Shown here piece by piece: positions 1-51,578 of a stretch of DNA of 51,578 nucleotides; positions within the stretch are counted from its first letter, which is position 1, and each line of letters starts with the position of its first letter. Under the pieces are notes generated by a model, which saw only the letters and a program-made list of their open reading frames with translations, was not told the DNA's origin and ran no database searches. A program made the position numbers and the translations under genes. Location: NCBI RefSeq assembly GCF_029255545.1, contig NZ_JANLJJ010000032.1, positions 1 through 51,578 on the forward strand, in the 5' to 3' direction. Source of the stretch: Ferrovibrio sp. Its GTDB lineage: Bacteria; Pseudomonadota; Alphaproteobacteria; Ferrovibrionales; Ferrovibrionaceae.

Positions 1-608
1 AGGACCGCGACACCTTCATCACCACCGAGGTCGGCCAGCACCAGATGTGGGCGGCGCAATTCTACAAGTTTGACAGGCCGAACCGCTGGATGACGTCGGG
101 TGGCCTGGGCACCATGGGTTATGGCCTGCCGGCCGCCATCGGCGTGCAGCTCGGCCATCCCGACAAGCTGGTGGTGGATATCGCGGGCGAGGCCTCGATC
201 CTGATGAACATCCAGGAGCTGGGCACGGCGGCGCAGTTCCGCCTGCCGGTGAAAGTGTTCATCCTGAACAACGAATATATGGGCATGGTGCGCCAGTGGC
301 AGCAGTTGCTGCATGGCGGCCGCTACTCCCAGAGTTATTCGGAATCGCTGCCCGATTTCGTCAAGCTGGCCGAGGCCTTCCATTGCACCGGCCTGCGTTG
401 CACCAGTCCGGCCGACCTGGATGGCGTGATCAGGGAAATGGTTGCCATCGATGGCCCGGTGGTGGTCGATGTCGCCGTTGATAAATCGGAAAACTGCTTC
501 CCGATGGTACCCTCGGGCGCCGCCCATAACGAGATGATCCTGGCTGACGACAAGCCGAAGGATTCGGGCAACGCCAGTGTCAGCGAAGAAGGCATGGCCC
601 TCGTCTGA
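1..608 (+). CDS. ilvB: Acetolactate synthase large subunit, C-terminal part (partial)
   Basis: This is the C-terminal ~200 residues of the thiamine-diphosphate (ThDP) enzyme that condenses two pyruvates, or pyruvate with 2-ketobutyrate, in valine, leucine and isoleucine synthesis. The reading frame is open from base 3 and the N-terminus lies outside the window. The ThDP-binding half is visible: GLGTMGYGLPAAIG, then GEASILMNIQEL (the slot of the usual GDG-S motif, with the GEA variant I recall from alphaproteobacterial enzymes), then NNEYMGMVRQWQ. The small subunit starts 31 bases downstream and ilvC follows, so this is an ilvB-ilvN-ilvC operon. The gene could equally be named ilvI, since the symbol cannot be settled from a fragment. 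Confidence 0.93.
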   Translation, partial: DRDTFITTEVGQHQMWAAQFYKFDRPNRWMTSGGLGTMGYGLPAAIGVQLGHPDKLVVDIAGEASILMNIQELGTAAQFRLPVKVFILNNEYMGMVRQWQQLLHGGRYSQSYSESLPDFVKLAEAFHCTGLRCTSPADLDGVIREMVAIDGPVVVDVAVDKSENCFPMVPSGAAHNEMILADDKPKDSGNASVSEEGMALV

Positions 609-639
609 GGCCGGGCCAGCAGAATAGAAGAAGCTCACC

Positions 640-2221
<1,582 letters not shown>

Positions 2222-2244
2222 GCGTAACCGACAAGAACTGTCAG

Positions 2245-2276
2245 ACGGCCGCCGGGGCAACTCCGGCGGCCGTTTT
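2245..2276 (+). terminator. Rho-independent terminator of the ilv operon
   Basis: A perfect 11-bp GC-rich stem (2245-2255 with 2263-2273) with a 7-base loop is followed directly by TTTCGTTT. It lies 24 bases after the ilvC stop codon, so it closes the ilvBNC transcript and insulates it from the operator region that follows. Confidence 0.9.
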
Positions 2277-2307
2277 CGTTTGTGTCGTGCAATCCGCCAC
2301 AATTCGA

Positions 2308-2362
2308 TCCATTGATTATTTCCATGGAAATGATACAAATTTCCATGGAAATAATCAATGGA
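2308..2362. promoter_or_regulatory. Double palindromic operator with probable promoter
   Basis: A perfect 24-bp inverted repeat (2308-2331 and 2339-2362) has only 7 bases between the arms. Each arm contains the same 14-bp self-palindrome ATTTCCATGGAAAT (2318-2331 and 2339-2352), with centres 21 bp apart, two helical turns. A weak promoter fits inside it: TTGATT at 2312-2317, a 16-bp spacer and TACAAA at 2334-2339. The right arm ends on the ribosome site of the next gene. The MarR-family gene at 3523 in the same operon is the natural candidate to bind it. The symmetry is seen directly; the regulator assignment is inference. Confidence 0.75.
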
Positions 2363-2369
2363 GGCGGTT

Positions 2370-3521
2370 ATGGTGGTTTCGCGACGGGGATTTATCAGGG
2401 TCGTTGGCGGTGGCGTGGTCGGCGCCGCCCTGGTAGGTGGCGGATTGCAGGGCTGCGACCGCATGCCGGCAAGCGCTGTGGCACCCTGGGCAGGACCTGG
2501 CAGCGAGACCGATCCGCGCCGCCGTGCGCTCTCCTGGGCGCTGCTGGCACCCAATCCGCATAATATGCAGCCCTGGCTGGTTGATCTGCGTCGCGAGGGC
2601 GAAATCATGCTGCATGTCGATCGCACACGGTTGTTGCCTGAAACCGATCCCTTTGCCCGCCAGATTGTCATAGGCCACGGCACCTTCCTTGAACTGCTGG
2701 CGCTAGCGGCAGGGGCGGAAGGCTATCGCTGTGCGATCGAATACTTTCCGGAGGGCCAGCCGGCTCCAGATGACGTAACTGAGCGCCCGCTCGCCCGCAT
2801 TCGGCTGCAGCACGACGGCACGGCAGCCGATCCGCTATTCTCGCAGATTCCACTTCGGCGCTCGTCAAAGGAGCCGTATCACCAGACCTCCCTCCAATCC
2901 GAACATGCGCAAGCCTTGCGCGGGATGCCCCGTTCGGGGGTCGCGCAGTTGACCATTGCCACCGACGCCACGCGCGCTGCGTTGTTTCGAAGCATCACCG
3001 AGCAGGCGATGCTAATCGAGCTGGAGACGCCGCGCACGTTGAAGGAAAGCATTGATCGGCTACGCATCGGTGCCGATGCCATTGCCGCCCAGCCAGATGG
3101 CATCGAACTGCATGGGCCGTTCTTCTGGTGGCTGTCCAGACTCGGACTGATGACACCAGAGAAAGCGATGACGCCAGGCACCACGGCATACCAGGGCGGT
3201 ATTGATTACGCCCTTGGCTGGGCGCGCGCCACACCGGCTTTCGGCTGGTTGACCACGGCGGCAAACGACCGACTCAGCCAGATCGAGGCCGGCCGGGCCT
3301 ATGTACGGTTGAACCTGAAGGCAACCGAGCTCGGCGTCGCCATGCATCCGGTCAGCCAGGTGCTGCAGGAATATCCTGAGATGGCCACCCTGCAGCGCGA
3401 GTTTCTCTCGGCAGCGGGCGCAATGCCTGGCCAAACGGTGCAAATGCTGTTTCGGCTGGGCTATTGTGAACAGGTGCCGCCGTCGCCTCGACGGCCGCTG
3501 GATGCACTGATGATGAGCTAA
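2370..3521 (+). CDS. Tat-exported Acg-family nitroreductase-like FMN oxidoreductase
   Basis: A 383-residue protein resembling the Acg branch of the nitroreductase superfamily, which binds FMN in a degenerate nitroreductase fold; the physiological substrate is unknown. The N-terminus has a twin-arginine motif (SRRGFIR) followed by a Gly/Val-rich hydrophobic stretch and LQGC, which could be a lipobox with an unusual Q, so the protein is probably exported or anchored in the periplasm. The recognisable family segments are APNPHNMQPW near residue 60 and the C-terminal AMHPVSQVLQEYPEM. The start at 2370 is preferred over the ATG at 2358 because GGAGG (2360-2364) lies 5 bases before it. The MarR gene follows after one base. 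Confidence 0.75.
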   Translation: MVVSRRGFIRVVGGGVVGAALVGGGLQGCDRMPASAVAPWAGPGSETDPRRRALSWALLAPNPHNMQPWLVDLRREGEIMLHVDRTRLLPETDPFARQIVIGHGTFLELLALAAGAEGYRCAIEYFPEGQPAPDDVTERPLARIRLQHDGTAADPLFSQIPLRRSSKEPYHQTSLQSEHAQALRGMPRSGVAQLTIATDATRAALFRSITEQAMLIELETPRTLKESIDRLRIGADAIAAQPDGIELHGPFFWWLSRLGLMTPEKAMTPGTTAYQGGIDYALGWARATPAFGWLTTAANDRLSQIEAGRAYVRLNLKATELGVAMHPVSQVLQEYPEMATLQREFLSAAGAMPGQTVQMLFRLGYCEQVPPSPRRPLDALMMS

Positions 3522-3522
3522 C

Positions 3523-4014
3523 ATGGCCCGATCCGTTGCGAAGGATACAGATGCCGGAGAACCGGTTGGCGGTACGACGCCGGATCGGCGCTTCCGCATC
3601 GTCAACTGGATCGGAATCATCGACCAGCTCGCGTCCACCAAGGCCAATCGCGTGTTGCGCGGTCATGACCTGCCATTGCCGCAATTCGTCATACTCAATC
3701 ACTTCAGCCACAGGCTTGATGAGGGAAAGACGGTTGGCGGAATCGCCCGCGCTATGCAACAGTTGCCGCCGGCGGTGACCAAGACGACCCAGAAGCTGCT
3801 GGCCAAGGGATACCTGCGTGAGGTGCAAAGCACCGACGACGCCCGCTCTAAGTTACTGTTCCTGACCGCACGCGGCAGGACGGCCCATGGCAAGGCGATT
3901 GCTGCACTGCTGCCTGAGCTGGCACCCGCCTTCGCAGGCTGGACGACCGCGGAACTGGAGCAGTTCTGGCAGTATCTTGATCGGCTCAAGGTCTGGTTCG
4001 ACCAGAACCGCTGA
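3523..4014 (+). CDS. MarR-family transcriptional regulator
   Basis: A 163-residue winged-helix protein of MarR type. The core is recognisable from LPLPQFVILNHFSHR through the recognition region GIARAMQQLPPAVTKTTQKLLAKGYL to the wing with TDDARSKLLFLTARGR, the typical D-x-R-(S/x)-x-L-x-x-T pattern. About 35 residues precede the core, longer than usual, so a later start is possible. It begins one base after the nitroreductase stop and sits 17 bases before the thiolase start, so the three genes are one operon. It is the likely ligand-responsive repressor acting at the 2308-2362 operator. Confidence 0.85.
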   Translation: MARSVAKDTDAGEPVGGTTPDRRFRIVNWIGIIDQLASTKANRVLRGHDLPLPQFVILNHFSHRLDEGKTVGGIARAMQQLPPAVTKTTQKLLAKGYLREVQSTDDARSKLLFLTARGRTAHGKAIAALLPELAPAFAGWTTAELEQFWQYLDRLKVWFDQNR

Positions 4015-4031
4015 AACAGGAGGAAATGATC

Positions 4032-5213
4032 ATGGCCAAAGTCTTCGTCGCCGGCGTCGGCATGATCCCGTTCGCCAAGCCGGGCAGCAGCAAGGCTTAT
4101 GACGAGATGGGCGCCGCAGCCGGACAGCTGGCGCTGAAGGATGCCGGCATCGGCTACGATGCCGTGCAGCAGGCTTATGCCGGCTATGTCTATGGCGACA
4201 GCACGTGTGGCCAGAAGGCACTGTATCGTCTCGGCATGACCGGCATCCCGGTCGTCAATGTCAACAACAACTGCTCCACCGGCTCCACCGCGCTGTTTCT
4301 CGCCCGCCAGGCAATCCAGAGCGGCGCCGCCGATTGTGTGCTGGCGCTGGGCTTCGAGCAGATGAAGCCGGGTGCGCTGGGCTCGGTCTACACCGACCGG
4401 CCGAGCCCGTTTGCCGATTTCGACACCGTCTGCGACGAGATCGTCGGCATGCCCGATGTGCCGCTGGCCTTGCGCTATTTCGGCGGTGCCGGCTTAAGCC
4501 ATATGCAGAAATTCGGCACGAAGCTGGAGACTTTCGCCCGCATCCGCGCCAAGGCCAGCCGCCATGCGAAAAACAATCCGCTGGCGCTGTTCCGCCAGGA
4601 GGTCAGCGTCGACGACGTGATGCAGGCGCAGGCAATCTGGCCCGGCGTGATGACCCGCCTGATGGCCTGCCCGCCGACCTGCGGCGGAGCGGCCGCCTTG
4701 CTGGTCTCGGAGGCATTCGCCGCGAAACACGGCCTGCGCACCGATGTGGAGATCGCTGCCCAGGCGATGACCACCGATTATGCCTCCACCTTCGAGGCGC
4801 GCGACATGATGCAGCTGGTCGGCGCGGATATGAGCCGCGCTGCGGCCGAAAAAGTTTACGAACAGGCCGGTATCGGGCCCGAGGATGTCGATGTGGTCGA
4901 GCTGCATGACTGCTTCGCCCATAACGAGCTGATCACCTACGAGGCGCTCGGGCTGTGTGGCGAAGGCGGCGCCGAGGGCTTCGTCGAAGTCGGCGACAAC
5001 ACCTATGGTGGCCGCGTGGTGACTAATCCGTCCGGCGGCCTGCTGTCCAAGGGCCATCCGCTTGGCGCCACCGGTTTGGCGCAGTGCTACGAGCTGACGC
5101 ATCAGCTGCGCGGTAGTGCCGAGGCGCGCCAGGTCGATGGTGCCCGCGTCGCGTTACAGCACAATCTGGGCCTCGGCGGCGCCTGCGTGGTGACCTTGTA
5201 CCGGCAGGCTTGA
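4032..5213 (+). CDS. Thiolase-like protein of the SCP-x/lipid-transfer branch
   Basis: A 393-residue thiolase-fold protein. NNNCSTGSTAL near residue 80-90 carries the nucleophilic cysteine, ELHDCFAHNELITYEALG is the lipid-transfer-branch motif that replaces the classical NEAFA, and GGLLSKGHPLGATGLAQ carries the C-terminal histidine. These features place it with the non-specific lipid-transfer or SCP-x thiolases, which act on acyl-CoA or sterol-side-chain-like thioesters, rather than with biosynthetic PhaA. The start at 4032 is chosen because AGGAGG (4018-4023) lies 8 bases before it; the ATG at 4026 would be too close. Its exact substrate cannot be read from sequence. Confidence 0.85.
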   Translation: MAKVFVAGVGMIPFAKPGSSKAYDEMGAAAGQLALKDAGIGYDAVQQAYAGYVYGDSTCGQKALYRLGMTGIPVVNVNNNCSTGSTALFLARQAIQSGAADCVLALGFEQMKPGALGSVYTDRPSPFADFDTVCDEIVGMPDVPLALRYFGGAGLSHMQKFGTKLETFARIRAKASRHAKNNPLALFRQEVSVDDVMQAQAIWPGVMTRLMACPPTCGGAAALLVSEAFAAKHGLRTDVEIAAQAMTTDYASTFEARDMMQLVGADMSRAAAEKVYEQAGIGPEDVDVVELHDCFAHNELITYEALGLCGEGGAEGFVEVGDNTYGGRVVTNPSGGLLSKGHPLGATGLAQCYELTHQLRGSAEARQVDGARVALQHNLGLGGACVVTLYRQA

Positions 5214-5591
5214 GGCTACCGCCCGACCGGGGCAGACCACCATCCATGAGCTGCGGCTGACCCGTTAAAGCCAACCAGCCGCCGGCAGGCTGGCCCGGCT
5301 GCCGTCGCGGAAGGGTGGCTGCGGGGAAAGGGCCGGGCTGGCTGGCTGGCCGCCTAAATAATGCCGTGATTTCAAATTATTAGAGAATTTCCCCGGTAAA
5401 GCAGGGAATTCACCGAGTATTAAGCATGCTGGCCCAGAGTGTTGGCGTAAGTCCATGTCCTGGCGAAACTTTTCGCCCTTTGATCGAATTGGGCCGAAGC
5501 GTGTACACTGTAGTTAAAGTACGGAAACTGCGGCAGAATCGGACAACCCGGCGGATAGGACGCCCGGGTCGCCCGACGAGGGACATGTGAC
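5214..5591 (+). other. Intergenic region upstream of leuA
   Basis: These 378 bases have no convincing gene. Seen here are an imperfect hairpin after the thiolase stop (CCAGCC with GGCTGG around 5276-5294, no T-run), an AT-rich patch near 5355-5395, and a possible promoter for leuA at 5480-5509. A 54-codon frame from ATG 5426 stops at 5588-5590, one base before leuA, but it is not enriched in leucine codons and overlaps the promoter, so it is not called as a leader peptide. Confidence 0.6.
5480..5509 (+). promoter_or_regulatory. Possible sigma-70 promoter of leuA
   Basis: TTGATC (5480-5485) and TACACT (5504-5509) are separated by 18 bases, each matching four of six consensus positions. It would give a leader of about 75 bases before the leuA ATG at 5592. 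This is pattern matching only. Confidence 0.35.
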
Positions 5592-7151
5592 ATGAACGCC
5601 ACCAACAAGACGACGCGCGATCGCGTCATCATTTTCGACACCACCCTGCGCGATGGCGAGCAGTCGCCTGGTGCCTCGATGAATCTGGAAGAGAAGCTGA
5701 AGATCGCAGCCGTGCTGGAAGGCATGGGCGTCGATGTCATCGAGGCCGGTTTTCCGATCGCGTCCAACGGCGACTTCGAGGCCGTCAACGAGATCGCCAA
5801 GCGCGTGACGGAGTCGACTGTCTGCGGCCTCAGCCGCGCCGGCCGCAAGGATATCGACCGCGCCTGGGAAGCGCTCAAGCCCGCGAAGCGGGCGCGCATT
5901 CACACCTTCATCTCCACCTCGCCGCTGCATATGAAATACAAGCTGCAGATGGAACCCGACGCGGTGCACCAGGCGGTGATCGACAGCGTGTCGTACGCGC
6001 GCAATCTGTGCGACGACATCGAATGGAGTTGCGAGGACGGCACGCGCTCGGATCCCGAATTCCTCTGCCGCCTGATCGAAAGTGCGATCAAGGCCGGCGC
6101 CACCACGATCAACGTGCCCGACACCGTCGGCTACACCGTGCCGGAGGAATATACCCGGCTGATGCGGTACTTGATCGAGAATATCCCGAATAGCGATAAA
6201 GCTAGGTTTTCCGCGCATTGCCACAACGATCTGGGCCTGGCCGTGGCCAATTCGCTGGCCGCCGTGATCGGCGGCGCGCGGCAGGTGGAATGCACCATCA
6301 ACGGCCTGGGCGAACGCGCCGGCAATGCCGCGCTTGAAGAGATCGTCATGGCTCTGCGCACGCGTGCAGATGCAATGCCGTTCGAAACTGGAATAAAGAC
6401 CACCGATATCATGAAAGCCTCGCGGCTGGTTTCGGCCGTCACCGGGTTCGTAGTGCAGCCGAACAAGGCCATCGTCGGCGCCAATGCTTTCGCACATGAA
6501 AGCGGCATCCACCAGGATGGCATGCTGAAGCATGCCGGCACCTACGAGATCATGACCCCGGAATCGGTCGGCCTTAATCGCTCGACGCTCGTGATGGGTA
6601 AGCATTCCGGCCGGCATGCCTTCCGCAAGAAGCTGGAAGAACTCGGCTTCAACCTGGCTGACAACCAGCTCAATGATGCCTTTGCCCGCTTCAAGGATTT
6701 GGCCGACCGCAAGAAGGAAGTCTTCGACGAGGATCTGGTCGCGCTGGTCGATGACACCATGGCGCGCGGCAACGAACGCATCCGCTTTGTCAGCCTGCAG
6801 GTGATCGCCGGCTCGAAAGGGCCGCAGAGCGCCGCGCTGGAACTGGAGATCGACGGGGTGGCCAAATCGGTCAAGGCGACCGGCAATGGGCCGGTCGATG
6901 CCACATTCAATGCCATCCAGGCCCTGTTCCCGCACCAGGCCAGTCTGCAGCTCTACCAGGTCCATGCCGTGACCCAGGGCACCGATGCCCAGGCCGAGGT
7001 GACCGTAAGGCTGGAAGAGGGTGGAAAAACCGTGAACGGACAGGCTGCCGACGCCGATACGCTGGTGGCAAGCTGCCGGGCTTATATCCATGCGCTCAAC
7101 AAGCTGCTGGTGAAGCGGGAAAAGACCGCGCCGGCAGCCCTCAGTGCGTGA
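5592..7151 (+). CDS. leuA: 2-isopropylmalate synthase
   Basis: A 519-residue enzyme of the first committed step of leucine synthesis, condensing acetyl-CoA with 2-ketoisovalerate. The catalytic TIM barrel begins with FDTTLRDGEQSPGASM (metal- and base-binding), continues with HCHNDLGLAVANSLAA (metal-ligand histidines) and GLGERAGNAALEEIVMAL, and the linker contains HESGIHQDGMLKH. The last ~130 residues form the leucine-sensing regulatory domain. Length fits the bacterial LeuA type 1 family. The start ATG follows GAGGGA by about 9 bases. It is transcribed alone here, with mreB 130 bases downstream. Confidence 0.96.
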   Translation: MNATNKTTRDRVIIFDTTLRDGEQSPGASMNLEEKLKIAAVLEGMGVDVIEAGFPIASNGDFEAVNEIAKRVTESTVCGLSRAGRKDIDRAWEALKPAKRARIHTFISTSPLHMKYKLQMEPDAVHQAVIDSVSYARNLCDDIEWSCEDGTRSDPEFLCRLIESAIKAGATTINVPDTVGYTVPEEYTRLMRYLIENIPNSDKARFSAHCHNDLGLAVANSLAAVIGGARQVECTINGLGERAGNAALEEIVMALRTRADAMPFETGIKTTDIMKASRLVSAVTGFVVQPNKAIVGANAFAHESGIHQDGMLKHAGTYEIMTPESVGLNRSTLVMGKHSGRHAFRKKLEELGFNLADNQLNDAFARFKDLADRKKEVFDEDLVALVDDTMARGNERIRFVSLQVIAGSKGPQSAALELEIDGVAKSVKATGNGPVDATFNAIQALFPHQASLQLYQVHAVTQGTDAQAEVTVRLEEGGKTVNGQAADADTLVASCRAYIHALNKLLVKREKTAPAALSA

Positions 7152-7269
7152 TTGGGCACCTGAAACCACGCCACCCGGCATGCGGCCGGTGCGGGGCTGA
7201 AAATATGGGGACTGGGGGTTGCGCTGCACCGGTGCCCGAGGCGATAACGGCGCAACATTTCGTTGGTGA

Positions 7270-8325
<1,056 letters not shown>

Positions 8326-8363
8326 TCCCGGTACGGTATCGCGGAGGGCATTGACGGGGGCGC

Positions 8364-9257
8364 ATGGCAAGACGGTCGGGACGCAGTGCATGGATCGCAG
8401 CGCCATTTCGCGCGCTGCTGCAGCGTTTCGCGTTCCTGCTGCTGCTTGCCACCGCCATCGGCCTCGTGCTGGTCAGCCGCATCGACCGTCCGCTGGTCGA
8501 ACGCGCCCGTGCCCTGGTTGCCGATATCGTCGAGCCCGTCCTGAGCACGGTGGCGCAGCCGGTGGCCGCCGTGAATGCCGCGGTCGGCTGGGTCGACGAC
8601 ATCCTCTTCGTGCATGAGGAAAACTTCCGCCTACGCACCGAAAACGCCCGCCTGCTGCAGTGGCAGGAAGTGGCCCGCCGACTGGAGCAGGACAATGCCG
8701 CCTTGCGTCGCCTGCTCGCCGCCGGCCCAGACTTAAGTCAGACCTATGTGACCGGCCGGGTCATTGCCGATGGCGGCGGTTCCTTCGTACGCACCGCCCT
8801 GCTCAATGTCGGCGCCAAGGACGGCATCAGGAAAGGTCAGGCGGTGATCGGCGAAGGCGGTTATGTCGGCCGCGTCGCCGAGGTGGGCCAGCGCGCTGCC
8901 CGCATCCTGCTGCTGACCGATCTGAACTCGCGCCTGCCGGTGATGCTGCAGGATGGCGGCCATCGCGCCGTGCTGGCGGGCGACAATTCGCCTTTCCCGC
9001 GGCTGGAATACCTTTCCGGCGCCGCCAAGCCTGCCATCGGCATGCAGGTGGTGACCTCGGGCGATGGCGGGCAGTTTCCAGCCAACATCCCGGTCGGCGA
9101 GATCGTCGAGATCGAAGGCGGCGTGCGGGTCCGGCCGCTGGTCGATCTGGGCCGCCTCGGTTTCCTGCGGGTGATGCAGTTCGACGAAACGCGGATCGAT
9201 GCCGAGGATCCGGCCGCGCAGGTTCTGCCGCTGGCGCCGCCGCCCAAGGGCCAATAG
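8364..9257 (+). CDS. mreC: Rod shape-determining protein MreC
   Basis: A 297-residue bitopic membrane protein that links MreB to the PBP2/RodA wall synthases. A membrane segment lies near residues 20-38 (FAFLLLLATAIGLVLV). A coiled coil follows, roughly residues 80-115, with LRTENARLLQWQEVARRLEQ. The periplasmic beta-barrel region contains the family pattern DGIRKGQAVIGEGGYVGRV. The start has a GGAGG-type site upstream and the order matches the conserved mre operon. Confidence 0.95.
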   Translation: MARRSGRSAWIAAPFRALLQRFAFLLLLATAIGLVLVSRIDRPLVERARALVADIVEPVLSTVAQPVAAVNAAVGWVDDILFVHEENFRLRTENARLLQWQEVARRLEQDNAALRRLLAAGPDLSQTYVTGRVIADGGGSFVRTALLNVGAKDGIRKGQAVIGEGGYVGRVAEVGQRAARILLLTDLNSRLPVMLQDGGHRAVLAGDNSPFPRLEYLSGAAKPAIGMQVVTSGDGGQFPANIPVGEIVEIEGGVRVRPLVDLGRLGFLRVMQFDETRIDAEDPAAQVLPLAPPPKGQ

Positions 9258-9268
9258 GAGCGCGCGGG

Positions 9269-9790
9269 ATGTCTGCGCTGCTCCGCCAGACCAGCCGCCG
9301 CATCCGGGCCCTGCTGCCGATCCTCAGCAGCCTGGCGCTGGTGCTGTTCAGCCTGGCCCCGGTTGGGCTGCCGCATTTTGACAGCGTCGGCCCGGCCTTC
9401 GCGCTGATGGCGGTATTCTACTGGAGCATTTTCCGATCCGACCTGATGACCATGCTGGGGGCTTTCGCCATCGGCCTGCTGCTCGATCTGCTCAGTGGTG
9501 GCCCGATCGGCCTCAATGCGCTGGTGCTGGTGCTGGCGCATGAACTTGGCGTGTCGCAGCGCCGGGTTTTCCTGGGATCGTCCTTCCTGGTCAACTGGGC
9601 CGCCTTTGCCCTGGTGATCGGAGTGGTGCTGCCGATCTGCTGGTTGCTGATGTCGCTGCTGCACTGGGAATTGCTGCCGATGCTGCCGCTGATGACGCAG
9701 TTACTGTTGTCGCTGGCGCTCTATCCGGTGATCTACTGGATGCTGAGCCGCCTGGAACGTCGCTGGCTGCGCGCCTCGGTAACGGCGTAA
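9269..9790 (+). CDS. mreD: Rod shape-determining protein MreD
   Basis: A 173-residue inner-membrane protein, almost entirely hydrophobic, with about five membrane segments. It carries a PVGLPHFDSVGPAFALMAVFYW stretch (residues ~31-52), then LLLDLLSGGPIGLNAL, which matches the MreD family. The open frame extends far upstream inside mreC, but the true start is the ATG at 9269, 12 bases after the mreC stop with TAGGAG ahead of it. It works with MreC in the elongasome. Confidence 0.93.
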   Translation: MSALLRQTSRRIRALLPILSSLALVLFSLAPVGLPHFDSVGPAFALMAVFYWSIFRSDLMTMLGAFAIGLLLDLLSGGPIGLNALVLVLAHELGVSQRRVFLGSSFLVNWAAFALVIGVVLPICWLLMSLLHWELLPMLPLMTQLLLSLALYPVIYWMLSRLERRWLRASVTA

Positions 9791-9796
9791 ACCCGC

Positions 9797-11704
9797 ATGG
9801 CGATCAACCGTCGCGACAACGATCTGCAACGGGTCTTCACCCGTCGTGCCCTGCTGCTTGGCACCGCGCAGCTCGGCCTGTTCGGCGCCCTGGCCGCGCG
9901 GCTCTATTACCTGCAGGTGATGGAATCCGATCGCTATGCGCTGCTGGCCGAGGAAAATCGCATCAGCATGCGCCTGTTGCCGCCCCGGCGCGGCCGCGTG
10001 CTCGACCGGTTCGGTCATGAGCTGGCATCCAATCGCCGCAATTACCGGGTCCTGATCGTTGCCGAGCAGTCGCGCAATGTCGATGCCACGCTTGAGGCGC
10101 TGTCCCGACTGATTCAGGTTGACGACAGCCAGAAGGCCAGGGTCAAGCGCGAGATCGAACGGCGGCGCAAGTTCGTTCCCGTCGTGGTGGCCGAGAACCT
10201 GTCCTGGGATGATTTCGCCAAGATCAATCTGCACAGCCCCGATCTGCCCGGCGTGCAGCTTGATGTCGGCGAGACGCGCGACTATCCCTATGGCGCCATG
10301 TTCAGCCATGTGGTCGGCTATGTCGGTGCCGTTGCCGAGAACGAGCTGGGCGATGACCCGCTGCTGGAACTGCCGGGTTTCCGCATCGGCAAAAGCGGCG
10401 TCGAGAAGGTTTATGACGAACGCCTGCGCGGTCGCGCCGGCCACAGCCAGATCGAGGTGAATGCCTACGGGCGCGCCATCCGCGAATTGCGGCGCAATAA
10501 CGGCCAACCGGGCGATGATCTCGTGCTGACCATCGATGCCGACCTGCAGCGTTTCGCCATGGAGCGTTTCGGCGAGGAAAGCGGCGCCGCCGCCGTGCTG
10601 GATATCCATACCGGCGAAATCCTCGCCCTGGTTTCCAACCCGGGCTACGATCCGAACTGGTTCAATGTCGGCATCACCCAGGCGCAATGGCGCCAGCTCA
10701 ACGGCGACAAGTACAAGCCGCTGATCAACAAGGCGATCCAGGGCCAATATCCGCCCGGCTCCACCTTCAAGATGCTGGTCGGTCTGGCTGCGCTCGAAGC
10801 CGGCACGATGACGCCCGACACCCGCGTCTTCTGTCCCGGCCATGTGGAATTCGGCAACAATACCTTCCATTGCTGGAAGAGGGGCGGCCACGGCACGATG
10901 AGTCTGGTTTCGGCCATCGAAGAAAGCTGCGACGTTTATTTCTATGAGGCGGCGCGGCGCACCGGCGTCGATAAGATCGCGGAGATGGCCAAGCGGCTCG
11001 GCCTGGGCGAGTTGACCGGCGTCGACCTCACCGGCGAACGTAAGGGCCTGATCCCGACGCGCGCCTGGAAGCAGGCGGTGCTCGGTCAACCCTGGGCGCA
11101 GGGCGAGAATCTGGTGATCGGCATCGGCCAGGGCTACGTCACCACCACGCCGCTGCAGCTGGCGGTGATGGCGGCGCGGCTGGGCAACGGCGGTTATGCC
11201 GTCACCCCGCGGATCGTGCGCGCCGATGACGGCATCGGCCCGGTCGCCGACCAGCGGCCGGCGAGCCAGCGCTGGCCGAAACTCGACATCAAGCGCGAGC
11301 ATCTCGATTACGTGATCGATGGCATGTATGGCGTGACCAACCGACCGCGTGGTTCGGCCGCTGGTTCGCGCATCTCGCTGGCGCAGTTCGTGATGGCGGG
11401 CAAAACCGGCTCCAGCCAGGTGCGCCGCATCAGCCGGCTGGAACGTGAAACCCGCGTGCGCAAGAACGAGGAGAAGCCGTGGGAGGAGCGCGACCATGCG
11501 CTGTTCGTTGCCTTCGCGCCGATCCAGGCGCCGCGTTATGCCTGCGCGGTGATCGTCGAGCATGGCGGTTCGGGCGCCAAGATGGCGGCGCCGATCGCCC
11601 GCGACATCATGATCGAGACGCAGAAACTGGACCCCTCGCGTCGGGCGCGTACGCCGCCGGGCCCCACCACGGCCTCCGCGGCGCCGGCCAAGGGAGGTGG
11701 TTGA
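9797..11704 (+). CDS. mrdA: Penicillin-binding protein 2, elongation transpeptidase
   Basis: A 635-residue class B PBP that crosslinks peptidoglycan during cell elongation. An N-terminal membrane anchor (residues ~15-35) precedes the dimerisation region with PPRRGRVLDRFGHELASN. The transpeptidase motifs are all present: STFK (nucleophile serine, PPGSTFKMLVGLAALE), SCD in EESCDVYFYEAARRTG, and KTG in MAGKTGSSQ. The C-terminal tail is Pro/Ala-rich. It starts 6 bases after mreD and is followed immediately by rodA. Confidence 0.97.
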   Translation: MAINRRDNDLQRVFTRRALLLGTAQLGLFGALAARLYYLQVMESDRYALLAEENRISMRLLPPRRGRVLDRFGHELASNRRNYRVLIVAEQSRNVDATLEALSRLIQVDDSQKARVKREIERRRKFVPVVVAENLSWDDFAKINLHSPDLPGVQLDVGETRDYPYGAMFSHVVGYVGAVAENELGDDPLLELPGFRIGKSGVEKVYDERLRGRAGHSQIEVNAYGRAIRELRRNNGQPGDDLVLTIDADLQRFAMERFGEESGAAAVLDIHTGEILALVSNPGYDPNWFNVGITQAQWRQLNGDKYKPLINKAIQGQYPPGSTFKMLVGLAALEAGTMTPDTRVFCPGHVEFGNNTFHCWKRGGHGTMSLVSAIEESCDVYFYEAARRTGVDKIAEMAKRLGLGELTGVDLTGERKGLIPTRAWKQAVLGQPWAQGENLVIGIGQGYVTTTPLQLAVMAARLGNGGYAVTPRIVRADDGIGPVADQRPASQRWPKLDIKREHLDYVIDGMYGVTNRPRGSAAGSRISLAQFVMAGKTGSSQVRRISRLERETRVRKNEEKPWEERDHALFVAFAPIQAPRYACAVIVEHGGSGAKMAAPIARDIMIETQKLDPSRRARTPPGPTTASAAPAKGGG

Positions 11705-11705
11705 G

Positions 11706-12848
11706 ATGCCGCACTGGTCCAGCCGGGGTAACGACCTTTCGTTCGGCCGCAAGCTGCGCGACGTCAATTGGGGTCTGGTGCTGCTGATCACCCTGATCGC
11801 CAGCACCGGCTTTGCCACCCTGTATTCTGCTGCCGGCGGCAGCCTCGATCCATGGGCGGATCGCCAGATGGTGCGTTTCGCCATTGGCATGGTTGTCATG
11901 GTGGCGATCGCGCTTACCGATATCCGCGTCTGGATGCGGTTGTCCTATCTGGTCTATGCCATTGGCGTCGTTCTGTTGGTCGCCGTCGAACTGTTCGGCC
12001 GGGTCGGCATGGGGGCGCAGCGTTGGCTCGATGTCGGCATTTTCCACATCCAGCCGTCCGAGATCATGAAGATCGCGCTGATCCTCACGCTGGCGCGCTA
12101 TTTCCACGGGCTCTCCTATGATGAGGTCGGGCGGATCCGCTGGCTGTTCATCCCGCTGGCCATCGTGCTGGTGCCGGTGGGCCTGGTGATCAAGCAGCCT
12201 GATCTGGGCACCGCCATGCTGCTGCTCGCTTCCTCGGGGGCGGTATTCTTCTTCGCTGGCGTGCGGGCCTGGAAATTCATTGCCGTGATCGTGGCCGGTG
12301 GTGCCGCCTTGCCGGTGGCCTGGAACTTCCTGCACGATTACCAGAAGAAGCGGGTACTCACCTTCATGAATCCGGAAGAGGATCCGCTGGGCTCGGGTTA
12401 CCATATCCTGCAATCCAAGATCGCGCTGGGGTCGGGTGGATTTGCCGGCAAGGGCTACATGCAGGGCACCCAGAGCCACTTGAGTTTTCTGCCCGAGAAA
12501 CAGACTGACTTCATCTTCACCATGCTGGCCGAGGAGCATGGCCTGATCGGCGCGCTGGTGCTGATCGCGCTCTATATCCTGCTGATCGCCTATGGCTATG
12601 CCATCGCGCTGCGGGCGCGCAGCCAATATGCCCGCCTGCTCGCCGGCGGCATCACCACCATGCTGTTCCTCTATGTGTTCATCAATATTGCCATGGTCTC
12701 GGGCCTGGTGCCGGTGGTGGGCGTGCCGCTGCCGCTGGTCTCCTATGGCGGCACCGCGATGATGACCCTGCTGGTAGGGCTGGGCCTGCTGATCAACGTC
12801 TATGTTCACCGCGACGTGGAGATTCCCCGCCATATGAGCGGCCTGTAA
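11706..12848 (+). CDS. rodA: Peptidoglycan glycosyltransferase RodA
   Basis: A 380-residue SEDS-family polytopic membrane enzyme that polymerises lipid II and pairs with PBP2. About ten membrane segments are visible, along with the family signatures IKQPDLGTAMLLLASSG, the GSGGFAGKGYMQGTQSHLSFLPEKQTDFIFT loop (12431-12515) and the C-terminal PLPLVSYGGTAMMTLLVGLGLL. GTG 11697 would give a longer product, but the ATG at 11706 is preferred with GGGAGG (11692-11697) 8 bases upstream. It is the last gene of the cluster. Confidence 0.96.
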   Translation: MPHWSSRGNDLSFGRKLRDVNWGLVLLITLIASTGFATLYSAAGGSLDPWADRQMVRFAIGMVVMVAIALTDIRVWMRLSYLVYAIGVVLLVAVELFGRVGMGAQRWLDVGIFHIQPSEIMKIALILTLARYFHGLSYDEVGRIRWLFIPLAIVLVPVGLVIKQPDLGTAMLLLASSGAVFFFAGVRAWKFIAVIVAGGAALPVAWNFLHDYQKKRVLTFMNPEEDPLGSGYHILQSKIALGSGGFAGKGYMQGTQSHLSFLPEKQTDFIFTMLAEEHGLIGALVLIALYILLIAYGYAIALRARSQYARLLAGGITTMLFLYVFINIAMVSGLVPVVGVPLPLVSYGGTAMMTLLVGLGLLINVYVHRDVEIPRHMSGL

Positions 12849-12993
12849 CCAACCAGCCTGCAGCGGCCCGAATCGGCACCCTTAAGCGCCTGATTGAAAA
12901 ATCATTTTTCCGCCCCCCGAAGCGCTTGCAATTCCGGTGAATCCGGGTATTTTCGCGCGACTTTCGACGACCCCGCGTCGTCACAGGAAAAAT

Positions 12994-13075
<82 letters not shown>

Positions 13076-13095
13076 TAATACGGCACAATGACTTA

Positions 13096-13136
13096 CGCCG
13101 CCCCGCAGAAATGCGATGGGCGGCGAAGTCGTTTTT
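13096..13136 (+). terminator. Possible terminator downstream of tRNA-Lys, within the element
   Basis: An 8-bp stem CGCCGCCC/GGGCGGCG (13096-13103 with 13118-13125) is capped by a 4-bp stem CGCA/TGCG with a GAAA tetraloop, and TTTTT follows at 13132-13136. The T-run lies six bases from the stem, so efficiency is uncertain. If real, the element supplies the terminator for the tRNA it entered. Confidence 0.45.
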
Positions 13137-13154
13137 GGAAGCACTATGGAAGCA
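13136..13154 (+). repeat. Left copy of a 19-bp subterminal repeat, probable integrase arm site
   Basis: TGGAAGCA occurs twice 11 bp apart within this 19-base unit, which recurs exactly and in the same orientation at 16192-16210. It lies 61 bases inside the left attachment repeat. Tandem short repeats with roughly one-turn spacing near both ends are what lambda-type integrases bind with their arm-binding domain. Confidence 0.55.
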
Positions 13155-13240
13155 GCGCAATTCGGGCTGGATACATCTTATACTTGCCGACAATGACACT
13201 CATGAATACGGTGTCTCGAGATGTGTCTGGGGGGGAGCCG

Positions 13241-13540
13241 ATGAAACAGAAATTTCTGGTGCCAGCATTGGCGATTTCAGCTCTGACAGCCGACGCCGGG
13301 GCAAGCGTCGGAGAAGGCGTCGTAATAGATACGAGCGACGCTGGAAAAGCGTCTCAGGATATTGCTTCTACCCAATTGAAGCATGCCTTGCCCGCAATGA
13401 CTGCAACGTATATGGCGGGCGATGATTTGTTTGTGCTTCGCCTTCTGAAAACTCAGAGCGGAACACTTATGGCGCAGCATGGCTCGCACGCGTCGCATGG
13501 TTCCCACGGTTCGCACCGCTCTCATCAGTCAGGGCGTTGA
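13241..13540 (+). CDS. hxsA: His-Xaa-Ser repeat protein (HxsA-like)
   Basis: A 99-residue protein whose C-terminus holds six consecutive His-x-Ser triplets (H80 to S97: HGS, HAS, HGS, HGS, HRS, HQS). This is the defining feature of the HxsA peptides that accompany the radical-SAM proteins HxsB and HxsC and the small protein HxsD; the system is thought to modify peptides but its product is unknown. The N-terminus (MKQKFLVPALAISALTADAG) is hydrophobic. A longer frame from 13088 exists, but the ATG at 13241 has GGGGGAG just upstream and gives the family-like N-terminus. Remnants of hxsD and hxsC follow, so the substrate gene seems intact while its maturation genes are broken. Confidence 0.8.
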   Translation: MKQKFLVPALAISALTADAGASVGEGVVIDTSDAGKASQDIASTQLKHALPAMTATYMAGDDLFVLRLLKTQSGTLMAQHGSHASHGSHGSHRSHQSGR

Positions 13541-13554
13541 CGGCCGCGGCCCCT

Positions 13555-13653
13555 ATGGTCGTCGAGTTAGCTTTTGACGCCGAGGTCTACCGACTTGAGG
13601 CAGTCAAAAAGGCGTCTTATAGAGTCGCTCGCTTCATTTCGGTCGATATATAG
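13555..13653 (+). pseudogene. hxsD: hxsD N-terminal fragment
   Basis: A 32-codon frame beginning at ATG 13555 and ending at a TAG. Its middle reads YRLEAVKKASYRVARF followed by SVDI, resembling the start of HxsD proteins (Y-x-x-EA-x-KKA-x-Y-R). Family members are, as I recall, roughly three times longer, so this is a truncated copy. The hxsC-like frame opens at 13623 in another phase, and no hxsB is present between them. This fits a deletion or frameshift that joined hxsD to the interior of hxsC. The call rests on recalled family patterns plus context. Confidence 0.6.
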
Positions 13654-13937
13654 CTGAATGGGCTGCAGCATATCATATCACTTTGTCAGATGACGTTTCC
13701 TACATTGATGTCGGGGATATTATCGCAGTTGAGCGCGCCTCAGGGCGTGTAAGGGTGCTTTTTACGGCACGTGCCGAGCACCACAGCTTTCTAGTAACCG
13801 AGCAATGCGACAACTTCTGCCTGATGTGTTCTCAACCGCCTCGCAAAATCAATGATGCATGGTTGGTTCATGAACTCGCCGAAGTTATCCCGCATTTACC
13901 CATAAGCACTAAGGAAATAGGCTTCACAGGAGGTGAT
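13623..13937 (+). pseudogene. hxsC: hxsC radical-SAM fragment
   Basis: An open frame without a good start codon (it is preceded by an in-frame TAG; the first candidate is TTG at 13683). It encodes VGDIIAVERASGRVRVLF, then LVTEQCDNFCLMCSQPP with the radical-SAM CxxxCxxC cluster motif (codons at 13806, 13818, 13827), then KEIGFTGGD, where the family continues TGGEPTL. The similarity stops at 13937, exactly where the opposite-strand HNH gene is also cut. The N-terminal part and the whole catalytic barrel after the TGG motif are missing, so it cannot be an active radical-SAM enzyme. Confidence 0.75.
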
Positions 13938-14724
13938 GGGCCTCAATATAGCCTTGGGCAAAGAGGCCGTAGACGGCGGCAAAGTCAAAGCCGCAGCCTT
14001 GGCACTTGTCGCCATGGACCTTTTTTGCAGCTTTGGCAGCCTTAGAGTCGCGATCAATTTTGCGGTGTAACCGGTAGCGCCGGCGCTCAATAATTGTGGC
14101 GGTGTATTCGTCTGTCGCTTTGGTCTCCATCGCAGCGTCAAAGGTGTCAACCCCGCCGCGGGCAGTCAGCATGACATAGAGACGAACGATTTCTTTGAGG
14201 TCTGTAGTAAGCTTTTCCTCGTCGGGTAGCGCCATAAGGTCATAGCGGACGCCAAAGGCAACGGACGGCTCATAGTCGCGGGCGAGGATTGAGGTTCCGT
14301 CGAGTATTACCGGGGTGTCCGAAAACCGGGGTAGCCGCTCAGGCAAGCGGGCTTGGATTAAGGCTGCGCGCCGTCGCAATTCGTCATGAGTACCGCGTTT
14401 AAATTCCTCTCGGATAATGGTCGTCCCTTGGGCGAGAGTTAGATAGACGGAGCTCATATCCGCGGCAAAGAGGTAGACGACGTATTGGCCGTTTGTAGCC
14501 GAGACGGTCACGTTGGGGTCAAAGACTGCAATCCATGGTACTTCGGCCCATTGGCCCTGGCCTGGGCTGCCCGTGACCTTAAAATACTCATTGCCCAATG
14601 CAGTACTTACGGCCTCGGGAGCATCGGTTCGCAGGAAGTTTGCAACCTCGTTACCGGTAAACGCGGTGCGTGTCGCGGCCAGATAATTATTTGCAATGTG
14701 CTTAAGGGTCTCTCGGATACCCAT
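13924..14724 (-). pseudogene. DUF3578 (McrB N-terminal-like) HNH nuclease, C-terminally truncated
   Basis: A 266-residue frame starting at ATG 14724 with GAGGGG five bases before it. The N-terminal ~150 residues resemble the MrcB/McrB-type DNA-binding domain (WAEVPWIAVFDP, YVVYLFAADMSSVYLTLAQG), which recognises modified DNA in type IV restriction. The C-terminal part starts an HNH domain (CQGCGFDF, YIEAHHL) but stops one residue later, before the second zinc cysteine pair and the N-H half. The break coincides with the end of hxsC similarity on the other strand. It would have been a methylation-directed defence nuclease and is now probably inactive, although the DNA-binding part could still fold. 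Confidence 0.75.
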
Positions 14725-14795
14725 TATCCCCTCAACGTCAGGTCTATCGGACCGATGCGCAATATCCCGACTCAGCTCCCGTAACCTTTAGGGCA

Positions 14796-14827
14796 ATTTC
14801 CCCCTTAGAGCCCTCTAAGGGGGAAAT
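14796..14827. repeat. Perfect 15-bp inverted repeat with 2-base centre
   Basis: Arms at 14796-14810 and 14813-14827 are exact complements (ATTTCCCCCTTAGAG type). It lies between the integrase stop and the start of the HNH gene, both on the minus strand. No T-run follows on either strand, so it may be an operator or a processing hairpin rather than a terminator. Confidence 0.6.
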
Positions 14828-14877
14828 CAGCCTAACAGGTGCGCCGGGGCTATCAGCCTCTTAGAGCGATTCAGGCT

Positions 14878-16161
14878 TTAGCCTGCGGCTTTCGTCGATT
14901 CGGTCCGCCTCTTGCCTGGGAAACGTACCACATTGTTGCCCACCCCTAAGGGGGGCGGCGCAGCCATCGTACTGGCAGCGGGAGCAGCAGGGGAGGGTGG
15001 GGCAGACGGTGCGATACCGATCAACCCGCCGATCTTAGCCGCGCCATCGGTCGCTGCCGCGCGGACTGTGGCATCGTCCAAATGGGCATAGCGGAGCGTC
15101 GTCTGGATTTGGGTATGGCCGAGCAGCTTTTGCAGTGTGGTAATCGCCATGCCGCCCTGGAGCATGAGCGAGGCATAGGTATGCCGTAGGTCGTGGATAC
15201 GGACCTCGGGCAGCTTGGCCCGCTGGCGGATATGCCGCCAGGACTTCTCCAGATTGACGGCATGCTGGCCCTCGACTTCGCCAGCAATGACGTAGGGATT
15301 GCCGTCCAGCTGCGGTATGGCGTCTATGACGGCTTGAGCCTCTGGCGTCAAAGGAATGCGCCGGGCACCAGTCTTAGAGTCCGGGAGGTTCATATAGCCG
15401 CCCCGGATAAAGGACCATTGCATGGTCTGTATTTCGCCAAGCCGGCAGCCGGTCAGGATCAGCAGCCGGAAGGCCGCAATATGGTATGACGATATCGCCT
15501 TGTCGGCTTCGGCATCCCGTAAGGCAACGCTCACCCGCTCCAGCTCAGCCGGGGTTAGATACCGCTCGCGGCGCTCCTCGCGGTATTTCTGGACATGGCG
15601 GCAGGGATTGGAGCCGTCCGGCCGCAAGCCCCAGACCTCGCAAAGGTTAAACATCTTAGAGAGGACCGAGAGCAGCCTATTGGCCCGGTATGGCGTCTTG
15701 CGCAGCTCATGATGAAGCTTGGCGATATCGGGCCGGGCCACATCGACAATCTTGAACGCCCCTAGCTGGGGCAGAATGTGGTACTCAACCAAGGATTCAT
15801 AATCCCGCTTGGTCGACGGTTTGCACCGCTTGGCCACATGCTCAGCCAGAAACCGCTCTGCGACGCTTTTAACGGTCGGGGCGCGGCGATGCTCGTCGAT
15901 GGCCTCTGCCGGGTTCTCGCCCTTGGCAACGGCCCCTAGAAGCTCCCTGGCGCGCTTGCGGGCCTCGTCTGCGGTGAGCACGCCATGCTGGCCGATCTTG
16001 ACCCGGCGCGTGCGTCCTCCGGCGCGATACTGGACCATGTAGGTGCGTTTGCCGCTTGGCATGATGCGCACGCCAAAACCGGCCACGTCGTCATCCCAGA
16101 TGAAGTAATCGCGCGCCTTCACCTCGAAGGCTTCAACGCGGCTCTTGGACAGGGTGGGCAT
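14878..16161 (-). CDS. int: Tyrosine-recombinase integrase
   Basis: A 427-residue site-specific recombinase that would integrate and excise the element at tRNA-Lys. Domains in order: DUF4102-type arm-binding domain (residues ~1-90, with FGVRIMPSGKRTYMVQYR), a SAM-like core-binding domain (~95-185), and the catalytic domain with R240 (LTGCRLGEI), K263, H323 and R326 (HDLRHTYASL), H349 (LLGHTQ) and Y358 (RYAHLD), so all catalytic residues are present. The C-terminus is Pro/Ala-rich. The start at 16161 is preferred over upstream codons because GGGAG lies 9 bases before it. Its 5' end faces the right attachment repeat. Confidence 0.95.
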   Translation of the reverse strand: MPTLSKSRVEAFEVKARDYFIWDDDVAGFGVRIMPSGKRTYMVQYRAGGRTRRVKIGQHGVLTADEARKRARELLGAVAKGENPAEAIDEHRRAPTVKSVAERFLAEHVAKRCKPSTKRDYESLVEYHILPQLGAFKIVDVARPDIAKLHHELRKTPYRANRLLSVLSKMFNLCEVWGLRPDGSNPCRHVQKYREERRERYLTPAELERVSVALRDAEADKAISSYHIAAFRLLILTGCRLGEIQTMQWSFIRGGYMNLPDSKTGARRIPLTPEAQAVIDAIPQLDGNPYVIAGEVEGQHAVNLEKSWRHIRQRAKLPEVRIHDLRHTYASLMLQGGMAITTLQKLLGHTQIQTTLRYAHLDDATVRAAATDGAAKIGGLIGIAPSAPPSPAAPAASTMAAPPPLGVGNNVVRFPGKRRTESTKAAG

Positions 16162-16191
16162 GGCTTGCAGCTCCCAGCACAACCAAATTTC

Positions 16192-16210
16192 TGGAAGCAC
16201 TATGGAAGCA
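16192..16210 (+). repeat. Right copy of the 19-bp subterminal repeat
   Basis: Exact, same-orientation copy of 13136-13154. It lies 130 bases inside the right attachment repeat and just upstream of the int start codon, so integrase bound here could also repress its own gene. Confidence 0.55.
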
Positions 16211-16340
16211 CGAAAAATAAAAAATCAAGCAAAAGTAGAGTGCTGTGGCGTAGCCAAGAGTCGGCTATGTCATTGACTCATATAGGAAGTGAGTATCACC
16301 AGGGGTTGTGGGCGTAAACCAGCGTAAATGCTTTTTCACG

Positions 16341-16391
16341 CTCTTAATCAGCGGGTCCCAGGTTCGAGCCCTGGTGCGCCCACCATTTTTC
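16341..16391 (+). repeat. attR, right 51-bp attachment repeat
   Basis: Carries the displaced 3' end of the original tRNA-Lys gene (anticodon loop to CCA plus TTTTTC), identical to 13025-13075. It marks the right boundary of the element. It is not a functional tRNA since the 5' half is absent. Confidence 0.95.
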
Positions 16392-16536
16392 CAAGCACTT
16401 AGCGCCAATACTCGAACACCGTTCAACTCCGTTCAAGTTGAACGTTCAACTTCGCGCACTGGGTTCGTTCCCACTACGGGCCCTTATGGTGCGCCCGATG
16501 GCTGCCGCCGCCTCGATATACGTCTTCCAGGGAACA
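16392..16536. other. Chromosomal spacer right of the element
   Basis: No gene seen. GTTCAAC occurs at 16421-16427 and 16444-16450, and a 15-base odd palindrome, CGTTCAAGTTGAACG, is centred at 16437. This may be an operator or chance; no adjacent gene points toward it. Together with the int upstream region (16162-16340) it makes a 375-base stretch without a protein gene. Confidence 0.4.
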
Positions 16537-16764
16537 TTACAGCATGCCTGCGCGCATCTCGCGCAGTCGCAGGATCATGCAACTCTGCACCCAGCCTTCG
16601 TATTGCGAGGTCTGCTCCCGGTGGCCGGCGGCGGCATCCTCGCAGATTCGGCGTGCCTCGCTCTGCTGCGCCTCTTCCGGCGTCAGCGGTTTCGCCGGCT
16701 CCCGGCTGGTGACGCATCCCGTCAAAGCCCCGGCCAGGATGACGGCGGATATGTGGTTACGCAT
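16537..16764 (-). CDS. Small lipoprotein, function unknown
   Basis: A 75-residue protein starting at ATG 16764 with AGGAG about 9 bases upstream. The first 17 residues form a lipoprotein signal ending in LAGALTGC, a good lipobox, so the mature protein would be about 59 residues anchored to a membrane. The remainder is charged with three more cysteines absent from the signal (ICEDAAAG, SCMILRLREMRAG). I do not recognise the family. It is transcribed alone. Confidence 0.65.
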   Translation of the reverse strand: MRNHISAVILAGALTGCVTSREPAKPLTPEEAQQSEARRICEDAAAGHREQTSQYEGWVQSCMILRLREMRAGML

Positions 16765-16886
16765 GATCGTCGCTCCTTCTGCTGACTGCTGAGCTTATAG
16801 CGCATGCTGTGGTGCGATCCTCTCGGCAGGCTGGCGAACGAGACAATGTTGTTGGTCCGGTCCACCCTGTAGCCTAGCCGCGTTTC

Positions 16887-17255
16887 TTATTTTTCGCGCG
16901 GCCGCCCCGTGGCGGGGTCGATGCCGATCACCGGCAGCCCGGCCACCTTCCAGCTCATGATGCCGCCGGCGAGATGGCGGTGATGATCCAGCCCGTCCTG
17001 CTGGCACAGGCCAATGGCCGTCTGCGAGCGTTTGCCCGAGCCGCAATGGAACACCAGCAGGCGGTCCCCGTCATTGGGCAGGGCCTTCGGATCGAAGGTT
17101 GAGAGCGGATAGAGAAAGGCGCCATGGATACGTTCGGCGGCGTATTCCGCCGGTTCGCGCACATCGACCAGGAAGACGCGACCGCTTCGCAGGCCGGCCT
17201 GGACCTCGGCGGGCGTCATGTCGAGAATAGGTTGCATTTTGGTGGGGCCGGGCAT
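16887..17255 (-). CDS. Rhodanese-domain protein
   Basis: A single-domain rhodanese of 122 residues that transfers sulfane sulfur. The active-site loop is HCGSGKRSQTA with Cys71, and the family segments VFLVDVREPAEYAAERIHGA and HLAGGIMSWKVAGLPV flank it. The start at 17255 (MPGPTKM) is chosen because AGGAG lies 7 bases ahead; the frame extends upstream to 17312 through the operator region. It is divergent from a sulfide:quinone oxidoreductase-like gene, which suggests a shared role in sulfide or persulfide handling. Confidence 0.85.
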   Translation of the reverse strand: MPGPTKMQPILDMTPAEVQAGLRSGRVFLVDVREPAEYAAERIHGAFLYPLSTFDPKALPNDGDRLLVFHCGSGKRSQTAIGLCQQDGLDHHRHLAGGIMSWKVAGLPVIGIDPATGRPREK

Positions 17256-17286
17256 GGCGATCTCCTGCTTTGGTAGGGGGGGCTGT

Positions 17287-17322
17287 ATATTCGCTATTGC
17301 TAATATTCGCAAATGCTAATAT
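17287..17322. promoter_or_regulatory. Tandem palindromic operator between rhodanese and SQR genes
   Basis: Two near-identical 20-bp imperfect palindromes overlap by four bases: 17287-17306 and 17303-17322, each of the form ATATTCGC-N4-GCTAATAT, with 8 of 10 base pairs symmetric. The ATTC-N8-(T/G)AAT layout resembles what I recall for ArsR-type persulfide sensors (SqrR/BigR). No such regulator is encoded in the window. The symmetry is seen; the regulator is inference. Confidence 0.55.
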
Positions 17323-17429
17323 ATCCTGTATCGATGTCAAGCCCGGGTTCCGGCGGCGGATTGCCGAACCGCCCGGTACAGAGCCCGGCACATAGGCGGC
17401 TTCAGGCCGCCGTCATTGGAGGAAACGAC

Positions 17430-18731
17430 ATGTCGCAGGACAGCAGCAGCAAACCGAAAATCGTCATTCTGGGCGCCGGCCTCGGCGGCGTCATCGCCGC
17501 CTTCGAGGTGAAGGAGGCCGTGGGCAAGAAGGCCGAAGTGACAGTGGTCAACCGCGGCGACACGTTCCATTTCGTGCCCTCCAATCCCTGGGTTGCGGTG
17601 CGCTGGCGTACTCGCGACGCCATCGAGGTGAAGCTGCCGCCGGTGATGAAAAAACGCGGCATCGAGTTCATCCCGGTTGGCGCCGCGAAGGTGCATCCGA
17701 AGGATAACCGCCTCGACCTCGAGGATGGCCGCAGCATTTCCTACGATTACCTGGTGATTGCCACCGGCCCCGAACTGGCCTTCGACGAGATTACCGGCCT
17801 CGGCCCCCATGGCGGCTTCACCCAGTCGGTCTGCCATGTCGACCACGCCGAGGGCGCGGCCGATGCCTTCGATGCGCTCGCCGCCGATCCCGGCCCGGTG
17901 CTGGTCGGCGCGGTGCAGGGCGCGTCATGCTTCGGGCCCGCTTACGAATTCGTCATGATCCTCGACACCGAGCTGAAGAAGCGCAAGGTGCGCGACCGCG
18001 TGCCGATGACCTTCGTCACCTCCGAACCCTATGTCGGCCATCTCGGCCTCGACGGCGTCGGCGACACCAAGGGCCTGCTGGAAAGCGAGATGCGCGAGCG
18101 CCACATCAAGTGGATCGTCAACGCCAGGGTCACCGCGGTCGAGGCCGGCATGATGCATGTCGAGGAAATGACCGAGGATGGATCGGCGGTGAAGGCCACG
18201 CATGACCTGCCGTTCAAGTATTCGATGATGCTGCCGGCCTTCCGTGGCGTTGGCGCCCTGCAGGGCGCCGAGGGTCTGGTCAATCCGCGCGGTTTCGTGC
18301 TGGTCGACAAGACCCAGCGCAACCCGACCTTCCGCAATGTCTTCGGGCTCGGCGTCTGCGTGGCGATCCCGCCGATGGGCAAGACCGCGGTGCCGGTTGG
18401 CGTGCCGAAAACCGGCTTCATGATCGAGACCATGGTCACCGCCATCGCCGCCAACCTGAAGGCGATCATCGAGGGCCGGGAGGCGAAAACCGAAGGCACT
18501 TGGAACGCCATCTGCCTCGCCGATTTCGGCGATGGCGGCGTTGCCTTCGTGGCCAAGCCGCAGATTCCGCCGCGCAACGTCAACTGGTCGTCCAGCGGCA
18601 AATGGGTGCACATGGCCAAGATCGGCTTCGAGAAATACTTCCTGCACAAGGTGCGCGCCGGCGAAAGCGTGCCGTTCTACGAGAAGCTGGCGCTCGACGT
18701 CCTGGGCATCACCAAGCTGAAAGGCGAGTGA
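17430..18731 (+). CDS. Sulfide:quinone oxidoreductase-like flavoprotein
   Basis: A 433-residue FAD protein of the two-dinucleotide-binding-domain family. The N-terminal FAD motif is VILGAGLGGVIAAFEVKE, followed by YDYLVIATGPEL. Cysteines at residues 135 (SVCHVDH), 167 (GASCFGP) and 310 (GVCVAIPP) are placed like the SQR redox cysteines. The C-terminal IGFEKYFLHKVRAG resembles the membrane-anchoring amphipathic helices of SQR, so it should oxidise sulfide and reduce quinone at the inner membrane. GGAGGA lies six bases before the chosen ATG. A flavocytochrome-c sulfide dehydrogenase-like role is less likely because no signal peptide is seen. Confidence 0.8.
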   Translation: MSQDSSSKPKIVILGAGLGGVIAAFEVKEAVGKKAEVTVVNRGDTFHFVPSNPWVAVRWRTRDAIEVKLPPVMKKRGIEFIPVGAAKVHPKDNRLDLEDGRSISYDYLVIATGPELAFDEITGLGPHGGFTQSVCHVDHAEGAADAFDALAADPGPVLVGAVQGASCFGPAYEFVMILDTELKKRKVRDRVPMTFVTSEPYVGHLGLDGVGDTKGLLESEMRERHIKWIVNARVTAVEAGMMHVEEMTEDGSAVKATHDLPFKYSMMLPAFRGVGALQGAEGLVNPRGFVLVDKTQRNPTFRNVFGLGVCVAIPPMGKTAVPVGVPKTGFMIETMVTAIAANLKAIIEGREAKTEGTWNAICLADFGDGGVAFVAKPQIPPRNVNWSSSGKWVHMAKIGFEKYFLHKVRAGESVPFYEKLALDVLGITKLKGE

Positions 18732-18819
18732 GGGGCAGGAGGCTGAGGCCGGGATTGCCTGGACTATTCCCGGCTTCGGTTCCGCCTGTCTGCCGCATTC
18801 CGCGCAGGAACCGGGGCCG

Positions 18820-19785
18820 CTACAGCCACCCGCTTTTTTTGAAGCGCCAGTAGAGCAGGGCGCAGATGCCGCCCATCACCAGCAGGGCGACCGGGTAGCC
18901 ATATTCCCATTTCAGCTCCGGCATGAATTCAAAATTCATGCCCCAGATGCCAGCAAAGGCGGTGGCGACGGCGAAGATGCCGGCCCAGGCGGCCAGCCGC
19001 TTGTTCACCTCGCTCTCCTCGATGGTTACCATGGCCAGGTTCACCTGGATCGCCGTGCCGATGGTGTCGCGGATGCTGTCGACCGAGGCATTGATGCGGG
19101 TGAGGTGGTCGGAGACGTCGCGGAAATATTCCTGCATGCTGGCGCAGACCCGCGGCACCCGGCCGCCATGCAGCTTCGCCACCGCTTCCATCAGCGGCGC
19201 GACGGCATGCTTGAGCTGCACCACCCTGCGCTTGAGGTCGTATAACCGCTCGATATTCGAGCGCGCCGCGCCCTTGGTGAAAATCTGCTCCTCGATTTCC
19301 TCCAGCTCCGTCTCGAAAGCATCGATGACCGGGAAATAGCGATCGACCACGGCATCCATCAGAGCATAGAGCACGAAGCCCGAGCCCAGTTTCAGCAACT
19401 CGGGCTCGCGTTCGCAGCGATCTCGCACGCCCAGGAAGGTCTGGTGGCTATGGTTGCGCACCGACAGCACGAAATCACGGCCGATGAAGGCATTCACCTC
19501 GCCGACCTCCAGTTCGCCCTCGACGATGGTCAGCAGTTGCATGACGACGAACAGGCAATCGCCGTATTCCTCGATCTTCGGCCGCTGGTGGCCATGGCGG
19601 GCGTCCTCCACCGCCAGGTCGTGCAGGTTGAACTCCTCCTGCATCTCGGCCAGTTCTTCCGGGGTTGCGTCTTTCAGGGCGACCCAGACGAAGGTGTCCG
19701 GCTGGCCGACATAATCGCTGATCTGCTGGATCGGCAAATCGGCGAATTTCCTGCCCTCGCGGTAGGCGACACAATTGATCAGCAT
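18820..19785 (-). CDS. CorA-family divalent metal ion channel
   Basis: A 321-residue CorA-type transporter for Mg2+, Co2+ or possibly Zn2+. The long cytoplasmic N-terminal domain (with FNLHDLAVEDARHGHQRPKIEEYGDCLFVVM) leads into a long helix and two C-terminal membrane segments, with the signature GMNFEFMPEL between them, so the GMN filter is intact. It ends RFKKSGWL, positively charged as in the family. It is convergent with the SQR gene and transcribed alone. Which metal is moved cannot be told from sequence. Confidence 0.9.
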   Translation of the reverse strand: MLINCVAYREGRKFADLPIQQISDYVGQPDTFVWVALKDATPEELAEMQEEFNLHDLAVEDARHGHQRPKIEEYGDCLFVVMQLLTIVEGELEVGEVNAFIGRDFVLSVRNHSHQTFLGVRDRCEREPELLKLGSGFVLYALMDAVVDRYFPVIDAFETELEEIEEQIFTKGAARSNIERLYDLKRRVVQLKHAVAPLMEAVAKLHGGRVPRVCASMQEYFRDVSDHLTRINASVDSIRDTIGTAIQVNLAMVTIEESEVNKRLAAWAGIFAVATAFAGIWGMNFEFMPELKWEYGYPVALLVMGGICALLYWRFKKSGWL

Positions 19786-20026
19786 CGGATTCGGCTCCCT
19801 ATTTTCTGCATGGCTAGCAGGTTCGGCTTGGGGATGGCCAGACTGGTTTTCGTTCAGCGGCCGATCCGCCCCGCTGGCGCTGCCGGAGCCGGCGAATCGG
19901 GGCAGGGCTAGGTCCCTGAAATCCTGTCCTTCTTTGTCGATTGCCCTCGTCGGGGCGGAGGCTGCGGGCTAATATCCCTGCCGGGGGACGCGCAGGCCGC
20001 CTGACCGCCGCAGAATGAGGAATGCC

Positions 20027-22207
20027 ATGGCAGCCCACAACAATGACACTCTGCCGCCGCGCCATCGCTGGCGGTTTTTCCGCGCCGGCGGTTTCGACCA
20101 GGTGCGCATCGAGACGGCGGAAGACCTGCGCCATCTTGCTCATCTCGACCAGAAACTCTGGCTGGCGCTGAGCTGCCCGACGGGCAGCGTGGAATTCGAC
20201 CGCCGCACCCTGGAATTGATCGACAGCGACAAGGATGGCCGCATCCGCGTGCCGGAATTGCTGCAGGCGGTGCGCTGGGCCTGTGGCCTGCTGCGCGATG
20301 CCGATGCGCTGTTTGCCGGCCATGGTGAGCTGCCGCTGGCGCTCATCGATGACAGCCACGCCGATGGCGCCCGTATCCTGGCCTCGGCCAAACGCATCCT
20401 GACCAATATCGGCAAGCCGGATGCCCCGGCGATCACGCCCGAGGATGCCGCCGATGTGCAGCGCATCCTGGCCGGCACCACGCTGAACGGCGACGGTGTC
20501 GTGCCGCCCGCGGCGGCGCGCGAACCGGAAACCGCTGCCGTGATCGGGCAGATCATGGCGCTGGCCGGCTCAAAGCCGGATCGTGGTGGCGAAGCCGGCA
20601 TCGGCCAGGAAGAGGCCGATGCCTTCTTTGCCGCCGTCGATGCCTATCTGGGCTGGTGGGGCGAGGCGCAGGACAAACCGGAGATCCTGCCGCTGGGCGA
20701 GGCCACGCTGGCAGCCGTCGAGGCCCTGCAGGCCGTGATGGCCAAAGTCGACGATTATTTCTTTCGCTGCAGCCTGGCAGCCTATGATCCCCAGGCTGGC
20801 GTCGCGCTGAATGCCGATGCCGAGGATTTCGCGGCCATCGCTGATGGCAACCTGTCGGCCGGCGCGGCGGCGGTATCGGCCTTTCCGCTGGCGCGGGTTG
20901 CCGCCGCCCGGCCGCTGCCGCTGCAGGATGATGTCAATCCGGCCTGGGCGGCCGCGGTGGCCAGGTTGCGCGAGGCGACCGTGCTGCCGCTGCTCGGGCC
21001 GCGTGACAGGATCAACGAGGCGGAATGGCGCGACCTGCAGGCGCGGCTGGGGCCGGCGATAGCCTGGCTGCAGCGCAAGCAGGGCGGCATGGTCGAAACC
21101 CTGGGCATTGGCCGGGTGCGCGAGATCGCGACATCGGGGGCGCGAGGCAGAATCGACGTATTGATTGCCGCCGATGCGGCGCTGGCGCCGGAATTCGAGG
21201 CGATTGCCGCGGTCGAGACCCTGGCGCGCTATCTGCGCGACCTGGTGCCGCTGCTCAACAACTTCGTGTCCTTCCGCGATTTCTATACCCGGCGTGGCCG
21301 GGCGATCTTCCAGGTCGGCACGCTGTTCATCGACGGCCGCTCCTGCGACCTGTGCATCAGGGTGGACGATCCGGCCAAGCATGCCACTCTGGCCACGCTG
21401 AGCCGCATCTATCTGCTCTATTGCGACTGCATGCGGCGCGGCAGCAACGAGAAGATGACGATTGCTGCCGCCATCACCGGCGGCGATGCCGACCAGCTGA
21501 TGGTGGGGCGCAATGGCGTGTTCTACGATCGCCAGGGCCGCGACTGGGATGCGGTGGTCGTGAAAATCGTCAGTCATCCGATCAGCATCCGCGAGGCCTT
21601 CTGGCTGCCCTTCAAGAAGGTCGGCAAGTTCATCGGCGAGCAGATCGAGAAATTCGCGGCCGCGCGCAGCAAGGCGAGCGAAACGCAGATGACCCAGAAG
21701 CTGCTGGAAACCGGCAGCCAGGCGATGGGCGCCGCGCAGGCTGCCGCCGCGCCGCCACCTCCGCCCGCGTTCGACGCGGCAAAATTCGCCGGCATCTTTG
21801 CCGCCATTGGCCTTGCCATCGGCGCCATCGGCACGGCGCTGGCTTCGGTGGTGACCGGGTTCCTCAATCTCGCCTGGTGGCAGATTCCGCTGGCCATCAT
21901 CGGCGTGGTACTGCTGATCTCGGGGCCGTCCATGATGATCGCGGCGATGAAACTACGGCAGCGCAATCTCGGGCCGCTGCTGGATGCCAATGGCTGGGCG
22001 GTAAATGCCCGGGCGCTGATCAATATCCCCTTCGGCGGCAGCCTGACCCAGCTTGCCAGACTGCCACCCGGCTCGGAGCGCGCCCTGACCGATCCCTTTG
22101 CCGAGCGACGCCAGCCCTGGGGCTGGTATCTTCTGCTCGCTCTGGTGGTCGGCGCGGGTATCGCCGGCTGGTGGTATGGCTGGTTCGCCCGGCTGCTCGG
22201 CGGTTAA
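20027..22207 (+). CDS. Large EF-hand protein with C-terminal membrane segments, unknown family
   Basis: A 726-residue protein I cannot name. A canonical calcium-binding EF-hand loop spans D66-E77 (DSDKDGRIRVPE), and a looser second candidate reads LNGDGVVPP near residue 155. The middle is a long soluble region with a cysteine pair (SCDLC near 442-446, then YCDCM near 468-472). After a Pro/Ala linker near residue 580, a Gly/Ala-rich membrane hairpin (IFAAIGLAIGAIGTALASVV, then WWQIPLAIIGVVLLIS) and a final segment (WGWYLLLALVVGAGIAGWWY) follow. The start at 20027 is chosen because GAGG lies six bases before it. It is transcribed away from corA. Confidence 0.7.
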   Translation: MAAHNNDTLPPRHRWRFFRAGGFDQVRIETAEDLRHLAHLDQKLWLALSCPTGSVEFDRRTLELIDSDKDGRIRVPELLQAVRWACGLLRDADALFAGHGELPLALIDDSHADGARILASAKRILTNIGKPDAPAITPEDAADVQRILAGTTLNGDGVVPPAAAREPETAAVIGQIMALAGSKPDRGGEAGIGQEEADAFFAAVDAYLGWWGEAQDKPEILPLGEATLAAVEALQAVMAKVDDYFFRCSLAAYDPQAGVALNADAEDFAAIADGNLSAGAAAVSAFPLARVAAARPLPLQDDVNPAWAAAVARLREATVLPLLGPRDRINEAEWRDLQARLGPAIAWLQRKQGGMVETLGIGRVREIATSGARGRIDVLIAADAALAPEFEAIAAVETLARYLRDLVPLLNNFVSFRDFYTRRGRAIFQVGTLFIDGRSCDLCIRVDDPAKHATLATLSRIYLLYCDCMRRGSNEKMTIAAAITGGDADQLMVGRNGVFYDRQGRDWDAVVVKIVSHPISIREAFWLPFKKVGKFIGEQIEKFAAARSKASETQMTQKLLETGSQAMGAAQAAAAPPPPPAFDAAKFAGIFAAIGLAIGAIGTALASVVTGFLNLAWWQIPLAIIGVVLLISGPSMMIAAMKLRQRNLGPLLDANGWAVNARALINIPFGGSLTQLARLPPGSERALTDPFAERRQPWGWYLLLALVVGAGIAGWWYGWFARLLGG

Positions 22208-22245
22208 CCAAAGACGCCGGCCGGGGAAGCCGCTAGGATATTAAA

Positions 22246-22950
22246 ATGACGTTGCAGCCGCGCTTCTTCAGCCCCATCGGCACGCTCCGCCATGTCGACC
22301 GCCTCGGCTTCCTGACTCAGGATGTACGGGCGGCCGGCACGGTGCTGGGTTTTTTTGGCGCCGCCGCGGCGCTGGGCGCCCGGCCTGATGAGCTGGCCCT
22401 GCTGGTCTGCCGCCGCCACAATCCGCAGGACAAGCATCGCCAGATCGTGCTGGTGTTCCACAAGGATGGCGCTTTCACCGATGCGATGCAGCGGCTTTAC
22501 CGCGCCCATGGCCGGCCACTTGGTTTCGAGGCGCAAAAGCGCTGGTGCGCGGTGCCGGAGCCCAGCTTCCTGGCCGATGAGACCTATGCCCTGCTGGCGG
22601 CGCGGTTTCCCAACCTGTTGCTGATCGAGGAAATGCCCGACGGCAAACTGCGGATCGCGGTCTATGCCTCGGCCGGATTCAAGGAGCATCCGCAGCTCAG
22701 GCTGGCGCCTTTGCCGAAACAGATGCCGCAGCCAGCGGCGCGGCCAGCGGCCAAGATCACGCCGCTGCCTGCGCGCCCGCGTCCGCTGGCGGATAAGCCG
22801 GTCTTGCGTCCCGCCTATGCGGCGGCTGCCCAGGTCGTGCCGCTGCGGCCACGCAAGCTGCGCAGCGTGGTAGCGCTGAATGAAACGGTGGAACGCAAGG
22901 TAGTGGACGAATTCCGCCGCCTGCTGCGGACGGTTGCCCTCTATTCCTGA
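22246..22950 (+). CDS. Hypothetical protein
   Basis: A 234-residue protein without a family I recognise. The first ~145 residues look like a compact soluble domain (ALLVCRRHNPQDKHRQIVLVFHKDG; LLIEEMPDGKLRIAVYASAGF). A Pro/Ala/Arg-rich linker follows (residues ~160-205), and the last 25 residues form a charged helix (NETVERKVVDEFRRLLRTVA). AGGATA precedes the ATG by five bases. Codon use fits the neighbours, and it is separated from the EF-hand gene by 38 bases, so they may be co-transcribed. Confidence 0.7.
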   Translation: MTLQPRFFSPIGTLRHVDRLGFLTQDVRAAGTVLGFFGAAAALGARPDELALLVCRRHNPQDKHRQIVLVFHKDGAFTDAMQRLYRAHGRPLGFEAQKRWCAVPEPSFLADETYALLAARFPNLLLIEEMPDGKLRIAVYASAGFKEHPQLRLAPLPKQMPQPAARPAAKITPLPARPRPLADKPVLRPAYAAAAQVVPLRPRKLRSVVALNETVERKVVDEFRRLLRTVALYS

Positions 22951-22959
22951 GGCCGTGCT

Positions 22960-23496
22960 TCACTCCTGGGGAGTCGCCAGCGGTCCGGTGCACATATAAG
23001 CGCCATCCTGATAGACCAGCGGCGCCACATCGGGGCGGCAGACAACCTGCACCACGCGGCCGATGCAGATCGAATGCGTGCCATAGGCATGCAGGGCCTC
23101 GACCTCGCAGAAGATATTCGCCTGGGCATCGGCCAGATACGGCACACCCTCGGCATCGCTCAGCCATTCGCCCTGCGCAAAGCGATCTTCGCCTTCCACG
23201 GCGCCGCTGAATACCTCGGACAATCTCTGCTGGCTGCAATGCAGCAGGTTGATGCAGAGCCGGCGGCCAAGGCCGAGTTGGGCATGCAGCGCGGCCGAAC
23301 GATTGACGCAGGCCAGCACAGCCGGCGGATCGGCCGAAACCGAGGTGACGGCCGTTGCCGTCATGCCGTGCCGCAGCCCGCTTTCCGAACGGGTCGAAAT
23401 CACCGTGACGGTGGCTGCCAGCCGGCGCATGGCGGCGCGGAAGGCGGCTTCCAGCGTGACGGGCGTGGCGGCGACAGAATTGGGCGAGGCATCCAT
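22960..23496 (-). CDS. Flavin reductase-domain protein
   Basis: A 178-residue protein of the flavin-reductase (HpaC/RutF-like, split-barrel FMN-binding) family, which supplies reduced flavin to partner oxygenases. Family segments are FRAAMRRLAATVTVISTR, GMTATAVTSVSADPPAVLACVNR and SICIGRVVQVV. No two-component oxygenase lies next to it, so its partner is unknown. The ribosome site before ATG 23496 is weak. It is followed on the same strand, upstream in transcription, by the TPR-glycosyltransferase gene, five bases away. Confidence 0.85.
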   Translation of the reverse strand: MDASPNSVAATPVTLEAAFRAAMRRLAATVTVISTRSESGLRHGMTATAVTSVSADPPAVLACVNRSAALHAQLGLGRRLCINLLHCSQQRLSEVFSGAVEGEDRFAQGEWLSDAEGVPYLADAQANIFCEVEALHAYGTHSICIGRVVQVVCRPDVAPLVYQDGAYMCTGPLATPQE

Positions 23497-23501
23497 GGCC
23501 G

Positions 23502-25205
23502 CTAAGATGTAGCGGAGGGGAGCTGCCGCTTCAATTCCGCGGCAACAGATTCTGCCAGCCCGCGCCAGTCATTGGCGGTCTGCTGCCGCCACAATCGCGC
23601 GGTGGGGTACCATGGGGTGCGGTCGCCTTCCAGCCCCCAGTACCAATGCGGGGAAATGCCCTTGTGCAGCAGGATCCAGGTCGGTTTGCCGAGCGCCGCC
23701 GCCATATGGGCGGTGGTGTTGCTGGTGGCGATTACCAGGTCCAGCGCGGCGACCTGGGCGGCAAAGGCATCGAGGTCCTTCAACTGGTCGATTTCGGGAT
23801 CGACCAGAAGATCGACGCCGCACGCGGCCTTCAGGGTTTCGCGGTCGGCTTCGCGATTACCATATTGCAGATCGACGAAGCGATAGCCAGGCAGCGCCAG
23901 GAATGGTGCGAAATCCGCCAGCCGCGCCGACTTCGGCGCGCCCAGCTTCGGGTTGGCGCTGTGCCAGGCGATGCCGACCAGCGGGCCATCATGGTTGCTG
24001 CGATACCGCGCCCGCAGGGCTTCCGCGCGAACCGCGTCGGCGCGCAGCGGCAGCGCGCCGGTGCAGTCGGCCGGTGAGCGGCGCAGCACGGCGGCCACAT
24101 CGAACAGGGTGGCCTGTACGGCCAGATCGGGCGCCGAGAAGCGCGCATGCGGCGGATTGGTGCGGGCATAGGTCTCGATGCCGGGGAAGCTGCGCTGCAG
24201 GATCGGGATCATGCGCGGGTCGCATTCGATCACCGGCATGATGCCGCGCTGGCGCAATTCCGGCATCAGGCTCCACAGCACCAGGGATTCACCGACGCCC
24301 TGTTCGGTGAATAGCAACATCGTCTTGTCGGCGGGCAGGGCTTCGCCGCGCCAGAAGGGCAGGGTGAAGGGGCGTTTGTCGACCGCGCGTTCCGCCAGGC
24401 TCCAGCGCGCCCCGAAATGCGGCCAGGCATCGCCGTAATTGCCCTTCACCATCAGTGCCATGCCATAGCGCATATGGGCTTCGCCATCGCCTGGCTTGGC
24501 CTGCCAGGCGCGTTCGTACCAATGCAAAGCGGCATCGATATTGCCCTTGATCCGCTCGACATCGCCGAGCGCGATCAGCAGTTCAACGGTTTCCGCCGGC
24601 AGCTTCACCGGGGCGGCAAAGGCCGCCTTGAAGGCAGCCTCGGCGCCGGCCGCATCGCCCAGCGCGATCAGTGCGATGCCCAGATTCTTGTAAAACATCG
24701 CGATGCCGGGGTTCAGCGCGATGGCCCGCCGCAGCATGGCGGCGGCCGCGGCATGGTCATGCCGGTTGATCAGCGCCGCGCCCAGATTGCTCATCGCCTC
24801 GGCATAATCGGGCTTCCGCGCGATCGCTGTTTCATACGCCGCGACGGCGGCATCAAGCTCACCGAGCTGGCCCAGCAGGTTGCCGTAATTGTTGTGCGCT
24901 TCCGGGTAGTTCGGCGCCAGTGCGATGGCCTGCTGCAGGCAGGCGCGGGCCGCTTCGGGGTCGCCGTTCAGGCGCAGCAATTCGCCCAGGTTGTTGTGGT
25001 ACATCGGCTGCCGGCCATTCAGGGCGATCGCCTGGCGCAACAATGGGATGGCCTCGGCGGTGCGGCCCGCGGCATGCAGTCGCAGAGCCTGGTCATTCAG
25101 CCGGTTGGCTTCGAGCTGCACGGCGGCTGGCGGGGCAGAGGCGGCGGCCGGAGCCATAGGCCTGACGGTGGTTTTTGCCTGTGCCCGCCGCTGTTTACGA
25201 TTCAC
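23502..25205 (-). CDS. TPR protein with glycosyltransferase-like C-terminal domain
   Basis: A 567-residue protein. After a basic N-terminus (NRKQRRAQAK), about six TPR repeats run from residue ~35 to 250 (for example PEAHNNYGNLLGQLGELDAA). The C-terminal ~280 residues resemble a GT-B/GT9-like domain (LLFTEQGVGESLVLWSL, LVGIAWHSANPKLG, DLVIATSNTTAHMAAALGKP, the last being nucleotide-sugar-site-like). Such fusions in alphaproteobacteria are often linked to surface or flagellin glycosylation, but no acceptor is visible here. The GTG at 25205 is preferred over an ATG at 25316 because GGAGG sits just upstream and the longer form would overlap the suf regulatory region. Confidence 0.75.
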   Translation of the reverse strand: MNRKQRRAQAKTTVRPMAPAAASAPPAAVQLEANRLNDQALRLHAAGRTAEAIPLLRQAIALNGRQPMYHNNLGELLRLNGDPEAARACLQQAIALAPNYPEAHNNYGNLLGQLGELDAAVAAYETAIARKPDYAEAMSNLGAALINRHDHAAAAAMLRRAIALNPGIAMFYKNLGIALIALGDAAGAEAAFKAAFAAPVKLPAETVELLIALGDVERIKGNIDAALHWYERAWQAKPGDGEAHMRYGMALMVKGNYGDAWPHFGARWSLAERAVDKRPFTLPFWRGEALPADKTMLLFTEQGVGESLVLWSLMPELRQRGIMPVIECDPRMIPILQRSFPGIETYARTNPPHARFSAPDLAVQATLFDVAAVLRRSPADCTGALPLRADAVRAEALRARYRSNHDGPLVGIAWHSANPKLGAPKSARLADFAPFLALPGYRFVDLQYGNREADRETLKAACGVDLLVDPEIDQLKDLDAFAAQVAALDLVIATSNTTAHMAAALGKPTWILLHKGISPHWYWGLEGDRTPWYPTARLWRQQTANDWRGLAESVAAELKRQLPSATS

Positions 25206-25321
25206 TGCCTGCCTCCATGCTCCGCGAATATTAACCTTTGCACCAGAACCCCTTAAGGCCCCTTTAAAAGGCCCGGATGTCTGCTTGACTTCGAGGTCCG
25301 GGAAATCATCTTGCAAACCAT

Positions 25322-25376
25322 ACCGGATTGGTCTTATTTGCCACCGATGAATCCGACCAAACCGGTCCGGTTTGGT
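25322..25376. promoter_or_regulatory. Palindromic operator sites upstream of the suf regulator
   Basis: A perfect 21-base palindrome ACCAAACCGG-T-CCGGTTTGGT lies at 25356-25376. A further related site, ACCGGATTGGTC, lies at 25322-25333 and differs in one base from the reverse complement of GACCAAACCGGT (25355-25366). The sites lie 20-75 bases before the Rrf2 gene start, so autoregulation of the suf operon by that protein is the simplest reading. Confidence 0.6.
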
Positions 25377-25396
25377 AATTGCGAAGGGTTTGCAAT

Positions 25397-25876
25397 ATGT
25401 TGCGTCTGAGCCGACTGGCCGATTACGGCGTCATGGTGATGGCCCATGTGGCGGCCGAGCCCGACGGCGTGCATAACGCCGGCGATGCGGCGACGGCCAC
25501 CGGGCTGCCCGGACCGACCGTGGCCAAGATCATGGCCAAACTCTCCAAGGCGGGCCTGCTGGTCTCCCAGCGCGGGGCCCGCGGTGGCTATCGGCTGGCC
25601 GATGCGCCGGAAGCCATCTCGGTGGCGGCCATTGTCACGGCCCTGGATGGCCCGATCGCGCTGACGCAGTGCTCCAGCAACCACCAGCCCAGCAATCCCC
25701 AACCCAGCGCCTGCGACCGCGAGAATCTCTGCGTGTCACGGCGCGGCATCAACCGGATCAACACGGCGATCCGCAGCGCGCTTGAGGGTATCAGCCTCGC
25801 CGAACTGGTCCGGCCCTATGATTTCTTTGGCCCCTATCCACCGCGCGTGGATGTGGCCGCATCGAAAAACGCCTGA
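25397..25876 (+). CDS. Rrf2-family regulator of the SUF operon
   Basis: A 159-residue IscR-like winged-helix protein. The DNA-binding part is MLRLSRLADYGVMVMAHVA to RGGYRLADAPEAISVAAIV. The cluster-binding loop has three cysteines in QCSSNHQ, SACDREN and LCVSRR, as in IscR-type [2Fe-2S] sensors, but with a longer gap between the first two than in E. coli IscR. The ATG at 25397 starts the family-typical N-terminus; earlier codons in frame lie in the operator region. It is 21 bases upstream of sufB and probably adjusts suf expression to the Fe-S demand of the cell. Confidence 0.88.
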   Translation: MLRLSRLADYGVMVMAHVAAEPDGVHNAGDAATATGLPGPTVAKIMAKLSKAGLLVSQRGARGGYRLADAPEAISVAAIVTALDGPIALTQCSSNHQPSNPQPSACDRENLCVSRRGINRINTAIRSALEGISLAELVRPYDFFGPYPPRVDVAASKNA

Positions 25877-25897
25877 GTTACAAAGGACAGCTGCCCC

Positions 25898-27358
25898 ATG
25901 GCTGCCAATGCCCAAACCATCGAAACGGTCGAGAACCTGGCCGGCGAATACAAGTACGGCTTCGTCACCGACATCGAATCCGAAATCCTGCCCAAGGGCC
26001 TGAGCGAGGATACGGTCCGTTTCATTTCGGCCAAAAAGGGTGAGCCGCAATGGATGCTGGACTGGCGGCTGAAGGCCTACCGCGCCTGGCTGCGCATGGC
26101 GGAAGAGAAGGGCGAGCCGGCCTGGGCCAAGGTCAGCTACCCGAAGATCGATTTCCAGGACATCCATTACTATTCGGCGCCGAAGAAAAAGAACCTTAAA
26201 AGCCTGGATGAAGTCGATCCCGAGTTGCTTGCCACCTACGAGAAGCTGGGCATTCCGCTGAAAGAACGCGAGATTCTGGCCGGTGTCGCGGTCGATGCCG
26301 TGTTCGACAGCGTCTCGGTGGCCACCACCTTCAAGGAAAAGCTCAAGGATCTCGGCATCATCTTCTGCTCGATGTCGGAAGCCGTGCGCGAGCATCCCGA
26401 TCTGGTGCAGAAGTATCTCGGATCGGTGGTGCCGATCACCGACAATTTCTATGCCACGCTCAATTCGGCGGTGTTCTCCGACGGCTCCTTCGTATACGTG
26501 CCGCCGGGCGTGCGCTGCCCGATGGAGCTCAGCACCTATTTCCGCATCAACGAGGCCAAGACCGGCCAGTTCGAGCGCACCCTGATCATTTGCGACAAGG
26601 GCGCCTATGTCTCGTATCTGGAAGGCTGCACCGCGCCGATGCGCGATGAGAACCAGCTGCATGCTGCCGTCGTCGAGCTGGTCTGCATGGAGGATGCGGA
26701 AATCCGCTATGCCACTGTGCAGAACTGGTATCCCGGCGACAAGGAAGGTCGTGGCGGCATCTACAATTTCGTCACCAAACGCGGTGCCTGCCGTGGCGCG
26801 CGCTCCAAGATCTCCTGGACCCAGGTTGAAACCGGCTCGGCGATCACCTGGAAGTATCCCAGCGTGATCCTGCAGGGCGACGATAGCGTAGGCGAGTTCT
26901 ATTCCGTCGCGGTCGCCAACAATGCCCAGCAGGCCGATACCGGCACCAAGATGATCCATCTGGGCCGGAATACTAAGTCGACGATCATCTCGAAAGGCAT
27001 CTCGGCCGGCAAGGCGCAGAACACCTATCGCGGCCTGGTGCGGGTGATGCCGGGCGCTGCCGGCGCACGCAACTACTCGCAATGCGACAGCCTGCTGATC
27101 GGCGATCGCTGCGGCGGCCATACCGTGCCGTATATCGAGGTGAAGAACCGCTCGGCCAAGGTCGAGCACGAAGCCACCACCTCCCGGATTTCCGACGATC
27201 AGCTGTTCTACTGCCGCCAGCGTGGCCTGTCCGAGGAAGACGCCGTCTCCACCATCGTCAATGGCTTCTGCAAGGAAGTGCTGCAGAAGCTGCCGATGGA
27301 ATTCGCCGTCGAGGCGCAGAAGCTGCTCGGCGTCAGCCTCGAAGGCTCGGTCGGCTGA
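25898..27358 (+). CDS. sufB: Fe-S cluster assembly scaffold SufB
   Basis: A 486-residue component of the SufBC2D scaffold on which Fe-S clusters are built. Family segments include [64 protein letters not shown] and the C-terminal core [20 protein letters not shown] (conserved cysteine) leading to [21 protein letters not shown]. Length and order match alphaproteobacterial SufB. The ATG is preceded by AAAGGA about 10 bases upstream. Confidence 0.97.
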
Positions 27359-27388
27359 GCGGAAAAAGAATATACAAGGACCAGCCCC

Positions 27389-28138
27389 ATGCTTGAGATC
27401 AAGAACCTACACGCCAAAGTCGACGGCAAGGAAATCCTGCACGGCATCGACCTCGTCATCAAACCGGGCGAGATACACGCGGTGATGGGTCCGAACGGCT
27501 CGGGCAAGTCGACGCTGTCCTACGTGCTGGCCGGCCGCGACGGCTACGAGGTTACCGAGGGCGATATCCTGCTGAACGGCCAGAGCCTGCTCAGCATGGA
27601 GCCGGAAGAGCGCGCTCGCGAAGGCGTCTTTCTGGCCTTTCAGTATCCGGTCGAGATTCCCGGCGTGGCCAATGCCACCTTCCTGCGTTCGGCGGTGAAT
27701 GCCGTGCGCAAGCACAAGGGTCTGGCCGACATGGACGCCATGACCTTCCTCAAGACCGCCAAGGCCAAGATGAAGCAGTTGCAGATGGATGAGAAATTCC
27801 TGCAGCGCGCCGTGAATGTCGGTTTCTCGGGTGGCGAGAAGAAGCGCAACGAGGTGTTCCAGATGCTGATGCTGGAGCCCAGCCTGATGATTCTTGATGA
27901 AACCGATTCCGGCCTCGATATCGACGCGCTGAAGGTCGTGGCCGAGGGCGTCAACGCCCTGCGCAGCCCGGAACGCTCCGCTCTGGTGATCACCCATTAC
28001 CAGCGCCTGCTGGATTACATCGTGCCCGATGTCGTGCATGTGCTGGCCAGGGGTCGGATCATCAAGACCGGCGGCAAGGACCTGGCACTTGAGCTTGAGG
28101 CCAAGGGCTATGCCGATATCGTGGCGGATGCGGCCTGA
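27389..28138 (+). CDS. sufC: Fe-S cluster assembly ATPase SufC
   Basis: A 249-residue ABC-type ATPase without a membrane partner, which drives conformational change of the SufB-SufD scaffold. Walker A is GPNGSGKST, the signature is [10 protein letters not shown] (the SufC form) and Walker B is [12 protein letters not shown]. It lies 30 bases after sufB and 10 before sufD. Confidence 0.97.
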
Positions 28139-28148
28139 GGGATCGCCG

Positions 28149-29456
28149 ATGTCTGCCCCGTCCTTCATCGATCGCCTCAGCGCCGCTCATCAGTCAGCGG
28201 CCGCTAGCCTGCCCGGGGCTGCCCAGCCCGAGGTGACGGCGCGCCGCCAGGCCGCGCTGGACAGCTTCCGTCGCCATGGCCTGCCGACCGCGCGGCTGGA
28301 GGCTTGGAAATTCACCAGCCTGACCGGGCTGGAGCGGCAGGTGCCGCCGCAGCCCGCCAATGAAGGCAGCGTCGATCCTGCGAGGGTGCAGGCGGCGACC
28401 CTGCCGGGTGACAGCTTCCGGCTGGTTTTCGTCAATGGCCGCTTCGATGCGGCGGCTTCAAAACTGGCTGGTCTGCCCAAAGGCGTGCGGCTGTTGCCGC
28501 TCAGCCAGGCCGGGCCGGAATTGCCGGCCGTGCTGGCCTCGGCGGGCGATGACCGCGCGACGTCTCTTGCGGAACTGAACGCGGCCTTCGCCAGCGACGG
28601 CCTGCTGTTGCAACTCGACGATGGGGTGGCGCTCGATCGCCCGGTTGAACTGGTCGCCTTCGGAGCACCGGCTTTGGTCAATCTGCGTCATCTGGTGCGG
28701 CTGGGTCACAAGGCGGAAGCCACGCTGGTGGAAAGCTACCGCGATGCCGGATCGGCGGAAACCGGCTGGAACAACATCGCGGCCGGCATCGAACTGGCCG
28801 AAGGGGCGAAGCTCACGCATATCCGTCTGCAGGGCGAATCCGCCGCCACCTACCACGCCGCGCTCGGCCGGGTATCGGTTGGCGCGCAGGCCCGTTATGC
28901 CCATGTTTCGGTGCAGGCCGGCGGCAGAGTGGCGCGCCACGAGCTGCAGGTCGAATTCGCTGGCCGCGATGCCGAGGTTGACATTCAGGGTCTGGTGCTG
29001 GCCCGCGGCAGCAGCCATGTCGACCATACCCTGCGGCTGCATCACGCCGTGCCGGATTGCCGCAGCAACCAGCTGTTCAAGCATGTGGTCGACGACCAGG
29101 GCCATGCGGTATTTCAGGGCGGCATCCGTGTTGCCCCGCATGCCCAGAAAACCGACGCCCAGCAGCTTAGCCGCACCCTGCTGCTGGCCGACCGCGCGCA
29201 GATTGACACCAAGCCCGAGTTGGAAATCCTGGCCGACGACGTGAAATGCAGCCACGGCGCCTCAATCGGCGATGTGGATGCGCAGCAGCTGTTCTACATG
29301 CAGGCCCGCGGCATCAGTGTCGCCGAGGCCCGTCGCCTGCTGCTCAGCGGTTTCGCCTATGAGGTCGTTTCGGCGGTGCCGGAAGGCGCGCTGCGCGACC
29401 ATGTCGAGGCCTTCGTCGAGGCCTGGCTGGTCCAGGAGAAGGACGGGCAGGCATGA
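28149..29456 (+). CDS. sufD: Fe-S cluster assembly protein SufD
   Basis: A 435-residue partner of SufB in the scaffold. It has the variable N-terminal helical region (RRHGLPTARLEAWKFTSLTGLE) and the conserved beta-helix core with SSHVDHTLRLHHAVPDCRSNQLFKHVVDD (29008-29095) and the C-terminal KCSHGASIGDVDAQQLFYMQARGI. The frame is open from 28029 inside sufC, but the ATG at 28149, with GAGGGA upstream, is the start. Its stop overlaps the sufS start (ATGA). Confidence 0.95.
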   Translation: MSAPSFIDRLSAAHQSAAASLPGAAQPEVTARRQAALDSFRRHGLPTARLEAWKFTSLTGLERQVPPQPANEGSVDPARVQAATLPGDSFRLVFVNGRFDAAASKLAGLPKGVRLLPLSQAGPELPAVLASAGDDRATSLAELNAAFASDGLLLQLDDGVALDRPVELVAFGAPALVNLRHLVRLGHKAEATLVESYRDAGSAETGWNNIAAGIELAEGAKLTHIRLQGESAATYHAALGRVSVGAQARYAHVSVQAGGRVARHELQVEFAGRDAEVDIQGLVLARGSSHVDHTLRLHHAVPDCRSNQLFKHVVDDQGHAVFQGGIRVAPHAQKTDAQQLSRTLLLADRAQIDTKPELEILADDVKCSHGASIGDVDAQQLFYMQARGISVAEARRLLLSGFAYEVVSAVPEGALRDHVEAFVEAWLVQEKDGQA

Positions 29457-30703
29457 CCGCGCTCGCCGCCATGAAGCCCGCCGCCGGTTTCGACATCGAG
29501 CGTATCCGCGCCGATTTCCCGATCCTGGCCGAGAAGGTCTACGGCAAGCCGCTGGTCTTCCTCGACAGCGGCGCCAGCGCGCAGAAACCGCGCGCGGTGA
29601 TCAACGCGATGACGCATATGTTGGAGCACAGCTATGCCAACGTGCATCGTGGCATCTATCATCTCAGCCAAACGTCCACCGATGCCTTCGAGAAGGCGCG
29701 CAACACCGTGGCGCGCTTCATCGGCACGCCCGACAGCCGCGAAATCATCTTCACCCGCAACGCCACCGAGGCGATCAACCTGGTGGCCTATAGCTGGGGC
29801 CAAGCCTTCCTGAAGGCCGGCGACGAGATTCTGATCTCGCATATGGAGCACCACGCCAATATCGTGCCGTGGCAGCTGCTGCGCGACCGTATCGGCATTG
29901 TGCTGAAGGTGGCGCCGGTGAACGATGCCGGCGAGCTGATCTGGGACGAATTCGTGAAGCTGATCGGCCCGAAGACGAAACTGGTGGCGATCACCCATGT
30001 CTCCAACACGCTCGGCACCATCGTGCCCGTGGCCGATGTGGTTCACGTGGCGCATGAGAAGGGCGTCAAGGTGCTGATCGACGGCAGCCAGGCCGTGCAG
30101 CATATGGCCGTCGACGTGAAGGCGCTGGATGTCGATTTCTATGCTTTCACCGGCCACAAGCTCTATGGCCCGACCGGCATCGGCGTGCTCTACGCCAAGG
30201 CCGCTTTGCTGGAGGCCATGCCGCCCTGGCAGGGCGGCGGCGACATGATCCTGTCGGTGACCTTCGAGAAGACCGAATACAACGACATCCCGCACAAGTT
30301 CGAAGCCGGCACGCCGGCTTTCGTCGAAGCCGTTGGTCTTGGGGCTGCCATCGATTATGTGCAGTCGATCGGCCTGGAGGCCATCGCCGCCCATGAGCAT
30401 GACCTGCTGGTCTATGCCACCGAGAAGCTGCAGGCGATCAACAGCCTGCGCATCATCGGCAATGCGAAGAAAAAGGCCGGAGTGATCTCCTTCGTGCTGG
30501 AGGGCATCCATCCCCATGATATTGGCACCATTCTCGACCGCGAGGGCATTGCCGTGCGTGTCGGCCAGCATTGCGCCCATCCACTGATGGAGCGGTTCGG
30601 CGTGCCGGCCACGGTGCGGGCCTCGTTCGGTCTGTACAATACCCGGGCGGAGGTGGATGCCCTCTGCGCCGGTCTGCAGCGCGTCAGGGAGATTTTCGGG
30701 TGA
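29453..30703 (+). CDS. sufS: Cysteine desulfurase SufS
   Basis: A 416-residue group II PLP-dependent desulfurase that mobilises sulfur from cysteine. The PLP lysine is in FTGHKLYGPTGIGVLY, the persulfide cysteine in VRVGQHCAHPLMERF, and the PLP-phosphate region in EIIFTRNATEAINLVA. The ATG overlaps the sufD stop and its own stop overlaps the next start (TGATG), so translation is coupled. No sufE or sufU gene is in the cluster, so its sulfur acceptor must be encoded elsewhere. Confidence 0.96.
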   Translation: MTALAAMKPAAGFDIERIRADFPILAEKVYGKPLVFLDSGASAQKPRAVINAMTHMLEHSYANVHRGIYHLSQTSTDAFEKARNTVARFIGTPDSREIIFTRNATEAINLVAYSWGQAFLKAGDEILISHMEHHANIVPWQLLRDRIGIVLKVAPVNDAGELIWDEFVKLIGPKTKLVAITHVSNTLGTIVPVADVVHVAHEKGVKVLIDGSQAVQHMAVDVKALDVDFYAFTGHKLYGPTGIGVLYAKAALLEAMPPWQGGGDMILSVTFEKTEYNDIPHKFEAGTPAFVEAVGLGAAIDYVQSIGLEAIAAHEHDLLVYATEKLQAINSLRIIGNAKKKAGVISFVLEGIHPHDIGTILDREGIAVRVGQHCAHPLMERFGVPATVRASFGLYNTRAEVDALCAGLQRVREIFG

Positions 30704-31047
30704 TGAGCGCGGAAGCCAAGAAGCAGGATGCCCCTGCCAGCCTGGAAGACCTGCGTGAGCAGGTGGTCGAGGCGGTGAAAACCGTCTACGACCCGGAAAT
30801 TCCGGTTAACATTTACGAACTCGGCCTTATATACAAGGTCGAGGTCAACGAGGCCCGCGACGTCCAGATCGAGATGACGCTGACCTCGCCGAATTGTCCG
30901 GCCGCCCAGTCGATGCCCAGCGAGGTGGAGCAGAAGGCCCGCTCCATCGACGGCGTCGGCGAGGTGACCGTGGATGTGGTGTGGGATCCGCCGTGGTCGC
31001 CGGAGCATATGTCCGAAGCCGCTCGGCTGGAACTCGGGATTATGTAA
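30703..31047 (+). CDS. sufT: SufT-like DUF59/MIP18-family Fe-S assembly factor
   Basis: A 114-residue protein of the DUF59 (MIP18) family involved in Fe-S cluster maturation and delivery. The domain reads VYDPEIPVNIYELGLIYKVEV, then LTSPNCPAAQSMPSEVE with the conserved cysteine, and VVWDPPWSPEHMSEAARLELG at the end. The start at 30703 overlaps the sufS stop; upstream frame to 30571 is inside sufS. Its place between sufS and sufA is typical for alphaproteobacterial suf operons. Confidence 0.93.
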   Translation: MSAEAKKQDAPASLEDLREQVVEAVKTVYDPEIPVNIYELGLIYKVEVNEARDVQIEMTLTSPNCPAAQSMPSEVEQKARSIDGVGEVTVDVVWDPPWSPEHMSEAARLELGIM

Positions 31048-31060
31048 GGAGCAGCCCGCG

Positions 31061-31432
31061 ATGGCGAGCACAGACATGGCAACGCCGCCGGCCCGTCCGG
31101 CCTTCAAGCCCGTCACCCTGACCGATGCGGCGGCCGAGCGCGTGCGCAGCCTGATCGCGCAGTCGGACAAGCCGGTGATCGGCCTGCGCATCGCGATCAA
31201 GACCAAGGGCTGCTCGGGCTTCGCCTACGATATCCAGTACGCCACCGAGAAGGAGAAATTCGACGAGGTGGTGGAAGACAAGGGCGTGACCGTCCTGATC
31301 GAGCCGAAGGCGCAGATGTATATCTTCGGCACCGAGATCGACTGGGTGGAAGACAAGCTGCAATCGGGCTTCGTGTTCCGCAATCCGAACGAGAAGGGCC
31401 GTTGCGGCTGCGGCGAGAGCTTCCACGTCTGA
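31061..31432 (+). CDS. sufA: A-type Fe-S carrier SufA
   Basis: A 123-residue HesB/IscA-family carrier that takes clusters from the scaffold to target proteins. The three ligand cysteines are present in TKGCSGFAY and GRCGCGESFHV. A ~15-residue Pro/Ala/Thr-rich extension precedes the domain. AAGGAG lies about 10 bases ahead of the ATG. It is the last gene of the operon and its stop is back to back with the stop of the next, convergent gene, leaving no room for a separate terminator. Confidence 0.93.
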   Translation: MASTDMATPPARPAFKPVTLTDAAAERVRSLIAQSDKPVIGLRIAIKTKGCSGFAYDIQYATEKEKFDEVVEDKGVTVLIEPKAQMYIFGTEIDWVEDKLQSGFVFRNPNEKGRCGCGESFHV

Positions 31433-33022
31433 TTACTTGAGACCTTCCCGGCGGCGATAGATCGTGTAGCGCCCCAGGTCGAGCGCCTTTTCATAATCCT
31501 CGAAGCGCTTGGCGAACAGCGGATTGCGCGAGAAATACTCCAGATAATCGAACGTGTCGCCCTGGCAGCGCGGAATGCCAGCGACATTGTCGATGACCAG
31601 AAGCGAGGGTTTCTTCTTGTAGAAATCCTCGGCCACGCTGCGGAAGACGAAGCCTTCGGCCGCGCTCATCGCCTCCGGCGGATTATACAGCGGCGCCAGC
31701 TCCTGGCAGCCGGCATAGGCACCCTGCACCATCCACATGCTCTCGAAGCGCATGGTCATGCGCATGTTCAAGTAATTCAGCATGGGGAAATGCGGATAGA
31801 TGCCCGGCGACAGCACCAGGATGCGGTCGTTGCGTTTTTCCTGTTTCACCGCATGCATCAGTCGGCGCAGGTCGGAATCGCCATATTCCAGCTGTTTGGA
31901 GAATGGCCGACTGTGCAGGCCTTCCTGGTAGAAGATCAGCAACATGAGAGCGGCGGCGAACAGCTTGGCCGGCCGGTTGTCGCCACGTTTCGGCCAGACC
32001 ACATGATCCATCACATGGGCAATGATCACGCCGGCCAGCAGCAGGGTGAAGGCCTGGGCGGGCAGGGCGTGGTAGGACCAGCCCTTGCCCTGGGCGTAGC
32101 CTGAAAGCAGGCCGCCGATGCCCGCCAGGCAGATCACCCGGGCCAGATGCGACCGCATGGCCAGGAAGGCGGCAACGGCCAGCAGCGGCAGGATGGCGGT
32201 TGGCGGGCCGAGGTTGGCGCTCAGGATCAGATCGAAGATGCTGTTCTGGCTCACCTCGCTGTAGAAGCTGCGGGCCAGCGGCAGCGCGACGGTGAAATAT
32301 TCCGGCGTCACGATGATGGCGAACAGGGCGTGGGCCACGCAGACCGCAAACACCGACCAGGGCGCCGGATCGGCCAGGCTGCGGCGCAGGGTCAACTGGC
32401 TGGCCACATAGAGTTCGACGAAGAGCGGAATGCCGAGGAAATACGGTTTCATCGCGAAACCAAAGCCGGCCATCAGGCCGGTGGCGATCTTGAGCCGGTT
32501 CGACAGCGTTTCGCCATCGGCGCGGCCGCTGGCTACCAGCAGATAAGGCATGGTCAGGACCAGCATGATGTGCTCCCGCTGGCTGAACATGTCGTTCGGA
32601 TAGACGATCAGCAGGAACAGCAGCAGCAGCGGCAGCAGGGCGTCCGCCGTGGCATGGGCAGGGTCGAGGCTGGCAGCCAGCACCCAGCGGCAGGTAACGA
32701 AGGACGCGGCGATGCCCAGGCCCAGCAGGGCGATCAGAACCGTGGTACCGGGCAGACCGGTGACGCTGGCGATCGCCTCGGGCAGCAGGTGCAGGACAAA
32801 AACCAGCGGCGTGTTCATGTCGATCGCATCGACATAAAGCTTGCCGCCACCCAGCCAGACTTTGGATATGTACAGCAGTACCGCCGTATCATGGTTGATC
32901 GGCGGGAAGAAATAACCGGCGATCCAGATCATGCTGACCGCCAGGACGAGCAGATGCAGCAGGCGCGGCCAATCCAGGCCGCGGCGCTTTATGGCCTCTG
33001 TCGTCGGGTAGGGCTGGTTCAT
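31433..33022 (-). CDS. Polytopic membrane protein, probable GT-C glycosyltransferase
   Basis: A 529-residue membrane protein with about ten hydrophobic segments followed by a soluble C-terminal domain of ~120 residues. After the first membrane segment comes FPPINHDTAVLLYISK, in which an Asp in the first periplasmic loop matches the layout of GT-C transferases using lipid-linked sugars (ArnT/PMT-like). DMNTPLVFVLHLLPEAIASV follows. I do not recognise a precise family. The start at 33022 (MNQPYPTTEA) is the best of several, without a clear ribosome site; the open frame runs to 33373. It is divergent from the methyltransferase-GT2-flippase operon, suggesting that it is the final transferase of that pathway. 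Confidence 0.65.
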   Translation of the reverse strand: MNQPYPTTEAIKRRGLDWPRLLHLLVLAVSMIWIAGYFFPPINHDTAVLLYISKVWLGGGKLYVDAIDMNTPLVFVLHLLPEAIASVTGLPGTTVLIALLGLGIAASFVTCRWVLAASLDPAHATADALLPLLLLFLLIVYPNDMFSQREHIMLVLTMPYLLVASGRADGETLSNRLKIATGLMAGFGFAMKPYFLGIPLFVELYVASQLTLRRSLADPAPWSVFAVCVAHALFAIIVTPEYFTVALPLARSFYSEVSQNSIFDLILSANLGPPTAILPLLAVAAFLAMRSHLARVICLAGIGGLLSGYAQGKGWSYHALPAQAFTLLLAGVIIAHVMDHVVWPKRGDNRPAKLFAAALMLLIFYQEGLHSRPFSKQLEYGDSDLRRLMHAVKQEKRNDRILVLSPGIYPHFPMLNYLNMRMTMRFESMWMVQGAYAGCQELAPLYNPPEAMSAAEGFVFRSVAEDFYKKKPSLLVIDNVAGIPRCQGDTFDYLEYFSRNPLFAKRFEDYEKALDLGRYTIYRRREGLK

Positions 33023-33122
33023 GATCGGCGGACGGGCGTAAATTCCAAGCTGGCGGATGCTAGGACTGACTTGGTAAATCATTCGCTTAACTATAAAGCA
33101 ATTGGAAAACCGGCAGGGGCGA

Positions 33123-33869
33123 ATGGAGCGGGCAGAATACCACCGGATGGCGACTCTGGAGGACAGCATGTGGTGGTATCGCGCCCTGCATGCCAGCCTG
33201 ATCGACCGTCTGGGGCCGTCCGGCGCGATGGGTGGCGTGGGGGCGGGGACGAGCCTGCTGGATGCCGGTTGCGGCACCGGCGGCCTGCTGGCGCGGCTGA
33301 AGGCCGCCCGACCTGATCTCAGCCTTGCCGGCCTGGAATTTGACGCCGAGGCTGCGGCAATCGCCGCCGCCAAGACCGGCCTGCCGGTCCAGACCGGGTC
33401 GGTGAACGCGCTGCCCTATCCCGACGCCAGTTTCGACGCCGTGGTCAGCGCCGACGTGCTGTGCCATGCCGGGGTGGATGAAGCGGCGGCGCTGGCCGGC
33501 TTCCGGCGCTGCCTGAAGCCCGGTGGACTGCTGCTGCTCAACCTGCCGGCCTATCAGTGGATGGCCTCGGCCCATGATCGCCATGTCCACAATGTCCGCC
33601 GTTACACGGCGGGCCGGGCGCGCCGCCTGCTGCTGGATGCCGGGTTTGGGGAGGTTGCCTGCGGCTATTGGAACAGCCTGCTGTTTCCGTTAATGCTGCT
33701 GCACCGGCTGATGGCCGGGCAGGACGAGGCCGCCAGCGATGTGCGGCCTTTCCCCGCCTGGCAGGAAAGCCTGTTCACCGCCGTCACCACTGCCGAACGC
33801 CGCCTGGCCCGTCTTGGGCTGCGGCTGCCCTTCGGCGGATCGGTCTGGGTCGAGGCCCGCAAGTCATGA
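33123..33869 (+). CDS. SAM-dependent class I methyltransferase
   Basis: A 248-residue methyltransferase. SAM motif I is LLDAGCGTGGLLARL, the acidic residue after beta-2 is in LAGLEFDAEA, and the later motifs are SFDAVVSADVLCHAGV and RRCLKPGGLLLLNLPAYQWM. The ~45 residues before motif I and the ~90 after it match small-molecule or glycan methyltransferases. ATG 33123 is preferred over TTG 33102; AGGGGCGA lies just upstream. Its stop overlaps the GT2 start (ATGA), so it acts in the same pathway, possibly methylating a sugar or a lipid-linked precursor. Confidence 0.82.
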   Translation: MERAEYHRMATLEDSMWWYRALHASLIDRLGPSGAMGGVGAGTSLLDAGCGTGGLLARLKAARPDLSLAGLEFDAEAAAIAAAKTGLPVQTGSVNALPYPDASFDAVVSADVLCHAGVDEAAALAGFRRCLKPGGLLLLNLPAYQWMASAHDRHVHNVRRYTAGRARRLLLDAGFGEVACGYWNSLLFPLMLLHRLMAGQDEAASDVRPFPAWQESLFTAVTTAERRLARLGLRLPFGGSVWVEARKS

Positions 33870-34858
33870 ACGAATCCACCGCCGCCGCTCCCGAAGCCCC
33901 TTCGCCGGCCTTTGCCCTGTCCATCGTCGTGCCGGTCTATAACGGCGCCGACAGCGTGCCGGTTCTGGTCGAGGCTTTGGCCAAACTCGAGGTGCCGGGC
34001 GGGCACGAGATCGTGCTGGTCAACGATTGCAGCCCCGATAACTCGCTGGAGGTCTGCCGCGAGCTCTGCCGCCGCAACAGCGTGGCGCTGACGGTGGTGA
34101 ATCTCGCCCGCAATTTCGGTGAGCATAATGCGGTGATGGCCGGCCTGGCCCATGCCCGCGGCGCCTATATCATCAACATGGACGACGACCTGCAGAACCC
34201 GCCCGAGGAAGTGGTGCGGCTGTGGCAGTATGCCAGGGATCACGATTACGACGTCGTCTACACCTACTATGCAGAAAAGCAGCATGCCGCCTGGCGCAAT
34301 CTGGGCAGCCGTTTCACCAACTGGTGCGCTGATCATCTGCTGGACAAGCCCAAGGGGCTGTACCTGTCCAGCTTCCGCTGCATGAGCGCCTTCACCGCCC
34401 GCAACATCCTGGCCCATACCGGGCCGTTCCCCTATGTGGACGGCCTGATCATGCAGGTGACGCAGAATATCGGCCGCCTGCAGGTGCAGCACCTGCCGCG
34501 CGCCGGCGGCAAGAGCAACTACACGATCCGCCGCCTGGTGCGGTTGTTCATGTCGATGTTCCTGAATTTCTCGGTGATGCCGCTGCGCATCGGCACGTTG
34601 ACCGGCTTTGTCATGGCCGGCCTGGGGCTGCTGGTTTTCCTCATCATTCTGGTCGAGGCGCTGTTTGGCCGCACGCCGCAGGGCTATGCCTCGGTGATGG
34701 CCGCCATCCTGCTGCTGGCTGGCGTGCAACTCATCATGCTGGGCCTGGTTGGCGAGTATCTCGGCCGACTGTTCCTGACCGTGAACAGGAAGCCGCAATT
34801 CATCGTCCGCGACGTTGAGCGCAACGCGCGGGCCAGCAACGGGAAGGCCGCGTCATGA
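33866..34858 (+). CDS. GT2 glycosyltransferase, ArnC/DPM-synthase-like
   Basis: A 330-residue transferase of the dolichyl- or undecaprenyl-phosphate sugar synthase type. The GT-A domain has LSIVVPVYNGADSVPVLVEAL, VLVNDCSPDNS and the metal motif INMDDDLQNPPEE. It is followed by two C-terminal membrane segments (GTLTGFVMAGLGLLVFLIIL; AAILLLAGVQLIMLGLVGEYLG). It should load an unidentified sugar onto undecaprenyl phosphate. Translation is coupled at both ends: the start overlaps the methyltransferase stop and the stop overlaps the flippase start. Confidence 0.88.
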   Translation: MNESTAAAPEAPSPAFALSIVVPVYNGADSVPVLVEALAKLEVPGGHEIVLVNDCSPDNSLEVCRELCRRNSVALTVVNLARNFGEHNAVMAGLAHARGAYIINMDDDLQNPPEEVVRLWQYARDHDYDVVYTYYAEKQHAAWRNLGSRFTNWCADHLLDKPKGLYLSSFRCMSAFTARNILAHTGPFPYVDGLIMQVTQNIGRLQVQHLPRAGGKSNYTIRRLVRLFMSMFLNFSVMPLRIGTLTGFVMAGLGLLVFLIILVEALFGRTPQGYASVMAAILLLAGVQLIMLGLVGEYLGRLFLTVNRKPQFIVRDVERNARASNGKAAS

Positions 34859-35190
34859 CCTGGTTCTATGTGGCCCTGGCCGTCGGCATTCTGCTGGGTG
34901 TGGCTGGCCAGATACTGCTCAAGGCCGGTGCCGGCGGTGAAACGCTGCTGCAGCAGTTCCTCTCGCCGCAATCGATCATCGGCCTGGCGCTCTATTTCGC
35001 CGCCGCTGTCTGCTACATGCTGGCGTTGCGTAAGATTCCGGTCTCGATCGCCTTTCCCAGCGTGTCGCTGTCCTATGTGCTGGTCGCCTTCCTGGGCTTC
35101 TGGCTCTACGGTGAGGCGCTCACGCCGGCCAAGCTGGGCGGCATCGCCCTGGTCTGCGCCGGCGTTTTCCTGATCACGCGGTCTGCCTGA
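34855..35190 (+). CDS. ArnE-like small multidrug-resistance-type flippase subunit
   Basis: A 111-residue protein with four membrane segments, including LLGVAGQILLKAG and the family-typical FPSVSLSYVLVAFLGFWLYGEALTPAKLGGIALVCAGVFLI. Such EamA/SMR-type proteins pair with ArnC-like transferases to flip undecaprenyl-phosphate sugars across the inner membrane. Only one subunit is encoded here, so it may work as a homodimer. Its start overlaps the GT2 stop. Confidence 0.85.
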   Translation: MTWFYVALAVGILLGVAGQILLKAGAGGETLLQQFLSPQSIIGLALYFAAAVCYMLALRKIPVSIAFPSVSLSYVLVAFLGFWLYGEALTPAKLGGIALVCAGVFLITRSA

Positions 35191-35199
35191 GTCCCGGCT

Positions 35200-36321
35200 T
35201 CAGCCCCAGACCTGCCGCACGGTCGCGATCACCGTATCCACGTCGGCATCGCTGAGCTGCGGATACAGCGGCAGGCTCAGCACGCTCTTGGCGGCTCGTT
35301 CAGTGCGCGGCAGGCCGCCGGGACCAAGCGCGACGCGACCTTTGTAGGCCGGCTGCAGATGCACCGGCACGGGGTAATGGATCAACGTGCCGACCCCGCG
35401 TTCCTTCAGCTTCGCTTGCAGCTCGTCGCGCCGCGCCCCGGCATCCACCACATAGAGATGATAGACCGGCGCGGCGCCGGGCCGCACGGCTGGCAGCGTC
35501 AGGCCATCGAGACCGGCCAGGCCGGCGCTGTAGCGCGCGGCAATCGCCTGGCGTCGCGCCGTATCGGCCTGCAGGTTGCCAAGCTTGACGCGCAGGATGG
35601 CGGCCTGCAGCGGGTCCAGCCGGCTGTTCATGCCGGCAATGCCGCTGATATAGCGTTCGCGCCAGCCATATTCGCGCAGGGCCCGCAGGGTCTCGGCCAG
35701 GGTATCGTCATCGGTGGTGATGATGCCGCCATCGCCGATGGCGCCCAGATTCTTGGTCGGATACAGGCTGTAGGCTGCAGCCTTGCCCCAGCGCCCGACC
35801 ATGCGGCCATCCAGCGTCGCGCCATGCGCCTGGGCATTGTCTTCCAGCAGGATCAGATCGTGTCGTTCGGCAATCGCGCTGATCTCGGTCATGGCGGCCG
35901 GCTGGCCATAGAGATGCACCGGGATCACGGCCCTGGGCTTCGGCGCCTGGGCCGGCCAGTCCTTCAGCACGGCCTCCAGGGCCGCCGGCGCCATGGTCCA
36001 GTATTCGTCGATATCCACCAGCACCGGCGTGGCGCCGGCCAGCTCGACGGCAGCCACCGTGGCCACGGCCGTATGCGACACGGTGATCACGGAATCGCCC
36101 GGGCCGATGCCCAGCCCGCGTAGCGCCACGATCAGGGCATCGGTGCCGCTGGCCACCGCGATGGCGTGCCGGCTGCCGGTATAGGCGGCGAATTCCTGCT
36201 CGAAAGCAGCGACTTCCTCGCCCTGGATATACCAGCCGGCCTCCAGCACGCGACGGATAGCGGCATCGATGGCGTCGCGCTGGGCCAGATAGGCGGCTTT
36301 GGGGTTGGTCTGCGGAATCAT
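35200..36321 (-). CDS. DegT/DnrJ/EryC1/StrS-family sugar aminotransferase
   Basis: A 373-residue PLP enzyme that aminates keto sugars on a nucleotide carrier. The PLP lysine is in LYPTKNLGAIGDGGIITTDD, and other family patterns are EAGWYIQGEEVAAFEQEFAAYTG near the N-terminus, VASGTDALIVALRGLGIGPGD and GMNSRLDPLQAAILRVKL. It looks closest to QdtB/FdtB or ArnB-like enzymes; the product sugar cannot be assigned. It lies 10 bases after the SDR gene in transcription order and is convergent with the flippase gene. Confidence 0.92.
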   Translation of the reverse strand: MIPQTNPKAAYLAQRDAIDAAIRRVLEAGWYIQGEEVAAFEQEFAAYTGSRHAIAVASGTDALIVALRGLGIGPGDSVITVSHTAVATVAAVELAGATPVLVDIDEYWTMAPAALEAVLKDWPAQAPKPRAVIPVHLYGQPAAMTEISAIAERHDLILLEDNAQAHGATLDGRMVGRWGKAAAYSLYPTKNLGAIGDGGIITTDDDTLAETLRALREYGWRERYISGIAGMNSRLDPLQAAILRVKLGNLQADTARRQAIAARYSAGLAGLDGLTLPAVRPGAAPVYHLYVVDAGARRDELQAKLKERGVGTLIHYPVPVHLQPAYKGRVALGPGGLPRTERAAKSVLSLPLYPQLSDADVDTVIATVRQVWG

Positions 36322-36331
36322 CGTGTGTCGC

Positions 36332-37309
36332 TCACAGGTAATGCGCCGCCTGGGCGCGATAGAAATCCAGGGTCTTGGCCAGGCCCTCGGCCAGGCTGTG
36401 GCGTGGCTGCCAGCCGGTCACCTCGCGGAAGGCGCTGTCATCGGCGACATAGTCGCCGATATCGATCTTTTTGCGGTCGGCCGGGAATTCGCGGCGGTCA
36501 TAACCACCGCTGCCGGCGGTACGCACCAGCAGTTCCGCCAGGTCCAGCAGGGTGATCGAGGGACAGCCGCCGATGTTGTAGACATGGCCGATGGTCGCAT
36601 CGGTCAGGGCCGCGGCCAGGAAGGCATCCACCATGTCCTCGACATAGGTGAAGTCGCGCCGCTGTTCGCCGCCCCAGACCTCGAAGCGGGTGTCCTGGAT
36701 GGCATGCTTGACCCAGATCCCTAAGAAGGTCTGTTTGGCGTCGCGGATGCGCATGCGGGGCCCGAACACGTTGGTCAGCCGCAGGGCCGTCGTCCGTTGC
36801 CCGTATACCCGCGCGAACAACATATGATAGGCCTCAGCGGCATATTTGTGGATGCCGTTGATGTCAGGCGGCGCGATTGGGTGCTTTTCGTCGACCGGCA
36901 GGTATTGCGGCGGGCCATAGAACTGGCGCGTCGAGCTGAATATCACCCGCGCCGCCGGGTTGATCCGCCGCAGCAATTCGAGGAAGCGCAGGTTGGCTTC
37001 CTGGTTCAGCCGCAGGTCTTCCAGCGGCTGCTGCATGGAATCCATATGCGAGGTCTGGCCCGCCAGGTTGAAGACGTAGGCGGCGGCGCCCAGCGCCGGC
37101 GCCACCACGGTCTCGGCGCCGATATCGGCCTCGATCAGGCTCACGGGTGGCGCCAGGCCGGACAGGTTGACCGGATTGGCGCCATACTGCGCCAGCATGC
37201 GGTCGATCACCGTGACCCTGGCGCCCAGGCCGGCTAGCCGGTGGACGAGGTTGGAGCCGATAAATCCCATACCGCCGGTCACGACGACCGGTACGCCCTG
37301 CCAGGTCAT
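36332..37309 (-). CDS. NAD-dependent epimerase/dehydratase (extended SDR)
   Basis: A 325-residue nucleotide-sugar enzyme. The Rossmann motif is TGGMGFIGSN (residues 11-20), NLAGQTSHMDSM is the sugar-loop region, and FSSTRQFYGPP carries the catalytic Ser/Thr. The position of the usual YxxxK motif reads N151-GIH-K155 with a Tyr right after, so the catalytic Tyr is not in its canonical slot. That occurs in a subset of SDR epimerase/dehydratases as I recall, but may alter chemistry. FGPRMRIRDAKQTFLGIWVKHA and VWGGEQRRDFTYVEDMVDAF follow. It supplies sugar substrate to the adjacent DegT enzyme. Confidence 0.88.
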   Translation of the reverse strand: MTWQGVPVVVTGGMGFIGSNLVHRLAGLGARVTVIDRMLAQYGANPVNLSGLAPPVSLIEADIGAETVVAPALGAAAYVFNLAGQTSHMDSMQQPLEDLRLNQEANLRFLELLRRINPAARVIFSSTRQFYGPPQYLPVDEKHPIAPPDINGIHKYAAEAYHMLFARVYGQRTTALRLTNVFGPRMRIRDAKQTFLGIWVKHAIQDTRFEVWGGEQRRDFTYVEDMVDAFLAAALTDATIGHVYNIGGCPSITLLDLAELLVRTAGSGGYDRREFPADRKKIDIGDYVADDSAFREVTGWQPRHSLAEGLAKTLDFYRAQAAHYL

Positions 37310-37438
37310 GCTGTCCTCGAATTGGCCCGCGCAACGTCGTGGGCGTTTGGAAATGTCTCCCCCAATTATGCCCGAACCGTGGCCGATTTGTCAGGAGCCG
37401 GACTTGCCGTTCCAGCTGTCGCGCGGCAAACTGCGGCC

Positions 37439-37852
37439 ATGAAACGTTTCCCGTTTTCTGCCGCTCTGGGGGGGGCTGTTCTGGCGGTCTTGCTGGCCGG
37501 TTGTTCCGGCACCGCGTCGGAACCCTATTATCTCGGCCGCTTCACGCCAGAAGATGTCGGGAAATACGAGCGGGGAGAAAGCCAGGTCGCCAACGACCCG
37601 CAGACCGGCCGGCCGTATTTTTCGGTCTGCTACAACAGTGCCCTGCATTCGGCCGAACAGGTCCGCGCCCTGGTGCGCAAACATTGCGCCGACCCGCAAT
37701 TGTGGAGAAACCGGACCGATCTGTATTCCTGCTCGCTGGCGGCTCCGGCGCGGGCGACCTACAGCTGCAGCGCGCTGAGCCGCACGGCCGAGGAAGCCCG
37801 GCCCAATCTGCTGCGCTCGGAGAGCTATACCGGCGCCATCAATCTCTACTGA
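37439..37852 (+). CDS. Small lipoprotein, function unknown
   Basis: A 137-residue protein with a lipoprotein signal that ends in AVLLAGC, so the mature form would have about 118 residues. Five cysteines lie in the mature part besides the lipidated one (SVCYNS, KHCADP, YSCSLA, YSCSAL are seen), which could form disulfides in the periplasm. I do not recognise the family. The start at 37439 gives the signal peptide; no clear ribosome site is seen. It is divergent from the SDR gene and convergent with ugpC. Confidence 0.68.
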   Translation: MKRFPFSAALGGAVLAVLLAGCSGTASEPYYLGRFTPEDVGKYERGESQVANDPQTGRPYFSVCYNSALHSAEQVRALVRKHCADPQLWRNRTDLYSCSLAAPARATYSCSALSRTAEEARPNLLRSESYTGAINLY

Positions 37853-37862
37853 ACGCCGGATT

Positions 37863-38936
37863 TCAGCCCGGCGTGGCGACGCGCAGGCCGCTTTCGCGGT
37901 CGAACAGATGCAGGCGTTCGATATCGATCACCAGGCCGGGGCGGGAATGGTCATGAAATCCGGCATGGCTCGGGACGCGGACCACCATTTCCTCGCCGGC
38001 GATCTTGCCATGCAGCAGGGTATCGGCGCCGAGTTCTTCCGCGACGTCGACATCGAGCTGCAGATGCGCCGTTTCGCCGGCCCGGGCGATCCGCAGGTTC
38101 TCAGGCCGGATGCCAAGGCTGTATTCGCCGGCAGGAACGGACCAGCCGGCCGGCAACGGCAGGATGACGTCATCGGTCAGTTTGGCCTGGCCGGTATCGA
38201 TGCGGCAGGTCAGGAAATTCATCGCTGGTGAGCCGATGAAGCCGCCGACATAGGTGGTGGCCGGATGGTTATAGACATCCTGCGGCGAGCCGATCTGGTC
38301 GGCGCGGCCCTGGTTCATCACCACCAGCCGGTCGGCCAGGGTCATGGCTTCCACCTGGTCATGCGTGACATAGACCGAGGTGACGCCAAGCTGCTGGTGC
38401 AGGCGCTTGATTTCCAGGCGCATCTGGACGCGCAGTTTGGCGTCGAGGTTCGACAGTGGCTCGTCGAACAGGAACACGCTCGGCTCGCGCACGATGGCGC
38501 GGCCCATGGCGACGCGCTGGCGCTGACCGCCTGACAATTCGCGCGGCTTGCGCTGCAGATAAGGTTGCAATTGCAGGATTTCGGCGGCCCGCTGCACCCG
38601 GGTCTCGATATCGGCCTTACTGCGACCGCGAATGCGCAGGCCGTAGGACATGTTCTCGTACACGCTCATATGCGGATAGAGCGCGTAGTTCTGGAACACC
38701 ATGGCGATGTCACGTTCGGCCGGCTCGATATTATTGACCACCCGGTCGCCGATCTGGATCGTGCCGTCGGTGATGGCTTCCAGGCCGGCGATCATCCGCA
38801 GCAGGGTCGACTTGCCGCAGCCCGACGGGCCGACGATGACGATGAACTCGCCATCCTTGATTTCCATGTCGACACCATGGATGGCTTTGACCGGACCGTA
38901 ATTCTTTTTCACGCCTTTCAGCGTCACTTTCGCCAT
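37863..38936 (-). CDS. ugpC: sn-Glycerol-3-phosphate ABC transporter ATPase
   Basis: A 357-residue CUT1-type ABC ATPase. Walker A is [18 protein letters not shown], the signature [14 protein letters not shown], Walker [13 protein letters not shown] and the H-loop [11 protein letters not shown]. The C-terminal ~120 residues form a TOBE-type regulatory domain. It is the last gene of ugpBAEC and starts 10 bases after ugpE. On its own it could be called MalK/UgpC-like; the neighbours make UgpC the best reading. Confidence 0.93.
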
Positions 38937-38945
38937 ATCGGGCGC

Positions 38946-39803
38946 TCACTTTTCCGTTTCAACAAGGCCTTTGACGAACCAGCGCTGCATCAGCACCACC
39001 ACGGCAACCGGCGGCAGCAGCGCCAGCACCGCCATACCCATGATCACCGGCCATTCGTAAAAGGCATCCGGCGCGCGGATCAGGCGGCCGATCGCGAGAA
39101 CGATGGTCTGGTATTTGTAGTCGGACGCGATCAGCAGCGGCCAGAGATACTGGTTCCAGCCGTAAATGAACTGGATCACGAACATGGCGGCGATGCTGGT
39201 GCGGCTCAACGGCACCAGCACGTCCCAGAAGAAGCGCATTGGTCCGGCGCCATCGATGCGGGCGGCTTCCAGCAGCTCGTCCGGCACGGTCATGAAGAAC
39301 TGGCGGAACAGGAAGGTGGCGGTGGCCGAGGCGATTAGCGGCAGGATCAGGCCGGTATAGGTATCGAGCAGGCCGAGATCGGCGACGATCTTGTAGGTCG
39401 GGATGATGCGCACCTCGACCGGCAGCATCAGGGTGATGAAGATCATCCAGAAAAAGATGTTCCGCAGCGGGAAGCGGAAATAGACGATGGCGAAGGCCGA
39501 CAGCAGCGAGATGATGATTTTTCCCACGGCGATCGAGATCGCCATGATGAAGCTGTTCATCAGCAGCACGATGGCCGGCGTGGCGCCGCTGACGCCAACC
39601 AGCTGCGGTCCGTCGAACAGGGCGCGCGCCGTGTTGGTGAGCAGTTCGGCGCCCGGCAGAAGCGGCATCGGCGTCTGCGACACGTCCTGGATCGTGTGCG
39701 AGGCTGCGATCACCGCGAGATAGATCGGGAAGGCGACGATGAAGATCGCCGCCAGCATGATCAGGTGGCCGACCGCATCGGCTATGGGGCGACGCTCGAT
39801 CAT
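38946..39803 (-). CDS. ugpE: sn-Glycerol-3-phosphate ABC transporter permease UgpE
   Basis: A 285-residue inner-membrane permease with six membrane segments and the ATPase-contacting EAA loop (DELLEAARIDGAGPMRFFWDVLVPLSRTS). The N-terminus starts [20 protein letters not shown], as in UgpE. Its ATG overlaps the ugpA stop (ATGA), so the two permeases are translated in step. Confidence 0.92.
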   Translation of the reverse strand: MIERRPIADAVGHLIMLAAIFIVAFPIYLAVIAASHTIQDVSQTPMPLLPGAELLTNTARALFDGPQLVGVSGATPAIVLLMNSFIMAISIAVGKIIISLLSAFAIVYFRFPLRNIFFWMIFITLMLPVEVRIIPTYKIVADLGLLDTYTGLILPLIASATATFLFRQFFMTVPDELLEAARIDGAGPMRFFWDVLVPLSRTSIAAMFVIQFIYGWNQYLWPLLIASDYKYQTIVLAIGRLIRAPDAFYEWPVIMGMAVLALLPPVAVVVLMQRWFVKGLVETEK

Positions 39804-40684
39804 CAGTAATGCACTTTGCGTTCAATATAACGGAACTGGATCACGGTCAGGCCGATCACGATGGCCATCAGGATCACCGACTGCGCGGCCGAGCCGCCGA
39901 GGTCCTGCGCTTCGAAGCCGTCATACCAGACCTTGTAGACAAGGATTTCTGTCGACTTCGCCGGGCCGCCGCGGGTCAGCGAATGGATCACGCCGAAGGT
40001 CTCGAAGAAGGCATAGACGACGTTGACGACGATCAGGAAGAACAGCGTCGGCGACAACATCGGCAGGATGATGGTCCAGAAGCGGCGGAACGGCTTGGCG
40101 CCGTCGATGGCGGCGGCCTCGATCAGCGATTTCGGGATCGCCTGCAGACCGGCCAGGAAAAACAGGAAATTGTAGGAGATCTGTTTCCAGGTGGCGGCGA
40201 CCACGACGACGAACATCGCCTGCCCGCCATTGAGATGGAAATTCCAGTCGACGCCCATCTGGGCCAGCAGCCAGGCAAACACGCCGGGACCCGGCAGGAA
40301 CACGAAACCCCACAACGCGCCGGCCACGGCAGGCGCCACGGCATAGGGCCAGATCAGCAGGGTCTTGTAGATCGTCGCGCCGCGGATCAACCGGTCGGCG
40401 GTAACCGCCAGCACCAGGGAGATACCCAGGCCCAGCGTGGTGACCAGCGTGCTGAACAGCGCGGTGATCTTGAAGGAGTTCAGGTAATAGTCGTCCTCGA
40501 ACAGGGCGGCGAAATTCTCCATCCCGACGAAATAGCTGCTGGTGCCGAAGGCGTCCTCGCGCAGGACCGACTGCACGACGGCCTGGCTGGCGGGCCAGAA
40601 GAAGAAGATCACGGTGATCGCAATCTGCGGGGCGACCAGCAGATACGGCAGGAACCGGTTATGAAAGACGACTCGTTTTTCCAT
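39803..40684 (-). CDS. ugpA: sn-Glycerol-3-phosphate ABC transporter permease UgpA
   Basis: A 293-residue permease with six membrane segments and an EAA loop ([29 protein letters not shown]). The open frame extends to 40807, but the ATG at 40684 ([17 protein letters not shown]) is the start and avoids translating through the preceding terminator-like hairpin. It is separated from ugpB by that hairpin, so its expression is probably lower than that of the binding protein. Confidence 0.93.
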
Positions 40685-40695
40685 GGGATGCCATA

Positions 40696-40732
40696 GAAAA
40701 AGCCCGCACCTCGCAAAGTCAAGGCGCGGGCT
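40696..40732 (-). terminator. Terminator-like hairpin between ugpB and ugpA
   Basis: Read on the minus strand, a 10-bp stem (AGCCCGCGCC pairing with GGTGCGGGCT, one G-T pair) with a 12-base loop is followed by TTTTT. On the plus strand the arms are 40701-40710 and 40723-40732 and the A-run is 40696-40700. It lies inside the operon right after the ugpB stop, typical for partial termination that keeps the binding protein in excess. Confidence 0.8.
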
Positions 40733-40757
40733 TCCTTTCTCCTGAACTGTTAGGCCA

Positions 40758-42104
40758 TTACGACCGCTTGGTGTCGCGCTCGAACTGGCGGAGCAGGCGA
40801 TTGCCACGCTCCACGGCAGCGTCCAGCGCTTCCTTGGGCGACTTCTTGCCCGACCAGACGGCTTCCAGCTCCTCGTCCATCACGTCGCGGATCTGCACGA
40901 AGTTGCCCAGACGCAGGCCCTTGGAGTTCGGCGTCGGGGTCTTCAGCATCATCTGCTGCACCGAGGTATCGGTGCCCGGATTGGCGGCATAGAAGCCCTG
41001 CTGCTTGGTGGCTTCATACGACATCGGGGTGATCGGCAGGTAGCCGGTGTTCTTGTGCCACCAGACCTGGTTCTCGGTCGAGGCCAGGTAGTCGAAGAAC
41101 TGGGCAACGCCCTTGTAGTCTTCGGCCTTGTGCTTGCCCAGCACCCACAGCGAGGCGCCGCCGATGATCGAGTTCTGCGGCGCGCCCTGCACGTCGGAGT
41201 AATAGGGCAGCATCGAGATGCCCCACTTGAACTTCGCGCCACGGGCGAAGGTGGCGTAACCGGCCGAGCTTTCCATGTGGATCGCGCATTCGCCCGACAC
41301 GAACTTGGCATTGGCCTCGTTCTTGCGGCCGCCATACACCATCAGGCCTTCCTTCATCCAGTTGGCCAGGTTGGTGATGTGGCGCACATGCAGCGGGCTG
41401 TTGAATTTCAGCTCGGTGTCGAAGCCGTCGAAACCGTTGGCCTTGGTGGAGAAGGGCACGTTGTGCAGGGCGGAGAAATTCTCCAGCTGCACCCAGGTCT
41501 GCCAGTTGGACTGGAACGGGCAGGTGCTGCCCGAAGCCTTCAGCTTCTTCAGCATCGGCTCGAATTCCTGCCAGGTCTTCGGCGGCTTGTTGGGATCAAG
41601 GCCGGCCTTCTGGAAGGCGTCCTTGTTGTAATACATCACCGGCGTCGACGAGTTGAACGGGAAGGACAGCATCTTGCCGTCCGAGGTGCTGTAATAGCCG
41701 GTGACGGCCGAGATGTAGGAGCCCGGATCGAACTTGTAGCCGTTCTCCTGCATGAGCTGGTAGACCGGCTTGATCGCGGCGCGCGAGGCCATCATGGTGC
41801 CGGTGCCGACCTCGAAGACCTGCACGATATGCGGGCCCTTGCCGGCACGGAAAGCCGCCATGGCGGCGGTCAGGGTTTCCGGATAGCTGCCCTTGTTGAC
41901 AGCGACAAGCTTGTATTTGTCCTGGCCCTTGTTGAAGCCTGCGACAATTTCGTTGACCCGCTCGTTGAGAGCGCCGGTCATCGCGTGCCACCACTGGATC
42001 TCGATGCGATTTTCCTGCGCCTGCGCCGTAAGGCCGGTCACCGCAACGGCGGTGCCGGCAAGCAGCGCGAGCGCAAGGCGCGCGAGTTTCCCTGTCGATT
42101 TCAT
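40758..42104 (-). CDS. ugpB: sn-Glycerol-3-phosphate-binding periplasmic protein
   Basis: A 448-residue extracellular solute-binding protein, group 1. The signal peptide ([17 protein letters not shown], probable cleavage after AQA near residue 29) precedes [21 protein letters not shown], the UgpB-type beginning of the mature protein. [34 protein letters not shown] (residues ~72-105) also matches UgpB. The start at 42104 is chosen over 42134 because GGAGA lies eight bases upstream and the signal then begins correctly. It binds glycerol-3-phosphate or its diesters and heads the operon behind a Pho box. Confidence 0.94.
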
Positions 42105-42194
42105 TGTGCTGTCTCCAATGCTAAAGAAATCCACCCTGAGTCGGGGAGGCCGACTTTTTTATGGCTCTTACGATGACGGGCACGCGTAAGATTT

Positions 42195-42212
42195 GTTACA
42201 GTTATATGACAA
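42195..42212 (-). promoter_or_regulatory. Pho box upstream of ugpB
   Basis: On the minus strand the 18 bases read TTGTCAT-ATAA-CTGTAAC, two 7-base direct repeats around a 4-base AT spacer, matching 16 of 18 positions of the PhoB consensus (CTGTCATAWAWCTGTCAY). It lies 91 bases before the ugpB ATG. ugp is a Pho-regulon operon in enterics, so control by phosphate starvation is expected here. Confidence 0.65.
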
Positions 42213-42219
42213 GGACCGG

Positions 42220-42954
42220 GTGTTGACCAAGCTTTATTCTTCTCCGATCGAAATCGGTGCCGACCGGCTGAAGGTCGGGAGCCACAGTTTCCCGTTTCTG
42301 GTCAAGCGTGATTCCCGGGCCCGCCGCATGCTGCTGCGGGTCATGCCACGGGATGGCGCCGTTGTCCTGGTGCTGCCGACTCGGGCAAGCCTGAAATCCG
42401 GGCAGAAATTCGTCACCGAGCAGGTCGACTGGATTCTGGCCCGCCAGGAAGAGCGCCCCGAGGTACAGCCCTGGCAGGATGGCGCCAACCTGCCGCTTTA
42501 TGGTGCGCCGCACATCATCCGGCATCGACCGGGCGCCCGTGGCGGCGTCTGGATCGAAGGTGGCGAAATTCATGTTGCCGGACAGGCCGAACACCTGCCG
42601 CGCCGGCTGCGCGACTGGCTGAAGCGGCGCGCGCGCGATGAATTCGGGGTTGCCGCAAGGGAAATGGCACAGGGAATCGGCCTCGCGGTGCGACGGGTGA
42701 CCGTGCGCGACACCCAGAGCCGCTGGGGCAGCTGCTCGGCCCATGGCAACCTGTCGTTTTCCTGGCGGCTGCTGCTGGCGCCACAACCTGTCGCCCGCTA
42801 TCTGGTGGCCCACGAGGTGGCGCATCTCAAGCACATGGATCACAGCGTTGCCTTCTGGCATCTCTGTGCCCAGCTGCTGGGCGGCGAAACCGAATTGCGC
42901 GCGGCGCGCGCCTGGCTGCGCCGTCACGGCGCCGCCCTGCATCTGCATGGCTGA
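42220..42954 (+). CDS. YgjP/SprT-like zinc metallopeptidase (DUF45)
   Basis: A 244-residue protein of the YgjP (M48-like, DUF45) family. The C-terminal domain has RDTQSRWGSCSAHGNLSFSWRL and the zinc motif VAHEVAHLKHMDHSVAFWHL (HExxH plus a downstream His). The N-terminal half includes RRMLLRVMPRDGAVVLVLP. Upstream codons in frame include TTG 42193, but AAGGA (42211-42215) points to GTG 42220 or TTG 42223, and a later start keeps the Pho box outside the gene. The precise start is unsettled. The cellular substrate is unknown. Confidence 0.85.
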   Translation: MLTKLYSSPIEIGADRLKVGSHSFPFLVKRDSRARRMLLRVMPRDGAVVLVLPTRASLKSGQKFVTEQVDWILARQEERPEVQPWQDGANLPLYGAPHIIRHRPGARGGVWIEGGEIHVAGQAEHLPRRLRDWLKRRARDEFGVAAREMAQGIGLAVRRVTVRDTQSRWGSCSAHGNLSFSWRLLLAPQPVARYLVAHEVAHLKHMDHSVAFWHLCAQLLGGETELRAARAWLRRHGAALHLHG

Positions 42955-42957
42955 CGC

Positions 42958-44178
42958 ATGAACACCTTCGGGCGCCCGCTGCCGCGCGACTCGACGGCCC
43001 TGGTGATCCTGCTCGGCTGCGCCACGGCCCTGGGGCCGCTCAGCACCGACATGTATCTGCCGTCGCTGCCCGCCCTGGCGACGATCTACGGCACCGATGC
43101 CGCTTCCGTGCAACTGACGCTGAGCGCCTTCCTGGCCGGCTTCGCGGTGACGCAGCTGATCTATGGCCCGGTTTCCGATCGCTTTGGCCGCCGGCCGGCC
43201 CTGTTGTTCGGCATTGCGCTGTTCACGCTGGCTTCGGTTGGCTGCGCCTTCGCGGCCAGCATCGAATGGCTGATCGGCTGGCGCTTCGTGCAGGCGCTGG
43301 GCGCCTGTTCCGGCGTGGTGCTGGGCCGCGCCATCGCCCGCGACCTGTTCGAAGGCGCCCATGCGGCCAGGGCGCTGTCGATGATGGCCATGGTGCTGGG
43401 CCTGACGCCGGCGGTGGCGCCGATCCTCGGCGGATATCTGCATGCCGGGTTCGGCTGGCAGGCGAATTTTCTCGCCATGGCGCTGGTCGGCTGCCTGCTC
43501 GGCGTCTGCGTGCTGGTCTTCCTGGCCGAGAGCAACCAGCGGCGCAATCCCACCGCCACCCACGTGCGGCCGATGCTGCGCAATTTCGGCACCCTGATCC
43601 GGCATCCGCGCTATCGCGGCTATGTGCTCTGCGTGGCGTTTTCCTATGGCGGGATGTTTTCCTTTATTTCCGGCTCGTCGTTCACGCTGATCCAGGTCTT
43701 CGGCGTCAGCGAAACCATATTTGGCTATTGTTTCTCGCTGATCGTGTTCGGCTATCTCTGCGGCGGTTTCCTCGGCACACGGCTCACCCTGCGGCTTGGC
43801 GTCGACCGCATGCTCGGCGTCGGCGCCGCCTGCTGCGCGCTGGGCGGCATCGGCATGGCGCTGCTGCAAAGCTGGGCCTGGGCGAATGGCCTCGACTGGC
43901 ACTGGTTCAGCCTGATCGGCCCGATGATGCTGTTCACCATGGGGCTGGGCCTCACCATGCCGCAGGGCCAGGCCGGCGCGCTGCAGCCGTTTCCGCATAT
44001 GGCCGGCAGCGCCGCCTCGCTGATGGGGTTCGTGCAGATGAGCGTCGGCGCCATAGCCGGCATTTTTGTCGGCCATGCCCTGAACGAAACATCGCTGCCC
44101 CTGAGCTGGACCGTGGCCGCGATGGGCCTGGCGACGCTGCTGTCGTGGCTGCTGATCGTGCGCCGCCGCGCCGCGTGA
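42958..44178 (+). CDS. Bcr/CflA-family multidrug exporter (MFS)
   Basis: A 406-residue major-facilitator transporter with about 12 membrane segments. The Bcr/CflA hallmark near the N-terminus is ALGPLSTDMYLPSLPALA, followed by the MFS loop GPVSDRFGRRPALLFG and the second-half motif RAIARDLFEGAHAARALSMM. It should export drugs or small metabolites by proton exchange. It begins four bases after the metallopeptidase stop, so the two are probably co-transcribed. Substrate cannot be read from the sequence. Confidence 0.92.
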   Translation: MNTFGRPLPRDSTALVILLGCATALGPLSTDMYLPSLPALATIYGTDAASVQLTLSAFLAGFAVTQLIYGPVSDRFGRRPALLFGIALFTLASVGCAFAASIEWLIGWRFVQALGACSGVVLGRAIARDLFEGAHAARALSMMAMVLGLTPAVAPILGGYLHAGFGWQANFLAMALVGCLLGVCVLVFLAESNQRRNPTATHVRPMLRNFGTLIRHPRYRGYVLCVAFSYGGMFSFISGSSFTLIQVFGVSETIFGYCFSLIVFGYLCGGFLGTRLTLRLGVDRMLGVGAACCALGGIGMALLQSWAWANGLDWHWFSLIGPMMLFTMGLGLTMPQGQAGALQPFPHMAGSAASLMGFVQMSVGAIAGIFVGHALNETSLPLSWTVAAMGLATLLSWLLIVRRRAA

Positions 44179-44184
44179 AGCGGT

Positions 44185-45222
44185 TTAAGGGCTCAGCTTG
44201 CTGAGCAGCCAGCTGCTGATCCGGCTGATCACGCCCGGATCGACGTCGCCTTCGAACCCCGGGTCCTTGTCACCCTGCAGCGGTTTCAGGTTGTGGCTGG
44301 TGCGCGGCAGGATGATCAGGGCATGGTCGTCCGGTTCACGCTTCTGCAGGGCTTTGTCCAGGCTGAGGGCGTCGCGTTCCGCCGAGACCTGGATATCGGC
44401 GTCGCCCTGAATCAGCAGCACGGGTCCTTTGTATTGCTGTACCCTGGCGGCCGGGTCGATGCGCATCAGCGATTGCCAGAACGGGCCGATGTAAAATGGA
44501 TATAAACCGGCCAGGCCCGCCGGAATTTTGTCGGGCACCTTGCCTGTATCGCGGATGGTCAGCGTGATGCGCTTGTTCTCGGCCAGGAAGGACTTGCGCT
44601 GGCCCGGCGGAACTTTCTGCTCGGCGAGCAGCCGCTGCAACTGGTCCTGCAGCACCGAATCCATTGTCCGGCCTGGCGTCGCGGCCAGGATCAGGGCCTG
44701 CGGCCTTTCCGCGTCCACCAGCCGGGTGGCGAGATCGAGGGCGACCAGCCCACCCTCGGAATGGCCGAACAGGCCGGCCTTGCCGGAATCCACCACGGCC
44801 TGGGCACGCAGGAAGGCATAGGCGGCATAGGCGTCGTCGACGAAACGGCCCCAGTCGAAATAGGCGGCATAATCGTCCTGGCTGGCGGGTCTGCCGCCGG
44901 CATTGGCATGCATGCCGCGCTTGTCGTAGCGCAGCGTGGCGATGCCATTCTGTGCCAGGCCTTCGGCGACCTGGCGCAGCAGGTCGGTGCGCAATACTGG
45001 CGGCTGGTTGCCGTCGCGGTCGGTCGGCCCGCTGCCCTGTACCAGCACCAGCCCCGGCACCTTGAAGGTGACGCCAGCCGGAATCGTCAGCGTGCCGGCC
45101 AGCGTCGTGCCGTCGCCGGATGTGATGCTGACCTGCTGGTTGATCACGCTGTCTGCCGCCGTTGCCGAGGCCGGGGACAACAGCAGGCCGGCGACCAGAC
45201 AGCAAAGGATATGGCGCCTCAT
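44185..45222 (-). CDS. Secreted alpha/beta hydrolase
   Basis: A 345-residue protein with a signal peptide (about residues 1-23, ending SASATAA-like) and an alpha/beta-hydrolase fold. GLVLVQGSGPTDRDGNQ holds the oxyanion region, LRYDKRGMHANAGG follows, and GLFGHSEGGLVALDLATRL carries the nucleophile Ser in GHSEG. Near the C-terminus VLLIQGDADIQVSAE supplies the acid and PRTSHNLKPLQ the His. Its start overlaps the class A PBP stop (ATGA), so it is translated with it and may act on wall or envelope esters, which is inference. The open frame runs on to 47415 through PBP sequence, but that is a shadow. Confidence 0.85.
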   Translation of the reverse strand: MRRHILCCLVAGLLLSPASATAADSVINQQVSITSGDGTTLAGTLTIPAGVTFKVPGLVLVQGSGPTDRDGNQPPVLRTDLLRQVAEGLAQNGIATLRYDKRGMHANAGGRPASQDDYAAYFDWGRFVDDAYAAYAFLRAQAVVDSGKAGLFGHSEGGLVALDLATRLVDAERPQALILAATPGRTMDSVLQDQLQRLLAEQKVPPGQRKSFLAENKRITLTIRDTGKVPDKIPAGLAGLYPFYIGPFWQSLMRIDPAARVQQYKGPVLLIQGDADIQVSAERDALSLDKALQKREPDDHALIILPRTSHNLKPLQGDKDPGFEGDVDPGVISRISSWLLSKLSP

Positions 45223-47291
45223 TGTTGCACCGGCTGTGGTCCGACCTGCCAGATCATCTGCGGCTCGCCCTGCGATGTCGAGGGCGGCGGTGCAGCCGGT
45301 TCGATCACCGTGCGTGGCGGCGGCGGTACCGCCGCCTGTGCCGGGGCGACCGGAGCGGTGCTGCCGCCGAACTGGCGCATGATGCGATCCCACAGGGAAG
45401 GCAGGCTGAAGCTGCGGCTGGGCGCCTGTGGCAACTCGCTGACCGGCCGGCCCTTCAGGGCATCGTTCATGAAGCTGCGCCAGATCTGTGCCGGCAGGCC
45501 GCTGCCGCTGACCTTCTTCGTTGGCGAATTGTCGTCGTTGCCCACCCACACGGCGGCCACCAGGTCTGGCGTGTAGCCGACGAACCAGGCATCGCGGTAA
45601 TCCGAGGTCGTGCCGGTCTTGCCTGCCGCCGGGCGGCCGATCCCCGCTGCCCGCCCGGTGCCGGTGGCGATCACGCCGCGCAGCAGGTCGTTCAGCTCGC
45701 CCAGCGGCTCGCCGGCGATCATATGGGCATAGGCGCCGCCGGTATCGCGGCGGAACAGCACGGCATTGTGGTGGTCGCGGATCTCCAGCACGCCATAGGG
45801 CTGCACGGCATAGCCGCCATTGGCGAAGGCGGCATAGGCGGCGGTGAGTTCCAGCACGCCGACCTCGAAGGCGCCCAGCGCCAGCGAGGGATGCGGTTTG
45901 AGGTCGCTGGTGATGCCAAGCCGGCGCGCGGTCTCGATCACCCTGTCGCGGCCGACCCGCTCGGAAACCTGCACGGCAACCGTATTGATCGAGCGTGCCA
46001 CCGCTTCGCCCAGCGTCATGCTGCCATGATACTGGCCGTCGTAATTGCGCGGCTTCCAGTTGCCGATCTCGATCGGCCCGTCGACGAACTGATCGTCGGC
46101 ATGCAGGCCCTGCTCCAGCGCGGTGAGGAAGACGATCGGTTTGAAAGCCGAGCCGGGCTGGCGGCGCGCCTGGGTGGCGCGGTTGAAGGGGCTGTCGAGA
46201 TAGTCGCGGCCGCCGACCATGGCGCGCACTGCGCCATCGGGCGCCAGCGCCACCAGGGCGGCCTGGTCGACATCCAGCTTTCCGGCGTCGCGATCCATCA
46301 GCGTATCGACGGCGCGTTCGGCATTGCCCTGCAGACGGCCATCCAGCGTGGTGTAGACAGTGAGGTCGGCATGGTCGCGACCGACCAGCTGATACACTTC
46401 GTCGATCACCCAGTCGGCGAAATAGCGGGCGTTGGGCAGCGGCAGGCGCGAACGGGCTAGCTGCGTGGGCTTCGCAATCGCCTTCTCGGCCGCATCCGCC
46501 GTGATGAAGCCGGCATCGGCCATGTTGCGCAGCACCTGCGCGCCGCGCGCCTGGGCCGATTTGATATTGCCGGTCGGCGCCAGTTTCGATGGCGCTTTCA
46601 GCAGGCCGACCAGCATGGCCGCTTCGCCCAGGGAGAGTTTGCTCGCCGGCTTGTCGAAATAGCGTTGCGCGGCGGCCTCCACGCCATAGGCGCCGGCGCC
46701 GAAATAGACGCGGTTGAGATACATCTCCAGGATCTGCTCCTTGGAGAAGCGCTGCTCCAGCCTGAAGGCCAGCATCAGTTCCTGCACCTTGCGCTTCAGC
46801 GTGCGGTCGCGCTCCAGGAACACGTTCTTGGCCAGCTGCTGCGTCAGCGTCGAGCCGCCCTGCACCACGCGGCCGGCACGCAGGTTGGCGAAGCTGGCGC
46901 GCGCCAGGCCGATCGGGTCGATGCCGAAATGCGAATAGAAGCGGCGGTCCTCGGTGGCGATCAGGGCCTGGGGCAGGTGGGCCGGCAGGTTTTTCAGCGC
47001 CTGATGCTCGCCATAGAGGTCGCCATAGGTGGCCAGCACCATGCCGTCGGCGGCCTTCAGGGTCACCGAACTGCGGCGCTCGACGATATAGAGGTCGTCG
47101 AAATCCGGCAGGTCGTAGGCATACCAGGCAAACAGGGCGCCGCCGGCGACCAGGCCCCAGATGCCGGCCAGCAGGCCAAGACGGGCCAGGCGGGCCAGCC
47201 AGCCCATGGGCCGGCCCGAAGGTGCCGCGCGCCGCTTGCGGCTGGCGGTGGAGGAGGATTTGGCAGCGGTACGGCGGGGCGGACGGGCCAT
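45219..47291 (-). CDS. Class A penicillin-binding protein, PBP1A/1B-like
   Basis: A 690-residue bifunctional peptidoglycan synthase. A basic N-terminal tail and one membrane segment (residues ~32-55) precede the GT51 domain with TEDRRFYSHFGID and GGSTLTQQLAKNVFLERDRTLKRKVQE (46813-46863). The transpeptidase domain has SAFK in GSAFKPIVFLTALEQG, SIN in RSINTVAVQ and KTG in AGKTGTTSDYRDAWF. The C-terminal ~60 residues are Pro/Ala-rich. It is an addition to the elongasome PBP2 at 9797. The ribosome site before the ATG is weak. Confidence 0.94.
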   Translation of the reverse strand: MARPPRRTAAKSSSTASRKRRAAPSGRPMGWLARLARLGLLAGIWGLVAGGALFAWYAYDLPDFDDLYIVERRSSVTLKAADGMVLATYGDLYGEHQALKNLPAHLPQALIATEDRRFYSHFGIDPIGLARASFANLRAGRVVQGGSTLTQQLAKNVFLERDRTLKRKVQELMLAFRLEQRFSKEQILEMYLNRVYFGAGAYGVEAAAQRYFDKPASKLSLGEAAMLVGLLKAPSKLAPTGNIKSAQARGAQVLRNMADAGFITADAAEKAIAKPTQLARSRLPLPNARYFADWVIDEVYQLVGRDHADLTVYTTLDGRLQGNAERAVDTLMDRDAGKLDVDQAALVALAPDGAVRAMVGGRDYLDSPFNRATQARRQPGSAFKPIVFLTALEQGLHADDQFVDGPIEIGNWKPRNYDGQYHGSMTLGEAVARSINTVAVQVSERVGRDRVIETARRLGITSDLKPHPSLALGAFEVGVLELTAAYAAFANGGYAVQPYGVLEIRDHHNAVLFRRDTGGAYAHMIAGEPLGELNDLLRGVIATGTGRAAGIGRPAAGKTGTTSDYRDAWFVGYTPDLVAAVWVGNDDNSPTKKVSGSGLPAQIWRSFMNDALKGRPVSELPQAPSRSFSLPSLWDRIMRQFGGSTAPVAPAQAAVPPPPRTVIEPAAPPPSTSQGEPQMIWQVGPQPVQQ

Positions 47292-47417
47292 GGCGGCGAA
47301 CTATGCAACTCTTTGCTGAGGAAATCTCGTCCGGTGGGAACCAACCGACGGGCTGGGTTTGGCAGCCGATTGTGACGGGTTTAGGGCATGGAGGGTTGAC
47401 GGCCGGTGAATGCACTA

Positions 47418-47436
47418 TATGTTATAAGATAACGTA
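47418..47436. promoter_or_regulatory. Zur-like box upstream of the zinc-uptake operon
   Basis: TATGTTATAAGATAACGTA is a 19-base palindrome with one mismatched pair; the core GTTAT-AAG-ATAAC (47421-47433) is perfect. It lies 15 bases before the first gene of the znu operon and resembles the AT-rich GTTAT-N3-ATAAC sites reported for alphaproteobacterial Zur. No zur gene is in the window. Confidence 0.65.
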
Positions 47437-47450
47437 AACTCGGATTAGCC

Positions 47451-47585
47451 ATGCACCGCCATTCCCACGATTTCGACCTGCCGATCGCCGTGCTCGCCGC
47501 CGGCGGGTGGATGCGCATGGCCGCCCTGCTGCCGCTGATTGCCGCCCTGTGGGCGGCGGTCTTCTGGGCCATGGCCGTGGAATGA
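47451..47585 (+). CDS. 44-residue His-containing small membrane protein heading the znu operon
   Basis: A short gene not usually annotated: ATG 47451 to TGA 47583-47585. The N-terminus begins MHRHSHDFDLP, with three histidines in the first six residues, and the rest is hydrophobic, with a probable membrane segment from about residue 22 to 42 (MRMAALLPLIAALWAAVFWA). The stop overlaps the znuC ATG (ATGA), so it is translated directly ahead of znuC and lies 15 bases after the Zur-like box. It may be a zinc-related accessory peptide or a leader that couples translation; I know no family for it. Its ribosome site is weak. Confidence 0.6.
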   Translation: MHRHSHDFDLPIAVLAAGGWMRMAALLPLIAALWAAVFWAMAVE

Positions 47586-48385
47586 GCGCCATGCCTGCCA
47601 TCGCCGCATCCGCGCCTGCCGGAGAGATCAGCCTGGAGGATGTCACGGTCGCCTATGACCGGCATCCCGCCGTGCATCATGTCAGCGGCCGCTTCTCCCC
47701 CGGTTCGCTCACCGCCATCATCGGTCCCAACGGCGCCGGCAAGTCGACCCTGCTGAAAGCCATCGTCGGCCAGTTGCCGGTGGCCGATGGCAGCATCGAA
47801 CGTGGCCCGCTCAAACCCCGCGACATCGCCTTCCTGCCGCAGCAGGCCAGCCTCGACCGCGCCTATCCGATCTCCGTGCTGGAAGTCGTGTTGCTCGGCC
47901 ACTGGCAGCGCGTCGGCGCCTTCGGCCGCATCGGCCGCGATGGCATCCGGGCGGCCCGCGAAGCCCTGAGCGCCGTGGGCCTTGAGGGATTCGAGCATCG
48001 TCCGCTTGGCACGCTCTCCATCGGCCAGGCCCAGCGCGCCCTGTTCGCCCGCGTGCTGGTGCAGGATGCCCGCGTGATCCTGCTGGACGAGCCGTTCAAC
48101 GCGCTGGATGCCCGCACCGTGGCCGACCTGCTGGCCCTGCTGCAGCGCTGGCATGGCGAGAAGCGCACGGTGATCGCCGTGCTGCATGATTTCGACCTGG
48201 TACGTCAGCATTTCCCCGAGGCGTTGTATCTGGCGCGGCGGCTGATCGCCTGGGGCCGCAGCGACGAGGTCCTGACGCCGGAGAACCAGCTGGCCGCGCG
48301 TCGCATGGCCGAGTCCTGGGACGACACGGCTCCCCTGTGCGATCCCGGCCACGCTCAGCACAGCCACGGCGGCCACGCCGCCTGA
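47582..48385 (+). CDS. znuC: Zinc ABC transporter ATPase ZnuC
   Basis: A 267-residue ABC ATPase: Walker A GPNGAGKSTLLKAIVGQ, signature LSIGQAQRALFARV, Walker B VILLDEPFNALD, H-loop AVLHDFDLV. The C-terminus ends DPGHAQHSHGGHAA, a His-rich tail likely to bind metal. The ATG at 47582 overlaps the preceding small gene; a longer frame exists to 47507. Metal specificity is inferred from the operon, since the ATPase alone could serve Zn or Mn. Confidence 0.92.
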   Translation: MSAMPAIAASAPAGEISLEDVTVAYDRHPAVHHVSGRFSPGSLTAIIGPNGAGKSTLLKAIVGQLPVADGSIERGPLKPRDIAFLPQQASLDRAYPISVLEVVLLGHWQRVGAFGRIGRDGIRAAREALSAVGLEGFEHRPLGTLSIGQAQRALFARVLVQDARVILLDEPFNALDARTVADLLALLQRWHGEKRTVIAVLHDFDLVRQHFPEALYLARRLIAWGRSDEVLTPENQLAARRMAESWDDTAPLCDPGHAQHSHGGHAA

Positions 48386-48415
48386 TCTTCACCCGTCTGT
48401 TGTCCGGAGCCGCGC

Positions 48416-49291
48416 ATGGGCGCCGCCATTTATGATTTTCTGTTCTCGCCGTTTGCCGAATTCGCCTTCATGCGGCGGGCGCTGGTGGCATGCTTCGCGC
48501 TTGCCTTAAGCGGCGCGCCGATTGGCGTGGTGCTGATGCTGCGTCGCATGAGCCTGTTCGGCGAGGCGATGAGCCATGCCATCCTGCCGGGCGCCGCGGT
48601 CGGGTTCCTGGTCGCCGGCTTCTCGCTGCCGGCGATCAGCGTCGGCGGCATTGTCGCGGGGCTTGTCGTGGCTTTGGCCGCCGGCGCGGCGACGCGCGCG
48701 ACCGACCAGCGCGAGGATGCCAGTTTCGCCGCGTTCTATCTGATCGCGCTGGCGCTGGGCGTCACGCTGATCTCCACGCGCGGCTCGGCGGTGGATGTCA
48801 TGCATATCCTGTTCGGCTCGGTGCTGGCGGTCGATGAAGCCGCCCTGCTGCTGCTTGGCGTGGTGGCTTCCTTAAGCCTGCTGATCTTCGCCGCGATCTA
48901 CCGGCCGCTGCTGGCCGATGGCTTCGACCCGGAATTCCTGCGCAGCGTGGGCGGTGGCGGCACGCTGTATCACTTTGTCTTCCTTGGCCTGGTCGTGGTC
49001 AACCTGGTGGCCGCCTTCCAGGCCCTGGGCAGTCTGATGGCCGTCGGCCTGATGATGCTGCCGGCGCTCGCCGCGCGCTACTGGAGCCGCTCGCTGATTT
49101 CCGCCATGGCGGTGGCCGCCCTGATCGCGGCCCTGTCGGGCTATTGCGGCCTGCTGCTGTCTTACCACGCCGATCTGCCTTCGGGGCCGTCCATCGTGCT
49201 GTTCGCCGGCGGCGGCTATCTGTTGTCGCTTGGTTTCGGCCGGCAGGGGCTGATTCTGCACTGGCGCCAGCGGCGCCATCTGGAGGCCTGA
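48416..49291 (+). CDS. znuB: Zinc ABC transporter permease ZnuB
   Basis: A 291-residue permease of the Zn/Mn family with about eight membrane segments. Family patterns are MLRRMSLFGEAMSHAILPGAAVG and, near the end, QALGSLMAVGLMMLPALAARYW. CGGAG precedes the ATG. It starts 30 bases after znuC and ends one base before znuA. Confidence 0.92.
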   Translation: MGAAIYDFLFSPFAEFAFMRRALVACFALALSGAPIGVVLMLRRMSLFGEAMSHAILPGAAVGFLVAGFSLPAISVGGIVAGLVVALAAGAATRATDQREDASFAAFYLIALALGVTLISTRGSAVDVMHILFGSVLAVDEAALLLLGVVASLSLLIFAAIYRPLLADGFDPEFLRSVGGGGTLYHFVFLGLVVVNLVAAFQALGSLMAVGLMMLPALAARYWSRSLISAMAVAALIAALSGYCGLLLSYHADLPSGPSIVLFAGGGYLLSLGFGRQGLILHWRQRRHLEA

Positions 49292-49292
49292 C

Positions 49293-50228
49293 ATGATCCG
49301 CTTCGTTACCCTGCTTCTTGTGGCGCTCTGCCTTGCCGGCCCGGTCTCGGCGCAACAGGCCGCGCCGAAGCTCAAAGCCATCGCCAGCTTCTCGATCCTG
49401 GCCGACATCGTGGCCGAGATCGGCGGCGACAGGGTGGCCGTCACCACGCTGGTGCCGGCGATGGGCGATGCCCATGTCTATCAGCCGTCTCCCGCCGATG
49501 CCCGCGCGGTTGCCACCGCCGATCTGCTGGTGGCCAGTGGCCTGAATTTTGAGACCTGGCTCGACCGCCTGGTCGCGGCCTCCGGTTTCAGGGGCCGTCG
49601 CATCGTGGCCGCCGAGGGCATCAAGCCGCGCCGCCTGGATGACCATCATGACCATGGCCCCGGTGACAGCCACGGCCATGATCACGGCGATGCCAAGGAC
49701 GATCCCCATGTCTGGCACGACCTGCAGCGCATGCAGACCTATGTGGCCAATATCGCTAACGGTCTGGCCGCGGCCGATCCGGCCAATGCGGACTATTACC
49801 GCGGCCGCGGCGCAGCCTATGCCGCGCAGCTGAAGGAGATCGATCAATGGGCCGCCGCCGAATTCGGCCGTCTGCCTAAGGCCTATCGCAAGGCGATCAG
49901 CCAGCATGACGCTTTCGGCTATCTGGCCGACCGCTACCAGATCGAATTCCTGGCTGCCCAGGGCATGACCACGGCGTCGGAGGCCTCTGCCGAGGCGGTC
50001 GCCCGGCTGATCCGCCAGATCAAGCGCCAGCGTGTACAGGCGGTGTTCTTCGAGAATGTGGTCAATCCCCGGCTGATCGAGCAGATCGCCAGGGAGGCTA
50101 GGGTGAAGGTGGGCGGCCGGCTTTATTCCGATGCCCTGTCACCGCCGGGGGGAGAGGCCGACAGTTTCGTTAAGATGTATCGTCTCAATGTCAGTCGACT
50201 GATCGAGGCCATGCAAAGGGATAGTTGA
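49293..50228 (+). CDS. znuA: Zinc-binding periplasmic protein ZnuA
   Basis: A 311-residue cluster 9 (A-1) metal-binding protein. The signal peptide runs to about residue 21 (GPVSAQ). The metal-site histidines are in GDAHVYQPSPADARA, DPHVWHDLQRMQ and ISQHDAFGYLADRY. A His/Asp-rich loop at about residues 117-131 (DDHHDHGPGDSHGHDHGD) is typical of zinc rather than manganese proteins. The gene follows znuB by one base. No terminator is evident. Confidence 0.93.
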   Translation: MIRFVTLLLVALCLAGPVSAQQAAPKLKAIASFSILADIVAEIGGDRVAVTTLVPAMGDAHVYQPSPADARAVATADLLVASGLNFETWLDRLVAASGFRGRRIVAAEGIKPRRLDDHHDHGPGDSHGHDHGDAKDDPHVWHDLQRMQTYVANIANGLAAADPANADYYRGRGAAYAAQLKEIDQWAAAEFGRLPKAYRKAISQHDAFGYLADRYQIEFLAAQGMTTASEASAEAVARLIRQIKRQRVQAVFFENVVNPRLIEQIAREARVKVGGRLYSDALSPPGGEADSFVKMYRLNVSRLIEAMQRDS

Positions 50229-50264
50229 TCGTGGTCTAATTCAACCTGCTTGGGCAGGGGTAAG

Positions 50265-50278
50265 TTGATCTGCATCAA
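50265..50278. promoter_or_regulatory. Perfect FNR/FixK-type box
   Basis: TTGAT-CTGC-ATCAA matches the FNR/FixK consensus (TTGAT-N4-ATCAA) at all ten fixed positions. Its centre is about 41 bases before position 50313, so a class II promoter with transcription starting there would read into the PAS gene; the weak TAATTT at 50301-50306 would be its -10. No FNR or FixK gene is in the window. Confidence 0.7.
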
Positions 50279-50296
50279 TTGGTGGTGGGAAGGCTG

Positions 50297-50327
50297 CCGG
50301 TAATTTGCAATAATTGCGCATTACCGG
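50297..50327. repeat. 31-base imperfect palindrome abutting the PAS gene
   Basis: CCGGTAAT (50297-50304) and ATTACCGG (50320-50327) are complementary. Inside them TGCAA-type bases (50307-50311 with 50313-50317) pair again, giving 13 of 15 pairs around centre 50312. It lies between the FNR box and the start codon region. It could be a second operator or, in RNA, a hairpin over the ribosome site. Confidence 0.55.
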
Positions 50328-50339
50328 ATGCAGGCCCGC

Positions 50340-50864
50340 ATGACCAAGTACGACAGGGTGCCGACCAACAAGGAGATCTTCTTCGGCGAGGAGGAGATCA
50401 TCGTCAGCAAGACCGACCCGCGCGGGCGCATCACCTATGCCAATGATGTGTTCGTCCGTATTTCTGGTTATTCCGAGCGGGAACTGCTGGAGGCGCCGCA
50501 CAGCATCCTGCGCCATCCCGACATGCCGCGTTGCGTCTTCTGGCTGTTGTGGGAAACCATCGGGAAGGGCAACGAAATCTTCGCCTATGTGAAGAACATG
50601 GCGAAAAGCGGCGATTTCTACTGGGTGTTCGCCCATGTCACGCCCAGCTTCGATCCGCAGGGCCAGATCGTCGGCTATCATTCCAACCGCCGCACGCCGG
50701 ATCGCAAGGCGGTGGACGCCGCCGCCGGGCTGTACAGCCAGCTTCTGGCCATCGAGAACAAGTATGAGGATCGCAAGCAGGGCATGCAGGCCGGCATTGA
50801 GACCGTGCTCAAGCTGCTTGGCGACAAGGGCGTCACCTACGACGAGCTGGTTTTCTCGCTCTGA
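50340..50864 (+). CDS. Stand-alone PAS sensor domain, Aer-like
   Basis: A 174-residue protein with a single PAS domain of the Aer type: ITYANDVFVRISGYSERELLEAPHSILRHPDMP, then LWETIGKGNEIFAYVKNMAKSGDFYWVFAHVTPSFD (50514-50654). In Aer this domain binds FAD and senses redox state. Here it is followed only by ~50 helical residues, and there are no HAMP, chemoreceptor, kinase or GGDEF domains, so it must act through a partner. ATG 50340 is chosen; ATG 50328 directly after the palindrome is an alternative. With the FNR box it is probably expressed under low oxygen. Confidence 0.8.
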   Translation: MTKYDRVPTNKEIFFGEEEIIVSKTDPRGRITYANDVFVRISGYSERELLEAPHSILRHPDMPRCVFWLLWETIGKGNEIFAYVKNMAKSGDFYWVFAHVTPSFDPQGQIVGYHSNRRTPDRKAVDAAAGLYSQLLAIENKYEDRKQGMQAGIETVLKLLGDKGVTYDELVFSL

Positions 50865-50872
50865 TAACGGAT

Positions 50873-50903
50873 CGACCCGGCCGCAGGAACTGCAGCCGGG
50901 TCG
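50873..50903. terminator. Stem-loop between the convergent PAS and PII genes
   Basis: Arms CGACCCGGC (50873-50881) and GCCGGGTCG (50895-50903) pair perfectly, with a further 4-bp inner stem around a GAA loop. It begins 9 bases after the PAS stop and lies 45 bases beyond the PII stop. No T-run is present on either side, so it is a weak or Rho-assisted end. Confidence 0.5.
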
Positions 50904-50947
50904 GTCGTCACGGAACTGAATGCCCGAACTGAACCTTGGGCGCCGTC

Positions 50948-51286
50948 TTACAGGGCGTCGTCGTCGGTCTCGCCGGTCCGGATGCGCAGAGCCTTCTCCA
51001 GATCGACCACGAAGATCTTGCCGTCGCCGATCTGGCCGGTCTTGGCGGCATTCTGAATGGCCTCGATCACGCGGTCGGCGAGGGCGGATTTCACCGCGAC
51101 CTCGATTTTCACCTTCGGCAGGAAGCTGACGGCGTATTCCGCCCCGCGGTAGATCTCGGTATGGCCTTTCTGCCGGCCGAACCCCTTCACCTCGGTGACG
51201 GTCAGGCCCTCGACGCCGAGGCTGGTAAGCGCCTCTCGGACCTCGTCGAGCTTGAACGGCTTGATGACTGCCATGACCAGTTTCAT
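50948..51286 (-). CDS. glnK: Nitrogen regulatory PII protein, GlnK/GlnZ-like
   Basis: A 112-residue PII signal protein that reads ATP/ADP and 2-oxoglutarate and binds AmtB or other targets. The T-loop reads GRQKGHTEIYRGAEY, so the uridylylation site Tyr51 is present, and the nucleotide-binding segments KTGQIGDGKIFV and ALRIRTGE follow. The N-terminus MKLVMAVIKPFKLDEVREAL resembles GlnZ/GlnK rather than GlnB. The start at 51286 is chosen with GAGGAG eight bases upstream, over GTG 51295. No amtB follows; the next gene downstream is convergent. A tesB-like gene lies upstream, an association also known around glnK. Confidence 0.9.
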   Translation of the reverse strand: MKLVMAVIKPFKLDEVREALTSLGVEGLTVTEVKGFGRQKGHTEIYRGAEYAVSFLPKVKIEVAVKSALADRVIEAIQNAAKTGQIGDGKIFVVDLEKALRIRTGETDDDAL

Positions 51287-51360
51287 GTGTCTCACTCCTC
51301 AACGTTGTTGGCCGCAAATCGGGTCGTTGCCCGCGCGGCGCGTCGTCGCCGGACTATCCC

Positions 51361-51376
51361 TTCAAGAACCGTGCCG
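51361..51376 (-). promoter_or_regulatory. Possible sigma-54 promoter of the PII gene
   Basis: On the minus strand the 16 bases CGGCACGGTTCTTGAA match the sigma-54 consensus TGGCACG-N4-TTGCA except at the first base and at the C of the -12 GC. It lies 75 bases before the start codon. The GA in place of GC at -12 weakens the case. Confidence 0.35.
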
Positions 51377-51490
51377 GTTGTTACCCCGCGAGTCGGTGGC
51401 CACTTTACCCCGCCCGGAACCGGGGCGGAAAGCGGAAGCCTGCCAGGGCTGCCCAAATCGAGGCTTGGCTGCAAAAATAATAGGCAATGT

Positions 51491-51578
51491 TCAGGCGGCG
51501 TCGGAGGTGCCGAAACGGGCCTCGACCAGGACCCGGCCCTCGCGGCCGTGGATAAAGCCGTTGGAAAACCGCAAATCC
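51491..51578 (-). CDS. tesB: C-terminal end of a probable acyl-CoA thioesterase II (partial)
   Basis: The last 28 codons plus stop of a minus-strand gene that continues outside the window. It reads RFSNGFIHGREGRVLVEARFG near the end, which can be aligned with the terminal strand of TesB hotdog thioesterases (G-x-I-x-x-R-(D/E)-G-R-(L/V)). The gene lies upstream of glnK on the same strand, and tesB-glnK proximity is known in several proteobacteria. The fragment is too short for certainty. Confidence 0.45.
   Translation of the reverse strand, partial: DLRFSNGFIHGREGRVLVEARFGTSDAA

Follow-up and report, generated by a model that had tools for sequence, protein, structure and literature searches.

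The window, a stretch of 51,578 nucleotides from Ferrovibrio sp., contains a small element of roughly 3.3 kb (13079 to 16394) at a tRNA-Lys gene, and this element holds the remains of a His-Xaa-Ser (hxs) peptide system. The features of the element and its target are given below.

12994 to 13069, + strand: tRNA-Lys (CTT anticodon; CUU), target of integration, left-end copy intact (ARAGORN; Rfam RF00005, 72.5 bits)
13025 to 13078, + strand: att repeat on the left, covering the 3' half of the tRNA and the next 9 bp (direct repeat D1)
13137 to 13154, + strand: GGAAGCACTATGGAAGCA, left copy, possible integrase arm-type site, identical to the right copy
13241 to 13540, + strand: hxsA2, intact, 99 aa, signal-like N terminus (by eye), NF038296 match
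13555 to 13650, + strand: 5' part of hxsD, 32 codons out of about 100, followed in frame by a TAG at 13651 (HxsD profile)
13651 to 13670, + strand: junction 1, a deletion; comparison with other loci puts the missing DNA at about 1.84 kb (hxsD 3' part, all of hxsB, hxsC 5' part)
13671 to 13937, + strand: hxsC internal fragment with the CDNFCLMC cluster motif (TIGR03977 and HxsC profile)
13930 to 13937, no strand: junction 2, hxsC tail-to-tail with the truncated HNH gene (sequence and homologs)
13924 to 14724, - strand: MrcB_N (DUF3578) protein, HNH-like end cut after ...EAHHL (PF12102)
14878 to 16161, - strand: tyrosine integrase with an Arm-DNA-bind_3 domain, complete (PF00589, 74.5 bits; PF13356, 57.6 bits)
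16193 to 16210, + strand: GGAAGCACTATGGAAGCA, right copy, just upstream of the integrase ATG, identical to the left copy
16341 to 16394, + strand: att repeat marking the right end of the island, tRNA 3' half (direct repeat D1)

The 54-bp repeat D1, with copies that are 98% identical, runs from the anticodon loop of the tRNA to 9 bp beyond the end of the tRNA. Beside the right copy lies the integrase ORF, which opens with a GTG at 16200, has an ATG at 16161, and is free of internal stops. Flanked by direct repeats of the tRNA 3' half and with an integrase at one end, the element resembles the tRNA-borne integrase islands, which we take to be its class (tyrosine integrase with Arm-DNA-bind_3), and differs from them in being small and deleted. 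The tRNA-Lys island proposed by the first-pass annotation was therefore borne out in its tRNA-Lys(CUU) gene, its repeat, and its complete integrase. The 18-bp sequence GGAAGCACTATGGAAGCA, built of two GGAAGCA units around CTAT, was found twice in the window against 0.02 matches expected, once inside each island end, and could be an arm-type site of the integrase. Since the integrase and the att sites look whole, the remnant may still be excisable. The GC content was 0.568 for the island, 0.525 for its hxs part, and 0.642 for the rest of the window. A strong inverted repeat at 14788 to 14835 (23-nt arms, 2-nt gap) lies between the integrase and MrcB_N genes and is possibly a terminator.

The hxs gene set was reportedly described by Haft and Basu, who are cited for it in PMC9062424. 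A 99-residue protein ending in six His-x-Ser triplets, in an intact hxsA frame, had been claimed for this locus, and the ORF was confirmed at 13241 to 13540. It scored 69.1 bits (E 4.9e-19) against the NCBIfam model NF038296, for which the cut-off is 48, and the alignment was full-length, with residues 1 to 99 covering profile positions 1 to 96 of 96. The classic HxsA model, TIGR03979, gave 38.3 bits against a cut-off of 121.65. The model scores place the peptide with HxsA2 rather than classic HxsA, and the earlier name was refined in this respect. Its six consecutive triplets (HGS-HAS-HGS-HGS-HRS-HQS) form a C terminus like those of its relatives, with the family pattern kept. The window yields 1,005 stop-to-stop fragments that are 25 aa or longer, and a tandem run of three or more triplets was present only in the hxsA2 frame. 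PADLOC gave no family for the protein at E 0.01. When the peptide was used as the query in genome contigs, 235 pattern matches and no tblastn relative were obtained; relatives were collected via the HxsC alignment instead (281 found, best 80 kept). NF038296 was matched in 2 of 385 genomes of the class, the source genome and G202, the latter of which also has hxsC over the cut-off; with only two such genomes, a lone HxsA2 seen solely here says little.

Downstream of hxsA2, a profile built from 47 HxsD proteins matched 13555 to 13650 at E 7.5e-7 (profile positions 5 to 35 of 101), and the second-best match among the 1,005 window fragments was at E 9.2. The fragment was 46 to 48% identical to the HxsD proteins of L023 and L024 over 23 to 28 residues. 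Thus, the 32-codon hxsD-like fragment reported earlier was upheld by the profile; the 32-aa piece alone had no match in NCBIfam (including TIGR03976) or Pfam. The hxsC piece matched positions 2 to 78 of 292 in TIGR03977 (E 2.4e-25) and, with 89 bits against a cut-off of 267.9, scored as a fragment. A profile built from 65 HxsC proteins matched 13671 to 13937 at E 1.7e-35 over positions 77 to 165 of 392. The earlier reading of an hxsC-like fragment with an intact CxxxCxxC motif was correct as to the family and the motif (VTEQCDNFCLMCSQPP), which is retained along with 18 columns invariant with six relatives; the N terminus lacks about 76 residues too, which makes the piece a middle slice. Its best identity to relatives was 54% (best 80 of 281 relatives). 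Comparison of the fragments with the HxsA and HxsC models, which the first-pass annotation had suggested as a check, thus gave an HxsA2 over the cut-off and a partial HxsC, and the reading stood.

The distance from the end of hxsD to the hxsC slice is 23 nt here, compared with 1,851 to 1,929 nt (median, 1,863 nt) in 55 of 92 loci, a count that kept pairs on the same strand with an HxsC-slice match at E ≤1e-5, an HxsD-fragment match at E <1, and a gap of 1 to 3 kb, so that gaps outside this range are invisible and many of the HxsD matches are weak alone (E up to 0.94). In addition, hxsD and hxsC are in different frames, and hxsD runs into a TAG immediately. The short distance, the frame shift, and the stop point to one deletion of about 1.84 kb, which would have taken the last two thirds of hxsD, about 76 codons of hxsC, and hxsB in its entirety. 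No hxsB was detected in the window with a profile built from 68 HxsB proteins; the best match of this profile, at E 1, was on the HxsC slice.

At the other side of the slice, hxsC homology ends after GFTGGD (13937), and relatives extend about 225 residues further. The convergent gene encodes an MrcB_N protein (171.5 bits against PF12102; cut-off, 25) that terminates as ...YIEAHHLL-stop at 13924, inside the HNH motif. Compared with its homologs at L128 and L129, it lacks about 60 C-terminal codons, including the NCHR..H half of the HNH-like motif. The tails of L128 and L129, used as two queries in the window, gave chance-level matches only (E 0.72 and 0.80). The hxsC and MrcB_N/HNH genes thus break at the same place. 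Since the sequence at 13930 to 13936 (GAGGTGA) suits both sides, the event at junction 2 may have been directed by as many as 7 matching nt. As no undeleted island was found, the deletions are deduced from distant relatives. Where a complete hxsA2-D-B-C cassette would be expected, only fragments of hxsD and hxsC are present, and hxsB is absent. This confirms the missing hxsB and the broken hxsD and hxsC of the earlier account; one internal deletion and one further junction, rather than separate losses, would explain them.

The MrcB_N gene was also followed as a lead to a full island. It was matched in 11 of 72,556 plasmid records and in 2 other genomes of 289, and the route was given up, the matches being useful only for showing the lost tail. 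At E 0.01, the MrcB_N protein of the window had no PADLOC family. As a guess, the longer homologs at L128 and L129 could be modification-dependent nucleases.

For comparison, 95 hxs loci were tabulated, including the best 80 genome loci obtained via the HxsC slice and 9 loci from viral contigs. TIGR03977 was over its cut-off in 6 of the 385 genomes of the class. The order A-D-B-C on one strand was found in 76 of the 95 loci, where "A" denotes at least three tandem HxS triplets with no model test; several Pseudomonas loci are close to one another, and because L024/L041 and L025/L110 are apparently the same loci twice, the counts include duplicates. The other orders were D-B-C-A (2 loci), B-C-A (6), D-B-C (1), B-C (6), C alone (3), and C-A (1). 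An A gene followed C, with B before C, in 8 of the 95 loci, and 11 had fewer genes or were cut by contig ends. In L023 (genome G202), the one locus to which the HxsA2 model was applied for A genes, HxsA2, HxsD, HxsB, and HxsC each passed their NCBIfam models. The island is like this A2-D-B-C system (NF038296, TIGR03976, TIGR03978, and TIGR03977) in its ...LMAxHxSHxSH...SGR tail and in its gene order, with hxsD and then hxsC sequence after hxsA2 as in the family. It is unlike the system in being without hxsB and in having hxsD and hxsC reduced to fragments.

Five loci of the comparative set (L053, L060, L086, L090, and L113) looked partial: hxsC was present, hxsB was incomplete or absent, and neither hxsA nor hxsD was detected. 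These loci are not at contig ends, and decay or solo use of hxsC may recur across loci. In the neighborhoods of 80 of 91 loci, namely those longer than 9 kb, a member of a single loose family of class I SAM methyltransferases was observed within about 1 kb of the hxs cassette at 10 loci. It lay after hxsC in L038, L059, L076, L080, L081, and L098, before hxsA in L066 and L083, and before hxsA on the opposite strand in L058 and L114. The L098 protein passed the Pfam Methyltransf_25 and TehB cut-offs and not the NCBIfam TehB cut-offs. It is possible that the methyltransferase is an optional tailoring gene. As an hxs-specific partner it was rejected, because the family was present in 11 of 385 genomes of the class and none of these was among the 6 with hxsC (E 1e-30). 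No plasmid record matched the methyltransferase family at E 1e-12.

The first-pass annotation had expected that an intact island might be found at tRNA-Lys in relatives. The site DNA was searched in 10 genomes of the genus, including the source genome, and the rodA/tRNA-Lys side was matched in all 9 others. Stretches of 13 to 16 kb around tRNA-Lys were fetched from these congeners (L029 to L037). No HxsA, integrase, or MrcB_N match was obtained in the nine stretches, nor any match to HxsB, HxsC, or HxsD. An exact 56-nt probe from the tRNA 3' part was present in 8 of the 9 and absent from L033. The left flank was matched, and the genes to the right of the island (a rhodanese-like gene and the next one) were unmatched in all nine; the right flank is therefore not syntenic in the congeners, which speaks against a simple empty-site picture. 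The integrase was tried as another route to an intact island. It was matched at E ≤1e-80 in 46 of 385 genomes of the class, including the source genome, and the route led nowhere in the 8 neighborhoods examined. Around these related integrases (46 to 59% identical), neither the 25-nt tRNA-Lys core nor any match to HxsA, HxsB, HxsC, HxsD, or MrcB_N was found; in L164, a tRNA-Lys(UUU) lies about 7 kb from the integrase. Thus, the expectation was disappointed among the congeners and integrase neighborhoods looked at.

A spare maturase was sought in the source genome. TIGR03977 matched the fragment and three other radical-SAM genes there, none over the cut-off, and TIGR03978 (HxsB) matched two of those three places (37.5 and 23.6 bits; cut-off, 370). 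Such weak TIGR03977 and TIGR03978 matches carry no weight, since all 14 control genomes also match at E 0.001. One of the three genes is MoaA, and the other two matched no Hxs model at E 1e-20. Among 17 other genomes of the order, none had hxsC at E 1e-15. The claim that hxsB is absent agrees with these data, as none was detected in the window by the profile search and none was over the TIGR03978 cut-off in the genome, which is a draft of 116 contigs and 97.59% complete, so that a maturase could lie in a gap.

We are highly confident that the island is a decayed hxsA2-D-B-C cassette in which two junctions explain the damage and HxsA2 is left as a relic. The element's own tyrosine integrase would have placed it in the 3' half of tRNA-Lys(CUU). 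Judging from its relatives, the ancestral island would have contained a complete hxsA2-hxsD-hxsB-hxsC set facing the MrcB_N/HNH gene. An internal deletion of about 1.84 kb would have joined the start of hxsD to the middle of hxsC, with the loss of hxsB. A second event would have joined hxsC to the HNH gene, with the loss of the 3' ends of both, possibly via the match of up to 7 nt, and both events would have spared the hxsA2 frame. To go by the family names, the intact system would consist of an exported HxsA2 precursor modified by the radical-SAM proteins HxsB and HxsC, with HxsD as a helper. Because no maturase was found, HxsA2 is regarded as a relic gene; most likely, the peptide is unmodified and without function here, and the gene is perhaps still transcribed. 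The hxsA2 ORF shows no decay, which could reflect recent loss or retained use.

A rival reading is an orphan hxsA2 that still functions, whether without modification or with modification by the maturases of neighbors or a further radical-SAM enzyme encoded in the genome. Its frame is complete, its 69.1 bits on NF038296 exceed the 51.6 bits of the HxsA2 of L023, an intact alphaproteobacterial locus, and its C terminus retains the family pattern. However, the other radical-SAM genes of the genome that matched the HxsC or HxsB model are MoaA and the two with no Hxs model at E 1e-20, and G202, the sole other NF038296-passing genome of 385, has a full HxsC, a weak argument from a single genome. A functional orphan is considered very unlikely. 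Slightly less credence is given to the idea that the maturases were shed and the retained hxsA2 works as an unmodified peptide, which might bind metals after export, for instance, or serve as a substrate in communities in which the maturases are carried by other cells.

It is similarly very improbable that the junctions are assembly artefacts and that the real genome has an intact cassette. A draft of 116 contigs leaves room for such errors, but the two breaks lie 260 to 290 bp apart within one 62.9-kb contig, and at junction 2 the two genes are interrupted at a single point. Moreover, neither hxsB nor hxsC is over the cut-off on any other contig, and an assembly error would need to have lost those pieces too. 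An origin of the fragments in a different radical-SAM peptide family, with a His-rich tail that is coincidental, is barely conceivable: the strong model matches are to HxsA2 and HxsC, an HxsD profile match accompanies them, and the three pieces stand in the hxs family order. What favors it is a single precursor with a His-Xaa-Ser motif beside unrelated radical-SAM enzymes, described in an excerpt of PMC9062424. The first-pass annotation had named as counterevidence a lack of similarity to HxsC or HxsD and a His-rich tail belonging to another family; the tests were run, and neither was found. The decayed hxsA2-D-B-C cassette is therefore the reading that we retain.

Carriage of hxs on mobile DNA is already evident elsewhere. 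With one HxsC protein as the query (E 1e-20), hxsC was detected on 431 of 72,556 plasmid records, of which 332 were from Klebsiella and 346 were predicted to be conjugative; at E 1e-10, it was detected in 2 of 50,697 phage records. The plasmid pACRY02 of Acidiphilium cryptum (NC_009468.1) is like the island in its hxsA2 type, its alphaproteobacterial host, and its place on an accessory replicon. Unlike the island, it has hxsB and hxsC annotated as genes and is a plasmid, typed as non-mobilizable, and not a tRNA island; no integrase is among the 12 features shown. According to the excerpts available, the island GI-I of Pseudomonas aeruginosa ST277 lists hxsA, hxsB, hxsC, and hxsD together with integrating-conjugative-element genes (PMC8446631), and Vibrio parahaemolyticus has a His-Xaa-Ser system in a variable region (PMC6537148). 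As far as these excerpts go, both cases resemble ours in that hxs lies in accessory DNA, whereas they concern Gammaproteobacteria in which the genes are reported as present and not as remnants. No product or function of the hxs system is named in the excerpts of PMC9062424, PMC8446631, and PMC6537148. The suggestion that the locus supports horizontal movement of hxs holds insofar as hxs is on an island; since such carriage is already in public records and papers (plasmids and GI-I), the island adds little to that point.

The element is an ordinary decayed member of a known system, and the presence of hxs on mobile DNA is not new. Here, we add that two junctions account for the damage, that the peptide is of the HxsA2 type, and that no intact copy of the island and no spare maturase was found. 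The role of the His-Xaa-Ser product is not revealed by the remnant; for that question, the comparative set (gene order, near-constant spacing, and wide plasmid carriage) is more useful than the remnant. In this Ferrovibrio genome, an hxs cassette would have traveled on a small element at tRNA-Lys before decaying; both breakpoints are now placed, and this decay fits a dispensable, accessory hxs system.
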